A stretch of DNA of 60,258 nt from contig JAQGIE010000067.1 of the NCBI GenBank assembly GCA_028291365.1, positions 1 through 60,258 of the forward strand. The letters run 5' to 3'. The notes below the pieces were generated by a model that saw nothing but the letters and a program-made list of their open reading frames with translations, was not told the DNA's origin and did no database searches. Below, in pieces: positions 1 through 60,258 of this stretch (position 1 is the first letter of the stretch; every line of letters starts with the position of its first letter). Source of the stretch: Rhodospirillales bacterium. GTDB taxonomy: Bacteria; Pseudomonadota; Alphaproteobacteria; BOG-932; Roseiterribacteraceae. Position numbers and translations under genes: made by a program.

Positions 1-1693
1 GGCCGTAATCCGGCTTGGCGGTTCCTTCCATGATGCCTTTGATCTCGCGGAACTGGCGGCGCACTTCGATCACCACCGAACCGGCCGCACGGCCGACCGC
101 GGTCATGCCCATCGAACCGAACAGATACGGCAGCAGACCACCGATCAGCAGACCGACAACGACGTACGGATCCTGCAGGTCGAACACGACACGCGCGTCC
201 GGGAAGTAGGTCTTGAGGTCATTGATATACGCCGCGAACAGAACCAGCGCCGCCAGACCGGCCGAGCCGATCGCGTACCCCTTGGTCACCGCCTTGGTGG
301 TGTTGCCGACCGCATCGAGCGCGTCGGTCGTGACGCGCACGTCCTTGGGCAGGTCCGCCATTTCGGCGATGCCGCCGGCATTGTCGGTCACCGGACCATA
401 GGCATCGAGCGCGACGATGATACCGGCCAGGGCCAGCATGGTCGTGGCCGCGACCGCGATGCCGTACAGGCCCGCGGTCGAGAACGCGACCAGAATGCCG
501 ATGCAGATCACGACCACCGGCAGCGCCGTCGCTTCCATCGACACGGCGAGGCCCTGGATCACGTTGGTGCCGTGCCCGGTTTCCGACGCCTTGGCGACCG
601 AGCGTACCGGACGGAACGCCGTGGAAGTGTAGTATTCGGTGATCCAGACCAGCAGACCGGTGACGGCGAGGCCGACGCCCGAGCAGATCAGCAGATTGCC
701 GACGCGCAGTTGCAGGCCCGTCGTCGTCTGGATCACGGTGTCGGCGCCGACCAGCGCGTAGGTGCTGATCACGATGAGCACGGCCGAAACAATGGCCGTC
801 GCGATCAGGCCCTTGTAGAGCGCGCCCATGATGTTCTTCGACGGGCCGAGGCGGACGAAGAAGGTGCCGACGATCGAACCGATGATGCAGACGGCGCCGA
901 TCACCAGCGGCAGCAGCATCATCACTTCGCGCGCGGCGCCGGTGAAGAAGATATGGCCCAGCAGCATCGTCGCGACCGTCGTGACCGCATAGGTCTCGAA
1001 CAGGTCGGCGGCCATGCCGGCGCAGTCGCCCACATTGTCGCCGACATTGTCGGCGATCACGGCCGGGTTGCGCGGATCGTCTTCGGGAATGCCCGCTTCG
1101 ACCTTGCCCACCAGATCGGCGCCGACATCGGCGCCCTTGGTGAAGATGCCGCCGCCGAGACGCGCGAAGATCGAGATCAGCGAAGCACCGAACGACAGGC
1201 CCACCAGCGCTTCAAGCAGCGCGCGCTCTTCGACGTGCATGGCCCGCAGGATGAAGTAGTAGCCGGCGACGCCGAGCAGGCCGAGACCGACCACCAGCAT
1301 GCCGGTGACGGCGCCCGAGTTGAACGCGATCGACAGGGCCTTGGCCATGCCGGTGCGCGCTGCCTCGGCGGTACGCACGTTGGCCCGGACCGAGATGTTC
1401 ATGCCGGCATAGCCGGCGATGCCCGACAGCACGGCTCCGATCACGAAGCCGACCGCGACCTTCACGCCGAGCAGAACCAGCAGCACGATCGCGATCACCA
1501 CGCCGACGATCCCGATCGTCCTATACTGGCGGTTGAGGTAAGCGTTGGCGCCGACCTGAATCGCCTGGGCGATCTCCTGCATGCGCTGGGTGCCGGGGCT
1601 GTTCTTCAGCACCGATTTCCCGACCAGCCAGCCGTACAGCACGGCCAACAGGCCGCAGCCGAGTACGACGGCGACATACACGGAATAGTCCAT
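1..1693 (-). CDS. hppA: Membrane-bound proton-translocating pyrophosphatase (3' end outside window)
   Basis: Integral membrane enzyme that hydrolyses cytoplasmic pyrophosphate and pumps protons out. About 564 N-terminal residues are visible of a family length near 700; the C-terminus lies beyond the window edge. The reading frame opens with [12 protein letters not shown] and is full of long hydrophobic segments. The pyrophosphate/Mg site [11 protein letters not shown] is present, followed by the Asp-rich [10 protein letters not shown] later motif reads [16 protein letters not shown]; Lys at the position called 460 with Thr three residues on is the signature of the K+-independent, H+-pumping subfamily. 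A GGAAAGGG Shine-Dalgarno lies about 12 bases before the ATG. It is downstream of a FliL-like gene but separated by a hairpin, so it probably has its own promoter. Confidence 0.96.
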
Positions 1694-1832
1694 CTGATCT
1701 GTAGCCCTTTCCGGTGCTTATGATTGTGGGTTCAAGACACGGCTCCCCGAGTCCGTGCCTGTAAAAGCCGGCGATACTTGCCGGCTGCCGCATGGAAGCG
1801 CAAGCGGCCAAGTCCGTGATCAGAAATGGAAA

Positions 1833-1851
1833 GCGCCGGTCGGGCCGGCGC
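1833..1851 (-). terminator. Probable Rho-independent terminator after the fliL-like gene
   Basis: A perfect 7-bp stem (GCGCCGG / CCGGCGC) with a 5-base loop. Read on the minus strand it is followed at once by TTTCCATTTC. It lies between the fliL-like stop and hppA. A second palindrome, CGCCGGCC-A-GGCCGGCG at 1862-1878, sits immediately after the stop codon and may add to termination. Confidence 0.5.
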
Positions 1852-1881
1852 AAGGCCGTGGCGCCGGCCAGGCCGGCGAGC

Positions 1882-2334
1882 CTAGAGCGCGCGCTGGCTC
1901 AGCTTCTGGACGAGGACGCTCTTGACCAGGTCGGCACCCGCGATCCGGGTGATGCTTTTGGACAGTTCGGCCTTGAGCAGTTCGGCGTCGACCATGCGGC
2001 CCTTGAACAGCCGGTTGCGGTCGAGGGCACCGTAGAGGTCCTGCAGAATCGCGTCCGAAATGGCCGGCCGCAGCGACTTGACCGAGCTCGCGGCGTCCAT
2101 CGACGTGACCTCGATCGCGATCGTGAAGGCGATCATCTGCTGCACGCGGTCGCCTTCGAGGATCGGAAGCGCCATCGGCGGCAGGTCGACGAAGATCGGC
2201 TGTTCGACCGGTGCGAGCTTCATCGGCGCCGGTGCGGCCGAGGCGCTCTCGGAGCGGAGGCCGAAAAACCACATCCCGCCAGCGCCGGCGCCGGCGCCGA
2301 TCAGCAGAACGATGATGTAGAGGAGCCGCTTCAT
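1882..2334 (-). CDS. fliL: FliL-like flagellar basal-body-associated membrane protein
   Basis: 150 residues, the size of FliL. An N-terminal membrane anchor (about residues 4-25, rich in Leu, Ile, Gly and Ala) is followed by a short linker and the typical start of the FliL periplasmic domain, PIFVDLPPMALPI. The body resembles the family pattern of helical segments around 'AISDAILQDLYGAL' and a C-terminus ending LVKSVLVQKLSQ. FliL interacts with the MotA/MotB stator and modulates torque; motA and motB are in this window but 13 kb away. It follows thiL on the same strand after 115 bases. Identity is from overall pattern, not from a diagnostic catalytic motif, so a related FliL-fold protein is possible. 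Confidence 0.65.
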   Translation of the reverse strand: MKRLLYIIVLLIGAGAGAGGMWFFGLRSESASAAPAPMKLAPVEQPIFVDLPPMALPILEGDRVQQMIAFTIAIEVTSMDAASSVKSLRPAISDAILQDLYGALDRNRLFKGRMVDAELLKAELSKSITRIAGADLVKSVLVQKLSQRAL

Positions 2335-2449
2335 GAGGTCCGGAGGAAATCCCTGGGCGCTTCAACGATGGGACGCGATGGATGCGGGAAGGGCACTTAA
2401 AGGCTGGTGAATGTAAGCCCTTATTACCGGATGCATCGCAACATTGCCA

Positions 2450-3388
2450 TCAGCCGTGCGTCCAGCCGGTTCTCGCCAGAAGGATCGGAGCGCCCGAGGA
2501 ATCGAGGATTTCTGCGCCCTTGCCCGCCACCACCCGGCCGATCCGGGTCCCGCCGGGCGGCGCCCGGGTCGCCGCAATCAGCAACTCGTAGTCATCCCCG
2601 CCCGCCAGCACGCGTTCGCGCAGCGAAGCGTCGGTCGCGAGCAGCAAAGCCGCCGGCACAGAGAGCGGCACGGACGCCCAGTCGATCTCGCATTTGACAT
2701 TCGAGATCGCGGCCAAGTGATTGCAATCGGCCGCAAGACCGTCCGAAACGTCGATCGCGGCATGGGCGTGGTCGCGAACCCAGCGCGAAAGATCGAGACG
2801 CGGGGTGGGCCGCCGATAGCGGCTGCGCAGGAACGGGTCGACCGGTTCGCGGCGCTCGATCTGCACCAAGGCCAGGGCGGCGTCGCCGATCGTGCCGGTG
2901 ACGTAGAGGTCGTCCCCGGCCCGAGCCCCTGCCCGCCGCACCATCCGCCCGGCCGGCACCGTGCCCATCACGGTAGCGGCCAGCGTGATCGGCCCATCGG
3001 TCGAAACCGAGTCGCCGCCGAGCAGCGCGATGCCCCAGCGACGCTGCGCGTCCTCGAGTCCGCGTGCGAACCGTTCGACCCAGCTGTCGTCGACCTCGCA
3101 CGGCAGCGACAGGACCAGCGAGTAGCAGAGCGGGTCGGCGCCCTTGGCGGCGAGATCGGAGAGATTCACCGCCAGCAATTTGGCGGCGAGGTCCTCGGGC
3201 GGGTCGTCGCCGAGGAAATGAACGCGCTCGACCAGCGCGTCGGTGGTGACGACCAGCTCGTCGCCGGCGGGGATCTGCAGCGTCGCGGCGTCGTCGGTCA
3301 GCCCGTACGCGCCGGGCGATGTGGCGAGCGGCGCCAGGAAGCGCGCGATGCGCCCGAACTCGCCCAGATTTTCACCCAGCTTCGGCAC
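2450..3388 (-). CDS. thiL: Thiamine-monophosphate kinase
   Basis: Phosphorylates thiamine monophosphate to thiamine diphosphate with ATP, the last step of thiamine cofactor synthesis in the cytoplasm. Characteristic PurM-like motifs are visible: GLTDDAATL near residue 30, AVNLSDLAAKGADP, LLGGDSVST, the glycine-rich DDLYVTGTIGDAAL and AIDVSDGLAADC, then AGGDDYELL near the C-terminus. The frame is open further upstream, but that part overlaps nusB and has no family similarity; the GTG giving VPKLGENLGEFGRIA (312 residues) overlaps nusB by 17 bases and matches the usual start of the family. It lies at the end of the rib-nusB operon, a common alphaproteobacterial arrangement. Confidence 0.95.
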   Translation of the reverse strand: MPKLGENLGEFGRIARFLAPLATSPGAYGLTDDAATLQIPAGDELVVTTDALVERVHFLGDDPPEDLAAKLLAVNLSDLAAKGADPLCYSLVLSLPCEVDDSWVERFARGLEDAQRRWGIALLGGDSVSTDGPITLAATVMGTVPAGRMVRRAGARAGDDLYVTGTIGDAALALVQIERREPVDPFLRSRYRRPTPRLDLSRWVRDHAHAAIDVSDGLAADCNHLAAISNVKCEIDWASVPLSVPAALLLATDASLRERVLAGGDDYELLIAATRAPPGGTRIGRVVAGKGAEILDSSGAPILLARTGWTHG

Positions 3389-3899
3389 GGCTCTCGCGCA
3401 CGACGCGCGCGGCGCGATCGAGTACGCCGTTGATGAGGCCGGGTTCGGCGCCGCCATAAAAACCCGCAGCGACGTCGACATATTCCTTGATGATCAAGGG
3501 CGCATCGAGATCGGTGTGGTTGACCAGCTCGTACAGGCCGGCGCGCAGGATCGCCTGCAGCAGCAGCTCGAGCCGCTCGAACCGTTCGACCGAATCCATC
3601 GCGCGGCCGGCGAGCCGGTCGAGTTCTTCGCGCTTGGTTTCGGTGCCGCGCACGATCGACGTGAACAGCGTCGGATCGGCACTGACATAGCGCACTCCGT
3701 CGACCGTGTGGCCGACGCGCCAATCCATGAATTCTTCGACGATCGACAGCGCGAGCTGGCCGGTCTGCGCCTGCTGGTACAGCGCCTGTACCGCGGCGAG
3801 ACGCGCCGCGGTACGGCGCGCCTTGGCCGAGCCGCGTACGGGCGGACGTTTGGGCGGCGGCGCCGGCGGCGCCGCGCCCGTCTTCTTTCGCGGCGTCAC
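3372..3899 (-). CDS. nusB: Transcription antitermination factor NusB
   Basis: 175 residues. Binds boxA RNA together with S10 (NusE) to keep RNA polymerase processive on rRNA operons. An N-terminal basic, Pro-rich leader of about 28 residues precedes the all-helical NusB core: RRTAARLAAVQALYQ, then LLLQAILRAGLYEL and the C-terminal INGVLDRAAR. The start overlaps the ribH stop by 4 bases (ATGA), which indicates translational coupling. The Pro/Ala-rich leader is longer than in Escherichia coli NusB but usual for alphaproteobacteria. Confidence 0.95.
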   Translation of the reverse strand: MTPRKKTGAAPPAPPPKRPPVRGSAKARRTAARLAAVQALYQQAQTGQLALSIVEEFMDWRVGHTVDGVRYVSADPTLFTSIVRGTETKREELDRLAGRAMDSVERFERLELLLQAILRAGLYELVNHTDLDAPLIIKEYVDVAAGFYGGAEPGLINGVLDRAARVVRESRAEAG

Positions 3900-4342
3900 T
3901 GTTTGAGTCCGAACTGGCGCTTGATCGACAACATGGCGAGACAGGCGCGTGCCGCCTCCCCGCCTTTGTCCTTCTTGGCCGTATCGGCGCGGGCCCAGGC
4001 CTGCGCTTCGTTCTCAACCGTCAGGATGCCGAAGCCGACGGCCAGCCCGTAGCGCAGCGACATGTCCATCAGGCCACGCGCGCTCTCGCCGCAGACATAG
4101 TCGTAATGCGTCGTCTCGCCGCGAATGACGCAGCCGAGTGCGAGATAGCCGTCGAATTTGCGGCCGCCACGAATGGCGTATTCGATCGCCGTGGGAATCT
4201 CGAACGCGCCGGGCACGGTCACTTTGGTCCATTCGACGCCGGCCGCGTCGAGCGCGTGCGTCGCGCCGTTGAGCAGCGCGTCGGCAATGGCTTCGTAGTA
4301 CCGCGCCTCGACGATCAGGATGTGCGGCTTGTCCAGACTCAT
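3896..4342 (-). CDS. ribH: 6,7-dimethyl-8-ribityllumazine synthase
   Basis: 148 residues. Condenses 5-amino-6-ribitylamino-uracil with 3,4-dihydroxy-2-butanone 4-phosphate to lumazine, the penultimate riboflavin step. Visible motifs are VPGAFEIPTAIEYA (substrate binding), ALGCVIRGETTHYDYV with the catalytic His region, and GFGILTVENEAQA. It overlaps ribB upstream and nusB downstream by 4 bases each, so the three genes are translationally coupled. Confidence 0.97.
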   Translation of the reverse strand: MSLDKPHILIVEARYYEAIADALLNGATHALDAAGVEWTKVTVPGAFEIPTAIEYAIRGGRKFDGYLALGCVIRGETTHYDYVCGESARGLMDMSLRYGLAVGFGILTVENEAQAWARADTAKKDKGGEAARACLAMLSIKRQFGLKQ

Positions 4343-5487
4343 AATGCTTGCTCGTCGACGATGGGGCGCTGTTCGACCACGGTCAGGCCATAGCCGTCGA
4401 GTCCGACGATGGTCTTGGGCGTGTTCGACAGCAGGACCATTTCGCGCACCCCGACATCGATCAGGATCTGGGCGCCGACGCCGACTTCGCGCAGCTCGGT
4501 GTCGCGCTTGCCCTCGGCGCGCGCCTTGAGCCGCTCGCTGAGGCCGGTCGGCGAGGATTCGCGCAGCGCCACCACAACGCCACGCCCCGCCGCCGCGATC
4601 TGGCGCATCGCCGCGTGCAGCGTATGTCCCTTGGTGCCGGCGCCGAGAAAATCGTCGAGCAGATTGACCGCGTGCATGCGCACCAGGATCGGCTCGTCGC
4701 CCTGGATATCGCCTTTCACCAGCGCGACATGCTCGGCATAGCTGACTTTGTTGGAATAGACGATCAGCTTCCAGTCACCGCCATATTCGCTGGTGAAATT
4801 GGTCTCGACCACGCGCTGCACGAGCTGTTCGGTCCGGCGGCGATGCGCGATCAGATCGGCAATGGTGCCGATCTTCAGACCGTGAAGCTGCGAGAAGCGG
4901 ACGAGATCGGCGAAGCGCGCCATCGATCCGTCGTCGTTCATGATCTCGCAGATCACGCCCGACGGATTCAGACCGGCCAGCCGCGCGATATCCACGGCGG
5001 CTTCGGTATGCCCGGCGCGCACCAGCGTTCCGCCTTCGCGCGCGGCGAGCGGAAAGACGTGGCCGGGCGTGACGATTTCAGCCGGACCTGAATGCGGATC
5101 GATCGCGACCTGAATAGTGTGCGCGCGATCGGCGGCCGAGATGCCCGTCGTGACTCCGTCGCGCGCCTCGATCGAGACGGTGAATGCCGTTTCGAGCCGC
5201 GACGAATGGCGGCGCGCCACCAGCGGCAGGCCGAGCGCGTCGACCCGGCTGCGATCGAGCGCAAGGCAGATCAGGCCGCGCCCGTGCTTGGCCATGAAAT
5301 TCACCGCCGCAGGCGTCACCATCTGCGCCGGAATGACGAGGTCGCCTTCGTTCTCGCGATCTTCGTCGTCGATCAGGATGAACATGCGCCCGTTGCGCGC
5401 TTCGTCGATGATCTCCTCGGTCGAGGAAATCGCGGCGAGATCTTCGCGGTCGGCGAGATGTTTGGGGTCGTAGCGGGTCAGGGCCAT
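4339..5487 (-). CDS. ribB: 3,4-dihydroxy-2-butanone-4-phosphate synthase with degenerate GTP cyclohydrolase II domain (RibBX type)
   Basis: 382 residues in two domains. The N-terminal half (about residues 20-230) is an intact DHBP synthase: [45 protein letters not shown] and the His in [10 protein letters not shown]. The C-terminal half has the GTP cyclohydrolase II fold pattern, but the zinc-binding stretch that normally reads RCDCG is replaced by [10 protein letters not shown], and no Cys is present at the three ligand positions. It therefore should make butanone phosphate but not open GTP. This agrees with the RibBX variant described in Proteobacteria; a separate ribA is expected elsewhere in the genome. 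Overlaps ribH by 4 bases. Confidence 0.93.
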
Positions 5488-5491
5488 GGGT

Positions 5492-6076
5492 CTATTTCGG
5501 CAGCAGCCGTTCGACGTAGCGCGCCAGGAGGTCGACTTCCAGGTTCACCGCGTCGCCGGGGGCAAGATCGCCCAAGGTCGTCGCACGCAAGGTCAGCGGG
5601 ATCAGATTGACGCCGAAACGGCGGTCTGCAACCTCGTTCACGGTCAGCGACACGCCGTCGATCGTGATCGAGCCTTTGGGCGCGATGAAACGCGCCAGCT
5701 CGGCGGGCATCTCGAAGCTCATCCGCTCGCTGTCGCCGTCGGGATGCCGTTCGACCAGCTTGCCGACACCGTCGACATGGCCGCTGACCAGATGGCCGCC
5801 CAGCTCGTCGCCAAAACGCAGGGCGCGCTCCAGATTGACACGGCTGCCGGTTTTCCAGCCGCCGAGTGTCGTACGCGCCAGCGTCTCGTTCGACGCCTCG
5901 ACCGCGAACCGGCCATCGCCACGCGCGACCACGGTCAGGCAGGGGCCGGCGCAGGCGATCGAGGCGCCGATATCGATCGCGTCGACATCCCAGACGGTCT
6001 CGATTTCGAAGCGAACCGTGCCGCCGGTCGCGACGGACGCGACCCGGCCGACGTCGGTGACGATGCCGGTGAACAT
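5492..6076 (-). CDS. ribE: Riboflavin synthase, alpha chain
   Basis: 194 residues. Dismutates two lumazine molecules into riboflavin and the pyrimidine. The start MFTGIVTDVGRV is the family's diagnostic N-terminus; the frame continues upstream without similarity and overlaps ribD, so the ATG at MFTG was chosen. Two tandem lumazine-binding barrels are seen, the first with VDAIDIGASIACAGPCLTVV and the second with LGGHLVSGHVDGVG and GSITIDGVSLTVNEV. It begins 11 bases after the ribD stop and ends 4 bases before ribB. Confidence 0.97.
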   Translation of the reverse strand: MFTGIVTDVGRVASVATGGTVRFEIETVWDVDAIDIGASIACAGPCLTVVARGDGRFAVEASNETLARTTLGGWKTGSRVNLERALRFGDELGGHLVSGHVDGVGKLVERHPDGDSERMSFEMPAELARFIAPKGSITIDGVSLTVNEVADRRFGVNLIPLTLRATTLGDLAPGDAVNLEVDLLARYVERLLPK

Positions 6077-6087
6077 GGGGCGAAGCC

Positions 6088-7197
6088 CTACAGGCTCCGC
6101 TCCCAGAACTCCACCGCGTCCGGGCCCACCGGACGCAGATCGGACCGGCGAAAGACGGGCGCCTCGGCCACCGTGCCGATGCCCAGCCCGGCAATTGCCG
6201 GCACGCCGTCGCCGCCCAGCACGCATCCGGCGCGGAACAGGATCAGCCGGTCGATCAGTCTTTCGGCCAGCAGCGACGCCGCGATCCGGCCGCCGCCTTC
6301 GACCAGCAGGCGCGTCACGCCACGGTCGCCCAGCACCAGCAGCGCGGCCTGCATCGACATGCGGCCGGGCTCGACCGGTGCGACCGGCAGAATCTCGACG
6401 CCGAGATCTTCGAGCGCTTCGCGCCGGGCCTTGTCGGGGTCGGGCAGAGTCAGCACCCAGGTCGGGTGAACATGCGCGGTTTTGACCAACGAGGAGGTCA
6501 GCGACAGACGCAGATGGCGATCGAACACGATCCGCGGCTTGGCGCGGCCGTGCCAACCGGGCAGCCGCACCGTCAGCGCCGGATCGTCGGCAATCGCGGT
6601 CGAGGCGCCGACCGCGATCGCGTCATGCTCGGCGCGCAGCGCATGCGCCGCGGCACGCGCGTCGTCGCCGGTGATCCATTTGCTGTCGCCGCCATGCGTG
6701 GCGATGCGGCCGTCGAGGCTGGTTGCAAGCTTGAGCGTGACGAGCGGACGTCCCTGCTCGACACGCAGCAGAAACCCCGCCGCCACCGCGCGCGCAGCGT
6801 CGCTTTCGACATGCTCGACGATTTCGATTCCCGCTTCGTGCAACCGCGCCAGGCCGCGCCCGTCGACGCGCGGATCGGGATCGCGCAGCGCCACGACCAC
6901 GCGTGCGACGCCGGCCGCGACGAGCGCGTCGGCGCAGGGCGGCGTCTGTCCGGTATGGCTGCAAGGTTCGAGCGTGACATAGGCGACGGCGCCCCGCGCG
7001 CGATCGCCGGCACGTCGCAGCGCTTCGGTTTCGGCGTGCGGGCGGCCGCCGGACTGAGTCCAGCCGCGACCGACCACGACACCGTCCTTCACCAGCACGC
7101 ACCCGACCGCAGGATTGGGCCAGGTCTCGCCCAGGCCGCGCCGCGCCAGATTCAGCGCGACGCGCATCCAGCGCCGGTCGTCCGGAATCACTGTCAA
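6088..7197 (-). CDS. ribD: Bifunctional diaminohydroxyphosphoribosylaminopyrimidine deaminase / 5-amino-6-(5-phosphoribosylamino)uracil reductase
   Basis: 369 residues. Carries out the second and third steps of riboflavin synthesis. The N-terminal cytidine-deaminase-like domain has the zinc site [11 protein letters not shown] and [16 protein letters not shown]. The C-terminal reductase domain begins at [15 protein letters not shown], with [10 protein letters not shown] and the nucleotide-binding [14 protein letters not shown]. The start overlaps the nrdR stop by 4 bases (ATGA), which leaves no room for an FMN riboswitch directly in front of the rib genes. Confidence 0.97.
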
Positions 7198-7655
7198 TCG
7201 GCCTCGATGGTGCGCAGCCGGTCGAGGAACTCGTCGAAATCCTTGGCTTCGCGGAAGTCGCGATAGACCGAGGCGTAGCGCACGTAGCCGACCTGATCGA
7301 GCGTCGCCAGCGCCTGCATCGCCATCTCGCCGACCTGCTTCGACGGCACGTCGGTGTCGCCGGAACTTTCGAGCTGACGCACGATCGAATTGACGACCCG
7401 TTCGATCCGTTCGGTTTCGACCGGACGTTTGCGCAGCGCGATCCGCATCGATCGCAGCAGTTTCTCGCGGTCGAACGGCTCGCGGTCGCCGTTCGACTTC
7501 ACCACCGTGAGTTCACGCAGCTGAACCCGTTCAAATGTCGTGAAGCGGGCTCCGCACTGGCTGCAGATGCGGCGGCGGCGGATGGCGGAATTGTCTTCGG
7601 TCGGACGCGAGTCTTTGACTTGCGTGTCGTCGTTACCGCAGAAGGGGCAGCGCAT
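7194..7655 (-). CDS. nrdR: Transcriptional repressor NrdR
   Basis: 153 residues. Zinc-finger plus ATP-cone repressor of ribonucleotide reductase genes. The N-terminus [18 protein letters not shown] with [16 protein letters not shown] supplies the four zinc Cys; the ATP-cone follows ([17 protein letters not shown]). The open frame extends about 38 codons upstream into glyA without similarity, so the MRCPFC start was used. It sits between glyA and ribD, the usual alphaproteobacterial place. Confidence 0.97.
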
Positions 7656-7674
7656 TCTGTCCGTCCCTGTTCGC

Positions 7675-8970
7675 TTACGGGTAGATCGGGAAACGGCGGC
7701 AGAGCTGGTCGACGCGCTCGCGCACGCGCTGCTCCACTTCGCCGTTCGCTTCGGCGCCGTTGGCGGCAAGGCCTTTGACGACTTCCAGGATCATCTCGGC
7801 GACCTGCCGGAATTCAGCCTGACCGAAACCACGCGTGGTGGCGGCCGGTGAGCCCAGTCGCACGCCCGAGGTGATGGTCGGCTTTTCGGGGTCGAACGGC
7901 ACCGCGTTCTTGTTGCAGGTCATGCCGGCGCGTTCGAGCGAGGCTTCGGTCGCTTTGCCGGTGACTTTCATCGGGCGCAGATCGACCAGCACCATGTGGC
8001 TGTCGGTGCCGCGGCTGACGATGTCGAGACCGCCCGCTTCCAGCGTCTGGGCCAGCATGCGCGCATTGTCGACGACCGACTGCGCATAGGCCTTGAACTC
8101 GGGTTTCAGCGCTTCGCCGAACGCCACCGCCTTGCCGGCGATGACATGCATCAGCGGGCCGCCCTGCAGGCCCGGGAAGATGGCCGAATTGATCTTCTTG
8201 CCGATCGCGTCGTCGTTCGACAGCACCATGCCGCCGCGCGGGCCGCGCAGCGTCTTGTGCGTCGTGGTGGTGACGACATGGGCGTGCGGGAACGGCGACG
8301 GATAGACGCCTGCCGCGACCAGGCCGGCATAGTGCGCCATGTCGACCATCAGCAGCGCGCCGACCTCGTCCGCGATGGCGCGGAACTTGGCGAAATCGAT
8401 GGTGCGCGCATAGGCCGAGCCGCCGGCGATGATCATCTTGGGCTTGTTGGCGCGGGCGAGTTCGGCGACGTCGTCGAAATCGATGATGCCGTCCTGGCGG
8501 CGGACGCCGTACTGCACCGCCTTGAACCATTTGCCCGAGAGGTTGGGCGCGGCGCCATGCGTGAGATGCCCGCCGGCATCGAGCGACATGCCGAGCACGG
8601 TGTCGCCGGGCGTCAGCAGCGCCAGCATCACCGCCTGGTTGGCCTGGCTGCCCGAATTGGGCTGCACGTTGGCGAAGCTGCAGCCGAACAACTGCTTGGC
8701 GCGGTCGATCGCCAGCTGTTCGGCGATGTCGACGAACTCGCAGCCGCCGTAATAGCGCTTGCCCGGATAGCCTTCGGCGTACTTGTTCGTCAGCACCGAT
8801 CCCTGCGCTTCGAGCACCGCGCGCGAGACGATGTTTTCGCTGGCGATCAGCTCGATCCCGTCCTGCTGGCGCTTCAGCTCCTGTTGAATCGCCTTGGCGA
8901 TTGCGGGATCGGCTTCGGCAAGGCCGGCACCGAAGAAACGATCGTCGAGACGATGGGCGGTCGCAGTCAT
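7675..8970 (-). CDS. glyA: Serine hydroxymethyltransferase
   Basis: 431 residues. PLP enzyme that converts serine and tetrahydrofolate to glycine and methylene-tetrahydrofolate. The PLP-lysine motif [16 protein letters not shown] is intact, as are [26 protein letters not shown] and [13 protein letters not shown]. Length is that of the family. It follows rpiB by 12 bases and precedes nrdR by 19, consistent with a single operon. Confidence 0.98.
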
Positions 8971-8982
8971 GGTGTTCTCCGG

Positions 8983-9429
8983 TCAGCCGAGCTTGTGGAC
9001 GCGGCCGCTATGACGGCCGCCGCCTTCGAATTCCGTTGCAAGAAACGTGGCGAGACAGTCCTTCGCCACTTCGGCGCCGATCACGCGCGCGCCCAGCGCG
9101 AGCACGTTGGCGTCATTGTGCTGGCGCGACAGCCGCGCCGACGTCGCGTCGTGGCACAGCGCGGCGCGCACGCCCTTGTGCCGGTTGGCGGCGATCGAGA
9201 TGCCGATGCCGGTGCCGCAGATGGCCACGCCGACCTCCGCGTCGCCGGCGAGGATGGTTCGGGCGAGCTTGTCGCCAAAGTCGGGATAATCGACGGAGGC
9301 GTCGGTATGGGTGCCGAGATCGAGCGCGGTGTGGCCGAGCGCCTCCACCGCCTGCTTGAGCGCGTCTTTGAGCGCAACGCCGGCGTGATCGCTAGCGAGC
9401 GCTACTCGTCGAGATGTCGTGGTCTGCAC
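8983..9429 (-). CDS. rpiB: Ribose-5-phosphate isomerase B
   Basis: 148 residues. Interconverts ribose 5-phosphate and ribulose 5-phosphate; the product feeds RibB downstream in the same operon. Motifs: VALASDHAGVALKD, and the catalytic Cys in AICGTGIGISIAANRHKGVRAA. The frame starts with GTG; no strong Shine-Dalgarno is visible, so an internal start a few codons later is possible. It is the first gene of the long rib/nus block and diverges from mucR across about 107 bases that must hold both promoters. Confidence 0.95.
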   Translation of the reverse strand: MQTTTSRRVALASDHAGVALKDALKQAVEALGHTALDLGTHTDASVDYPDFGDKLARTILAGDAEVGVAICGTGIGISIAANRHKGVRAALCHDATSARLSRQHNDANVLALGARVIGAEVAKDCLATFLATEFEGGGRHSGRVHKLG

Positions 9430-9536
9430 GGGGGGACCGTACCAAAACTAGGCTGGCCGAGGCTATGGCCGGACTGGTCGCACTTGCGGGATCGCGCTAT
9501 GCGAAAGTGGAATTCCTACCCGATCGGGAGAATCGC

Positions 9537-9977
9537 GTGAGCAGCCCCAAAGATGCGCCCCGGTCCTCCGATCTTCTGACCATGACCGCCGACGTGGTGG
9601 CGGCGTTCCTCGGCCGCACGCCGACCCCGCAGCATCTGCTGCCCGACGTGATCCAGACCGTCCATCGCACCTTGGCGGGGCTGCAGGGCCGCGCCCCGTC
9701 GGTCGAAAGCGAACCGCCCCGGCCGGCGGTCGCAGTCAAGAAGTCGGTGCAGCCCGACTATCTCGTCTGTCTCGAAGACGGGAAGAAGCTGCGCATGCTC
9801 AAACGCTATCTGCGCACGACCTACGGGATGACGCCGGAACAGTACCGGTCGAAATGGGGCTTGCCGCCCGACTATCCGATGGTGGCGCCGAACTACGCGC
9901 GCCAGCGCTCGGAATTCGCCAAGAAAATCGGGCTCGGCAAGAGCGCCGGCCCGCGCAAGAGCCGCCGCCGCGGCTGA
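9537..9977 (+). CDS. mucR: MucR/Ros family transcriptional regulator with altered zinc-finger ligands
   Basis: 146 residues. Heterochromatin-like global regulator of surface polysaccharide, motility and cell-cycle genes in alphaproteobacteria. The GTG start is chosen because GGGAG lies just upstream (about 9526-9530); an earlier ATG in frame would add unrelated residues. The N-terminal half carries the oligomerisation pattern (MTADVVAAFLGRTP). The DNA-binding part reads YLVCLEDGKKLRMLKRYL, then GMTPEQYRSKWGLPPDYPMV and APNYARQRSEFAKKIGLGK. The Ros finger positions Cys-X2-Cys...His...His here are Cys-X2-Asp, Tyr and Tyr, so three of four ligands are changed, a type known from zinc-lacking MucR homologues. 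Confidence 0.93.
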   Translation: MSSPKDAPRSSDLLTMTADVVAAFLGRTPTPQHLLPDVIQTVHRTLAGLQGRAPSVESEPPRPAVAVKKSVQPDYLVCLEDGKKLRMLKRYLRTTYGMTPEQYRSKWGLPPDYPMVAPNYARQRSEFAKKIGLGKSAGPRKSRRRG

Positions 9978-10020
9978 CCAGGCCGCCTCGGCCGCCTGGC
10001 GCCGCAGATCGTGCGCTGAT

Positions 10021-11582
<1,562 letters not shown>

Positions 11583-11586
11583 CGCT

Positions 11587-12456
11587 TCAGAGCGGTGTGT
11601 TGAGGAACTGCCGGATCGGCTCGATCTGATGCGGCACGAGCAGCGCCGGCGCGTGGCCGCATTCGGGAAATTCGACGCGCTGCATCGTCGGCGTGCGCCG
11701 CTGCATTTCGTCCTGCACGGCACGCGGAAACACGTCGGACGTAGCCCCCCGTAGCGACAGGACCGGCGCGTGGATCGCGTCCCAGAAGAACCATAGCGCG
11801 ATGTCGACGTCGCCGGTCGAGCGAAACGCCTCGCCGATCTTGGCGTCGTACGTGATTTCCCAGCGTCCGTCGTCGCGCTTGCGCGCGGTCGTCTCGGTCA
11901 GATAGCGCCACTGCGCGTCGGTCAGCGGACCGAACGGCGCCGATATGCGCCGGATCAGCGCTTCCAGCTCCTCGAGCGTCGCGAAATCGCGCGGACCGGC
12001 GCCGACATAGCTCGCCAGCCTTGCCAGCGCCTCCTTGGGCACGAACGGTCCGATATCGTTGAGCACGAGGCGCCGGATCGGCGTGCCGGGCTGCGCGGCC
12101 AGCGCCATGCCGATCAGCCCGCCCATCGAGGTGCCGACCCAATCGACCGAATCGACGTCGAGCCGCGCGATCAGCGCCGACAGGTCGGCGCAATAGGTCG
12201 GGATGGCGTAGAGCGCAGCGTCGTCGAGCCACTCGCTCTTGCCGCGTCCGGCCACGTCGGGACAGACGACCCGGGCACCGTCGGCCACCAATGCGCGGGC
12301 GACCGCGTCAAAATCGCGCCCGTTGCGCGCCAGCCCATGCACGCAGACGACGGTTCGGGGCGCATCGCGGGCGCCCCATTCCCAGTAAGCGACACGGTGA
12401 AAGCCGTTCGGGGTGAGCGAACGGAAAAAACGGAGTTCGGGCTGAAGCTCGGGCAC
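11587..12456 (-). CDS. Alpha/beta-fold hydrolase
   Basis: 289 residues, cytoplasmic, no signal peptide. The alpha/beta hydrolase triad is complete: oxyanion loop VCVHGLARNGRDFD, nucleophile elbow VGTSMGGLIG, acid in SLRGATSDVFPRA and His in FPECGHAPALL. Length suits a lipolytic esterase or a C-C bond hydrolase, but nothing in the sequence or neighbourhood identifies the substrate. It stands alone between hemB (convergent) and the penicillin acylase family gene (divergent). Confidence 0.88.
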   Translation of the reverse strand: MPELQPELRFFRSLTPNGFHRVAYWEWGARDAPRTVVCVHGLARNGRDFDAVARALVADGARVVCPDVAGRGKSEWLDDAALYAIPTYCADLSALIARLDVDSVDWVGTSMGGLIGMALAAQPGTPIRRLVLNDIGPFVPKEALARLASYVGAGPRDFATLEELEALIRRISAPFGPLTDAQWRYLTETTARKRDDGRWEITYDAKIGEAFRSTGDVDIALWFFWDAIHAPVLSLRGATSDVFPRAVQDEMQRRTPTMQRVEFPECGHAPALLVPHQIEPIRQFLNTPL

Positions 12457-12469
12457 GACTCTTCCTAGC

Positions 12470-12558
12470 GCGTTTTCCCGCGCAGTGGGAACCGGTTCGC
12501 TTCAGCGAAAATGCAACAAAACAAAAACATCGAGCACGTGATCCGATGGATCACGTGC
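12470..12558. repeat. Alphaproteobacterial dispersed palindromic repeat
   Basis: Begins GCGTTTTCCC, passes through GTGGGAACCGGTTCGC and AAAACAAAAACATCGAG, and ends in an 11-bp perfect inverted repeat (GCACGTGATCC / GGATCACGTGC) with a 3-base loop. The wording 'AAGTGGGAACCGGTTCG...AAAACGC..CAAAACAAAAA' is the well-known intergenic repeat of Rhizobiales and relatives. It fills most of the divergent gap between two hydrolase genes. Confidence 0.75.
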
Positions 12559-12613
12559 GGGCCCACCCGTGCTACACCGGCCAGACGAAGGTTCCGCTGT
12601 ACGAGGTAGTCTG

Positions 12614-14953
12614 ATGCGTCGCGCCGTGCGCGTGCTGCTGGTGATCGTCGTTCTGCTTCTGGCACTGCCGGTGCTGCTGCTGGGCTGGCTGTCGATCGAT
12701 CAGCCCAAGTCGAGCGGCAAAGCCCGCATCCCCGGCCTCACTGCCCAAGTCAATGTCGGGTTCGACAGCGACGGCATTCCGCGCATCCGGGCGCAGAACG
12801 AAACCGATGCGGCGCGTGCATTGGGCTGGCTCCATGCGCGCGACCGGCTGTGGCAGATGGAACAGCAGCGCCGCGTCGGCCAGGGTCGCCTCGCCGAGAT
12901 CGTCGGCAGCAGCGGCGTCGGTTTCGACAAGCTGATGCGCACGCTCGATCTCTATCATCTCGCCGAGGCGAGCTATGAGCATCTGTCGCCCGACACGCGC
13001 GCGCTGCTCGACGCCTATGCCGACGGCGTCAACGCATTTCTCGACAAGCCGTCGGGCGCCTTGCCGATCGAGTTCCAGCTAACCTTTCACAAGCCCGAGA
13101 AATGGCGTCCCGCCGATACGCTGGTCTGGGGCAAGCTGATGTCGCTGCAACTGACCGGCGACTATCGTGACGAGATCACGCGCGCTCGCCTGCTGACGCG
13201 ACTGACGCCCAAACAGATCGACGATCTGATGCCGGACTTTCCGGATGCGCCGACGACGCTGGCGGGACTCGACTGGACGCGGTTCGCCGATGCGCTGCCG
13301 CCGCCGCTGGGACCGAAGACGGCGTCGAACGAATGGGTGCTCGACGGAACGCGCACCGACACGGGCAAGCCGCTGCTCGCCAACGATCCGCATCTGGGTT
13401 TGCAGGCGCCGGCGCTGTGGTGGCTGGCGCGCATCGAATTGCCCGATGGAGCGGTGCGCGCCGGCGCGTTCGTGCCCGGCAATCCGCTGCTCATTCTCGG
13501 CCGCAACGACCGTATCGCCTGGGGCGCGACGACCACCGGCACCGACACGCAGGACCTGTTCGTCGAAACGATCGATCCCGCCGATCCGACGCGCTATCGC
13601 ACGCCCGAGGGCAGCGCGCCGTTCGAGACACGCGAAGAGCGGATCAAGGTGCGGTTCGGCGACGACGTCGTGCTGCATGTCCGCAAGACGCGGCACGGCC
13701 CGGTTCTCTCCGACATCGAGCCGCGCCTCGCGAGCGACACGACCAAAGCCGTCGCGCTCGCCTTCACTGCGCTCGTCGCCGAAGACACCACGCCCGACGC
13801 GTTGCTCGGCATCGCCCGCGCGCGTGATTGCGCCGGCTTCCGCGAAGCGATGCGCAAATGGGTTTCACCGCAGCAGAACTTCACCTGCGCCGACAGCGAC
13901 GGACATATCGCGCTGGTGCTGCCGGGCGCGGTGCCGGTGCGCAAAGCACCGCCGCCGGGCGTGCCGGTCGACGGCGCCGACGGCGCGCATGACTGGGTCG
14001 GGCTGATTCCGTTCGAGGAGCTGCCGCAGACGGTCGATCCGGCCTCGCACAAGATCGTCAACGCCAACAATCGCGCGGTCGGACCGTCATATCCGCATCG
14101 CCTGGTCGATCACTGGGAACCGCCCTATCGCGCCGAGCGGATCGAAGAAGTCCTGGCAACGACGCCGGTCCAGAGCGTCAAGGCGAGCGCGGCGCTCCAG
14201 CACGACAATGTTTCGGTCGAGACGCGCGCGCTGTTGCCGTTGTTGCGTGGCGCCAAGCCGGTGACCGATCTCGGCAAGCGCGCGCTGGCCTTGCTCGACG
14301 GCTGGGACGGCACGATGAACCGCGACGCGCCGCAGCCGCTGATCTACGCCGCAAGCCTGCTCAAGCTGCAGTCGCTGCTGTGGGACGACGAGCTGGGTGA
14401 TCTGGCGCCGACGATGCACGGATTCCGACCCGAGGCGGTGCAGCGGATCCTGACCAGTTCGCGCGCCTGGTGCGACGACGTACGGACCCCGGCGATCGAG
14501 AGCTGCGACGAGCGTCTGACCCGCGCGATCGATGAGTCGGCCGCGACACTGGCCGGCGCCTACGGTTCCGATCCCGCGAAATGGCGCTGGGGCGCCGCCC
14601 ACCGGGCCACCCTCGCCCATCCGCTTCTGTCGATGGTCCCGGGCCTGAAACAGCTCATCGACATCTCGATCGAGCAGGATGGCGGCGATTTCACCGTCCA
14701 TCGCCAGGCCAGCGGCGGCAGCCGCGACCTGGTGCGGTTCGATTCGGTCCATGGGGCGGGCTATCGCGCCGTCTACGACCTGGCCGATCTCGACCGCAGC
14801 CGTTTCGTGCTGGCCACCGGCCAGTCGGGCAATCCGCTGTCACGCCACTGGGGCGATTTCGTCCGTCGCTGGCGCGACGGCGCGAGCGTCACGCTGGCGG
14901 GCGGTCCGGAACAGGCTGCGGCCGGAAAGAAGCAGCTACGGCTGGTTCCGTAA
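12614..14953 (+). CDS. Penicillin acylase family (Ntn) hydrolase
   Basis: 779 residues. N-terminal hydrophobic segment (residues 1-27, RAVRVLLVIVVLLLALPVLL) exports or anchors it in the envelope. Alpha-chain motif ARALGWLHARDRLWQMEQQRR is followed by a spacer and the autocatalytic site KTASNEWVLDG; Ser238 would become the N-terminal nucleophile of the beta chain after self-cleavage. LLANDPHLGLQAPALW and GRNDRIAWGATTTGTDTQDL are family motifs. Substrates of this family include penicillins, acyl-homoserine lactones and other N-acyl amides; the actual one cannot be read from sequence. The frame is open upstream, but the ATG of the hydrophobic segment is the sensible start. Transcribed alone, divergent from the alpha/beta hydrolase. 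Confidence 0.93.
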   Translation: MRRAVRVLLVIVVLLLALPVLLLGWLSIDQPKSSGKARIPGLTAQVNVGFDSDGIPRIRAQNETDAARALGWLHARDRLWQMEQQRRVGQGRLAEIVGSSGVGFDKLMRTLDLYHLAEASYEHLSPDTRALLDAYADGVNAFLDKPSGALPIEFQLTFHKPEKWRPADTLVWGKLMSLQLTGDYRDEITRARLLTRLTPKQIDDLMPDFPDAPTTLAGLDWTRFADALPPPLGPKTASNEWVLDGTRTDTGKPLLANDPHLGLQAPALWWLARIELPDGAVRAGAFVPGNPLLILGRNDRIAWGATTTGTDTQDLFVETIDPADPTRYRTPEGSAPFETREERIKVRFGDDVVLHVRKTRHGPVLSDIEPRLASDTTKAVALAFTALVAEDTTPDALLGIARARDCAGFREAMRKWVSPQQNFTCADSDGHIALVLPGAVPVRKAPPPGVPVDGADGAHDWVGLIPFEELPQTVDPASHKIVNANNRAVGPSYPHRLVDHWEPPYRAERIEEVLATTPVQSVKASAALQHDNVSVETRALLPLLRGAKPVTDLGKRALALLDGWDGTMNRDAPQPLIYAASLLKLQSLLWDDELGDLAPTMHGFRPEAVQRILTSSRAWCDDVRTPAIESCDERLTRAIDESAATLAGAYGSDPAKWRWGAAHRATLAHPLLSMVPGLKQLIDISIEQDGGDFTVHRQASGGSRDLVRFDSVHGAGYRAVYDLADLDRSRFVLATGQSGNPLSRHWGDFVRRWRDGASVTLAGGPEQAAAGKKQLRLVP

Positions 14954-15076
14954 CGCTCCCGATGGATCGGTCCGAGCTCCGCTTCGCATCTGCGAAACGG
15001 GGTCTAAGACTTTGTTAAGCCAACTTCTCGATGGTGGCACGACCCGCCAACGCCGCCTTCCAGGTCGAGTTTCCGC

Positions 15077-15937
15077 ATGCTGACCATCGTCGGTTCTCTA
15101 ATCGTGATCGTATGCGTGCTGGGCGGCTATGCCGCGCTCGGCGGCAACATCTTCGTCCTGTGGCAGCCGTTCGAAGTCGTCATCATCGTCGGCGCGGCGG
15201 TCGGCGCCTACATGATCGCCAATCCGAAGCACGTGTTGAAAGACACGATCGGGGGCGTGAAATCGCTGCTCGGCCGTTCGAAATACGATCGCGACGCCTA
15301 TCTCGAGCTTCTGTCGCTGCTGTTCGCCGTGTTCAAGGCGGTGCGCACCAAAGGCTGGCTCGCGCTCGAACAGCATATCGAGCATCCGGAAGACTCCGAA
15401 CTGTTCCGCCAGTTCCCGACCTTCATCTCGAACCCGCACGCGATGCAGTTCCTCTGCGACTATCTCCGCATCATCTCGCTCGGCTCGTCCAACCCGCACG
15501 AGCTCGACGCGCTGATGGACGAGGAAATCGAAACCATCCACGCCGAGCGCCTGCATGTCGCCACGGCGATGCAGACGGCCGCGGACGGCATGCCGGCGCT
15601 GGGCATCGTCGCGGCGGTGTTGGGCGTCATCAAGACGATGGGCGCGATTACCGAGCCGCCCGAAGTGCTGGGTCATTCGATCGGCGGCGCGCTGGTCGGC
15701 ACCTTCATGGGCGTGTGGCTGAGCTACGGCTTCGTCGGCCCGATGGCGGCGGCGTTGAAGACGCGCATCGACGACGAGATCAAATACTATCTCTGCATGA
15801 AGACCGGCCTGCTCGCCTACCTGCAGGGTTCGGCGCCGCAGATCGCGATCGAATTCGCGCGCAAGATCCTGCTCAACGAAGTGCGTCCGACCTTCAACGA
15901 GGTTGAAGACGCCACGTCGGCCGTGCCGACGATCTGA
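15077..15937 (+). CDS. motA: Flagellar motor stator protein MotA
   Basis: 286 residues, the full length of the Escherichia coli type. Four membrane segments: residues 1-20 (MLTIVGSLIVIVCVLGG), 30-50 (PFEVVIIVGAAVGAYMI), about 175-195 (PALGIVAAVLGVIKTMGA) and 205-225 (IGGALVGTFMGVWLSYGFVG). The large cytoplasmic loop between 2 and 3 carries the charged residues that face FliG. Forms the proton channel with MotB, encoded 20 bases downstream. No other flagellar genes adjoin. Confidence 0.97.
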   Translation: MLTIVGSLIVIVCVLGGYAALGGNIFVLWQPFEVVIIVGAAVGAYMIANPKHVLKDTIGGVKSLLGRSKYDRDAYLELLSLLFAVFKAVRTKGWLALEQHIEHPEDSELFRQFPTFISNPHAMQFLCDYLRIISLGSSNPHELDALMDEEIETIHAERLHVATAMQTAADGMPALGIVAAVLGVIKTMGAITEPPEVLGHSIGGALVGTFMGVWLSYGFVGPMAAALKTRIDDEIKYYLCMKTGLLAYLQGSAPQIAIEFARKILLNEVRPTFNEVEDATSAVPTI

Positions 15938-15957
15938 TCGGCTAGAGGTCGTTTCGC

Positions 15958-16980
15958 ATGGCGCCGCGTCTGGATCGCACCAACCAGCCGATCATCATCG
16001 TCAAGCGACGGCGGAAGCATCAGGAGACGCATCACGGCGGCGCCTGGAAAGTCGCATATGCCGACTTCGTGACCGCGATGATGGCGTTCTTTCTGCTGTT
16101 GTGGCTGCTCAACGTCACGACCTCGTCGCAGAAGCAGGTCATCGCCAACTATTTCGACCCGACCTCGGTCTCGATGGGGACGTCGGGCTCGGGCGGCGTG
16201 CTCGGCGGCCAATCGATTCTCGAACCGGGCTCGCAGATTTCCAACACGCGCCCGATGGGCACGGAGATGCCGCTGCCGGGTCATCCGCTGACGGTGAAGG
16301 AAGAAGCCGACATCCCGACCGACGAGGCGAATGTCGACAAGGCGAAGTTCGAGAAGTTCGAGGCCGCCAAGAAAGAAGCCGACAAGGAAGACCGCAAGTT
16401 CAAGGAAGCCGAAGCGGCCATCCGGCAGGCGATCCAGTCGGTGCCTGAGCTGAACGAGATGCAGCAGAACCTGGTCGTCGATCAGACGCCGGAAGGGCTG
16501 CGCATCCAGATTGTCGATGCCGCCGGCAAGTCGATGTTCCCGCTCGGCTCGAGCGAGCCCTATGACTACACGCGCAAGATCCTGACGCAGGTGCAGGGCG
16601 TGATCGCGTCGCTGCCCAACAAGATTTCGATCCGCGGCCATACCGACAGCGCGCCATTCCGCTCGGCCGGCGGGTACAATAACTGGGACCTGTCGACCGA
16701 TCGCGCCAATGCCAGCCGCCGCGCGCTCGAATATGCCGGTCTCGACCCCGACCGCGTGATCGACGTGTCGGGCCGCGCCGACAAGGACCCGCTGGTTCCG
16801 GATCGTCCGCGCGCGCCGGAAAACCGCCGCATCTCGATCATCATGCTGCGCGATGCGCCGCTCGTCGGTCAGGCGCCGGCGGCACCGGCGGCGACGCGTG
16901 CCGCTGCACCTGCCGTTGCGCCTGCGGCGCCGGTGCCCGCGGGCAAGCGGCCGATCCTGATTCCGGCCGCAACCCGATAA
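15958..16980 (+). CDS. motB: Flagellar motor stator protein MotB
   Basis: 340 residues. The single membrane helix contains the proton-carrying Asp36 in VAYADFVTAMMAFFLLLWL. A linker rich in Glu, Lys and Ala (about 100-155, a likely coiled coil) leads to a C-terminal OmpA-type peptidoglycan-binding domain with SIRGHTDSAPF and NWDLSTDRANASRRALE. The last 40 residues are an Ala/Pro-rich tail. Partner of MotA immediately upstream; anchors the stator to the cell wall. Confidence 0.97.
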   Translation: MAPRLDRTNQPIIIVKRRRKHQETHHGGAWKVAYADFVTAMMAFFLLLWLLNVTTSSQKQVIANYFDPTSVSMGTSGSGGVLGGQSILEPGSQISNTRPMGTEMPLPGHPLTVKEEADIPTDEANVDKAKFEKFEAAKKEADKEDRKFKEAEAAIRQAIQSVPELNEMQQNLVVDQTPEGLRIQIVDAAGKSMFPLGSSEPYDYTRKILTQVQGVIASLPNKISIRGHTDSAPFRSAGGYNNWDLSTDRANASRRALEYAGLDPDRVIDVSGRADKDPLVPDRPRAPENRRISIIMLRDAPLVGQAPAAPAATRAAAPAVAPAAPVPAGKRPILIPAATR

Positions 16981-17049
16981 CTGACGCATCGGGCGCTTTC
17001 TGCGGTTGCTCCAAACGCGATCCTCTCCGATGCTTGGAGCGGAGCGCTC

Positions 17050-17778
17050 ATGTCGATCCTGCTACCCTCGCTTGCTGGCCTGCACCGGTTTCACCGGTCA
17101 ATGCCGCTGCCTTGCCCGTATCTCGACGGCCAGATCGAGCGGAAGCTGTTCACGCGCCTGGTCGGTGACGATGCCGCAGCGCTCAATTCAGCGCTGACGC
17201 GCGCCGGGTTCCGCCGCAGCCACGACGTTCTCTACCGTCCGATTTGCACCGCCTGCTCGGGTTGCGTGCCGGTGCGGCTGGTGGCCAGCCGTCTCGCGCC
17301 GGGCCGCACGCACCGCCGCACGGAGGCGCGCAACAAGGATCTGGTCGCGGCCGAAACACCGTCGCGCGCCGACCCCGAACTGTACCGCCTGTTCCTCGCT
17401 TATCAGGCCGAGCGCCATCCCGGCGGCGACATGGGCCGCATGCGCTGGGCCGAGTTCCGCGCCATGCTGGAAGAAGGGGCCGAAACGGCGCGTCTGCTGA
17501 CGCTGCGCGACGCGAGCGGCCGCGTGGTCGCAGTCATGCTGTTCGATCGCGTCGATGACGGCGCCTCAGCGGTCTACAGTTTCTACGCCCCGGGCGAGGC
17601 CGAACGCAGCCTTGGGACCTATCTGATCCTCGCCCTCGCCCGCCGGATTGCGGCGGAAGGACTGGACCACCTCTATCTCGGCTATTGGATCGATGGCGCG
17701 GCGAAAATGACCTACAAAATCGCCTTCCGGCCGCTCGAAGCGCTGGGCCCGAACGGGTGGTCAGCTTTCACGCCCTGA
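17050..17778 (+). CDS. bpt: Aspartate/glutamate leucyltransferase (bacterial protein transferase)
   Basis: 242 residues. Transfers leucine from Leu-tRNA to N-terminal Asp or Glu, marking proteins for ClpS/ClpAP degradation. The N-terminal domain has CPYLDGQIERKLFTRL and YRPICTACSGCVPVRL; the C-terminal GNAT-like half has YSFYAPGEAERSLGTYLILA and YLGYWIDGAAKMTYK. Full family length. It ends 16 bases before the stop of the IclR gene on the other strand. Confidence 0.95.
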   Translation: MSILLPSLAGLHRFHRSMPLPCPYLDGQIERKLFTRLVGDDAAALNSALTRAGFRRSHDVLYRPICTACSGCVPVRLVASRLAPGRTHRRTEARNKDLVAAETPSRADPELYRLFLAYQAERHPGGDMGRMRWAEFRAMLEEGAETARLLTLRDASGRVVAVMLFDRVDDGASAVYSFYAPGEAERSLGTYLILALARRIAAEGLDHLYLGYWIDGAAKMTYKIAFRPLEALGPNGWSAFTP

Positions 17779-17794
17779 GCTACGTCCGTCCCGG

Positions 17795-18706
17795 TCAGGT
17801 CAGCCGCCCCGCCGACATCCAACGCCCGGTCGAGGGCGCCACCGCAGGCTCACGCGCCGCGTCTTTCGCAATCGCTTCCTGCGCGATCGACGTCGCCATC
17901 GCACGCAGCTGGCCGAGATAGGATTCGACGATCTGGCCTTCGGTGAGCGCGCTGGCGATCCAACGCAGGCTGATGGCGCCGAGCAGGCGTCCTTCGGCAG
18001 CGCCGACCGGCACCGCGATGGTGGATTGATTGGTCGCGCCCAGCTCGTGCACGGCGTAGCCCTTGCGGCGGATCTCTTCGAGCTGCCGGCCGAGCTGCTC
18101 GCGCGAACGAACGCCGGTGTCGGCGCCCTTCGGCGCGCGCGCCAGGATGTCGATCAGCGCGTCGCGATGCGTCGCTTCGCAATAGGCCAGATAGGCAAGA
18201 CCGGCCGCGCTCGTCGCCAGCGGCACGGTGATGCCCGGCGTGTATTTGTACAGCGTCAGCGGGCTGTCGCGGTCGGTGTTGCAGCGGATCAGCATGCCGG
18301 TACCGGACGGCGTCGCCAGCGACAGCGGCCATTTGATCTTGGCCGTCAGCGCTTCCAGCTTGGGCTTGGCGATGTCGCGCACCCAGCTTTCATCGGCGTA
18401 GCCGTCGGCCAATGCACGCACCAGCATGGTCGGGCGGTAGCGGTCGTCGGCGCTGTCGCGCACCGCATAGCCGCCCGCGACGAGAGTCTCGAGAACGCGG
18501 AACGCAGTCGTGCGCGCGAGCCCGGTGGCGCGCGACACTTCGGTGACCGTGGCGCCGTTCTGCATGTTCAGCACGCGCAGCGCGTCGAGGCTGCGTAACG
18601 TGGCGCGGATCGGACGGAAGCCGACTTTCTCGTCAGCGCCGTGATCGTCGTCGCTGGTGCGGGAGCGTTTGCTTCGCCGACCTTCCGTCGCCGACAGATG
18701 CGCCAT
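17795..18706 (-). CDS. IclR-family transcriptional regulator
   Basis: 303 residues. Residues about 30-90 form the winged helix-turn-helix (LRSLDALRVLNMQNGATVTE, VSRATGLARTTAFRVLETL), and residues about 100-275 the IclR effector-binding domain (ITVPLATSAAGLAYLAYC, GYAVHELGATNQSTIAVPVG). A basic, disordered N-terminal extension of about 30 residues precedes the HTH. No catabolic gene is adjacent, so its target is not evident. A 24-bp palindrome overlapping a likely -10 box sits 16 bases before its start and is a good autoregulatory operator. Confidence 0.93.
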   Translation of the reverse strand: MAHLSATEGRRSKRSRTSDDDHGADEKVGFRPIRATLRSLDALRVLNMQNGATVTEVSRATGLARTTAFRVLETLVAGGYAVRDSADDRYRPTMLVRALADGYADESWVRDIAKPKLEALTAKIKWPLSLATPSGTGMLIRCNTDRDSPLTLYKYTPGITVPLATSAAGLAYLAYCEATHRDALIDILARAPKGADTGVRSREQLGRQLEEIRRKGYAVHELGATNQSTIAVPVGAAEGRLLGAISLRWIASALTEGQIVESYLGQLRAMATSIAQEAIAKDAAREPAVAPSTGRWMSAGRLT

Positions 18707-18721
18707 GTCTCCGCCCCTATG

Positions 18722-18745
18722 CCCTGGATTGTATACAAAACAGGG
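18722..18745 (-). promoter_or_regulatory. Palindromic operator in front of the IclR-family gene
   Basis: Outer arms CCCTG and CAGGG enclose the perfect core TTGTATACAA with two unpaired bases on each side. On the minus strand the core runs into TATACAAT, which looks like a -10 element, and lies just before the IclR start codon. This geometry suits autorepression. Confidence 0.6.
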
Positions 18746-18767
18746 TTCGTCAGGTGGCCGTCAACAT

Positions 18768-18781
18768 AAAGTCCGGACTTT
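18768..18781. promoter_or_regulatory. Perfect 14-bp palindrome AAAGTCCGGACTTT
   Basis: Lies between the parC stop and the IclR gene, about 60 bases upstream of the IclR start. It could be an operator or a weak hairpin after parC. A further small palindrome, TCCAC-CTA-GTGGA, follows at 18789-18801. Confidence 0.4.
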
Positions 18782-18788
18782 TGCTCCA

Positions 18789-18801
18789 TCCACCTAGTGG
18801 A
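18789..18801. promoter_or_regulatory. Short palindrome TCCACCTAGTGGA
   Basis: Five-base arms with a 3-base centre, 27 bases from the parC stop. Third palindrome in this 120-base gap; function unknown. Confidence 0.3.
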
Positions 18802-18827
18802 CGTGCCTACACCGGCCTGTCCACACC

Positions 18828-21062
18828 TCAGCCGAAGCGGTTGGTCTTGGGGAATCCGGTCGGGGGCAGCTTGCCGGCCTGGCCGCGCTCGCCGATCCAG
18901 CCCTTCAAGTCGGTCTCGGTCCGGGTTTGCTCACCCCGTTTCCAGGTCAGGCCCTTCTTGTAGGCGAAGCACTTGGCGTCCGCGATCGACTTGGAGCCGT
19001 GCAGGATCACGCCACGGCCGCGCGGCTGTTCGGGGACTTCGTCGATTTTGAAAATCAGCAGCTTGCGGCTTTCGCCCAGCACGGCGACGTGCGTGGCGTC
19101 CGCCGGCACCGGCGCCGCGACCTTCGCCTCGTTGCCCGCGGGCACATCGAGCACCAGCTTGCCGGCGCGGGTCTGCGCGATGACGTCGTCTTCCTTGACG
19201 ATGAATCCGCGGCCGTCGTCGCCGGCGACGAGCAGGCGCGCGCCGGGCTCGTACTTCTTCATCATGACGATGTCGGCGTCGTTGCCGAGATCGATCATCA
19301 GCCGCACCGGTTCGCCGAAGCCGCGCCCGCCCGGCATCTTGTCGACGCCGAGCGAATAGAACCGGCCGTTGGTGCCGAACAGGATCAGCTTGTCGGTGGT
19401 TTCCACATGCTGTTCGAACCGCGCGCGGTCGCCGTCCTTGTATTTGATCGATGCGAAATCGGTCAGATGGCCCTTGGCAGCGCGGATCCAGCCCTTGGCC
19501 GACAGCAGCACCGACACCGGCTCGCGTTCGATGAAGCTCTCGATCGGGATGTCGGCGATTTCAGGTGCGGCTTCGATCAGGGTGCGACGCGCGCCGAGCT
19601 TGGTGTCCTTCCCGAATTTCTTGCGGATCTCGCCGACCTGCCAGCGCAGTACTTTCCAGCGCTTCTTCTCGCTGTCGAGCAACGACTGGATCTCGATCCG
19701 TTCCTTCGACAGATCGTCGTGCTCGCGCTTGATCTCGATCTCATCCAGCTTGCGCAGCTGGCGCAGCCGCATGTTGAGGATCGCTTCGGCCTGCAGGTCC
19801 GAGAGCTTGAACCGCTTCATCAGGACGACTTTGGCCTCGTCCTCTTCGCGGATGATCCGGATCACCTCGTCGAGATTGAGATAGGCGATCAGATAGCCGC
19901 CCAGAATCTCCAGCCGGCGGTCGATCTGGTCGCGACGATATGTCGACCGCCGCACCAGCACTTCGTGACGATGATCGAGGAAGGCGCGCAGCACTTCCTT
20001 CAAGTTCATCACGCGCGGCTCGAGCCCGTGATCGAGCACGTTCATGTTCAGCGAGAAGCGGACTTCGAGGTCCGACAGCCGGAACATCTGCTCCATCAAC
20101 ATGGCGGCATCGACGTTGCGCGACTTGGGCTCGAGCACGAGGCGCACATCCTCGGCCGACTCGTCGCGCACGTCTTCGAGCAGCGGCAGCTTCTTGTCCG
20201 ACAGCAGCTCGGCGATTTTCTCGACCAGGCGCGACTTCTGCACCTGGTAGGGCATTTCGGTCACGACGATCAGATAGGCGCCTTGCGGCTGCTTCTCGAC
20301 CATCCAGCGCGCGCGCAACCGCATCGAACCGCGGCCGGTGCGATAGGCTTCGCGCACCGACTCCGGCGATTCCACCAGAATGCCGCCGGTCGGGAAGTCC
20401 GGCCCCGGCACCTTGGCGACGATCGCGTCGATGTCGCAATTCGGTTCGTCGATCAGCAGTTCGAGCGCGTCGCACAGCTCGCCGACATTGTGCGGCGGAA
20501 TCGACGTCGCCATGCCGACGGCGATGCCCTGCGAGCCGTTGGCGAGCAGGTTGGGAAAGTTCGACGGCAGAACGATGGGTTCGTCGCCCTCGCCGTCATA
20601 GGTGCTGCGAAAATCGACCGCGTCTTCGTCGATCCCATCGAGCAATGCTTCGGCGACCGCCGTCAGGCGTGCTTCGGTGTATCGCATCGCGGCGGCGTTA
20701 TCGCCGTCGATATTGCCGAAATTGCCCTGCCCGTCGACGAGCGGGTAGCGCGCGGCAAAATCCTGCGCCAGGCGCACCATCGCGTCATAGACCGCGGTGT
20801 CGCCGTGCGGGTGGAACTTACCGATGACGTCGCCGACGACGCGCGCCGACTTTTTCGGCGGCGTGGTCGGGCCCAACGACAGTTGCCGCATCGCATGCAG
20901 GATGCGGCGATGCACGGGCTTCAACCCGTCGCGCACGTCGGGCAGCGAGCGCGCCATGATGGTCGACAGCGCATAGGCCAGATAGCGCTCGGACAGGATG
21001 TCGCCGAGCGATTGCTCGACGACCTCGGAGACGATGGGCGGTGGCGGGGCTTTTTTGCTCAC
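18828..21062 (-). CDS. parC: DNA topoisomerase IV subunit A
   Basis: 744 residues. Breakage-reunion subunit of topoisomerase IV, which decatenates daughter chromosomes. N-terminal motif [30 protein letters not shown], written in parts here: [14 protein letters not shown], then [17 protein letters not shown]. The catalytic Tyr lies in [11 protein letters not shown]. The quinolone-resistance region reads [10 protein letters not shown], the sensitive-type Asp being kept after a Gly. A GTG giving [14 protein letters not shown] was chosen; the frame remains open upstream into recO with no family similarity. The C-terminal beta-propeller is of the shorter ParC kind rather than GyrA. Last gene of the rpoZ-to-parC block. 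Confidence 0.95.
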
Positions 21063-21088
21063 GGAAACTGGCTGCCGGTTTTTGGGGG

Positions 21089-21826
21089 CTACCCTGTAGC
21101 CGGATTCGCGGCGTAACGCCGATAGGACTCGATGAAGCGCTCGCGCGCGGCGGGCAGCGGGGCGTGCGTGGCCGCGAACAGCGACCGGGCGAGGAAATGG
21201 CCCGAAAGCGCCAGCCCGTCGACGATCGCGGCCGGCTCGGCCGGCCCGGTTCCGATCAGAAAGCCAGGCAACGGCAGCAGCCGGTCGCGAAACGGCGCCG
21301 CGGCCGCTTCCGAAACCGCCCGGCCCGTCCGCGGACTGACATGGGTGAGGCCCTCGCGCGCGCCGGTCGCGGCACAACGGTCGAGCTCGAGCCCGAATCC
21401 CAGCGCCGCCAGCAGGCCCAGCTCGAACGCGACATAGGAGGCGTCCCAGGCTTCACCCGGCAGCGCGGCGAGCCACGCCGAGAAGCCGTGGAATGCAGGC
21501 TCGTGTGGTTCGCGCTCGGGCATTGCGGCGGAGATGACGGCACAGGCCGACTGCAACGCCGCCAATCGCAGCGGTTCGTCGAGAATTCTGGCGGCGTGGC
21601 TTTCAACCAGTTCGAGCGTGTAGGTGCCGAGATGTTCGCTGAGGCGCGCTCGCCATTTCGCGGCGACGCGATTGCCCGGTTGCAGGACGCCGCGTCCGCG
21701 CGTCCCCGCCCCGCCCTGCACCAGCCCCGCATGCAACCCGTGCTCGCGCGTGAGCAGTCGCGCGACGACGCTGGTTTCGCCGTGGGCGCGTGCCTCGAGC
21801 ACGATGGCTTCGTCGCTCCACTCCAT
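21089..21826 (-). CDS. recO: DNA repair protein RecO
   Basis: 245 residues. Mediates RecA loading in the RecFOR pathway by annealing SSB-covered strands. Starts [19 protein letters not shown], the OB-fold N-terminus of the family, with [15 protein letters not shown] following; the helical C-terminal part includes [10 protein letters not shown] and [11 protein letters not shown]. The start ATG shares one base with the stop of the glutathione-transferase-like gene upstream (TGATG), so the two are coupled. It normally follows era directly. Confidence 0.95.
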
Positions 21827-22458
21827 CAGAAGAGCGGTTCGACGATGCCCTCGACCTCGTAGGTCTTCTGCGTCGCCGGCCGCGCCATGACGCGATCGAG
21901 CAAGCGGCGGAGATTGGGCAGGTCGCGCGCGCGCTTCGGCATGTTGCGGGTCCAGCGCGACAGCATGAAGGCGTAGAGATCGACCGCGGTGATGCGGTCG
22001 CCGACCAGCCACTCGCGATCACGCAGCCGTTGGTCGAGCATCGCAAAGCGCGGCACCATCCGGTCGAGCGCCTTGAGCTTGAACGTCTCGCTGTCCTCAG
22101 CCGGCACGTAGCGTTCGGGATAGAACCAGCAGATCATGTCCGGCTGGATGGTATTGGTCAGCCAGGTCATCCATTTGTAGAACTCGCCGCGCAACGCGGT
22201 GCCGACCGGCGGCGCGAACCCTGCTTCGGGATGCAGGTCGCAGAGATAGGTGCAGATCGCCGCAGCTTCCCATAGCACCAGCCCGTCATGGTCCAGCGCG
22301 GGCACGCGCGCGTTGGGATTGACCACGAGATAGGCCTGGTCGCGCTGCTCTCCTTTTTCGGTATCGACGCGGCGAAGCTCGAACTCGACTCCCAGTTCGC
22401 GCAGCAGCATGTGCGGCGCCATCGCGGCCGTCGCGGGCGAAAAATAGAGCGCGTACAT
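21826..22458 (-). CDS. Glutathione S-transferase family protein
   Basis: 210 residues. Thioredoxin-like N-terminal domain (YALYFSPATAAMAPHMLLRE, NPNARVPALDHDGLVLWEAA) and helical C-terminal domain (VGDRITAVDLYAFMLSRW, the N-capping box). The cis-Pro motif NARVPAL and the glutathione gamma-glutamyl contact WEAAAI are kept. The N-terminal residue usually used for thiol activation is in YFSPATAA, so a Ser-type enzyme is likely. Substrate unknown. It sits between era and recO, an unusual insertion, and is coupled to recO by TGATG. The ATG was preferred over a TTG one codon earlier. Confidence 0.9.
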   Translation of the reverse strand: MYALYFSPATAAMAPHMLLRELGVEFELRRVDTEKGEQRDQAYLVVNPNARVPALDHDGLVLWEAAAICTYLCDLHPEAGFAPPVGTALRGEFYKWMTWLTNTIQPDMICWFYPERYVPAEDSETFKLKALDRMVPRFAMLDQRLRDREWLVGDRITAVDLYAFMLSRWTRNMPKRARDLPNLRRLLDRVMARPATQKTYEVEGIVEPLF

Positions 22459-22508
22459 CAATCCTCTCGGCGGCGGTCGTGTCGTCGCATTCGGTCAGAG
22501 GCGAAACC

Positions 22509-23426
22509 TCATCGGTCGCTGAGGCCCCACGTCTCCAGATATTCACGATCGTCGGACCAGTTCTCCCGGACCTTCACGAACAGAACCAGATGGACGGTGC
22601 GGCCGAGCAGGCGCGTGAGTTCGGCGCGTGCGGCAGCCCCGATTTCCTTGATCCGGCGACCACCTTTGCCGAGCACGATCGCCTTCTGGCTCGAACGTTC
22701 GACGGTGATCGCCTGGCTGATCTTCACGCTGCCATTTTCGAATTCTTCCCAGACCTCGGTTTCGACGGTCGAGGCATAGGGCAGCTCGTGCTCGAGCTGC
22801 AGGTAGAGTTGTTCGCGCGTGACTTCGGCCGCGAGCAGACGCTGGGGCAGATCGGAGAGCTGATCGTCGGGATAGAGCCACGGCCCCGCCGGCACCCGCG
22901 CGGCGAATTCGCGCTTGAGCTCTTCCAGCCCGTCCCCGCTGACCGACGACACCATGAAGGTCGCATCGAACGTGAACCGCTCGTTCAGCTCGGCGATGCG
23001 CGGCAGCAGCTTGGCCGGCGTCACCTTGTCGATCTGCGTCAGCACCAGCACCGCACTGCGCTTGGCCTGGGTCAGCCGCTCCAGGATCGACCAGGTGTCG
23101 CGACCGACACGTTCACGCGAGGCATCCATCAGCACCGCGACCACGTCGGCATCGCCCGCCTGGGTCCAGGCGGTGCGCACCATCGCGGTGTCGAGCTTGC
23201 GACGCGGCTCGAAGATGCCGGGCGTATCGACATAGAGGATCTGCGATGTGCCTTCGATCGCGATCCCGAGCACGCGGCTGCGCGTGGTCTGCGCCTTGGG
23301 GCTGACAATCGCGATCTTGGCGCCGACCAGCGCGTTGAGCAGCGTCGACTTGCCCGCGTTCGGGGCGCCGATCAGCGCAACATAGCCGCAATGCGTTGGC
23401 GCCACCGCAGGCGCATCCGAGTTCAT
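22509..23426 (-). CDS. era: GTPase Era
   Basis: 305 residues. Essential Ras-like GTPase that binds the 3' end of 16S rRNA and acts as a checkpoint in 30S assembly. G1 LIGAPNAGKSTLLNALVG, G2 KAQTTRSRVLGI, G3 YVDTPGIFEP, G4 TQIDKV and G5 SSVSGDG are all present; the C-terminal KH domain contains IVLGKGGRRIKEIGAAAR. The start overlaps the rnc stop by 4 bases (ATGA). The open frame runs further upstream but overlaps rnc. Confidence 0.97.
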   Translation of the reverse strand: MNSDAPAVAPTHCGYVALIGAPNAGKSTLLNALVGAKIAIVSPKAQTTRSRVLGIAIEGTSQILYVDTPGIFEPRRKLDTAMVRTAWTQAGDADVVAVLMDASRERVGRDTWSILERLTQAKRSAVLVLTQIDKVTPAKLLPRIAELNERFTFDATFMVSSVSGDGLEELKREFAARVPAGPWLYPDDQLSDLPQRLLAAEVTREQLYLQLEHELPYASTVETEVWEEFENGSVKISQAITVERSSQKAIVLGKGGRRIKEIGAAARAELTRLLGRTVHLVLFVKVRENWSDDREYLETWGLSDR

Positions 23427-24106
23427 GATCCGATCTGATCCAGCAGCTTCTGGGCCGCGAGCTTTTCCGCGGCGCGTTTCGACGGTGCGTCCGCCGTCAC
23501 CGGTTCCAGCCCTTCGACGAAGGCGCGCACGGTGAAGACCGGATCGTGATCGGGTCCCTTCTGGTGCATGACTTCGTAGAGCGGCAGTTTCTTGCCGCGC
23601 GCCTGCGCCCATTCCTGCAGGCTCGTCTTGGCGTCCTGCGGCGCCTCCGACATCGCCTCGACGAGATCGCCCCAGGCCTGCTCGACGAAACGCCGCGCAA
23701 CGGCAAGGCCGCCATCGAGATAGAGCGCGCCGATGACGGCTTCCATGGCATCGGCGAGGATGCCCGGATTGCCGCGGCCGCCCTGCTCTTCTTCGCCGGC
23801 GGAAAGTTTGAGCTCGGCGGCGATGTCCAGCCGCCCGGCGATCACGGCGAGCGTGTTCTTCTGCACCAGGACGGCGTGACGCTTGGCAATCTGGCCTTCG
23901 GGCGCGTCGGGGAATCCGTCCAGCACCATGTCGGCGACGACCAGGCCGAGCACGCGGTCGCCGAGAAATTCCAGCCGCTCATTGTCGTAGCCGGGCGTCG
24001 CGCTCTGCCGCGCGAAGCTCGAATGGGTCAGCGCGCGCTCCAGCGTCTGCGGCCGCGCGAAGCGGTGCATCAGGCGGCGCTCCAGCCCGTCGAAATCGCG
24101 GCTCAT
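23423..24106 (-). CDS. rnc: Ribonuclease III
   Basis: 227 residues. Double-strand RNA endonuclease for rRNA and mRNA processing. The catalytic signature NERLEFLGDRVLGLVVADM is intact, with the second acidic pair in ILADAMEAVIGALYLDGG; the C-terminal dsRNA-binding domain contains SLQEWAQARGKKLPLYEV and PSKRAAEKLAAQKLL. It starts one base after the lepB stop and overlaps era. Confidence 0.97.
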   Translation of the reverse strand: MSRDFDGLERRLMHRFARPQTLERALTHSSFARQSATPGYDNERLEFLGDRVLGLVVADMVLDGFPDAPEGQIAKRHAVLVQKNTLAVIAGRLDIAAELKLSAGEEEQGGRGNPGILADAMEAVIGALYLDGGLAVARRFVEQAWGDLVEAMSEAPQDAKTSLQEWAQARGKKLPLYEVMHQKGPDHDPVFTVRAFVEGLEPVTADAPSKRAAEKLAAQKLLDQIGS

Positions 24107-24107
24107 G

Positions 24108-24845
24108 TCAGTGAATCAACATCAGGAGCCGCGACCAGCGGATCGACATCGGCCACTTCCAGATCTCCCAGAAATGGGTGTCCTCATCGAGCGAGAACCA
24201 GATGATCTCGGCGCGGCCGATCAGATTCTCTTCGGGCACGAAGCCGACCTGCGGCGTGCGGCTGTCCTGGCTGTTGTCGCGATTGTCGCCCATCATGAAG
24301 TAGCTGGCGGCGGGCACGACATACTCGCCGGTATTGTCCCACTCGCCGGTATCGCCGCGACGTTCGATGACGTGATGGGTGACGCCGCCCGGCAGTGTCT
24401 CTTCATATTGTGGTTCGCTGACCGGACGGCCCCAGCTCGTCTTGGTGACATAGGGCTCGATCTCGCGCCGCTCGACCTGCTTGCCGTTGATCCAGAGACG
24501 GCCCTGCAGCATCTGCACCTTGTCGCCGGGCAAGCCGATCAGGCGCTTGATGTAGACGGTGCCGTCGACCTGGTTGCGAAAGACGATGATCTCGCCGCGT
24601 TTCGGCGTCGTGGCCAGGATGCGGCCTTTGAACAGCGGCAGGCCGAACGCGACCGTCTTGGCCGAATAGCCGTAGCTGAACTTGGTGACGAACAGATAGT
24701 CGCCGATCAGCAAGGTCGGGATCAGCGAACCCGACGGAATGTTGAACGGTTCGACCACGAAGGTGCGGATCCCGAACGCGATCAGCAGCGCATAGATCAG
24801 CGTGCGCGCTGTCTCGCCGATGCCACTGCTCTTCCGGCGGGTCAT
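24108..24845 (-). CDS. lepB: Signal peptidase I
   Basis: 245 residues. Inner-membrane serine protease that removes Sec and Tat signal peptides. One N-terminal membrane helix (residues 12-32), then the nucleophile box FNIPSGSLIPTLLIGD, with Ser40 and Leu in place of the more usual Met, and the general-base Lys in VYIKRLIGLPGD. Box E is MGDNRDNSQDSR. The ATG at MTRRKSS has a GAGAAG Shine-Dalgarno at good spacing; an ATG six codons earlier overlaps the acpS stop (ATGA) and is an alternative start. Confidence 0.96.
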   Translation of the reverse strand: MTRRKSSGIGETARTLIYALLIAFGIRTFVVEPFNIPSGSLIPTLLIGDYLFVTKFSYGYSAKTVAFGLPLFKGRILATTPKRGEIIVFRNQVDGTVYIKRLIGLPGDKVQMLQGRLWINGKQVERREIEPYVTKTSWGRPVSEPQYEETLPGGVTHHVIERRGDTGEWDNTGEYVVPAASYFMMGDNRDNSQDSRTPQVGFVPEENLIGRAEIIWFSLDEDTHFWEIWKWPMSIRWSRLLMLIH

Positions 24846-24859
24846 GGTGTCAGCTTCTC

Positions 24860-25273
24860 TCATACGGCTGGTCGCGCCTCGATGATCACCATCGCTTCCG
24901 CGATCGGTGGTTCGTCCGTCAAAGTTAAAAGGATTGCGGCGGTCATACCGGCCGGCGTGATCGCCTGCAAGCGAGCGGCGGCGCCGCCCGTGAGGTTCAA
25001 GGTCGGCTGGCCGCTCGGCAGGTTGATCACGCCCATGTCCCGCCAGAAGACGCCGCGGCGCAGCCCGGTGCCGAGCGCCTTGGCGCAAGCTTCCTTGGCG
25101 GCGAAGCGCCGCGCATAGGTGGCGGCCAGCGCCCCCGGCGCACCTGCCCGGCGTTCGGCCTTGGCACGCTCGGCCGGCGTGAAGACGCGGTCGAGGAAGC
25201 GGTCGCCGAACCGTTCGATGGTTTTCGCGATGCGGCGAATGTCGCAGAGATCCGAGCCCACCCCGATGATCAT
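24860..25273 (-). CDS. acpS: Holo-[acyl-carrier-protein] synthase
   Basis: 137 residues. Transfers 4'-phosphopantetheine from CoA to acyl carrier protein. Family motifs [15 protein letters not shown] (Mg-binding Asp) and [17 protein letters not shown] (Glu and Lys of the active site) are complete; the length matches the trimeric AcpS type. Overlaps pdxJ by 4 bases upstream and touches lepB downstream. Confidence 0.97.
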
Positions 25274-26022
25274 GCAGCAGCCTGTTCGCGTGCGGCGCGC
25301 ATCAGCGCCTTCATCTGACGCACGGAGGCGTCGAGCCCTTCGAACAAAGCGGCGCCGACGAGAAAGTGCCCGATATTCAGCTCGCGCAATTGAGGAATGG
25401 CGGCGATCGCACCGACATTGTCGTAGTTGAGGCCGTGGCCGGCATGGACCTCGAGGCCCAACGAGGCCGCCAAGCGAGCCCCTTCGATCAGCCGCGCCAG
25501 CTCAACAGCCTGCGTCTCGTCGGCTTCGGCGTACGAACCGGTATGCAGCTCGACCACCGGCGCGCCCGCCGCGACGGAAGCTTCGAGCTGGCGCGGGTCG
25601 GCGGCGACGAACATCGACACGCGAATGCCGGCATCGACCAGCTCGTGCACCAACGGCGTCAGCTGCGCGAGCTGCCCCGCGACGTCGAGCCCGCCTTCGG
25701 TGGTGCGCTCTTCGCGTCGCTCGGGCACGAGACAGACTGCATGAGGCTTCAGCGCCAGCGCGATGCGGCGCATCTCGTCGGTGGCCGCCATTTCGAAATT
25801 GAGAGGCAGCGCGACCTCGTCCTTCAGCCGGCGGATGTCGTCGTCGCGAATGTGGCGGCGGTCTTCGCGCAGATGGGCGGTGACGCCGTCGGCGCCGGCG
25901 AGCCGCGCCATGTGCGCCGCCGACACCGGATCGGGATGCGAGCCGCCGCGCGCATTGCGCAGGGTCGCAACGTGATCGACGTTGATGCCGAGACGCAAAA
26001 GATTCGAGTGGGGCTGCTTCAC
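25270..26022 (-). CDS. pdxJ: Pyridoxine 5'-phosphate synthase
   Basis: 250 residues. TIM-barrel enzyme joining 1-deoxyxylulose 5-phosphate and 3-amino-2-oxopropyl phosphate in vitamin B6 synthesis. Seen: [66 protein letters not shown] and [15 protein letters not shown]. Its start overlaps the rsh stop by 4 bases, and its stop overlaps acpS by 4. Confidence 0.97.
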
Positions 26023-28220
26023 TGGCCGCGCGACCGGTCGACCTGGTTGATCGCGGGCGTCGCGCGCAGCGCGGCAATGATGTTCGACAGGTGCTTCACG
26101 TCGCGCACCTGGATGTCGATCAGCATTTCCCAGAAATCGATCGAGCGGCTGGTGACCCGCAGATTGGTGATGTTGCCCTGGTTCTTGCCGATTACCGTCG
26201 ACAGGGTGCCGAGCGCGCCGGGCTCGTTGGCGATCACCACTTGCAGGCGGCCGACATGGCTGTCGCCAAGGTCGAGCTCATCGTCCCAGGAAACGTCGAG
26301 CCAGCGCTCCGGCGTCTCCTGGAAGCTTTCCAGCGTTTCGCAGTCGATCGTATGTACCGTCACGCCCTTGCCGGTCGTGATGATGCCGACGATGCGGTCG
26401 CCCGGCACCGGATGGCAGCAGCCCGCGAAATGCACCGCGACGCCGGCGATCAGGCCTTTGATCGGAAGCGGCCGGTCCTTGCTGCTGGCTTTCTTCTTGG
26501 CGCGCTCGCGCGCGATCGGAACCACCTTCTCGTCGCTGAGCAGCTTTTCGGCTTTGTCGGCCGGCGTCGTCTGCGTCTTGTGACCGGGGAAGATGGCGTT
26601 GAAGACTTCACGCGCGGTGTGGATGCCGGCGCCGACATCGGCCAGCAGGTCGTCGGCCGAATCCTGGCGGAAGATCTTCAGCACCTGCAGCAGCGCTTTT
26701 TCCGTGTACTCGTAGCCCTCGGCGCGGAACAGCTTCTGCAACATGGCGCGACCCAGCGAGACATACTCGCCGTGCTGCTGCGTGCGGATGTAGCGCCGGA
26801 TGCGCGCGCGCGCCTTGCCGGTGACGACGAAACGTTCCCAGGACGGCGCCGGGGTCTGCGACTTCGACGTCGCGATCTCGACCTGGTCCCCGTTCGACAA
26901 TGTCGAAGACAAAGGAACGATCCTGCCGTTGACCTTGGCGCCGACCGTGTGGTCGCCGACTTCGGAGTGAACGGCGTAGGCGAAATCGACCGGCGTCGAG
27001 CCGCGCGGCAGCGCGATCAGGTCGCCCTTGGGCGTGAAGCAGAAGACCTGGTCCTGGAACAGTTCGAGCTTGGTGTGCTCGAGTAATTCTTCGGGCTTCT
27101 GCGCCTGTTCGAGAATGTCGAGGAAGTCGCGCAGCCATTTATACTGACGGCCGTCGGCGCGTTCGTTCGACTTGTAAGCCCAATGCGCAGCAACGCCGAG
27201 TTCGGCGACTTCATGCATTTCGTTGGTGCGGATCTGGATCTCGATGCGCTGACGTTCGGGACCGAGCACGGTGGTGTGCAGCGACTGATAGCCGTTGGGC
27301 TTCGGCGTCGAGATGTAGTCCTTGAAGCGGCCCGGAACGACGGGATACCGGCCGTGGATGGCACCCAGCGCCTGGTAGCATTGCTCGATCGTGTCGACCA
27401 CGACGCGGAACGCCATGATGTCCGAGAGCTGCTCGAACGCGACGTTCTTCACCTGCATCTTGCGCCAGATCGAATAAGGCGACTTCTCGCGCCCCGACAC
27501 GTCGATCTCGAGCCCGTGCTCGGCGACCTTCACTTTCAGCTCGGCGAGAATGCGGCCGACCAGGTCGCCGCCTTCTTTGCGCAGATACAGCAAGCGCGCG
27601 AGGATCGAATCACGCGCGTCGGGATTGATCTCGGCGAAGGACAGGTCTTCGAGTTCGTCCTTGATCTGATGAATGCCGATACGTTCGGCGAGCGGCGCGT
27701 AGATCTCGAGCGTTTCGCGCGCGATGCGCTTTCGCTTGGCCGGGTCCTTGACGTAATGCAGCGTCCGCATGTTGTGCAGACGGTCGGCAAGCTTGACCAG
27801 CAGCACGCGGATGTCGCGCGACATGGCGAGCACGAGCTTGCGGAAATTCTCAGCCTGCTTGGCGCTTTCGGCGCGCTTGGGATCGTCGTCGGCCGCCAGC
27901 TCGATGCGCGACAGTTTGGTGACGCCGTCGACCAGCCCGGCGATCTCGCCGCCGAACAGGCGCTCGACCTCGGCCAGGGTGGCGCTGGTGTCTTCAATCG
28001 TGTCGTGGAGCAGCGCCGTGACGATCGACGCCGTGTCGAGCTTGAGCTCGGTCAGGATGCCGGCGACTTCCAGCGGATGCGAGAAATACGGGTCGCCGGA
28101 GGCGCGCGTCTGCGCGCCGTGCATTTTCATCGAATAGACGTAGGCGCGATTGAGCGCGTCCTCGTCCGCTTGCGGATCGTAGGCCTTGACCCGATCAACC
28201 AGCTCGTACTGCCGGATCAT
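26019..28220 (-). CDS. rsh: Bifunctional (p)ppGpp synthetase/hydrolase (RelA/SpoT homologue)
   Basis: 733 residues, the single long Rsh of alphaproteobacteria. HD hydrolase domain (residues about 30-180) with [12 protein letters not shown] and the metal motif [13 protein letters not shown], so hydrolysis should be active. Synthetase domain (about 230-350) with [19 protein letters not shown], in parts [15 protein letters not shown] and [14 protein letters not shown] domain at about 390-450 ([20 protein letters not shown]), a zinc-finger/helical part containing [16 protein letters not shown], and a C-terminal ACT domain. Sets growth versus stress physiology; follows rpoZ, whose product omega is part of the ppGpp response in other bacteria. 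Confidence 0.97.
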
Positions 28221-28260
28221 GACCTACGATCGACCACGGGATTCTGGCGTCGACGAGCGC

Positions 28261-28710
28261 CTACTTTGCGTCGTCGAAGTCGGTTTCCGTCGGCGTGTCT
28301 TCGCCGAGGTCGGTGAGATCGACTTCGTCTTCGTCGACATCGTCGTCATCCGAAGCGGCGACTTCGAGGTCTTCGCCGGTGCCCTCGATCTGCATGCCGT
28401 CGCCGGTCAGCGACTCGTGCGGACGGACCCAGCCCTGCTCGCCGTCCATCAGTTCGATGATCTCGTCTTCCTGCTCGTCGGCGAGCACGACGCGCTGGTG
28501 GCCTTTCACCAGCGTCTCGCGCAGATCTTCGAGCGCGACGGTCTCGTCCGCGATCTCGCGCAGGGCGACGACCGGGTTTTTGTCGTTGTCGCGTTCGACG
28601 CTGAGCTGGGCGCCGCCGCCAAGCTCGCGCGCACGCTGACTGGCCATCATCACCAGCTCGAAACGATTAGGTACCTTACGAACGCAGTCTTCGGCGGTGA
28701 CGCGCGCCAT
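28261..28710 (-). CDS. rpoZ: DNA-directed RNA polymerase omega subunit
   Basis: 149 residues. N-terminal omega fold: [36 protein letters not shown], and [14 protein letters not shown]. The C-terminal third is a highly acidic low-complexity tail (many Asp and Glu, for example [20 protein letters not shown]), longer than the roughly 90 residues of the Escherichia coli protein but seen in alphaproteobacteria. First gene of the rpoZ-rsh block; diverges from the uracil-DNA glycosylase gene. Confidence 0.96.
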
Positions 28711-28818
28711 TAGAAGTCCTCGGAATCCCGTTGAGAATGACCGCAGAACATAGGGTTGTGCGCCTGCGAAGGCAAGCGAGGCTTGACCCTGCGCGCCCTA
28801 CTCGGGACCCTCGGTCGC

Positions 28819-29448
28819 ATGGAATCCCCCAACGAATGCAGGCGCTGCCGCCGTCTGGTCCGCTACCGCGAGGCCAATCGTGCCCGTCATCCCGACTGGC
28901 ATAACGGCCCGGTCCAGCCCGAAGGGCCGCTGGATGCCCCGTTGCTGGTGGTCGGCCTGGCGCCGGGCCTCAAGGGCGCCAACCGGACCGGCCGACCCTT
29001 CGTCGGCGACGCCTCGGGCGATCTGGTCCAGGCCGCGCTGGCCAAACGGTCGCAGCCTGCGGTGCGCATCACCAACGCCGCCCTCTGCGCCCCGCCCCAG
29101 AATGCGCCGACCCCGGCCGAACTGGCCAAGTGCCGCCCCTTCCTCGCCACCGAGCTCGCCCGTCCGTCGGTCCGCGCCATTCTCGCCGTCGGCGGCGTCG
29201 CGCATGTACAGGTGCTGCGCGCGCTCGGGCTCAAAGTCAGCGACTATGTCTTCGCGCACGGCGCCGGCCATGCGCTGCCGGATGGCCGCATGCTGGTCGA
29301 CAGCTATCATTGCTCGCGGTTGAACGTGTCGACCGGACGAATCACCGCTTCGATGTTCGAAGCCGCGCTCGACTCGGCGCGCGCATTTTCCCGTGAAGTT
29401 TTGCACGATGGGGCGGATCCTGCTGCCGAGGAGGCCGCATGCGCGTGA
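28819..29448 (+). CDS. Uracil-DNA glycosylase, family 5 (UDGb type)
   Basis: 209 residues. Removes uracil, and in this family also other deaminated bases, from DNA. Four Cys for a 4Fe-4S cluster are Cys7, Cys10, Cys90 and Cys105 (ECRRC, ALCAPP, LAKCRP). Motif A GLAPGLKGANRTGRPFVGD and motif B HCSRLNVSTGRIT are of family 5, which lacks the polar catalytic residue of families 1 and 4. The ATG before ESPNEC was used; upstream codons lack similarity. Overlaps the acetyltransferase gene by 10 bases. Confidence 0.9.
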   Translation: MESPNECRRCRRLVRYREANRARHPDWHNGPVQPEGPLDAPLLVVGLAPGLKGANRTGRPFVGDASGDLVQAALAKRSQPAVRITNAALCAPPQNAPTPAELAKCRPFLATELARPSVRAILAVGGVAHVQVLRALGLKVSDYVFAHGAGHALPDGRMLVDSYHCSRLNVSTGRITASMFEAALDSARAFSREVLHDGADPAAEEAACA

Positions 29449-29885
29449 TCTGCCGCATCGCACACGAACGCGACGTCGAAGACGCGCTGTCGCTGCTCGA
29501 CCGTGTCGGCCAGATGCGCGAAGGCGCCATGGCCGAACTCAGATACTGGCGCGTACTGGAAGCAAACGGTTCGCTGATCGCGATGGGCGGCATCGAATAT
29601 TGCGGCGCCGACGCGGCGCTGCTGCGCAGCCTGGCAGTGCCCGCGTCCTTGCGCGGCAAAGGCTACGGGCAGCTTCTGGTGAAAGAGCTGGTCGGGGTCG
29701 CCCGCGACCTGGGCGCGGCGCGCGTGTACGCCTTTTCGACCGGCGCCATGCCGTTTTTCACCAAGCTGGGCTGGAAACGCGTGCAGGTCGACGAGCTGGT
29801 CTCGGCCTTGCCCGACGCTCCGCAGGTCGAGTCGTTCCGCAAGCGCGGCTGGCTGCCGACCGAGGTCGCCTGGCGCGCGCCGTAG
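29439..29885 (+). CDS. GNAT-family N-acetyltransferase (ArsN2-like)
   Basis: 148 residues, one GNAT domain. The acetyl-CoA loop is LRSLAVPASLRGKGYGQLLV, followed by GAARVYAFSTGAMPFFTKLGW. The order of these motifs, with a terminal segment on substrate specificity (VDELVSALPDAPQVESFRKR), resembles ArsN2-type acetyltransferases; no arsenic gene is nearby, so a role in arsenic resistance is not claimed. Starts inside the glycosylase gene (10-base overlap), so the two are probably co-translated. Converges with smpB. Confidence 0.8.
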   Translation: MRVICRIAHERDVEDALSLLDRVGQMREGAMAELRYWRVLEANGSLIAMGGIEYCGADAALLRSLAVPASLRGKGYGQLLVKELVGVARDLGAARVYAFSTGAMPFFTKLGWKRVQVDELVSALPDAPQVESFRKRGWLPTEVAWRAP

Positions 29886-29905
29886 CGCCCGATACCCACG
29901 ACCCT

Positions 29906-30382
29906 TTATTTATTGTTCGAACGCAGCGTCCGCGCCTTCTCGCGCTTCCAGTCGCGCTCTTTGATCGTGGCCCGCTTGTCGTGCTGCTTCTTGCCCTTGG
30001 CGAGGCCGATCAGGACTTTGGCTTTGCCGCGTTCGGTGAAGTAGACCGACATCGGCACCAGCGTGACGCCTTCCCGCTTGATCGACGCGATCAGGCGGGC
30101 AAGCTCGCGCCGCTTCACCAGCAGTTTGCGCGGCCGTTTGATCTCGTGCTGCAGGCGTTTCGACGCCTGCTCGTATTCGGGAATATTGGCGTTGATCAGG
30201 AACAGCTCGCCGGAGATCTCGCCGGCATAGCTCTCGTTGATCGACGCCTTGCCGGTGCGCAGCGATTTGACTTCGGTTCCGGCCAGCACGATGCCGGCCT
30301 CGACCGTTTCTTCGATGAAATAGTCAAAGCGCGCGCGGCGGTTCTGCGCGACCGCCCGAGGTTCGTCCGCCGGTCCAGCCAT
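29906..30382 (-). CDS. smpB: SsrA-binding protein SmpB
   Basis: 158 residues. Binds tmRNA and brings it to stalled ribosomes. Core motifs: [40 protein letters not shown], and [20 protein letters not shown]; the C-terminal basic tail ([13 protein letters not shown]) enters the empty mRNA channel. It follows dapA by 4 bases on the same strand, a frequent alphaproteobacterial pair. No ssrA is seen in the window. Confidence 0.97.
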
Positions 30383-30386
30383 GATG

Positions 30387-31262
30387 TCAGTTCAGGAGCC
30401 CGGTGCTCCGCATCGCGGCATCGACCGCTTCGCGTCCCACCGGCGAACAGGCGACCAGCGGCAGCCGGACCTCATCAGTGCATTTATTCAACAGGCTGGC
30501 CGCGTATTTCACGGGTGCCGGGCTGGTTTCGACGAATATCGCATGGTGCAGCGGCATCAATCGGTCGCGCACCGCCGCCATGCGGGCGAGATCGCCCTTC
30601 TGCCACGCGGCATGCATCTCGGCGCACAGTTTGGGCGCAACGTTGGCAGTGACCGAAATACAGCCGACCCCGCCTTGCGCGAGAAACGCGGTGGCGGTGG
30701 CGTCTTCGCCCGACAACTGGCAGAAGTCAGGGCCGATGACGGTGCGCGTGCGCAACGGTCTGGCAAGGTCTGCGGTCGCATCCTTCACCCCGACAATGTT
30801 CTTGAGCTTCGCCAACCGCGCCATCGTGTCCACGCTCATGTCGATGACCGAACGCGGCGGGATGTTGTAGATCACGATAGGCAGGTCGACCTGGTCATGA
30901 ATCGCGGCGTAATGACGATACAAACCCTCCTGGCTCGGCTTGTTGTAGTAGGGCGTGACGACGAGCAGCGCGTTGGCGCCCGCCTTTTTCGCCGCCAGTC
31001 CGAGTCGGATCGCTTCGGCGGTACAGTTCGACCCGGCACCCGCGATGACGGGCACGCGGCCGGCCGCAGCCTCGACGCACAGCGCGACGACGCGGTCGTG
31101 CTCTTCATGGCTGAGCGTGGGCGACTCGCCGGTGGTGCCGCAGGGAACCAGCCCATTGGTGCCTTCGCGGATCTGCCAGTCGACCAGGTCCTGGAACGCG
31201 CGTTCGTCGAGCTTTCCGTCGCGAAACGGGGTCAACAACGCGACGATCGAGCCGGAAAACAT
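30387..31262 (-). CDS. dapA: 4-hydroxy-tetrahydrodipicolinate synthase
   Basis: 291 residues. Condenses pyruvate with aspartate semialdehyde, first committed step to meso-diaminopimelate and lysine. [20 protein letters not shown] is the usual start; the frame continues open upstream only as an antisense shadow of the transglycosylase gene. Active-site elements: [31 protein letters not shown], the Tyr in [10 protein letters not shown] and the Schiff-base Lys in [11 protein letters not shown]. Diverges from the transglycosylase gene across only 36 bases. Its product feeds peptidoglycan, which that neighbour trims. Confidence 0.97.
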
Positions 31263-31298
31263 GCGGGCGCTCCCTGGAGAAAGGCCGGCACCTTCGCG

Positions 31299-33257
31299 AT
31301 GGGGGATGGCATAGTCAAGAAAGCCCTGGCGGCAGCCGTCCTGGCCCTGCCTTTCCTGGTGGTTTCCCTGGTAATCGGGGCCCCCGCCGCGCGCGCCGAC
31401 CAGATCGCCGTCGCGCGCAGCGCGATCAACGCCGCCGATGCCGGCCGTTGGAGCGAGGCCTATGACACGGCGTCGCGCGAGCCGTTGATCAAGAAGCTCA
31501 TCACCTGGATGGACATCGCGCGCCCGGCCTCGCCGGTCGCGTTCGACGACATTGCGAAATTCGTCGCCGTCAATCCCGACTGGCCGCTGCCGCAGACGAT
31601 GCGGATGCGGGCCGAAGACTCGCTGCTGCCCGGCGCCGATCCGGCCAAGGTGGTCGCCTTCTTCCAGCAATATCCGCCGCTGATGCCGAACGGCGCCACC
31701 GCCTATGCCGAGGCGTTGCGCGCGCGCGGCGACGAGGCCGGCGCGGTCGCGACGCTGCGCAAATTCTTCGCCGACGGAAAAATGACGTCGCCGCAGGTGC
31801 GCGACTTCATCGCCAGGCACGGCCCGTCGCTGCGCGCCGACGATTACTGGCTGCGTGCCGACCGCCTGGTCTGGGACGGCGACATCGAAGGCGCGCAGCC
31901 GCTGGTGCCGTGGATGAACGGCGAGCCGCAGGCGCAGATCCAGGCGCGCATCGCGCTGACGCAGGATGCCGGCAACGCCGACGCGGCCTTCACCCGGCTG
32001 AGCGAGGATTCGCAGATGCAGCCCGGCGTCGCGTTCGAGCGCGCGAAATGGCTGCGCCGGCACGACCGCGACCTCGACGCCATCGCCATTCTCGACGCCA
32101 CCGCTCCGACCGTGCCGCGTCCCGAGAAATGGTGGAACGAGCGCAACCTCCTGGCTCGCCGGGCGCTCGATCGCGGCGCCGTCGACGACGCCTATCGCAT
32201 CGCTGCCGAACACCGCCAGATCGATGGGCTGTCCTACAACGACGCCGAATGGCTGGCGGGATTCATCGCGCTGCGCGGCAAGGACGATCCCAACCGCGCC
32301 GAGCGGCACTTCCTCGACATGTCGAAGAAGGTGCAGACGCCGATCAGCGTGGCGCGCGCCAATTACTGGCTCGGCCGCGCGCGCGAAAAACGCGGCGACG
32401 AGCCCGGCGCGCGCGCCGCGTACGAGATCGCGGCGCGCCACATACACACGTTTTACGGTCAGCTCGCGCACGCGAAAGTGCATCCGGGCAAGCCGCTGGT
32501 GCTGCCGCCGCAGCCGTCGCCCTCGCCATCCGAACTCGTCGCCTTCGGCCGGCACGAGAATGTCGAAGTCGCGCGTCTGTTGGCACGGCTCGACGAAGAT
32601 CGCCGCGCCGATATCTTCGTGCGCCGCATCGTCGAACTCGCCGACAAGCCGGTCGATGCGCTGCTCGCGTTGCGTCTGGCGAAAGAAACCAACGACACGC
32701 CGGTCGTGGTGCAGCTGGCCAAGAAGCTGGCGCAGAATGGCGTCGCGGTGCTCTCGGACGGCTATCCGACGGTCCCGCTCCCGAACGCCCATCCCGAGCC
32801 GGCCCTGGTCAACGCGATCATCCGGCAGGAAAGCCTGTTCAATCCCGGCGCGGTGAGTTCCGCCGGCGCGCAAGGCCTGATGCAGCTGATGCCGGCCACC
32901 GCGTCGGCGATGGCCAAGATGATCAAGGTCAAGCACAAGGTCGCGCAGCTGCTGCAGCCGGCGCACAACGTGCAGCTTGGCAGCGTCTATCTCGAACAGC
33001 TCGTCGACCGTTTCGGCGGCAGCTACGTGATGGCGGTCGCGGGCTACAATGCGGGTCCCGGCCGTCCGGCCGCGTGGCGTCGCGGCGAACTCGACCCGAA
33101 GGCCAATCTCGAACGCGCCATCGATTTCGTTGAACGGATCCCGTTCGCCGAGACCCGCAATTACGTGCAGCGGGTGCTCGAGAACGTCTCGATCTATCGC
33201 TGCAAGCTGGCCGGCGGCTCGGCCCCGCTCAGGATCGAGCAGGACCTCACGCGCTGA
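31299..33257 (+). CDS. slt: Soluble lytic murein transglycosylase (Slt70 type)
   Basis: 652 residues. Periplasmic enzyme that cleaves the MurNAc-GlcNAc bond with formation of 1,6-anhydroMurNAc. Signal peptide about residues 1-30 ([20 protein letters not shown]). A long alpha-superhelical U-domain (30-480) precedes the catalytic SLT domain with [20 protein letters not shown] (catalytic Glu), [13 protein letters not shown] and [15 protein letters not shown]. The ATG at MGDGIVKK was chosen as the first start after the divergent dapA gene; no strong Shine-Dalgarno is seen at ideal distance. Confidence 0.95.
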
Positions 33258-33352
33258 TTTGAAATCGCTGCAATTGTACCGATTTTTTCTCGGGAACCAT
33301 CTCGTCCGGACCGCCCTTTCCCTGCTCACCCTATGTTTGGGAGAGCACGCCT

Positions 33353-33580
33353 ATGGACGGCATGAGCAAAGACGAGCTGGTACGCGCGGTGCGATCGCTG
33401 GGTTGGCAAGTCGACGAACTACCGGGCAAGCTGTTCGCGACGCCGCAACAGATTCATGAATGGCTGCGCGGCATGAAGCCGGTGCCGAGTTCCGTCGCGG
33501 TCCTGGTGCGTCGCGCGAGCCGCGATCACCAGCGGCGGACCGGCCCCGTATCGACATGGACGAAATCGTCGTCGGGATAA
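33353..33580 (+). CDS. Small helix-turn-helix-like protein
   Basis: 75 residues. MSKDELVRAVRSLGWQVDEL, followed by FATPQQIHEWLRGMKPVPSS and VAVLVRRA, has the spacing of short Cro-like HTH proteins (W..DELA..L.V....V..WL.G..PVP..VA.L). A good Shine-Dalgarno, GGGAGAG at about 33339-33345, lies 8 bases before the ATG. The last 55 bases overlap, convergently, the end of the MepK-like gene, so the C-terminal 18 residues may be non-essential. Whether it is expressed is not certain; the function is inferred only from the pattern. Confidence 0.55.
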   Translation: MDGMSKDELVRAVRSLGWQVDELPGKLFATPQQIHEWLRGMKPVPSSVAVLVRRASRDHQRRTGPVSTWTKSSSG

Positions 33581-34083
33581 TAGCCGACGCCGCCCGCTTC
33601 CATCGACAGCGCGGCCTTGCGCAGCCGGGTCAGCGACACACCCGGCAAGCGCACGTCGATCGCCTGGCCTTTGCAATGGAAGCTGTTGACCGCAACCGCG
33701 CTCGACTGCTCGCACAGCATCGCGTTGGTATGCGGCGAACGATATCCCGAGATTACGTGGAACGGCGCTTTCGAACCGACGCGCTTGCGCAGCACGTGAA
33801 TCTGGTCGAGCAGATGCGGATCGATGTGGTGCACGTCGCCCGAGCGGTGATCGCGCAGCAGCTTTTCGATGGCGCGCAGCGCTGATGGAACATAGCGGCC
33901 GCCGTGCGCGAATTCCGCGGTCAGCTTCTCGCCCGTATGCAGATTGACGAACGACAATTCGCGTCCGCCGATCGCCCGCGGCGTGGCGAGCGCCGCCGGG
34001 GCGACCGAAGCGACGACAAGCATGGCGGTGCCGCGTGCGAGCAGGCGTCGACGGCTCACGCCGTGCGGCGTCGCATCCCCCAT
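33526..34083 (-). CDS. mepK: YcbK/MepK-like murein endopeptidase (DUF882, peptidase M15 fold)
   Basis: 185 residues. N-terminal twin-arginine-like signal (HGVSRRRLLARGTAMLVVA) sends it to the periplasm. The M15A-type zinc site is visible: ISGYRSPHTNAML, then VNSFHCKGQAIDVRLPG (His and Asp ligands) and the final His in DDFVHVDTGPVRRW. Escherichia coli YcbK/MepK cleaves 3-3 (mDAP-mDAP) crosslinks. The gene follows the L,D-transpeptidase that makes such crosslinks, as ycbK follows ycbB in enterobacteria. AGAGGAAG upstream of MGDATP supports this start over one 21 codons earlier. Confidence 0.88.
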   Translation of the reverse strand: MGDATPHGVSRRRLLARGTAMLVVASVAPAALATPRAIGGRELSFVNLHTGEKLTAEFAHGGRYVPSALRAIEKLLRDHRSGDVHHIDPHLLDQIHVLRKRVGSKAPFHVISGYRSPHTNAMLCEQSSAVAVNSFHCKGQAIDVRLPGVSLTRLRKAALSMEAGGVGYYPDDDFVHVDTGPVRRW

Positions 34084-34147
34084 CCGGAATCTTCCTCTGA
34101 TGACTCGGTTTCTCGGGTCGTAGCCGGTCACGCCCGGACGAAGCAAG

Positions 34148-34163
34148 ACCGGCTTGGGCCGGT
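34148..34163 (-). terminator. Possible hairpin between the L,D-transpeptidase and mepK-like genes
   Basis: ACCGGC-TTGG-GCCGGT, a 6-bp stem with 4-base loop; on the minus strand it is followed by CTTGCTTC, only a weak U-tract. It lies about halfway through the 137-base gap. Confidence 0.3.
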
Positions 34164-34220
34164 TTCAGCCTATTCTCTATGGGGCGGCGGGAGAGGGGCA
34201 GGCTTTGGCGGGAAAACGCG

Positions 34221-35864
34221 CTAGTTGATCACTGCCTGGTTGATCACTGCCGCGGTTCGTGCGCGCGCCGTCGGGCGCGACCGTTCCACCGCCTGCAACA
34301 ACCGTGAATCACGGCCGTAGAAATCCTGACCCAGCACGAGGTTGCCGGTCTCGTCGAGCCAGGCGGTGCGATAGATCAGATGCACCGGGACCGGACGCGC
34401 GACCGAAATCGTCGAGGTCTCCCCGACTTTCAACGCGTCGTCGATTTTGGCCGGCGGTACCGTCGGCAGGACGAAGGCGGCCAATGCGCGCGCATCGCCG
34501 ACGCGCACGCAGCCCGACGAGAAGAAGCGCAGGTCGCGCTGGAATTTTGCCGTCTCGGGCGTGTCGTGCAGATAGATGTCGTCGGTGTTGGGCACCACGA
34601 ACTTCAACCGGCCGAGCGGGTTCTTCGGTCCCGGCGGAAGCACCAGCCGGTAGCGCAGGATCGACGCGTGCCGCCAATCGACGCCATAGGGATCGATCGC
34701 GGGCCCGCCGGGATCGCGCCCGTCATACACTTCCAGCCCACGCACCTGCATGTAGCCGGGGTCCTCTTTCACCTTCGGCAGAATGTCTTTGACCGCGATG
34801 GTCCGAGGCACGGTCCAGCGCGGATTGACGACCAGCGCGGTGATCTTGGAGCTGAAAGTCGGCGTCTGCCGGTACGCCGCGCCCACCACGACCGGCATCT
34901 GCAACACGGTGCGGCCGTCCTCGATCGCGGTCAGCCAGAAGCTGCCGATGTTGACGAGCACGTGCCGGCCCTTGAGCTCGGGACCGAGCCAGCGCGCGCG
35001 TTCGAGATTGACGGCGATCTGCTTGGTTCGCTCGGCCGGCGTCGCATTCAGCGCCGCGCGCGTGTTGCGGCCGATGGCGCCGTCGGCCTCGATCCCGTGC
35101 TTCTGCTGAAAATCCATCACCGCTTCGGCGAGCGCGTCGTCGTAGAGGTCGGGCTCGGAACCCAGCTCCGCGGCGTGCCAGCCGCCCGCGACCATGCGCT
35201 CGCGCAGCGCCGGCACCGCAACGGCGTCGCGCTGACCGGGTTTGAGCGCCGTCGGACCCGTGATGGAGGGCACGTTGGGCCATGCGGTGACCGTCTGGGT
35301 GATCTGGCGATAGATGCCGAGCGCACGTTTCAAGGCGCGATATTCGGCGGTCTGCGGTGCCAGCGACGCAAAGGCCGCGCTCGCCTGAGCGGCGTGTGCC
35401 TGGCGCACGCCCGCGAGGAGCGGCACCGGATCGCCGAGTTCGGCGTCGGGGCCGCGCTCGTCGATCGTGCCGGGCGCGACCTGTCCGAACCGAAGGTCGC
35501 TGGTGTAGCGCAGCAGTGCGCGCGTCATCAGCAATTCGGCGTCGAGCTTGGCACTCGCGTCGCCGTTGGCGCGCAGCACGATGTCGCTGGTCCGGTAGCG
35601 CGCCGGATCGAGCCCGTCAGCATCGGCCTGCACCATCGCGTTCAGCGCCGCCTGGCCCCACTCGTTCGGGCCGCTGGCATCGACCCAGGCAGGCGCCCAG
35701 CCGCGCGGCGCGTAGAAACGTTCGAGCGTGACGGACTCTTCGCTGGCGATCGCGGCGGCGCGGCGTTGCAACTCGCCCGCGGCCTCGGCCGTCTGCGTCC
35801 AGGCAAGCGCGCCGACCAGCACGAGCCAGGCAGCGACTGGACGCAGAGACGAGGCGAAACGCAT
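34221..35864 (-). CDS. L,D-transpeptidase (YcbB/LdtD type)
   Basis: 547 residues. Forms 3-3 peptidoglycan crosslinks in the periplasm. Signal peptide MRFASSLRPVAAWLVLVGAL; the start with this signal was preferred to one 29 codons earlier. Order: N-terminal scaffold (about 30-230), peptidoglycan-binding domain (DALAEAVMDFQQKHGIEADG, AIGRNTRAAL), then the YkuD catalytic domain with IYLHDTPETAKF and the nucleophile box FFSSGCVRVGDA. The C-terminus AVINQAVIN comes from a 15-base tandem duplication that includes the stop region. Paired with the MepK-like gene downstream; ldtR-type regulators control such genes in relatives. Confidence 0.94.
   Translation of the reverse strand: MRFASSLRPVAAWLVLVGALAWTQTAEAAGELQRRAAAIASEESVTLERFYAPRGWAPAWVDASGPNEWGQAALNAMVQADADGLDPARYRTSDIVLRANGDASAKLDAELLMTRALLRYTSDLRFGQVAPGTIDERGPDAELGDPVPLLAGVRQAHAAQASAAFASLAPQTAEYRALKRALGIYRQITQTVTAWPNVPSITGPTALKPGQRDAVAVPALRERMVAGGWHAAELGSEPDLYDDALAEAVMDFQQKHGIEADGAIGRNTRAALNATPAERTKQIAVNLERARWLGPELKGRHVLVNIGSFWLTAIEDGRTVLQMPVVVGAAYRQTPTFSSKITALVVNPRWTVPRTIAVKDILPKVKEDPGYMQVRGLEVYDGRDPGGPAIDPYGVDWRHASILRYRLVLPPGPKNPLGRLKFVVPNTDDIYLHDTPETAKFQRDLRFFSSGCVRVGDARALAAFVLPTVPPAKIDDALKVGETSTISVARPVPVHLIYRTAWLDETGNLVLGQDFYGRDSRLLQAVERSRPTARARTAAVINQAVIN
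34224..34251. repeat. 15-base tandem duplication at the end of the L,D-transpeptidase gene
   Basis: GTTGATCACTGCC occurs twice, 15 bases apart, encoding VIN-QA-VIN at the extreme C-terminus. The reading frame is kept, so the duplication only lengthens the tail by five residues. Confidence 0.7.
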
Positions 35865-35981
35865 AGGCAGCGGAACTCGGGCGCGGGAAAACGGACGATA
35901 CCGTACCACGCGCCAAACCAGCCCGAACGGAACCATCAAGAAGATCGCCACAGTGTTGCTTGGCCGCGACAGGTGAACCGC

Positions 35982-36791
35982 TCAGTGTCCCTCGAAGGAA
36001 GGCGGCCGCTTGTTTAAAAAGGCGTCAATCCCTTCGCCGAAATCATCGCTGACCGTGCTGGCGGCAAAGAAACGTGCTTCGGCGTCGAGCTGTTCGTCGA
36101 GGCTGCGTCCCGCACCTTCGCGCAACAGCGTCTTGGTGCGCGCCAGCGCCAGGGTCGGTCCGGCCGCCAGACGCGTCGCGAGCGCCATCGCGTCATCGCG
36201 CAGACGGTCGAGTGGCACCACCCGATTGACCAGTCCGAGCGACGCCGCGCGCGCCGCGTCGAAGCGATCGCCGGTAAGCGCCAGTTCTGCCGCCTGCTTG
36301 GCGCCGATGGCGCGCGGCAGGCTCCAGGTCGCGCCGCCATCGGGGCTGGTGCCGATCGCGCAATAGGCCAGCGTGAACTTCGTCCCTTCGGCCGCCAGCG
36401 CGAGATCGGAAGCGAGCAGCAGGCTGATCCCGTACCCGGCGCAGGCGCCGTGCACCGCGGTGATCACCGGCTTGGGCATGGTCGCGATGGCGCGGATCGC
36501 GACATGCGCGCGGTGCACCCAGCGTTCGGACTCAGCCCGGCGCGCGTCCTTGCTCTCGAGCTTCGCCAAGCCGTTGCGCATCTCGACGAGGTCGCCGCCG
36601 GCCATGAAACCGTCACCGGCACCGACCAGCAGCACCGCTCGCACCGATGCGTCGCCGGCCAGGGCGGGCAACACGTTGCCCAGCGCGTCCGCCATCTCGA
36701 GCGACAGCGCATTGAGAACCGCAGGACGGTTCAGGGTCACCACCGCGACGGCGCCGCGCCGCTCGACGAGGACGGGATCGGATGAGGTCAT
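35982..36791 (-). CDS. Enoyl-CoA hydratase/isomerase family protein (PaaG-like)
   Basis: 269 residues, crotonase fold. The oxyanion hole residues lie in DGFMAGGDLVEM and VHGACAGYGISLLLASDLAL. The two catalytic Glu of true hydratases are absent: the first position falls in AGYGISL, and the second loop reads IGTSPDGGATWSLPRAIG with Asp. The PDGG-TW-LPR wording is that of PaaG-type isomerases acting in aromatic or unsaturated acyl-CoA breakdown. The substrate is unknown; it is not next to other beta-oxidation genes. Confidence 0.85.
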   Translation of the reverse strand: MTSSDPVLVERRGAVAVVTLNRPAVLNALSLEMADALGNVLPALAGDASVRAVLLVGAGDGFMAGGDLVEMRNGLAKLESKDARRAESERWVHRAHVAIRAIATMPKPVITAVHGACAGYGISLLLASDLALAAEGTKFTLAYCAIGTSPDGGATWSLPRAIGAKQAAELALTGDRFDAARAASLGLVNRVVPLDRLRDDAMALATRLAAGPTLALARTKTLLREGAGRSLDEQLDAEARFFAASTVSDDFGEGIDAFLNKRPPSFEGH

Positions 36792-36874
36792 ACGGCTTGG
36801 TAGCAGATCGCACCCTGATCGCCATGGCCGAGCCGGGTCCGTCAGCCGAATTTACCGCTTTATTTGTGTGAGAA

Positions 36875-36894
36875 TGTAAGTACCTGACCTTACA
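36875..36894 (+). promoter_or_regulatory. Inverted repeat upstream of the PEP-CTERM gene
   Basis: TGTAAG and CTTACA separated by 8 bases, 14 bases in front of the sigma-54-like promoter. Possible activator site. Confidence 0.35.
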
Positions 36895-36907
36895 CGTGCC
36901 TCACCCG

Positions 36908-36922
36908 TGGCACATGCGTTGC
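36908..36922 (+). promoter_or_regulatory. Sigma-54 (RpoN) promoter for the PEP-CTERM gene
   Basis: TGGCAC-ATGCG-TTGC: perfect -24 (TGGCAC) and -12 (TTGC) elements with GG-N10-GC spacing, 35 bases before the start codon of the PEP-CTERM protein. RpoN control with PrsK/PrsR is known for PEP-CTERM genes in other bacteria. Confidence 0.7.
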
Positions 36923-36957
36923 CATACCGGGCTCAACCAACCTGGGAGAGCTCCGTC

Positions 36958-37575
36958 ATGCGCACAACCACAATGGCCCTGGCCATGTTCCTTGCGACCA
37001 CCACAATCGCCGCGGCAAGCCCGTTCGGCGGCACCTACGACCTGTCCTACAACACCAACACGAACGGGCTGGAGATCAGCACCCAGCAGATGCTGAGCAA
37101 CCCGTTCGCGATGACGCTGGCGAGCGGCGACTCGACCACGGTCGACCTGTTTCGAATCTGGACGCCGGAAACGAGCGTGAACGGCGACGACAAGGTCCAT
37201 CTGCCGATCACGGTCAGCTTCAGCTTTACCGCCCCCGGCACACAGTCGGGTTCGGTCGGCGGCACGACGTACGGAACCAACTTTTTTGGCCTGTTCGACA
37301 CTGGCCATTTGGTTTGGTCGGGTTCGACCCAAATCACGTTCGGTACCGGCGACGTGCTGCTCGTCTCGCTGACCGACGCAACCTTCAATTTCGGCTTCTT
37401 CGACTTGAAGCCGGGCATTGATCACGGCGCCACCGTCCTCGCCACCTTCACGCTGCTCGTCGAAGGCAATGGCGGCGGCGATCCCAACACCAATGTGCCG
37501 GAACCCGCATCGCTGGCGGTGCTCGGATCTGCCCTTGTCGGGCTCGGCGCAGCGCGCCGTCGGCGCAACATCTGA
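36958..37575 (+). CDS. PEP-CTERM sorting domain protein
   Basis: 205 residues. Signal peptide MRTTTMALAMFLATTTIAAA, a beta-rich body with many Thr, Ser and Gly and no Cys, and a C-terminal sorting signal NVPEPASLAVLGSALVGLG followed by ARRRRNI. Such proteins are cleaved and sorted by an exosortase (not in this window) and are often linked to exopolysaccharide or biofilm. The body has no domain I recognise. GGGAGAG before the ATG fixes the start; an in-frame ATG 17 codons earlier would put the promoter inside the gene. A strong hairpin follows the stop. Confidence 0.88.
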   Translation: MRTTTMALAMFLATTTIAAASPFGGTYDLSYNTNTNGLEISTQQMLSNPFAMTLASGDSTTVDLFRIWTPETSVNGDDKVHLPITVSFSFTAPGTQSGSVGGTTYGTNFFGLFDTGHLVWSGSTQITFGTGDVLLVSLTDATFNFGFFDLKPGIDHGATVLATFTLLVEGNGGGDPNTNVPEPASLAVLGSALVGLGAARRRRNI

Positions 37576-37581
37576 CGAGAA

Positions 37582-37614
37582 TTCGCTCCCGCGGCGGCGC
37601 ACCGCGGGAGCGAA
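37582..37614 (+). terminator. Strong hairpin after the PEP-CTERM gene
   Basis: A 13-bp perfect stem, TTCGCTCCCGCGG / CCGCGGGAGCGAA, with a 7-base loop, starting 7 bases after the stop. It is followed only by CTTTCA, so termination may depend on the stem; it could serve both converging genes. Confidence 0.7.
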
Positions 37615-37654
37615 CTTTCAGTCGGTCAGGTCATGTCGGCTGCGGCACCCCAAT

Positions 37655-38383
37655 TCATGGCCGCATCCTGACCCAGTTCCGGCACGACGCCGCCCAAGGC
37701 CGCAGCTCAAGTTCGTAGCCGAGCGAAGTCAGCAGCGACCAGGCCAGGCAGAGATTCGACGACAGCACCGGCTTCGACGCGGCAACCATCGACATGGCGT
37801 GCAGGGTCGGCATGCCGGTTCCGGTCATCAGCACCCCTTCGCCCGGCATCGCGCAGGCACGCGACAGCGCGTCAGCGACCGCATCGTCAGCGAGGTCGAA
37901 GATGGGATGGCGACGCGCCGTCGGCACGTTGCACGTCGACAACGCCGGCAACCTCGATGCCGACCGCATCCCAATACGCAAGCGCCAGCGCCACCAGCTC
38001 GGCCGGATACGGATTCACCAGCACGATGCGCTTCATCTGCAACACTGCGAATGCCGCGCGGGTCGCGAAGGTCGACGTCACGACGCGCTGGCGCGCGCAC
38101 AGCTCGGTTTCGGCCTCGACCCCCAGCAGATAGCTGGTGCCGGTGCAGGCAAAGCCGATCACATCCAGCGGCAGCCGCCGAACGTCGCAACCGATGGTTC
38201 GATCCGGTTCGCGTAATCGAGCAGGCGGTCGAGCATGGTCGGCGCATCGCTGCACAAGCGTGCGGTGACCATCACCGCATCGTCGCCCAGCATCCGCACC
38301 ATCTCGGGCTCGACGGTTGGATTGCCTGACGGCGTCAGAATGCCGACGATGCCGCGCCGCGGCCGCGCTCCGTCCGACTCCAT
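37655..38383 (-). pseudogene. Frameshifted Asp/Glu racemase-superfamily gene (maleate isomerase/AMDase-like)
   Basis: Three reading-frame pieces together match the intact homologue at 46276-46980 from end to end. Piece 1 reads GIVGILTPSGNPTVEPEMVR to FGG; near 38170-38178 one base is missing, and the next piece continues LPLDVIGFACTGTSYLLG to VVDVQRADGA; near 37911-37925 a compensating shift restores the first frame at RRHPIFDLADDAV to the end (KPVLSSNLCLAWSLL). The first active-site Cys (FACTG) is kept, but the second, Cys in LCSGTG of the homologue, is Met (LMTGTG). Inactive gene most likely; two sequencing errors are an alternative. Confidence 0.8.
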
Positions 38384-38517
38384 TGCGCTCGAATTCCTCG
38401 TTGTCAGCGGGTCCCAGCGAAGACCCGAAAGCGACCGGCTTCCTGGCAGACCACCCGCCGCCAAACAAGGTGGAGCTGGGCCGCGGACCCCGGCGACCGG
38501 ACTGGCCTGCGCCTTCT

Positions 38518-38531
38518 TGGGACCGGTGTCA
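38518..38531 (+). promoter_or_regulatory. LacI-like operator, upstream copy
   Basis: TGGGACCGGTGTCA. The right half GGTGTCA is identical to the inverted half of the downstream site; the left half has two mismatches. Central CG as in LacI-family operators. Confidence 0.45.
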
Positions 38532-38610
38532 TTTTGGCTTGACGGGCTGCGTCCGAATAGCGCAAGGAGGCAGGATCAAACACGGCGACTGGCCGTTCTC
38601 CGAGGCCGGA

Positions 38611-38624
38611 TGACACCGGTATCA
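38611..38624 (+). promoter_or_regulatory. LacI-like operator, downstream copy
   Basis: TGACACCGGTATCA, a palindrome with one mismatched pair and a central CG, 70 bases before the receptor start. Its centre is 93 bases from the upstream copy, close to nine helical turns. Confidence 0.55.
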
Positions 38625-38694
38625 GGCGAGCGGCGAAGGCCGGGCCGCGGACACGCAACGATCCGCGGTGAAGAACACAGGGAGCAGAGACGCT

Positions 38695-41148
38695 ATGGGA
38701 AATGTGCAAACTGCCCGCCGACCCCGCTTGGGTCGCGTGCCAGCGACCGTGTCCGCCGTCGCCGCGTTGCTGCTGCTGCTGGCGGCGCCCGCCCAGGCGC
38801 AGCTCGAAGAAATCACCGTCACCGCCAACAAGCGCACCGAGCGCGTCCAGGAAGTGCCGGTTGCGATCTCGGTCGTCACGCCGGAGGCGATGGAGCGCGC
38901 CAACGTGCGCAGCTTCGACGATCTGGTGAAGCTGGCGCCGTCACTGACCATCACCAAGACGACGCAACCCGCGAACAACTCGATCAACATCCGCGGTATC
39001 GGCACCTACTCCTTCTCGATCGCCACCGAGTCGAGCGTAGCGGTGGTGATCGACGAAGTGCCGCAGGCCTTCCAGTCCGCCGCCTTCACTGATCTGGTCG
39101 ACGTACAGCGCATCGAAGTGCTGCGCGGCCCGCAGAGCACGCTGTTCGGCAAGAGCGCCTCGGCCGGCGTGATCAGCATCACGACGCGCCAGCCGACCGA
39201 CACGTTCACGGCACGGGCCGAAACGATGTTCACCGACGACAATGAACAGCGTCTCAGCGCCACGGTCTCGGGACCGCTTGCGGACAAGCTGAAATTCCGC
39301 CTGACCGGCTCGTACAGCCACCAGGAAGGCCAACTCGAGAACCTCTCGGATGGATCACATCTGAACGGCAATCGCGACCAGACGATTCGCGGCAAGCTGG
39401 TGTGGACGCCGGCCGACAATTGGGACGTCACCTTCTCGCCCTACTACAATCACACCTGGAACACGTGCTGTGCCGCGGCGCCACTCAACATCACGCCCGG
39501 ACTCACGTTCGCGGGTCTGCGCACGCTGACACCGGCCACCGTCTTTCGCGGCGTCAATATCGGGCCGTCGAACACCCAGACGCGCATCGACGTGAACCCC
39601 GCCGGCAACTCGACCGATTGGGGCGGCTATCTGCGCGTGAACTACGCTTTCGACGGCTTCAGCCTGACCTCGCTGACCTCCTACGATCGATACCGTCTGC
39701 GCGATCTGCAGGACGTCGAAAACACCGACATCAATTTCGGCGACCCTGCCATCTATGCCGGCACGACGCTGGCACCCGATCCGCGCTGGAAGACCGGCGG
39801 CATCGCCGTCGGCGGCTGGTTCGACGTCAAGGCGTATACGCAGGAATTGCGTTTGACCTCGCCCGGCACCGGCCCGGTCAAATATGTCGCCGGCCTGTTC
39901 TATTCGAAGATCGACGGCGGCCGGTATTTCTATCGCGGTCCGAACTGGATCCCCGAGCACGACCCCAATCTCGCCAACTATTCGACGCTGGTGCGCGCGA
40001 CCCCGATCTCGACCTTCCCGGGCACGACCAACAATCCGCTCGGCAATTATCTCTCGACCTCGGGATCGACCTCCTACGCCGCCTTCGGCAATGCCACCTG
40101 GGAGATCCTGCCGGGGCTGAACCTGATCGGCGGACTTCGCGTCAATCGCGAAGACATCGACTACGCCTTCTATGATTACACCTGCACGATCGCGGCCTGC
40201 CTCACAGCTGCGGGTGCAACGCCGGTCGGCCGTCCCAACAGCCCGGCCAACAATATCCGCGCGGTTTACACCGGTTCGAACGGCGAGACGGCGGTCACCT
40301 ACAAGGCCGGCATCCAATATCAATGGACGCCCGACATCATGACCTTCGCGACCTATTCGCGCGCCTATAAAGGGCAGACCTACGACCTCACCAGCAGCTT
40401 CACCGTCGGCATCGCGGCGACACAGCCGGTCAAAGCCGAATGGGGCGATAATTACGAAGTCGGCATCAAGACCGCGCTGTTCAACAAGCGGCTGATCTTC
40501 AACCTGACCGGCTTCTACGAAGTCTTCACCGACTTCCAGGCGCAGACGCGCGACGTGCCCAACAGCATCAACATCCTGGCCAATGTCGGCAAAGTGACCA
40601 GCAAGGGCGTCGAGCTGGAGAGCACGTTCCAGCCGATGCGCGACTTCACCTTGAGCGTCGCCGGTGCCTACACCGACGCCAAGGTCAACAGCTTCCCCAA
40701 CGCAACCTGCTACGCGTTGCAGACCGTGGCCGAGGGCTGCATCAACAACCGCCAGGACCTGGCCGGCAAACCGCTCAACAACGTTCCCAAATGGAACTTC
40801 AACGTCGTCGGCCAGTACGACATTCCGCTGAACGGCCTGGCCTTCGATGCCTTCGTCGCGGCTGCGTATAAATGGCAGTCGAAAGTCATCTATTCGCTGC
40901 AGCAGGATCCCGACTCGATCCAGGACGCCTATGGCATCGTCAATCTGTCGGGCGGCATCGAAGACAAGAACGGCCGGTACAGGCTGACGCTGTTCGCCAA
41001 CAACCTGTTCGACAAGAACTACTTTCTGACGCGCGGCCGCGACACGGCCTACTGGCGCGCGGTCGCGGGCGCCAGCACCGCGGTGACGGGCAAGCCGGCG
41101 CGTGACTTCTCGCGTTATGTCGGCGTGCGTGCAAGCGTGAATTACTGA
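38695..41148 (+). CDS. TonB-dependent outer-membrane receptor
   Basis: 817 residues. Signal peptide ends near APAQAQ (residue about 38); the mature protein begins LEEITVTANKRTERVQEVPV, a TonB-box/plug start, with plug motifs NSINIRGIG and VDVQRIEVLRGPQSTLFGKSA, then a long 22-strand barrel with aromatic strand ends and terminal Tyr. Of the large oligotroph-type family whose substrates range from glycans to siderophores. The ATG after GGGAG was chosen over an earlier GTG. Two LacI-like operators in front suggest a sugar-responsive repressor, and a secreted protein gene follows. Confidence 0.95.
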   Translation: MGNVQTARRPRLGRVPATVSAVAALLLLLAAPAQAQLEEITVTANKRTERVQEVPVAISVVTPEAMERANVRSFDDLVKLAPSLTITKTTQPANNSINIRGIGTYSFSIATESSVAVVIDEVPQAFQSAAFTDLVDVQRIEVLRGPQSTLFGKSASAGVISITTRQPTDTFTARAETMFTDDNEQRLSATVSGPLADKLKFRLTGSYSHQEGQLENLSDGSHLNGNRDQTIRGKLVWTPADNWDVTFSPYYNHTWNTCCAAAPLNITPGLTFAGLRTLTPATVFRGVNIGPSNTQTRIDVNPAGNSTDWGGYLRVNYAFDGFSLTSLTSYDRYRLRDLQDVENTDINFGDPAIYAGTTLAPDPRWKTGGIAVGGWFDVKAYTQELRLTSPGTGPVKYVAGLFYSKIDGGRYFYRGPNWIPEHDPNLANYSTLVRATPISTFPGTTNNPLGNYLSTSGSTSYAAFGNATWEILPGLNLIGGLRVNREDIDYAFYDYTCTIAACLTAAGATPVGRPNSPANNIRAVYTGSNGETAVTYKAGIQYQWTPDIMTFATYSRAYKGQTYDLTSSFTVGIAATQPVKAEWGDNYEVGIKTALFNKRLIFNLTGFYEVFTDFQAQTRDVPNSINILANVGKVTSKGVELESTFQPMRDFTLSVAGAYTDAKVNSFPNATCYALQTVAEGCINNRQDLAGKPLNNVPKWNFNVVGQYDIPLNGLAFDAFVAAAYKWQSKVIYSLQQDPDSIQDAYGIVNLSGGIEDKNGRYRLTLFANNLFDKNYFLTRGRDTAYWRAVAGASTAVTGKPARDFSRYVGVRASVNY

Positions 41149-41162
41149 GCCTCCTCCTACTT

Positions 41163-41190
41163 GCCCGCATCGTCGCAGGACGGTGCGGGC
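41163..41190 (+). terminator. Hairpin between the receptor and the 609-residue secreted protein gene
   Basis: GCCCGCA ... TGCGGGC arms with inner GTC/GAC pairing, followed by GAGGATTTTT directly before the next start codon. It may attenuate rather than end transcription, because the T-run also spaces the downstream Shine-Dalgarno (GAGGA). Confidence 0.5.
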
Positions 41191-41201
41191 GAGGATTTTT
41201 C

Positions 41202-43031
41202 ATGCGCAAGCACCTCATCCTGTTCACCGCTTCGCTTCTGTCGCTGCCCGCCGCCGGGCTGGCGACCGAACCACCGCCGATGAACAGCGTGATCGAGCAG
41301 CGAATCCTGCCCGATCTAGACGCTCTGTTCCGCAAGATCGTCGCCGAGAAGCGCGACACGACGCTCGACGGCGTGCGCGTCTTCACCGGCGAGGACAGGT
41401 TCCTGCCGGGCAAGGTCGCGATCGGCGTCGCCCATCTGATCCTGCACACCAACGCGGACGATCCCAGGCGCGAAATCTATCTCGCCGGCTTCCGCCAGAT
41501 CGCCGACATGACGGTCGACGATCCCAACGACAGCTGGGGCATCTACTATTATGTGCTGGCGCTGCAGAAGCTGAACGCGGCCGGCCTGCTCGATCGCGCC
41601 GTCGCGCCCGCGACGCTGCAGAAGCTGCGCGCCAATCTCGACTGGCGACGTTTCGTACGCACCGACGACTTCACGCTGATCGACCTGCCCAACAACTATT
41701 ACGGTGTCTCGTTCGGCATCGCGCGCCAGCGCGCAATGCTGGGGTGGGAAGATTTGAGCGGCAGTGAAACCTTGCTGCGCAAGGCGTTCGATCACTACCG
41801 CCGATATTCGGGACAGTTCGGTTTCGCCGACGAGACCGCCGGCGAGGGCCGGTTCGACCGCTACAGCGTCCTGCTCGCAGGCGAGATCGCGCAACGCATG
41901 CTGGAATCCGGCATGGCACCGCCCGACGAAGTGAAGACGTGGCTGCGCAAGTCGGTCGACCTGTTGTTGCCGCGATTCAACGAGCAAGGGACCGGCTTCG
42001 AATATGGACGCAGCATTGGCGTCTATGGCGAAACCGCGTTTCTCGAAGTCTTCGTCGTCGCGGCCAAGCTCGGCGTGCTGACGGCGCAGGAACGCGACAT
42101 GGCGTACGCCTTCGCGTCGCGCATCGCCAGGCGCTACGCCGATTTCTGGTACGACCCCGAGATCGCGTCGGTGAATCTGTGGAGCCGCGGCCGCCGCACC
42201 GACGGTTATCGGGGCCGCAAGCGTATCCTGGGCGAAAATCTCAGCCTCTCGCACCAGTACATCTATACCGACGAGATCTGGAACGAGCTCGGCTATCGCG
42301 ATCGCACGCCGAGCCCCGACTTCACGCGCTGGCTCGACACATTGCCAAAACGCACCGCGACCTGGTTCCAGCGCGGCACCTACGACCGGCTGGTCGTCAC
42401 CATTCGCGATCGCGGTCACGTAATCGGCCTGCCCTTGATCAATGGCGGGCCGGATCAGCATCGCAACAGCCCCTACTACCCGGTGCCGTTTGCCACCGGC
42501 ATGTTGGCGGGCATCGCCGACGGGCGCGTTCCCTTGCTGGTGCCGCGTTTCACGCTGGCCGACGGATCGGAACTCCTTCCCGTCGCCTTCATGCGCGACG
42601 CGAAGGTCGAGCAGCGCGGCGAAAAGCTGATTGTCAGCTACCGCCAGCACGGCCTTGACCGCATCAACGAGGCGACGCCCAAAGAAGACCCGCGCATCGA
42701 GCTGCGCACGACCTATACGTTCGAACCCGGCAGGATCACGCGCGAAGACGAGTATCGCGCGCCGCAGCCGGTGGCGCTCGCCAATGTCCGGATGGAATTC
42801 GCCGGCTACGCCTCCGGTGCGACCGCGAAAGGCACCACCATCCGCTTTCCGACCGGTGACGTGCGCAGCCTCGAGGTCACGGGCGTCGGCGACTGCCGCG
42901 TCGAGGATTCAAGCAACGATCCGCTCTACCGTGCACCGGACGGCCAGCTGAACAGTCGCGCCGTTTGCGAAACGGGCTCGTGGACGCTCGACGGCGCGCG
43001 CCGGATACGCTGGGTGCTGACCTATCGCTAA
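41202..43031 (+). CDS. Secreted protein of unknown function, toroid plus beta-sandwich look
   Basis: 609 residues. Signal peptide MRKHLILFTASLLSLPAAG. The first 330 residues are helical with repeated aromatic segments (WGIYYYVLALQKLN, DLPNNYYGVSFGIARQRAML, GTGFEYGRSIGVYGETAFLE), as in alpha/alpha-toroid polysaccharide lyases and glycoside hydrolases; the last 250 are beta-rich (LPLINGGPDQHRNSPYYPVP, IELRTTYTFEPGRITRED). I do not recognise the family. Neighbourhood (TonB receptor 53 bases upstream with LacI-like operators) suggests a glycan-degrading or binding role; this is inference. Its stop TAA overlaps the stop of the methyltransferase on the other strand. Confidence 0.7.
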   Translation: MRKHLILFTASLLSLPAAGLATEPPPMNSVIEQRILPDLDALFRKIVAEKRDTTLDGVRVFTGEDRFLPGKVAIGVAHLILHTNADDPRREIYLAGFRQIADMTVDDPNDSWGIYYYVLALQKLNAAGLLDRAVAPATLQKLRANLDWRRFVRTDDFTLIDLPNNYYGVSFGIARQRAMLGWEDLSGSETLLRKAFDHYRRYSGQFGFADETAGEGRFDRYSVLLAGEIAQRMLESGMAPPDEVKTWLRKSVDLLLPRFNEQGTGFEYGRSIGVYGETAFLEVFVVAAKLGVLTAQERDMAYAFASRIARRYADFWYDPEIASVNLWSRGRRTDGYRGRKRILGENLSLSHQYIYTDEIWNELGYRDRTPSPDFTRWLDTLPKRTATWFQRGTYDRLVVTIRDRGHVIGLPLINGGPDQHRNSPYYPVPFATGMLAGIADGRVPLLVPRFTLADGSELLPVAFMRDAKVEQRGEKLIVSYRQHGLDRINEATPKEDPRIELRTTYTFEPGRITREDEYRAPQPVALANVRMEFAGYASGATAKGTTIRFPTGDVRSLEVTGVGDCRVEDSSNDPLYRAPDGQLNSRAVCETGSWTLDGARRIRWVLTYR

Positions 43032-43918
43032 AGCGGCAGCGAAACCTGCGCCACGCGAAGCGGTGCGGTCGGTTGCTCGGCAAGACCCGGCGTCAGATAG
43101 AGACTCTCGACCGTGTCTTCGGTGCGCCCGTTGAGCGTCGCCTGGCTCGAACGCCCCGCAGGCAGCAGATGCTGGGTCAGCTTGAGTTCCGCCGGCAGCG
43201 GCGGCCCGTAGCTGCGCTCGCCCGACAGACCGTCATAGGACAAGGCAAAGCGCAGCCGCCGCGCATTGAGCGCATGCAGCCCGTCAATCAGCATGTCGCG
43301 GGCGAGCCCGTCGGCGTAGCGGCGGTCGCGTCCGGTCGACGTGCCGTGATAGGGCGGATCGAGATAGATGAAATCGTCGGGCCCGGCATCGTGCAGTGAA
43401 GCGAGCCAATCGCCCGAACGCAATTCGGTGCGGCCCTTCAGCAAGGCAGACGCGCCCGTCACCGCGTCGCGCATCTTGTCGGGCCGCATGCCGAGGCGGC
43501 GCTTGTCGACCGATTGCGTGAACTGTCCGCGCGCATTGAAACGCACCGCGTTCTTCACGCAACGGCACAGCAGATAGAGCAGATCGACCGGATCGCCCCC
43601 GGCGTTGAAGCGCTCGCGGACGCGATTGAAATAATCGGGGTCGTCGGCCGCCTGCCCGCTCCAGATCGTCTGGTACCGGTCGGCGAGGTCGAACGGCCGT
43701 TCGATGATCTCCACCCAGAGGCGCGTCAGCGGTTCGAGCACGTCGCAGAGCACGATGCGCCGAGGCGACCGGTGGCGCGCCGCCCACAGCGACATCGCGG
43801 CCGAGCCGGCAAAGGGTTCGAACCAGGTCTCGATCTCGTCGGGGACAAAGCGGCTGATCCGCGCCGCCAGCGCGCGCTTGCTGCCCTGATACGGGATCGG
43901 ATGCGGAAGCGTCGTCAT
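43028..43918 (-). CDS. D12-class N6-adenine DNA methyltransferase (Dam-like), orphan
   Basis: 296 residues. Order of motifs is that of the Dam/DpnII class: X HPIPYQGSKRALAARIS, I TWFEPFAGSAAMSLWAA, catalytic IV FIYLDPPYHGTSTGRDRR, with RRIVLCDVLEPLTRLW and NAVRFNARGQFTQSVDK in the target-recognition part. It methylates adenine in a short DNA target not predictable here. No restriction endonuclease gene is adjacent, and alphaproteobacteria usually rely on CcrM, so this may be an orphan or degraded-system enzyme. Stops face to face with the preceding gene. Confidence 0.9.
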   Translation of the reverse strand: MTTLPHPIPYQGSKRALAARISRFVPDEIETWFEPFAGSAAMSLWAARHRSPRRIVLCDVLEPLTRLWVEIIERPFDLADRYQTIWSGQAADDPDYFNRVRERFNAGGDPVDLLYLLCRCVKNAVRFNARGQFTQSVDKRRLGMRPDKMRDAVTGASALLKGRTELRSGDWLASLHDAGPDDFIYLDPPYHGTSTGRDRRYADGLARDMLIDGLHALNARRLRFALSYDGLSGERSYGPPLPAELKLTQHLLPAGRSSQATLNGRTEDTVESLYLTPGLAEQPTAPLRVAQVSLPL

Positions 43919-43974
43919 CGGGCCCTGGCTATCAGGTTCGCCCGATTCGACGCCCGCCTTTTCCGCTCAGCTGG

Positions 43975-46140
43975 TCAGAACTTGGTCTCCAGGGTGACGC
44001 CGACCTGCCGGCCGCGCGGGAACCCGACCTGGTAGCCGCGGGGGCTGCCGGTGACGCCGAAATCGACATACCGGATGACGCCCAGCGGATCGCGATTGTC
44101 GAGCAGGTTGCGCACGAACAACGTCGCGCGCGATCCGCCGCGTTCGGCGCCGAGGCGCAGTTCGACCACGTCACGATCGCCGGTCGACGCGAAATTGCCG
44201 ACCTGATCGTATTTTTCCGAGCGCCACTGATAGGAAGCGCTGAGAAAGCCGTTGACGCCGTCGGTCACGGGGAAATCGAAGTCCGACGCCAGGTAGAACT
44301 GATATTGCGGCGTATTGGGCGCGATCTTGCCGACGATGCTGGGATTGCCGGTCAGCGTGCCGACTTCGGGATCGGTTCCCTTGGTGTATTTCGGCTCGGT
44401 GGCGGAGCCGGTTGCCGTGATGCGCCACCAATTGGTCGGCACCGCCTGCACTTCCAGCTCGACGCCCTTCACTTCCAGCGCACCGACATTAGCGATGTAG
44501 GAGATCGAGCCGGTGCCGAAGATCGCGTTCTGCGTCAGCTGCTGGTTGTTCCAGTCGATGAAGAAGGCCGCCGCGTTGACGCGCAGCCGCCGGTCGAGCC
44601 ATTCGCTTTTGAGCCCGATTTCATAGTTCCACGAGGTCTCTTCGTCATAGGCCACCTGTGAGCCGGTCAGGCGCACGTCGGAATTGAAGCCACCCGGCTT
44701 GTTGCCGCGCGCGACCGTGCCATAGACCATCACGTCGTTGGCGAGCTTGTAGTCGAGCGTGAAACGCGGATTGAGGCTGTTGTACGCGGTCGACAAATTA
44801 TAGTGGTTGTCGCCGCCGATCAGCCCCAGCTCGTCACGCGCCCAGCGCAGCTCGGCGCTGGCGGAGAATCGGTCCGTGATGTCGTAGCGCAGCAGGCCGA
44901 AGCCGGCATAGTTGCGCGTCGTGTTGATGCCGTTGTCCTGCCGGCGCTTGGTCGTGAAGATGTACCGGTCGGTGCGGCGGTCCTCGTGATAATAATAGCC
45001 ACCGACCAGCCACGACAGGCGTTCGCCGGGCGACGAGGCCAGGCGCACTTCCTGCGAAAAGGCTTCGATGCGGATCCCGTCCTGCACATGCAGCGTGCCG
45101 CCGGCGCCGGCGATCGGCAGAAAGTCGAGATCGGCGTCGCGATCTTCGTCCGACAGCGTGTAGCCGCTGACCGAGGTCAGCTTCACCGGCCCGAAATCAT
45201 ATTCGATGATGCCGGCGCCGCGCGTCGTTTCGCGCGTCAGCGGACCGCCGTCGACGAGGCCAAGATTGAGCGAGATGTCGGCGGGCGTCGCGATGACCAC
45301 GCCGCAGTAATAGCGCGGCACGCCGGTGGCCGGATTGGGAAAGCAATTGTTCTTCGATGCGCGCTGCAGCGCCGTCGCGTCGTGCCCATCGTCGTTCTTG
45401 GCATAGGACAGGCGCATCGTGACGGTCAGCGGATCGATCGGCGTCAGGCGCAGGATCGCGGTGCCGGCGCGGGTCTCTTCCTTGCCGATCTTGGCGCCGT
45501 AATAGGGATCGGTCGGGTTGTTGTTCTTGTACTCGCCGCCGTAGCGGTAATAGTTCGCCGCCACCTGCAGCGACGCCTTCTGCGCGATGATCGGGCCGCC
45601 ATAGCTGGCCAGCACGTCGTATTCACCGTCTTCCGCAAATGTCGCCTTGAAGGTGCCTTCGGGAACCTCGCCCGGCAGCTTCGAAACGTAGGAGATCGCG
45701 CCCGAGAATGTCTGGCGGCCATAGAGCGCCGACTGCGGGCCTTTGATGACTTCGACGCGTTCGACGAACGCCATCTCGGTCGAGAACAGCGAATCGGGAA
45801 TAAAGACGCCGTCGAGGAACGAAGCTGCGTTGGGCGTGCCGAGGATCGACGACTGGCCGCGGATCGATGGACGGTCGAGGCGGCGGCCGAAATCGCGCTC
45901 GTAGCTGAGGCCCGCGACCACGCCACTCAACTGGCTGATGTCCTGCACGCCCTTGCGGTCGAGCGTGGCGCGCGAGAAGGCGCTGACCGCGATCGGAACG
46001 TCCTGCAACCGTTCCTCGGTCTTGCGCGCCGACACCACGATCTCCTCGATCGCGGGCGCACTTTGCGCCAGCGCCGCACCGGCCCAGCACAGCGCCAAGC
46101 CCGAAACACCCGCCCAAGCTGCAATCTTGCTGCCGCTCAT
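43975..46140 (-). CDS. TonB-dependent outer-membrane receptor of the catabolic locus
   Basis: 721 residues. Signal peptide GSKIAAWAGVSGLALCWAGA ends at ALAQSAPA; the mature protein starts IEEIVVSARKTEERLQDVPI. Plug motifs SIRGQSSILGTPNAASFLDG and FVERVEVIKGPQSALYGRQT, then the barrel ending in a Phe (VGVTLETKF). IroN/oligotroph group; ligand unknown. It is last on the strand that also carries the ABC transporter and racemase-like gene, separated from the latter by 135 bases that contain a GGTTGTA palindrome, so it probably has its own regulated promoter in the same regulon. Confidence 0.95.
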   Translation of the reverse strand: MSGSKIAAWAGVSGLALCWAGAALAQSAPAIEEIVVSARKTEERLQDVPIAVSAFSRATLDRKGVQDISQLSGVVAGLSYERDFGRRLDRPSIRGQSSILGTPNAASFLDGVFIPDSLFSTEMAFVERVEVIKGPQSALYGRQTFSGAISYVSKLPGEVPEGTFKATFAEDGEYDVLASYGGPIIAQKASLQVAANYYRYGGEYKNNNPTDPYYGAKIGKEETRAGTAILRLTPIDPLTVTMRLSYAKNDDGHDATALQRASKNNCFPNPATGVPRYYCGVVIATPADISLNLGLVDGGPLTRETTRGAGIIEYDFGPVKLTSVSGYTLSDEDRDADLDFLPIAGAGGTLHVQDGIRIEAFSQEVRLASSPGERLSWLVGGYYYHEDRRTDRYIFTTKRRQDNGINTTRNYAGFGLLRYDITDRFSASAELRWARDELGLIGGDNHYNLSTAYNSLNPRFTLDYKLANDVMVYGTVARGNKPGGFNSDVRLTGSQVAYDEETSWNYEIGLKSEWLDRRLRVNAAAFFIDWNNQQLTQNAIFGTGSISYIANVGALEVKGVELEVQAVPTNWWRITATGSATEPKYTKGTDPEVGTLTGNPSIVGKIAPNTPQYQFYLASDFDFPVTDGVNGFLSASYQWRSEKYDQVGNFASTGDRDVVELRLGAERGGSRATLFVRNLLDNRDPLGVIRYVDFGVTGSPRGYQVGFPRGRQVGVTLETKF

Positions 46141-46198
46141 TCCCTTGCCCCCTGTTCGCGCGCTTCGCGAGGCCCGTCTCGACGGTCCCGTGTTGTCT

Positions 46199-46214
46199 GG
46201 TTGTAGATACAACC
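46199..46214. promoter_or_regulatory. Palindromic operator GGTTGTAGATACAACC
   Basis: Perfect 7-bp arms around a 2-base centre, 58 bases upstream of the TonB receptor start. The inner TGTA-N2-TACA equals the site known for HutC-type GntR repressors, and a GntR/UTRA gene is part of this locus. Confidence 0.65.
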
Positions 46215-46275
46215 GTCGCAGAGCGGGGATTGGCTGGCAAGCCCGGCGCGCAGTGCGCGTCCATGCTCCGGCGGT

Positions 46276-46980
46276 TCAGCGCCGGACGACGTCGCGGAGC
46301 CAGCGTCGCAGATCGAGATCTGCACCGAGCGCGTTCAAACTGCTCCAGGCGAGGCTCAAATTCGACGAAAGAACCGGCTTGTCCGCGCGTACCTGCCTGA
46401 TCGCGGACAGCGTCGCCATGCCGGTGCCGCTGCACAGCACGGCGTCGGCCGGAATCGCCATCGCGCGTTCCAGCGCCGTCACCGCCGAGTCCGCGGCGAT
46501 GCCATAGATCGGATGCCCGGCGGCCGCGCGTTCGACGTCGACCACCTCGACCACGTCAACGCCGGCGTGGTGCCAATAGCCGAGCGCAGCCGCCAGCACG
46601 TCCGGCGGGTAGGGATTGACCAGCGCGACCCGCCTGGCGCTGCAGGCGACCAACGCCTCGAGAATGGCGGCGGTCGCGGTCCGCATGCGCACGCCCTGGG
46701 CCTGCAGGCGTTCGACAAAGGCCCGCTCCTGCGCGATACCGTAGAGATAGAAGGTGCCGGTGCAGGCGAAGGCGAAGACGTCAATCTTCATGCCGCCGAA
46801 GCTGGCGATCCAGCGATCGGTGTCGTCGCCATAGGCACGCAGCCGGTCGAGCATCGAGGCGCCCGGATTGCACATGCGCGTCGTCAGCATCAGCGCGTCG
46901 TCGCCGAGCAGCCGCACCATCTCGGGCTCGACGGTGGGATTGGCCTGCGGCGTCAGGACGCCAACGACACCGCGCTGCAT
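46276..46980 (-). CDS. Asp/Glu racemase-superfamily enzyme (maleate isomerase/AMDase-like)
   Basis: 234 residues. The two catalytic Cys of the superfamily are both present: Cys73 in DVFAFACTGTFYLYG and Cys183 in DAVLCSGTGMATLSA. N-terminal VGVLTPQANPTVEPEMVRLL and C-terminal KPVLSSNLSLAWSSLNALG fit maleate isomerases and arylmalonate decarboxylase relatives. Two-Cys chemistry suggests isomerisation or racemisation rather than decarboxylation. It lies in the ABC transporter operon, 14 bases after the small coiled-coil gene. A frameshifted paralogue lies 8 kb away. Confidence 0.85.
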   Translation of the reverse strand: MQRGVVGVLTPQANPTVEPEMVRLLGDDALMLTTRMCNPGASMLDRLRAYGDDTDRWIASFGGMKIDVFAFACTGTFYLYGIAQERAFVERLQAQGVRMRTATAAILEALVACSARRVALVNPYPPDVLAAALGYWHHAGVDVVEVVDVERAAAGHPIYGIAADSAVTALERAMAIPADAVLCSGTGMATLSAIRQVRADKPVLSSNLSLAWSSLNALGADLDLRRWLRDVVRR

Positions 46981-46994
46981 GCAGGGTTCCTCGC

Positions 46995-47288
46995 CTACGA
47001 TCCGATGGTCGCGTGCAGCGCGCGCGCGATCATCGCTTCGACGTCGGCGAGACGCGCCGCTTCGGCTTCGGCGCCCGCGGCGGCTTCACGCTGCTGCGCC
47101 AGCGGGACGCCGCGCAGCTCCGCGACCGTGCGTTCGAGACGGTCGATCCGGTCCATCGCGGCCGCCAGCTCGATCACGAGCGCGGTCGCGATCTGCAGCA
47201 CCTGTTCGGTCTCGGCGCTGGCCAGGCTGACGGGCCGCTCGCCGCGCACCGAATTCACCAACTGCAGGACGGCATCGGCTGGACGCAT
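46995..47288 (-). CDS. Small coiled-coil protein of unknown function
   Basis: 97 residues, cytoplasmic, no Cys. The central part IATALVIELAAAMDRIDRLE, RTVAELRG is a heptad-like helix, followed by an Ala/Glu/Arg-rich helix (EAAAGAEAEAARLADVEAMI). I do not recognise the family. Tight spacing (5 bases after the transporter substrate-binding protein gene, 14 before the isomerase gene) argues that it is a real gene of the operon, perhaps an accessory subunit. Confidence 0.7.
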   Translation of the reverse strand: MRPADAVLQLVNSVRGERPVSLASAETEQVLQIATALVIELAAAMDRIDRLERTVAELRGVPLAQQREAAAGAEAEAARLADVEAMIARALHATIGS

Positions 47289-47293
47289 CTTAG

Positions 47294-48823
47294 CTACTCC
47301 GTTTTCGGCGCTGCGGCGCGCGTGATCGATTCATATGCGGGGACCCGGTTGCGCAAATGGACGTTGGTCAAGCCCGGGTCGTGCGCGAACAGGTCGATCT
47401 GTTCGACCAGGAAGGCCGACGGCGCCGCCTCGCGGTAGGCGCGTGCCAAAAGCTGCATCGCGGCCAGCCGCTCAGCGTCGGGGATGATCTGCTCGACCCG
47501 TTCCAGCTCCTGCGCCAGCGCCTTGTCGCAGAAGAAAGGCTGCGGCCGGCGGCAGGAATAAACCTCCATCGGCCGCAACGCGTCGTTATACGGCGCCGCA
47601 TTCCACGAGCCGCCGAACGCGTCGACCGTCCAACTATTGGTGAGAAACTTCTTGAGGTACTGCGGAAAAGTGACGATGCGCAGTTCGGCTTCGACGCCGA
47701 CGCGTCGCCAATCCTGCACCACGGTCTGGTAGATCAGCGTGTCGGCGGGCAGCGAGTCGATCACGATCTCGACGCGCAGCTTCATGCCGTTCTCGACGCC
47801 CGCCTCGCGCAACAGCGAACGGGCGCGATCGGGGTCGTGCGGATAGGGTTCGATGGCGGGATCGTACCCGAACGAAGTGCGCGACGCGGGCTGGCCCGAA
47901 GCGACGGTGAAACCGTGCAGCAACACGCGCGCCAGCGCTTCCTTGTCGATCGCGAAATTGAGCGCCTGACGCACGCGCCTGTCGCGCAACGGGGACGCCG
48001 GATCGGCGCCTTCGACGCGGAACGAGATCGCCATCACCTGCATCGACGGCGCGGTGACGATCGGCAGATGGCGGCGTTCGAGCCGCGGCAGCTCGTCGAT
48101 TTCGACCGCAGCAATGTCGACGTCGTGCGACAGCAAGGCCTGCGCGCGCACCGCGCTGTTGGGCAGCTCGACGAAGGTCAGCCGTTCGACCGCACCGGGC
48201 CGCCAGCGATGCGGATTGGCGTTGGCATAGGCGCGCCGCTTGCGCCGGTCCCAGCCTTCCAGCACGAATTGCCCAGTTCCCACCGGCTGCAACGCGAACC
48301 CTTCCGGCCCGCGCGACTGCCACAGATCGGGCTCGACCATCATCACCGAAGCGATGCGCTTGGGCAGGATCGGGTCGGGCCGCGCGGTTTCGAACAGGAT
48401 CTCGTTGGGCCCGTCGGTGCGCACCCTGGTGATGCTGCGCAGTTCATTGCCGACGACGGTGCGCCGTCCTTCCGGCGACAACAGCCAGCGCATCACCGCC
48501 TCGGCAGCGGCGCTGTCGAACACCCGCCCGTTGGCGAAACGTACGCCTTCGCGCAGGCGGAAGCGCCAGACCGTCGGGGCCTCGAGCGTCCAGGACAGCG
48601 CCAGCGCCGGACGCACTGCGCCGGCCTCGTCCAATTCGGTCAGCCCGTCAAACAAGGCCGACCAGACATACGAGCCCGGCCGCCCGTTGCCGCGAAACGG
48701 ATTGCCGAGGCTGCTTGGCAGCGAGTTCACGGCCACGCGCAACGCCAGCGCTTCCGCTGCAGCGCGTGGCGTCGCCGGCGGCAGCAGCGTGAGCCACGCA
48801 AGCAAAAGCGCGTATCGCTTCAC
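47294..48823 (-). CDS. ABC transporter substrate-binding protein, family 5 (peptide/opine/nickel type)
   Basis: 509 residues. Signal peptide KRYALLLAWLTLLPPATP; no lipobox Cys. Family motifs: SALFDGLTELDEAGAVRPAL, LSWTLEAPTVWRFRLREGVR, NGRVFDSAAAEAVM, VRQALNFAIDKEALARVLL. Binds a peptide-like or other oligomeric solute in the periplasm and delivers it to the two permeases encoded in the same operon. Start overlaps the methyltransferase stop by 4 bases (ATGA). Solute not predictable. Confidence 0.93.
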   Translation of the reverse strand: MKRYALLLAWLTLLPPATPRAAAEALALRVAVNSLPSSLGNPFRGNGRPGSYVWSALFDGLTELDEAGAVRPALALSWTLEAPTVWRFRLREGVRFANGRVFDSAAAEAVMRWLLSPEGRRTVVGNELRSITRVRTDGPNEILFETARPDPILPKRIASVMMVEPDLWQSRGPEGFALQPVGTGQFVLEGWDRRKRRAYANANPHRWRPGAVERLTFVELPNSAVRAQALLSHDVDIAAVEIDELPRLERRHLPIVTAPSMQVMAISFRVEGADPASPLRDRRVRQALNFAIDKEALARVLLHGFTVASGQPASRTSFGYDPAIEPYPHDPDRARSLLREAGVENGMKLRVEIVIDSLPADTLIYQTVVQDWRRVGVEAELRIVTFPQYLKKFLTNSWTVDAFGGSWNAAPYNDALRPMEVYSCRRPQPFFCDKALAQELERVEQIIPDAERLAAMQLLARAYREAAPSAFLVEQIDLFAHDPGLTNVHLRNRVPAYESITRAAAPKTE

Positions 48824-49944
48824 GATTTACGCGCGACGGCGGCATACCACGCGCCGGGACCGTTCAGCTTGGGCAGCAGATGTTCTTCGACCGCGTCGGC
48901 GGCGAAGCCAGCCTGCTTCAATTCGGCGACCACGTCGGCGGTGGCGTATTTGACCCAGAAGGCTTCGTTGTTGAAGCGCACGTCCCACGACTTCTCGACC
49001 TGCGCCGGCACGCTGAGTTCGCGGAAGCGGTACGGCACGTCCTGGTGCACGGCGACGCCGCCCGGGGTCAGCAGGCGGAAGCTTTCGCGCAGCATCGCGA
49101 CGCGCACATCGTCGTCGATCTCGTGCATCGTGTTGTGCGACACGACGAGGTCGAAATGCCGGTCGGGAAAATCGAGCGAAGCGGCGCTCATCTGGTGGAA
49201 CGCGACAGGCAGGCCCAGCGCCTCGGCGCGCGCATGGGCATAGCGCAGCATGCCGGCGCCGATATCGACCGCATGAACCTCGGCGTCGGGAAATTCGCGC
49301 GCATACTCGCAACTCGCAGCCCCGGCCGAGCAGCCGATATCGAGAATGCGGCGCGGCGCGAAGCCGGGATCGCGCTGGCGCAGGAACTGGATGATGCAAC
49401 CGGCCTTGCTGTCGCCGGTGCCGATTCCCTGGCCCGACGAAAAGACGCGGCCGCCCATCTCGTACAGCGCGCCCGCGATGACGTCCTTGTCGCCGCGATC
49501 GAGCGTGTAGCCGCCAGGCTGCAAATGAATGTCGAGCGTGGCGACCCGGCCGACCCCGTCGAGCTTGGGATTGAGATGCAGCGAGCCGCGCTTGGCCGGG
49601 TTGCCGGCGAGCTTGTCGTACTTCGCCTGCAGCTCCGCCTCGGCACGGAAGATCGGCTCGCCTACCGCGATCCACAGCACTTCTTGCGCGGCGCGGTTGA
49701 GGCTGCTCCACAGGCGATAGGACGGGCTTTGGTGAAACGCGGCTTCGACCTCTTCGTGTGATTGCGGCTTGCGGCCGTGCGCCGTTTCGAATGCGGGCAC
49801 CGCCTCGCGCTCGAAATTCTGCAAGTTCCTGGCGCGCAGATTGCCGTTCAGAAAGCGCCGCAAGGCGACGATTGCGGTCTGCCGGCTGCGGTCGCCGGCG
49901 GTCAATTCAGGCAGCATCGCGTGCGGTTGTCTCGAACCAGTCAT
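48820..49944 (-). CDS. Class I SAM-dependent methyltransferase inside the transporter operon
   Basis: 374 residues. Residues about 1-170 form an N-terminal helical domain I do not recognise (RRFLNGNLRARNLQNFERE, HGRKPQSHEEVEAAFHQSP). The Rossmann methyltransferase follows: motif I RRILDIGCSAGAASCEYA, EVHAVDIGAGMLRYAHARAE, HFDLVVSHNTMHEIDDDVRV and LLTPGGVAVHQDVPYRF. The gene overlaps the ATP-binding gene and the substrate-binding gene by 4 bases each, so it is made in step with the transporter; this implies that the imported compound, or a product of it, is methylated. Cytoplasmic; methyl acceptor unknown. Confidence 0.88.
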   Translation of the reverse strand: MTGSRQPHAMLPELTAGDRSRQTAIVALRRFLNGNLRARNLQNFEREAVPAFETAHGRKPQSHEEVEAAFHQSPSYRLWSSLNRAAQEVLWIAVGEPIFRAEAELQAKYDKLAGNPAKRGSLHLNPKLDGVGRVATLDIHLQPGGYTLDRGDKDVIAGALYEMGGRVFSSGQGIGTGDSKAGCIIQFLRQRDPGFAPRRILDIGCSAGAASCEYAREFPDAEVHAVDIGAGMLRYAHARAEALGLPVAFHQMSAASLDFPDRHFDLVVSHNTMHEIDDDVRVAMLRESFRLLTPGGVAVHQDVPYRFRELSVPAQVEKSWDVRFNNEAFWVKYATADVVAELKQAGFAADAVEEHLLPKLNGPGAWYAAVARKS

Positions 49945-50753
49945 TGCATCGTCTCCTCTTCGACGCTCACCCCGTCGGCGAGCCGCGCCAGGAATGCCGG
50001 ATCCTGCAACGCGCGCGCGGGATCGATCGTCGCCGCAACCAGCAGCTTCGTATATGGGTGTTGCGGTGCCGCCAGAACCTGGGCGCAATCGCCCTGCTCC
50101 ACCACCCGGCCGCGATAGAGAACGCAGACACGGTCGGCGAGACGCCGCACCGCCGCCAGGTCGTGCGAGATGAACAGGATCGCGATCCCGGTTTCGCGCC
50201 GTAACGACGCGAACAGATCGAGCAGCGTCGACTGGGTCGACATGTCGAGCGCCGACAGCGCCTCGTCGGCCAGCAGCACGCGCGGCTGCATCGCGAGCGC
50301 CCGTGCGATCGCGACGCGCTGTTTCTGCCCGCCCGAGAGCGCGATCGGCCGCCGGTCCAGCAGGGCCGGCTCGAGCTGCACCAGGCGCAGCAGCGTCTCG
50401 ATCCGTTCGGCGCGCGCCGCAGCCGGACCATAAGCCAGGATCTGCAGCGGTTCGTCGAGGATGAACCGCACCGTATGGCGCGGATTGAGGCTGGCGTCGG
50501 GATCCTGGAACACCATCTGGATGGCGCGCCGCTCGACGCGCGGCCGCAACGCCAGGTCGGACCCGTCGAGCGTGATGCGGCCCGAATGCGGCTTCACCAG
50601 CCCGGCGACGGCGCGCGCCAGGCTCGACTTGCCCGATCCCGATTCACCGACCACGGCCAGGATCTCGCCCGCCGCGAGCTGCAGCGACGCCGCGCGCAAC
50701 GCCGTGGTTCGCCCATAGGCGACGCTGAGCTGTTCCACGCTCAGCAGGCTCAT
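49941..50753 (-). CDS. Peptide-type ABC transporter ATP-binding protein (OppF-like)
   Basis: 270 residues. Walker [21 protein letters not shown]-loop QMVFQDPDASLNPRHTV, signature LSGGQKQRVAIARALA, Walker B VLLADEALSALD and H-loop FISHDLAAVRRLAD. The C-terminal PQHPYTKLLVAATIDP is typical of oligopeptide ATPases. Note Ala in place of Pro after the Walker B Glu (ADEA). Starts [14 protein letters not shown]; overlaps both neighbours by 4 bases. Confidence 0.95.
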   Translation of the reverse strand: MSLLSVEQLSVAYGRTTALRAASLQLAAGEILAVVGESGSGKSSLARAVAGLVKPHSGRITLDGSDLALRPRVERRAIQMVFQDPDASLNPRHTVRFILDEPLQILAYGPAAARAERIETLLRLVQLEPALLDRRPIALSGGQKQRVAIARALAMQPRVLLADEALSALDMSTQSTLLDLFASLRRETGIAILFISHDLAAVRRLADRVCVLYRGRVVEQGDCAQVLAAPQHPYTKLLVAATIDPARALQDPAFLARLADGVSVEEETMQ

Positions 50754-51532
50754 GCGTGGCTCCGTGCCTGCAGCAGGCGCTGCGTATAGGCGTGCTGCGG
50801 ATCGCCGAGGATCGCGCTGCACGGTCCGATCTCGACGACGCGCCCCTTCTGCATCACCGCGATCCGGTCGCAGACCGCGCCCGCAACGCCAAGATCGTGG
50901 GTGATCAGGATGGAGCCGCGCCCCTCGCTCTGCCGGCGCAGCAGCGCCAGGATCTGCAGCTGGATCGTCGGATCGAGCGCGGTGGTGGGCTCGTCGGCGA
51001 TCAGCAGCGACGGCCGGTTGACCAAGGCCAGCGCCAGCATCGCGCGCTGCCGTTGGCCGCCCGACAATTGATGCGGATAGGCACCGAAACAGGCGTCGCT
51101 GCCAGGCAGGCGCATCTCCGCCAAGCCGGCGATGGCGACGGCGCGGGCCGCGCGCTTGCCGAGACGCTGATGGCGCACGACGGATTCGACCAGCATCGAG
51201 CCGATCGTCCGCACCGGATTGAAGGACGACAGCGGGTCCTGGAACACGAAGCCGATCCGTCCACCGCGCAGCGCGCGCATTTCTTCTTCGGAAACGAAGC
51301 TGCGCGCGCGTCCTTCGAACAGGATCTCGCCGGCGCTGACGGCGAGCCGTTCCGACAACAGGCCCGCGACCGCGAACGCCGACAGCGTCTTGCCCGAACC
51401 GGACTCGCCCACCAGCCCCAGAATCTCCCCGCGCGCGACGGTCAGCACGACGTCGTGCACGATGCGCTGCGCGGTCGGGCCCGCGACGACGTCGATGCAC
51501 AGCGACTGCAGTTCCAGGATCGGCGCGGTCAT
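50750..51532 (-). CDS. Peptide-type ABC transporter ATP-binding protein (OppD-like)
   Basis: 260 residues. Walker [21 protein letters not shown]-loop [18 protein letters not shown], signature [16 protein letters not shown], Walker [15 protein letters not shown] and H-loop ITHDLGVAG. Ends with [16 protein letters not shown]. Shorter than the usual 320 residues because the C-terminal solute-regulatory extension is lacking. Start [14 protein letters not shown]; 4-base overlaps with both neighbours. Confidence 0.95.
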
Positions 51533-52332
51533 GCTGTCGCCTCGCGCAGACGCTGTCCCAGCGCGTGGGCGCCGACGACCAGCAGCACCAGGCAGGCGGC
51601 CGGCGCCAGCAGCATCCATGGGGCCGTCAACATGTGGGCGCGGCTTTCATTCAGCATGCCGCCCCACGTCGCGGCGCCGAGCGGCGCGCCGATGCCGAGA
51701 AAGGACAAAGCGCTTTCGGCGATGATCATGTCGGCGAAGTGGAACACCAGCAGCACCGACAGGCTGGGCACCAGCGCCGGCAAGACATGCCGCAGCAACA
51801 GGCGCGCCCCGCCCATCTGCATCATCTCGGCCGCCAGCACGTATTCGCGCGTGAACAGGCTCGACGCCTCGGCCTGAACGACACGCGCGAAGACCGGCCA
51901 GGTGACCAGGCCCAGCGTCAGCACCAAGGTCGCAAAGCCGCTCTTGCCGATTACGGCGACGATCGACACGGCCAGCACGAAGACGGGGAAGGACTGGGTG
52001 AAGATCGTCACCTGCCGCAGCGCCGTGCCGAACAACGCGCGGCTGCGCGCCGCAAGCAGGCCGATCGCGGTGCCGAGCAGGAAGGCGATCAGCGTCGCGC
52101 CGGCAGCGATGCCCAGCGACCAGCGCAGCCCGGCCAGCAGTCGTGCCGCCACGTCGCGCCCCAACTGGTCGCAACCCAGCAAATGGCCCGCTTGCAGCGG
52201 CGCCAGAAAGCGCGCGGCGAGGTCGATCCGCATCGGATCGCGCGCGACGAGGAACGGCCCCAGCAACGCGACCGCGACCAGCACGAGCAGCAGAATGAAT
52301 GCGAAGCGCAGCAGCCGTCGTTGCGCAGTCAT
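51529..52332 (-). CDS. Peptide-type ABC transporter permease (DppC-like)
   Basis: 267 residues. First membrane segment RFAFILLLVLVAVALLGPFL, then LLGCDQLGRDVAARLLAGLR, the typical DppC/OppC motif (LGTDxxGRDVxSR), and the EAA loop EYVLAAEMMQMGGARLLLRH, VLPALVPSL. Six membrane segments expected. The last ones are LLAPAACLVLLVVGAHALGQ. ATGA overlap with both neighbours. Confidence 0.95.
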   Translation of the reverse strand: MTAQRRLLRFAFILLLVLVAVALLGPFLVARDPMRIDLAARFLAPLQAGHLLGCDQLGRDVAARLLAGLRWSLGIAAGATLIAFLLGTAIGLLAARSRALFGTALRQVTIFTQSFPVFVLAVSIVAVIGKSGFATLVLTLGLVTWPVFARVVQAEASSLFTREYVLAAEMMQMGGARLLLRHVLPALVPSLSVLLVFHFADMIIAESALSFLGIGAPLGAATWGGMLNESRAHMLTAPWMLLAPAACLVLLVVGAHALGQRLREATA

Positions 52333-53267
52333 GGCGCCGCCGCCCGTTGCTGCAACCGCGGATCGAGCACAAGCTGCAACGCATCGGTCGCCGAGTTGAC
52401 GAGAAAGATCGTCACCACGAGCAAGCAGGTGATCGACTGCAGGACCGGAAAATCGAGATTGAGGGTCGACTGCACCAGCAGCCAGCCGATGCCCGGCCAG
52501 GCGAAGATCGTTTCGATCACGACAAGGCCGGTCATGACGAACGCGAATTCGGCGCCGATCAGCGCCGTCGCGCCGAGCAACGCGTTGGGCATGGCGTGGC
52601 GCCACAGGATTTCGTTCGGCGTCGCGCCGATCGAACGGGCGGTGCGCACATACGACGCGAGCAGCGCCGCCTGCACGTTCGCCTCCAGCACGCGGATCAG
52701 CTTGGGCGCGAGAAAGAACGCCACCGACACGACCGGCAGGATCCAGCTGACCGGGCCGCCATAGCCGATCGCGGGCAGCCATTCGAGCTCGACCGCGAAC
52801 AGATCGATCAACAGCAGCGCCAGCACGAACCCGGGAAATCCCTGCAGCACCGACAGGACGCCGCGCACGACGCGGCGCGCATGGCCCTGCCGGCTGCGGC
52901 CGAGCCAGGCGCCGACGGGAATCGACACGGCCAGATTGAGCGCCATCGCGAGCATCGCCAGCAGCAACGTCGCCGGGAACGAAGCGAGCGCCTTGTCGAA
53001 AGACGGGGTGCCGTCGGCGAGCGAGGCGCCGAAATCGAGTTGCGCCAGCTTGCCCGCATACACGACATATTGTTCGGCCAGGCTGCGATCGAACCCGTAG
53101 AACTGGCGGATCTGCTGCAATTGCTGCGGCGAGGCGTCCGGCCCGGCCAGCATGATCGCCGGGTCGCCGGTCAGGCGGACGAGGAAGAACAGCACGGTCA
53201 TCGTCGCGATCAGGACGATTGCGAGACTCCCGAGCCAGCGCGCCAGCAATCGCGCACGCTCAGCCAT
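52329..53267 (-). CDS. Peptide-type ABC transporter permease (DppB-like)
   Basis: 312 residues. First membrane segment WLGSLAIVLIATMTVLFFLV; periplasmic loop GDPAIMLAGPDASPQQLQQI and RQFYGFDRSLAEQYVVYAGK typical of DppB/OppB; EAA loop SYVRTARSIGATPNEILWRH, AMPNALLGATALI. First gene of the leftward operon, divergent from the FAD monooxygenase across 153 bases. Confidence 0.95.
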   Translation of the reverse strand: MAERARLLARWLGSLAIVLIATMTVLFFLVRLTGDPAIMLAGPDASPQQLQQIRQFYGFDRSLAEQYVVYAGKLAQLDFGASLADGTPSFDKALASFPATLLLAMLAMALNLAVSIPVGAWLGRSRQGHARRVVRGVLSVLQGFPGFVLALLLIDLFAVELEWLPAIGYGGPVSWILPVVSVAFFLAPKLIRVLEANVQAALLASYVRTARSIGATPNEILWRHAMPNALLGATALIGAEFAFVMTGLVVIETIFAWPGIGWLLVQSTLNLDFPVLQSITCLLVVTIFLVNSATDALQLVLDPRLQQRAAAP

Positions 53268-53306
53268 GTAGCGGATCCGTTGTCATGCTCACTGTCTTTG
53301 ACTCGC

Positions 53307-53415
53307 TACAACTTCACCCCGACCGCGACAATCGCCGGACCGGCGGCCACCGCACCACGAACGGGGAAGCCGGATGATTGGCAGGTCCGCCTACTTGTCC
53401 TATAAGCAATACAAC
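53307..53415. promoter_or_regulatory. Divergent promoter region with two TACAAC half sites
   Basis: The hexamer TACAAC occurs at 53307-53312 and at 53410-53415, each near one of the two divergent start codons. It equals one arm of the palindrome at 46199-46214. Full palindromes are not seen here, so binding would be to half sites or to degenerate ones. Confidence 0.4.
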
Positions 53416-53420
53416 TACAC

Positions 53421-54638
53421 ATGTCCCCACGCGAGCAAAGCCCTCTTCGCATGACCGAGACCGATCGGCGCGTCCTGGTCGTCGGTGGTGGCCCGGTCGG
53501 ATTGATGACCGCGCTGCTGCTGGCCGACCGCAAGATCCCCTGCACGCTGTTCGAGGCGGAGGCGGATCTGCCTACCGATCTGCGTGCGTCGACCTTCCAT
53601 CCGCCGACGCTCGATCTGCTCGACCGGCACGGCCTCGCGCCGAAGCTGATCCGGCTTGGACGCGTGTGTCCGACCTGGCAGGTCCGGTTGCACGAGACGC
53701 ACGAACGCGCCGAGTTCGACCTGTCGCTGTTGCGCGACGACACCGCCCATCCTTACCGGCTGCAATGCGAACAGGGGCATCTGTCGCGCCTGCTGCTGGA
53801 TGAGCTGAAGATGCAGCCGGAGGTCGAACTGCGCTTCGGCGCCAGCGTGCTGGCGGCGGCACAGGACGAGGAAGGAGTCGAAATCGAGCTCGACGGCGGC
53901 GAGCGGGTTCGCGGCGCGCTGCTAGTCGGCGCCGATGGTGCGCGCAGCACCATTCGCCGTGTCGCAGGCCAGGAACTCGACGGCGTCACCTATCCCGAGA
54001 CGACCATCCTCGCCACCACCGACTTTCCGTTCGAAGACCACCTGCCCGGCCTGTCGAACGTCAATTACGTCTGGACGCGGCACGGCACGTTCAGCTTGCT
54101 GCGCCTGCCCGACCGCTGGCGCTGCAGCCTCTACCCGGCCGCGACGCAATCGATCGACGCCGCGCTGCTGCCCGAGAATCTCGAAGCACGGCTGCAGGAG
54201 ATCGTGCCCCGCCCGGTCCCCTACAAGGTGTTCGAGTCGCGCGCCTATCGCGTCCATATGCGCATCGTGCGCCACTATCGCGTCGGCCGCATCGTGCTGG
54301 CCGGTGATGCGGCGCATATCAACAGCCCGTCGGGCGGCATGGGCATGAATGGCGGGCTGCACGACGCCTTCAACCTGGTGGCGACGTTGGACGAAATCTG
54401 GAACGGCGCCCCGCTCGACCTGCTCGACCGCTACGCGCGGCAGCGCCGCCCGGTGGCCGAAGCGGAGATTTTGACCCAGGCCGACCGCAACCGCGCCCGC
54501 ATGCAAGAGCGCGATCCCGCCAAACGCCGCGAAATGCTGAGCGAGCTGCAACAGATCGCGGCCGATCCGGACCGCTGCCGCGCCTATCTGCTGCGCTCGT
54601 CGATGATCGACGGGTTGCGCCGCGCTGCCCTTCTGTAG
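53421..54638 (+). CDS. FAD-dependent monooxygenase (aromatic hydroxylase type)
   Basis: 405 residues, group A flavoprotein monooxygenase. The FAD dinucleotide fold RRVLVVGGGPVGLMTALLLA, the DG motif LLVGADGARSTIRRVAGQEL and the GD motif GRIVLAGDAAHINSPSGGMG, MNGGLHDAFNL are all there. Size equals p-hydroxybenzoate or 6-hydroxynicotinate hydroxylases. NAD(P)H-driven ring or side-chain hydroxylation is expected; substrate unknown. Two possible ATGs (first used here; MTETDRR ten codons later is as plausible). First gene of the rightward catabolic unit. Confidence 0.92.
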   Translation: MSPREQSPLRMTETDRRVLVVGGGPVGLMTALLLADRKIPCTLFEAEADLPTDLRASTFHPPTLDLLDRHGLAPKLIRLGRVCPTWQVRLHETHERAEFDLSLLRDDTAHPYRLQCEQGHLSRLLLDELKMQPEVELRFGASVLAAAQDEEGVEIELDGGERVRGALLVGADGARSTIRRVAGQELDGVTYPETTILATTDFPFEDHLPGLSNVNYVWTRHGTFSLLRLPDRWRCSLYPAATQSIDAALLPENLEARLQEIVPRPVPYKVFESRAYRVHMRIVRHYRVGRIVLAGDAAHINSPSGGMGMNGGLHDAFNLVATLDEIWNGAPLDLLDRYARQRRPVAEAEILTQADRNRARMQERDPAKRREMLSELQQIAADPDRCRAYLLRSSMIDGLRRAALL

Positions 54639-54661
54639 CAAGCCGGCATACAGGAGGCGAC

Positions 54662-56137
54662 ATGATCCAGGCGGTGAGCGCGATAATCGATGGCAAGCCG
54701 CGCCAAGGCAGCGGCGCCACCATCGCCATCACCGATCCGGCGACCGAGGCGACGCTGTGCGAATTCGCCGACGCCGGCGCAGCCCTGGTCGACGAAGCGG
54801 CGCAAGCGGCGCGGCGCGCCTTTGCCGACGGGCGTTGGCGCAGCCTGCCGGTCGAACGGCGGCAGGATTTATTGCGGCGGATCGCGGCACGAATCGAGGA
54901 TGCCGCCGACGAGCTGGCGGCGATCGAAACCGCGAACACCGGCATTCCGCTCACCCAGGCGAAGCAGCGCCACGTCGCGCGCGCAGGTTATAATTTCCGT
55001 TTCTTCGCCGACTATATCGGCCAGACGTCCGGCACGCTGTACGACCAGGCGCCCGCGCACCTGACCCTGGTGCGGCGCCAGCCGGTCGGCGTCGCCGGGT
55101 TGATCGCGCCGTGGAACGCGCCGGTCGCGCTCGGCGCGATGAAGCTCGCGGCGGCGATCGCGTTCGGCAACAGCTGTGTGATCAAGCCGTCGGAACAGGC
55201 GCCGCTCGGCGTGCAGCGGCTGGTCGAGCTGCTGCACGAGGCCGGCTTGCCCGACGGCGTCGTCAATTTGGTCAACGGGCTTGGACACGTCACCGGGGAC
55301 GCGCTGGTGCGCCACGCTGACGTCGATCTGGTGTCCTTCACCGGCGGAACGACGACCGGGCGCGTCATTCAAAGCGTCGCCGGCGAACGGTTGAAACCGA
55401 CGACGATGGAGCTCGGCGGCAAGTCGGCGAACATCATCTTCGACAGCGCCGATTTCGAACGCGCACTTGACGCGTCGCTGCTCGGAATCTTCACCAACAA
55501 CGGGCAGCAATGCCTGGCCGGCTCGCGAATCCTGGTTCAGCGCAGCATCGCCGATCGTTTCGTGCCCGCGTTCCTGGAGCGGACGCGGCGCATCCGCATC
55601 GGCGCGCCGACCGAGTCCGCCACCGAACTGGGTCCGGTCGCCTCGGCGCGACAGCGCGACCGCGTGCTCGACTATGCCGCCATCGCGGTCGCCGATGGCG
55701 GCGAGTTGCTGACGGGCGGCCGCCGCGGGGCCGATCTGCCGCGCGGCTACTATGTCGAGCCGACCGTGGTGCTGGCGCACGATCCCGGCATGCGCGTCTG
55801 CCAGGACGAGATTTTCGGGCCGTTCGCGACGCTGCTGTTGTTCGACGATCCGGACGACGCATTCCGCATCGCCAACGGCACCAGCTTCGGTCTCGTCTCC
55901 TATGTCTGGACCGAGGACCTGCATCTGGCGCTGCGCGCGCAGGAGTTGCTGGAATCGGGCGTGGTGTGGATCAACACGCCTATGATGCGCGAACTGCGCG
56001 CGCCGTTCGGCGGCTGGAAGGACTCGGGCGTCGGCGCCGAAGGCGGCGCCGCCTGCGAAGCCTTCTACACGCGACAGAAGACGATTTCGATCGCGCGCCA
56101 TCCGCTCGCCCTCGCCGCGCTCGGCCGTCCGCGCTGA
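54662..56137 (+). CDS. NAD(P)-dependent aldehyde dehydrogenase
   Basis: 491 residues. General-base Glu250 in TTMELGGKSANIIF and catalytic Cys284 in TNNGQQCLAGSRILVQ; cofactor site GLIAPWNAPVALGAMKLA and SFTGGTTTGRVIQ; EIFGPFATLLLFD near the end. Resembles the 5-carboxymethyl-2-hydroxymuconate- and betaine-aldehyde-type branch. Oxidises an aldehyde, probably formed after the monooxygenase step, to a carboxylate. AGGAGG lies just before the ATG, 23 bases after the monooxygenase stop, so the two genes form one unit. Confidence 0.95.
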   Translation: MIQAVSAIIDGKPRQGSGATIAITDPATEATLCEFADAGAALVDEAAQAARRAFADGRWRSLPVERRQDLLRRIAARIEDAADELAAIETANTGIPLTQAKQRHVARAGYNFRFFADYIGQTSGTLYDQAPAHLTLVRRQPVGVAGLIAPWNAPVALGAMKLAAAIAFGNSCVIKPSEQAPLGVQRLVELLHEAGLPDGVVNLVNGLGHVTGDALVRHADVDLVSFTGGTTTGRVIQSVAGERLKPTTMELGGKSANIIFDSADFERALDASLLGIFTNNGQQCLAGSRILVQRSIADRFVPAFLERTRRIRIGAPTESATELGPVASARQRDRVLDYAAIAVADGGELLTGGRRGADLPRGYYVEPTVVLAHDPGMRVCQDEIFGPFATLLLFDDPDDAFRIANGTSFGLVSYVWTEDLHLALRAQELLESGVVWINTPMMRELRAPFGGWKDSGVGAEGGAACEAFYTRQKTISIARHPLALAALGRPR

Positions 56138-56212
56138 ACGCGCGACACCGGGCCCACGTGGACAGTTGCGTCGCGGCTGGGCAAGCTGCGCATCGCTGTG
56201 AGGGAGAATTTC

Positions 56213-57013
56213 TTGGCGCAGACAGGGGCCGGACGCCGTCGCTTGGGGTCGAAAAAGACCAACAGCCTCCCCGTCTATCATCAGCTTTACGTCGTGTTGC
56301 GGCAGCAGATCGTCGACGGCGCGCACGCCGCAACGGCGCCGCTGCCGACCGAGATGTCGCTGGCCGAGACCTTCAACGTCTCGCGCGTCACCGTGCGGCG
56401 CGCGCTGGACATGCTGGAGCGCGAATCGCTGGTGGTGCGACGGCAGGGCGTCGGCACGTTTCCCGCTACACAAGCAGCCGCCGCCGAGGCGCCCGCGCGC
56501 ATCTCCGGCCTGGTCGAAAATCTCATCACGATCGGGCTGGAGACGACGGCAAAGCTGCTCGTCTACGACGCGCGCGCGTCGATGCCGGCCTTCGTCGCGG
56601 TCGCGTTGCGGCTGCCGCCCGACCAACGCTGCCTGCGGCTGGAGCGGCTGCGCCGGCACAAAAAGAAGCCGGTGTCGCTGACCACCGTCTATGTCCCGCC
56701 GACTTTTGCCAAGCATGTCGACCGCAAGTCGCTCGACGATCGGCCGGTGGTGCAAATCCTGGAACAGGCCGGCATTCGTGCCGTCAGCGCCGAGCAGTCG
56801 CTGGGCGCGATTGCGGCCGACGACCATGCAGCCGCGGCGCTGGGCGTGGCGATCGGCTCGCCGCTAATTCGGCTGCGCCGAGTCGTGTTCGCGAAAGACG
56901 GGACGCCGCTGCTGTTCCAGCAGAGCCTCTACAACCCCGACCGCTACGAATATTACATGCGGCTGTCGCGCGATAACTCGACCGCCCGGCCGCAATGGCG
57001 GCATCTCGGCTGA
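56213..57013 (+). CDS. GntR-family regulator with UTRA domain (HutC subfamily)
   Basis: 266 residues. Winged HTH (about 15-80): LPVYHQLYVVLRQQIVDGAH, PTEMSLAETFNVSRVTVRRA, LDMLERESLVVRRQGVGTF. UTRA effector domain (about 90-250) with PDQRCLRLERLRRHKKKPVS and RLRRVVFAKDGTPLLFQQSL, YNPDRYEYY. A TTG is taken as start because AGGGAG (56201-56206) is 6 bases upstream; a GTG five codons earlier has no ribosome site. Third gene of the rightward unit; likely repressor of both arms of the locus, with the GTTGTA-N2-TACAAC palindrome as candidate operator. Confidence 0.9.
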   Translation: MAQTGAGRRRLGSKKTNSLPVYHQLYVVLRQQIVDGAHAATAPLPTEMSLAETFNVSRVTVRRALDMLERESLVVRRQGVGTFPATQAAAAEAPARISGLVENLITIGLETTAKLLVYDARASMPAFVAVALRLPPDQRCLRLERLRRHKKKPVSLTTVYVPPTFAKHVDRKSLDDRPVVQILEQAGIRAVSAEQSLGAIAADDHAAAALGVAIGSPLIRLRRVVFAKDGTPLLFQQSLYNPDRYEYYMRLSRDNSTARPQWRHLG

Positions 57014-57024
57014 AATCGGGCTTT

Positions 57025-57057
57025 TCCTCCCTCGCCAAGGCTTCGGAGGACTTCGTC
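57025..57057. repeat. Palindromic repeat copy 1 (TCCTYCGCCAAGGCTWCGGAGG family)
   Basis: Reads TCCTCCCTCGCCAAGG then CTTCGGAGGA, an imperfect palindrome also present twice at 58661-58784. It follows the GntR stop by 11 bases and may act as a terminator. Confidence 0.7.
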
Positions 57058-57160
57058 GCGAACGACTTTCGCGACAACCCAGCTCGATCGACTGTCAGAA
57101 ACGCCTACATCCGAAAAAGCCGGCGCGACGTCGCTCGCCGCGGAAGTGCTGAATTTGCAC

Positions 57161-57198
57161 TGTCAGTAGACTGACTGTTTATTTGACAAGTACTGACA
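57161..57198 (+). promoter_or_regulatory. Inverted repeat upstream of the PEP-CTERM phosphoesterase
   Basis: TGTCAGTA and TACTGACA, perfect 8-bp arms with a 22-base spacer (half-site centres three helical turns apart), 33 bases before the sigma-54-like promoter. Plausible enhancer-binding site. Confidence 0.4.
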
Positions 57199-57230
57199 CT
57201 GTACCGAAGTTTTCTAGGCGTTTCCTGGGA

Positions 57231-57246
57231 AGGAACAACGTTTGCA
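57231..57246 (+). promoter_or_regulatory. Sigma-54-like promoter for the PEP-CTERM phosphoesterase
   Basis: AGGAAC-AACGT-TTGCA: GG and GC exactly ten bases apart, -12 element perfect, -24 element four of six, 69 bases before the start codon. Confidence 0.5.
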
Positions 57247-57314
57247 AACAGGCTGCGCGCACGCGGCGGAGGTCGCGTGCGCGAGCACAAACATCCGCAC
57301 CAAGGAATGTTCGA

Positions 57315-58592
57315 ATGAAGTCCGTCTCGATACGCCTTCTTCTCTCGACCGCTTGTCTGTTCGGCGTCGCGTCAGCGCACGCAACGGAGATCAACACCGT
57401 TTTCTACATCGCGCTGGAGAACCACAATTTCACCCAGCCCTCGACCTTCACGTCGCTGCAGCAGATCTCCGGCAATTCGGCCGCACCGTTCCTCAACAGC
57501 CTGGTGACGCCAGGCGACCCGAACGCGAAGAACGTCTCGTATGCGAGCAATTACCGGAACGTGCCGATCCAGACGGCCGGCAGCCCGTCCGGTGCCGGCG
57601 CGGTGCATCCGTCAGAGCCGAATTATGTCTGGCACGAGGCTGGTCTGACCGGTGCGCGCAACGATGCCGATCCTTACGGTGCCGGCATCCACAACAACAC
57701 CGCTTTGCTGCCCTCGACCAATGCCAACAACAACGTCGTCAACGCACCCAGCCTGAGCGGCTTGCTGCAGCAAGCCGGCTCGTCGTGGAAGGTCTATGCC
57801 GAGGATACGCAGTTGACGCAGGTCGGCGGAAAGCCGACCAGCACGCCGGTGGCGCCGGGTCAGTCCACCGTGCCGCTCAAGAGTTTTTCGGGGAGCTCGG
57901 CCGACTATACCAACCCGTATAATGGCAGCCATCAATACGATTACGCTGCCAAGCACGTGCCGCAGGTCTTTTTCGATGCCACCAACGGCGGCAACGATCC
58001 GTCGACCTCAAACAAGATGGCCAAAAATTATGCGCCGTTGCAGCAGCTCGCGGGCGACCTCGCTGCCAAGACGCTGGCTCGCTACAATTTCATCACGCCC
58101 GACCAGTTCAATGACCAGCACACGACGCTGGCGGGTGGCTTCACCGATCCGCGCAGCGGGATCCATTACACCGGCGATGCGGCGCGCATCGCGCAGGGCG
58201 ATTACTTTCTCTCGGTGCTGGTGCCGCAGATCGAAGCCTCGGCCGCCTTCAAGAACAACGGCGAGATCGTGATCTGGAATGATGAAACCGAAGGCGAAGG
58301 CGCGACGACCAACGGCTTCACCAGCACCGAGATCGTCATTTCGCCGCTGGCCAAGGGCAACGCCTACACCAACACGATTGCGTACGATCACTCATCCGAT
58401 CTCCTGACGCTGCAGGAGATTTTTGGTGTCGGCCCGTGCCTCGGCGCTGCCTGTCAGGCGACCGACCTCCGGGACCTCTATGTGGCCGGCGCGATTCCCG
58501 CCGGCATCAATCAGGTGCCGGAACCGATGAGCCTCGGACTGTTGGGAAGTGGTCTGCTCGGTCTCGGAATCATCCGCCGTCGACGCAGCTGA
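57315..58592 (+). CDS. Secreted phosphoesterase (acid phosphatase/phospholipase C family) with PEP-CTERM signal
   Basis: 425 residues. Signal peptide KSVSIRLLLSTACLFGVASA; mature part starts TEINTVFYIALENHNFTQPS, the ENHxF metal/nucleophile start of the phosphoesterase family of phospholipase C and AcpA-type phosphatases. Further conserved parts: YNFITPDQFNDQHTTLAGG, GEIVIWNDETEGEGATTNGF, and AYDHSSDLLTLQEIFGVG. The C-terminus VPEPMSLGLLGSGLLGLG followed by IIRRRRS is an exosortase sorting signal. AAGGA before the ATG fixes the start; the frame is open further upstream but without signal peptide. Likely releases phosphate at the cell surface; substrate not known. Confidence 0.9.
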   Translation: MKSVSIRLLLSTACLFGVASAHATEINTVFYIALENHNFTQPSTFTSLQQISGNSAAPFLNSLVTPGDPNAKNVSYASNYRNVPIQTAGSPSGAGAVHPSEPNYVWHEAGLTGARNDADPYGAGIHNNTALLPSTNANNNVVNAPSLSGLLQQAGSSWKVYAEDTQLTQVGGKPTSTPVAPGQSTVPLKSFSGSSADYTNPYNGSHQYDYAAKHVPQVFFDATNGGNDPSTSNKMAKNYAPLQQLAGDLAAKTLARYNFITPDQFNDQHTTLAGGFTDPRSGIHYTGDAARIAQGDYFLSVLVPQIEASAAFKNNGEIVIWNDETEGEGATTNGFTSTEIVISPLAKGNAYTNTIAYDHSSDLLTLQEIFGVGPCLGAACQATDLRDLYVAGAIPAGINQVPEPMSLGLLGSGLLGLGIIRRRRS

Positions 58593-58660
58593 TCCGGGAA
58601 GCGGGCGCGCGGCCGGCCAGCCCGCCTGCGCGCCCGCCACCCGTAAACGTTTCCACAGCT

Positions 58661-58848
58661 TCCTCCTTCGCCAAGGCTTCGGAGGACTTTGCCGGAGGGG
58701 GGCGGACAGGACTTGCCCTCCGAAGCGCGCGAAGAGGGCTTGGCCTCGCGGAGACGGCCCTCCTTCGCCAAGGCTACGGAGGGCATCCGCTTCGCGCGCG
58801 CTTGGGGCGGACTTGTCCGCCGAAGCGCGCATCGCGCGCGAAGGCGGA
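58661..58848. repeat. Cluster of paired palindromic repeats (BIME-like)
   Basis: Two composite units of about 95 bases. Each has a first palindrome (CTCCTTCGCCAAGGCT, then CGGAGG) and a second one built on GCGGAC..GACTTG and CCGAAGCGCGC ... GCGAAG. Unit 1 is 58661-58757, unit 2 58758-58848, and the second ends directly at the tRNA 3' end. The first palindrome also occurs alone at 57025-57057. Confidence 0.65.
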
Positions 58849-58923
58849 TGGTGCTGCCGGGGAGGATTGAACTCACGACCTCCCCCTTACCAAGGGGGTG
58901 CTCTACCACTGAGCTACGGCAGC
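58849..58923 (-). tRNA. tRNA-Thr (anticodon GGT)
   Basis: Acceptor stem GCTGCCG/CGGCAGC, D-arm GCTC-AGTGGTA-GAGC, anticodon stem CCCCC/GGGGG with loop TTGGTAA, T-loop TTCAATC, discriminator A and an encoded CCA. The T-stem GTGAG/CTCCC contains one T-C mismatch. A good promoter lies upstream. Confidence 0.95.
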
Positions 58924-58938
58924 GCGCGAAGAGGCGTC

Positions 58939-58967
58939 GATATACAGAGGCACCTCCCCCCTGACAA
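58939..58967 (-). promoter_or_regulatory. Sigma-70 promoter of tRNA-Thr
   Basis: On the minus strand TTGTCA, a 17-base spacer and TATATC, ending 15 bases before the tRNA 5' end. Confidence 0.6.
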
Positions 58968-58996
58968 GTTCGTCGGGGCGCGATTACAAAAGGCCG

Positions 58997-59164
58997 ATGG
59001 CCGCGCCGGAACAGGAACAGGACGCCCAGCAACGCGAGCGCCGCCGCGCTGCGGCGCTGCGCGAAAACCTGGGCCGCCGAAAGGCCCAGCAGCGGGCCCG
59101 GACCGAGCCCCCGGAGGCGCCCGAACCGGCCGGCAAGGCGCCGCAGGAGGACCGGGAGCCTTGA
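58997..59164 (+). CDS. Small basic protein, conserved-looking
   Basis: 55 residues, too short for many gene finders. [20 protein letters not shown], then [20 protein letters not shown]: a charged helix with the pattern ALR-NL-RRK-Q-R-R seen in short alphaproteobacterial proteins, followed by a Pro-rich tail. No membrane segment or Cys. It lies between tRNA-Thr and dcd, 58 bases before the latter. Function unknown; that it is a gene is judged from the composition and the family-like pattern. Confidence 0.55.
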
Positions 59165-59222
59165 GCCGCTTGGATCCGGTCGTGTACGAGGGCCGGTCGC
59201 CCCCCGCAGGACCCGATTCTCC

Positions 59223-59777
59223 ATGTCTCTGATGCCCGATAGCTGGATCCGCGAGATGGCGCAGACGAAGGGCATGATCGAGCCTTTCGTCGAGACCCAG
59301 ACCCGCGAAGGGGTCATCTCCTACGGCCTCTCGAGCTACGGGTACGACGCCCGGGTGGCGCGGGAATTCCGCATCTTCACCAACGTGGACAACGCGCTGG
59401 TCGACCCGAAAAAGTTCGACAGCACCTCGTTCGTGGCGCGCGAGGCGGACAGTTGCGTGATCCCGCCCAACAGCTTCGCCCTGGCGCGCACCGTCGAGTA
59501 TTTCCGCGTCCCCCGCGACGTGCTGGTCATCTGCCTCGGCAAGTCCACCTATGCACGCTGCGGGCTGATCGTGAACGTGACGCCGCTCGAACCCGAGTGG
59601 GAGGGCCACGTGACCCTGGAAATCTCGAACACCACGCCGCTGCCGGCCCGCGTCTATGCCGACGAGGGCATCTGCCAGTTCCTGTTCCTCCAGGGAAAAG
59701 CGCCGCCCGAAATCAGCTACGCTGACCGCAAAGGAAAATATATGCGCCAGACCGGCGTCACCCTGCCCCGTCTGTGA
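59223..59777 (+). CDS. dcd: dCTP deaminase
   Basis: 184 residues. Converts dCTP to dUTP, feeding dTTP synthesis. Visible: [38 protein letters not shown], and the active-site Glu in [20 protein letters not shown] with [20 protein letters not shown]. Length of the monofunctional deaminase; the dUTPase-type Gly motif is not extended. Starts MSLMPDS; upstream gap is occupied by the small basic gene. Confidence 0.97.
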
Positions 59778-59791
59778 AAGGTTCGAGTCCG

Positions 59792-60258
59792 ATGGAAACG
59801 ATGGACCTCCAGACCTATGTGCCGCGCCGCCGTCCTTGGTGGAAGATCCTTTACGTCCAGGTGCTGATCGCGATCGCGATCGGCGTCACCGTCGGTGCGC
59901 TCTATCCCGAGACCGGCACGGCGCTGAAGCCGCTGGGCGACGGCTTCATCAAGCTGATCAAGATGATGATCGCCCCGGTGATCTTCTGCACCGTGGTGCA
60001 CGGCATCGCCTCGATGAGCGACCTCAAGAAGGTCGGCCGGGTCGGGCTGAAGGCGCTGCTCTATTTCGAAGTCGTGTCGACTCTGGCGCTCGGCATCGGC
60101 CTGCTGGTCGGTGAAATCGTGCGGCCCGGCAACGGCTTCAACATCGACCCCAAGACGCTCGACGCCAAGTCGGTCGCGGGCTACGTGACCCAGGCAAAGG
60201 GCGAAAGCTTCGTCAATCACCTGCTCGACATCATTCCGAACACGTTCGTCGACGCGTT
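59792..60258 (+). CDS. dctA: C4-dicarboxylate/proton symporter DctA (3' end outside window)
   Basis: 155 N-terminal residues visible of about 440. Starts [20 protein letters not shown], then first membrane segment [19 protein letters not shown], the family motif [20 protein letters not shown] and [20 protein letters not shown], followed by the NTFVDA region. Imports succinate, fumarate and malate. A second ATG three codons on is possible. Fourteen bases after dcd. Confidence 0.93.

Follow-up and report, generated by a model that had tools for sequence, protein, structure and literature searches.

In this work we have analysed a stretch of 60,258 nucleotides of DNA from a Rhodospirillales bacterium, here called the window, and within it a gene for a protein of 609 amino acids, which is a member of a real, conserved family without a name. 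Judging from its predicted fold, its invariant residues and the uronate gene clusters around some of its relatives, the family probably carries out an elimination on uronic acids. That this elimination cleaves a chain, as in a lyase, is a matter on which we are evenly balanced. We likewise give about an even chance to the complete proposal, in which the window protein belongs to an unnamed family of secreted, two-domain enzymes that act as lyases on a glucuronan-type polymer, with the products imported by the TonB-dependent receptor encoded next to it. The features concerned are collected in Table 1.

Table 1. Features of the receptor and enzyme region in window coordinates
Feature	Position	Strand	Basis
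Operator-like palindrome 1 (TGGGACCGGTGTCA)	38518..38531	+	2 mismatches to TGACACCGGTGTCA; G001 L027 7329-7342
Operator-like palindrome 2 (TGACACCGGTATCA)	38611..38624	+	1 mismatch to TGACACCGGTGTCA; G001 L027 7422-7435
TonB-dependent receptor	38668..41148 (start possibly 38695, the start of the G001 ortholog)	+	PF00593 8.4e-44, PF07715 6.3e-22
Terminator-like hairpin, 15-pair stem, T-run directly before the enzyme ATG	41160..41193	+	in the receptor-enzyme gap
Putative secreted enzyme, the window's family member	41202..43031	+	ORF, translation, G001 ortholog, alignment of 22 rows
Signal peptide, residues 1-21 (MRKHLILFTASLLSLPAAGLA)	41202..41264	+	translation inspected by eye
Predicted helical alpha/alpha-toroid domain, about residues 24-378	41271..42335	+	AlphaFold2 models, fold searches
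Predicted C-terminal beta domain, residues 384-609	42351..43028	+	secondary structure of AlphaFold2 model
K71, by-eye equivalent of BcGDH R78	41412..41414	+	invariant in 22/22 rows
N165-Y166, by-eye equivalent of N177-W178	41694..41699	+	invariant in 22/22; motif control
Y221, proposed catalytic base, by-eye equivalent of Y229	41862..41864	+	invariant in 22/22; motif control
R270, proposed carboxylate/oxyanion arginine, by-eye equivalent of R285	42009..42011	+	invariant in 22/22; motif control
Y275, proposed catalytic acid, by-eye equivalent of Y289, shifted by one residue	42024..42026	+	invariant in 22/22; motif control
Y336, by-eye equivalent of Y354	42207..42209	+	invariant in 22/22 rows

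The protein and its relatives

The first-pass annotation had described an unrecognised, secreted protein with a helical first part and a beta-rich second part, and this description has held up. Neither Pfam nor NCBIfam, searched up to E=10, offered a family for the protein, and no PDB sequence matched it by phmmer or by profile. The translation of the open reading frame, which starts with ATG, opens with what by eye is a signal peptide, and the AlphaFold2 model consists of helices until about residue 378 and of strands from 384 to 608. No lyase family in Pfam, NCBIfam or PDB was matched by sequence, and the Pfam models for GH154/DUF2264 (PF10022, up to E=10) and for GH88/GH105 (PF07470) matched neither the protein nor nine members of the family alignment. 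Across the whole of Pfam, the nine alignment members matched just two families, both taken for chance and each confined to a single member (E 0.066 and E 6), and NCBIfam had nothing for the relatives at loci L027, L005 and L006. One annotated record labels a family member as a hypothetical protein. A literature search at the level of titles and the openings of abstracts found no paper announcing such a family, and a search with the word DUF2264 found no paper.

An ortholog with 82-83% amino acid identity is present in another genome of the same genus (G001), where the block of DNA from 38514 to 43920 is kept with 83% identity. Over 608 codons the two copies of the enzyme gene differ at 72 first, 70 second and 223 third positions, which argues that the gene is under constraint at the protein level. 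The neighbouring gene for a D12-class adenine DNA methyltransferase (43028-43918, minus strand), convergent with the enzyme gene and overlapping it by 4 bases, is also kept in G001. More distant relatives occur in Caulobacter (loci L001 and L002, 56-58% identity), on an Asticcacaulis plasmid (L005, 48%) and on replicons of Burkholderia, Caballeronia and Paraburkholderia (36-38% when aligned, 33-34% by tblastn). Our alignment of 22 rows covers the genus of the window, Caulobacteraceae and Burkholderiaceae-type members, and may include several strains per species.

The distribution of the family is rare and patchy. Searches of whole genomes, in sets which overlap and with the window's own genome counted, found it twice among 385 sampled genomes of the class (each time in the genus of the window), in 3 of 398 of the phylum and in 11 of 150 from the family of genome G677, the last with 13 matches because one genome, G789, has three. 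We take the family of G677 to be Burkholderiaceae since the neighbours at L028 and L029 resemble those at L006 and L007. Viral contigs contained 12 stretches that matched by pattern, none of which was confirmed, and the phages searched gave no match. The three copies in G789, a single contig of 2.25 Mb, lie at L025 8542-13278 and L026 10145-12319, two of them in tandem, and ORFs which by eye look like peptide synthetases are close by; in its size and the 44-49% G+C of these loci this genome is reminiscent of the endofungal Mycoavidus. A lipobox-like sequence (VSAC, LSAC or VTAC) stands near the start of the frame in 10 of the 17 Burkholderiaceae-type rows (L006-L008, L012 and L014-L019), and these ten members may be lipoproteins; none of the five alphaproteobacterial rows matched this pattern. 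L012 and L021 read RYDRYS where the others read RFDRYS.

Predicted fold

The AlphaFold2 model of the whole protein, computed from an input of only three sequences, reached a mean pLDDT of 64.9 and a pTM of 0.55, and the helical domain alone 68.4 and 0.74. A Foldseek search of the PDB with the whole model gave 62 hits with E values of 0.001 or lower, headed by an alginate lyase (1.3e-9). Among the best 50 of these 62 are 44 polysaccharide lyases, with TM-scores of 0.22-0.49, one dermatan sulfate epimerase and five GH154 chains. This backs the earlier suggestion of a toroid-plus-beta layout common to alpha/alpha-toroid lyases; the prediction gives a fold related to lyases, and no library searched (Pfam, NCBIfam, PDB) assigns the family. 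With the helical domain alone no match was found at E<=0.001. Its five nearest entries were all GH154 chains (E 4.4e-3 to 2.0e-2; for the first, probability 1.00 and TM 0.53), followed by a GH105 hydrolase (2.3e-2). VIA-align gave Z-scores with GH154 of 16.7 for the whole model and 13.9 for the domain, tied with other toroids, from which GH154 was not separated: sugar 2-epimerases came first and unsaturated glucuronyl hydrolases were tied. Polysaccharide lyases were absent from the best 50 rows for the whole model and had four entries among the rows listed for the domain, a difference to which we attach no meaning. With modest confidence we assign the predicted fold to the class of an alpha/alpha toroid followed by a C-terminal beta domain, related to lyases.

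Could the protein catalyse some other reaction of (alpha/alpha)6-barrels on uronic-acid sugars, as a glycoside hydrolase, hydratase or epimerase? Such an activity would fit the VIA-align results, whose top rows include sugar 2-epimerases as well as unsaturated glucuronyl hydrolases, and also several acidic residues that are invariant in the 22 rows (D210, D219, E228, D334 and E345). However, the best 50 of the 62 Foldseek matches contain none of these barrel enzymes but polysaccharide lyases, GH154 chains and a single uronate epimerase, and the constellation of Tyr, Arg and Asn described below is that of GH154. We regard this as quite improbable.

Candidate active-site residues

For the residues we turned to BcGDH, an enzyme filed under GH154 and shown to be a glucuronate dehydratase (PMC12269599). 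According to that paper, alanine mutants of E74, R78, N176, N177, W178, F181, Y229, R285, Y289 and Y354 had no activity, with the authors' caution that the substrate was a poor one, on which even a minor impairment might pass for complete inactivity. Y229 was proposed as the base and Y289 as the acid: in the steps given there, the first tyrosine takes the C5 proton, an arginine stabilises the charge and the second tyrosine protonates O4, a chemistry which the authors liken to that of the alginate lyase Alg17C.

We mapped these positions onto the family by eye, placing the PDB sequences through a DUF2264 protein at locus L052. The by-eye equivalents of the GH154 constellation (the NNW motif, Tyr229, Arg285, Tyr289 and Tyr354) are invariant, with two differences: the proposed acid tyrosine stands at R+5 and not at R+4, and the first asparagine of the motif, N164, is replaced by Q or K in 17 of the 22 rows (N 5, Q 15, K 2). 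BcGDH E74 has no clear equivalent in the family. The pattern N[WY]..DxY..GRS..Y was found in the window protein, in 31 of 31 family loci and in 10 of 10 DUF2264 proteins, and in no other of 834 open frames of at least 250 aa, searched with loose spacing in loci of which some contain the same DNA twice. Without the serine, one further frame matched, in L007. Since the pattern was chosen after the match had been seen, this control is a check on chance and no blind test. The first-pass annotation had looked to conserved clusters of Tyr, His or Arg on a model. The conservation stands, with invariance in 22 of 22 rows, but the surrounding stretches of the model (204-220, 261-275 and 317-342), which contain or adjoin Y221, R270, Y275 and Y336, have pLDDT below 50, and for this reason the geometry of the active site is beyond the model's reach.

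Comparison of profiles did not turn the shared residues into a family relation. The family profile scored 16.7 against DUF2264, with a reversed decoy at 18.0, and 26.7 (E 0.035, reversed 19.8) against ten DUF2264 proteins, with the best stretch out of register; neither is significant, and the profiles are shallow (Neff 2.0 against 2.2 and 3.6). The ten proteins comprise four from genomes and six of the 25 plasmid records listed, and for the PF05426 profile 18 of 27 loci were supplied, of which a motif filter retained nine. No profile relation to DUF2264, PF05426, GH88 or two TonB receptors was convincing; the best scores of the first round were 30.4 for GH88 (E 0.016) and 30.1 for PF05426 (E 0.0093, hhalign), the latter in an implausible register.

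The same residues raise the possibility that the protein is itself a glucuronate dehydratase, which would perform the same elimination on a saturated terminal glucuronic acid, with water leaving, and so prime the substrate for a GH88 hydrolase. BcGDH primes chondroitin fragments in this way. GH154 is, weakly, the nearest solved helical domain and has its residue constellation in common with the family; against this stand the proposed acid tyrosine at R+5 instead of R+4 and the absence of a PF10022 match. With the genomic evidence that follows, we consider a dehydratase doubtful, though a serious possibility.

Gene neighbourhoods

On the Asticcacaulis plasmid the family gene stands in the order PF05426 lyase, MFS, GH2, TonB receptor, PF05426 lyase, family gene, GH88, GH3, kduI, kduI. 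Caulobacter L001 has a TonB receptor, a PF05426 lyase, a GntR-FCD regulator, ManD, the family gene, MFS, GH43 and GH2; its ManD scores 730.2 bits against a cut-off of 550 and passes the D-galactonate dehydratase family model too (734.7 bits, cut-off 430). Caulobacter L002 has PF05426 and GH88 genes by family search, and ORFs which by eye resemble the regulator, ManD and MFS of L001. ManD acts in an established pathway from glucuronate, and KduI in one from unsaturated uronates. No uronate cluster surrounds the enzyme gene in the window, where seven neighbours were searched, and none was seen by eye in the ORF listings of G001, L006-L009, L025-L026 and L028-L031. PF05426 had no match in the window's genome or in G001; G751 and G675 match it elsewhere in the genome, and both Caulobacter carrier genomes have PF05426 and PF07470. 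A search with PF02278 (Lyase_8) gave no match anywhere, controls included, and is uninformative. On another contig of the window's genome, G000:C71:7926-8342 (L032), there is one match to PF07940 (heparinase II/III C-terminal, E 2.4e-41), so that the 609-residue protein is not this genome's sole possible lyase. The first-pass annotation had proposed a new or divergent glycan-active enzyme: the structure search and the uronate clusters of Caulobacter and Asticcacaulis speak for this, although the helical domain alone comes nearest to the GH154 dehydratases.

How do these neighbourhoods bear on a dehydratase? GH88 adjoins the family gene in Asticcacaulis and is nearby in Caulobacter L002, and a GH88 enzyme in glucuronan breakdown would leave saturated ends needing to be primed, following the logic of PMC12269599. 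However, PF07470 has no match in five of the seven carrier genomes tested, namely the window's own (G000), G001, G751, G675 and G789. A true DUF2264 protein directly follows a GH88 gene at L052, in the same genome (G885) as L002; this is the arrangement described for BcGDH.

A uronate lyase with another polymer as its substrate, such as an alginate-like polymer, glucuronomannan, rhamnoglucuronan or a mixed glycan from fungi or plants, overlaps with our preferred reading and differs from it in the substrate. The toroid lyases matched by the model act on various uronate polymers, and the L001 cluster includes GH43 and GH2. ManD, an enzyme of the D-glucuronate route, nevertheless adjoins the gene in L001, with a like-looking ORF in the same place in L002, and we find a different polymer rather unlikely.

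The receptor and the region upstream

The first-pass annotation had placed the gene downstream of a TonB receptor, and this is borne out by a gap of 53 bases and by the same gene order in G001, whose receptor is 90% identical. The window's receptor has 28% identity to the one at 17712-20276 in L001. With the other receptor of L001 (3103-5943; E 3e-4) and with that of L005 (best E 0.025) it aligns in no more than short, weak pieces. Since these other receptors align poorly with the window's, the pair of receptor and enzyme was observed in the window and in G001 alone.

Two palindromes precede the receptor, 93 bases apart, with identical spacing in G001. They are CG-centred palindromes, a kind associated with regulators of LacI type. 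The pattern TGACACCGGTGTCA was built from sites seen in the window itself, and two matches are at chance level (mean 1.90; 57 of 100 shuffles reach two), so that position and conservation are the sole evidence for operators. Of the earlier claim of sugar-type operators, the conserved spacing thus stands, but the number of matches is that expected by chance. G001 has a third match elsewhere, with 3 mismatches. We also considered shared regulation through these palindromes and discarded it: L001 has no match and L005 one with 3 mismatches, at chance level.

The hairpin in the gap is a strong one, with a fold z of -4.1 in the window and -7.0 in G001, and with an identical stem and a different loop. 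It would lower expression of the enzyme relative to the receptor, either by terminating the transcript or by masking the ribosome site. Genes resembling arylmalonate decarboxylase/EutA lie at 37658-38350 and 46276-46980, both on the minus strand, one near each TonB receptor. The former, recognised through its resemblance to a gene of G001, shifts its reading frame in the middle when compared with that intact copy, which is either decay or an error of the draft assembly. The TetR-like gene (by eye) which adjoins the EutA-like gene in G001 had no tblastn match in the window.

Proposed reaction

We infer a beta-elimination at C4-C5 of glucuronic acid, in which Y221 would take the C5 proton with the help of R270, N165 and its neighbours would hold the sugar, and Y275 would protonate the leaving O4. 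If this O4 bears a sugar, the result would be chain cleavage; if it bears a proton, dehydration. The leaving group would most likely be the next sugar, making the protein a lyase on a beta-1,4-GlcA polymer. Two points lead us to prefer cleavage: for the five carriers that gave no GH88/GH105 match, the known route would offer no way to use a dehydrated end, and the beta domain makes for a lyase-like, two-domain layout; glucuronan is suggested as the substrate by the ManD, KduI and PF05426 neighbours of the relatives. The products would be unsaturated uronic acids, which the adjacent TonB receptor may import, and the signal peptide together with this receptor suggests that the enzyme may act before uptake.

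If true, this would provide a mechanism and a substrate for a family of hypothetical proteins, allow a direct test of how one and the same toroid active site switches between dehydration and chain cleavage and, with glucuronan as the substrate, add an enzyme for the polyglucuronate of fungi (Mucoromycota) and bacteria. A broader scenario, which we consider unlikely, is that the family is a lyase family which arose on the scaffold of the GH154 dehydratases. Its leaving group would have changed from water to sugar, and it would bridge the gap from dehydratases of terminal uronates to two-domain lyases. One of its members could be the glucuronan (cellouronate) lyase of exo type in Caulobacteraceae for which a gene is still lacking, and Burkholderiaceae, including the apparent endofungal lineage with three copies, could use it to breach the walls of Mucoromycota, which contain glucuronic acid.

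Comparison with known enzymes

GH154/DUF2264 (PF10022) is exemplified by BcGDH of B. caccae (9o4u, 9nwf) and by 8OI4, deposited as a beta-galactosidase. The family resembles it in the fold of the helical domain, in the order and approximate spacing of the equivalents of N177-W178, Y229, R285, Y289 and Y354, and in the GH88 neighbours of some carriers. It differs in having no significant sequence or profile match, in its proposed acid tyrosine at R+5 and in the five of seven carriers tested without GH88. The construct of BcGDH comprises just the helical domain, in contrast to the two predicted domains of the window enzyme; BT3677 has a second domain (PMC12269599).

With the two-domain alpha/alpha-toroid polysaccharide lyases (PL8, PL12, PL15, PL17, PL21, PL33, PL35 and PL39) the window protein shares the predicted toroid and beta architecture, the signal peptide and, through its relatives, the uronate context. 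It differs from them in the absence of a sequence match and in its N/Q/K-N-Y motif, which stands instead of the Asn-His pair typical of PL5, PL15 and PL17 lyases. The PF05426 alginate and glucuronan lyases, presumably of PL5/PL38 type, are alike in the toroid fold (PL38 rows in the VIA-align search with the domain) and adjoin the family in Caulobacter and Asticcacaulis, whereas the window enzyme has no Pfam match. Lastly, Brevundimonas sp. SH203 has an exo-type cellouronate lyase, CUL-II, a second lyase beside CUL-I which acts on beta-1,4-glucuronan and for which no gene is named (PMC5477187). Its source belongs to the Caulobacteraceae, as do some carriers of the family described here.
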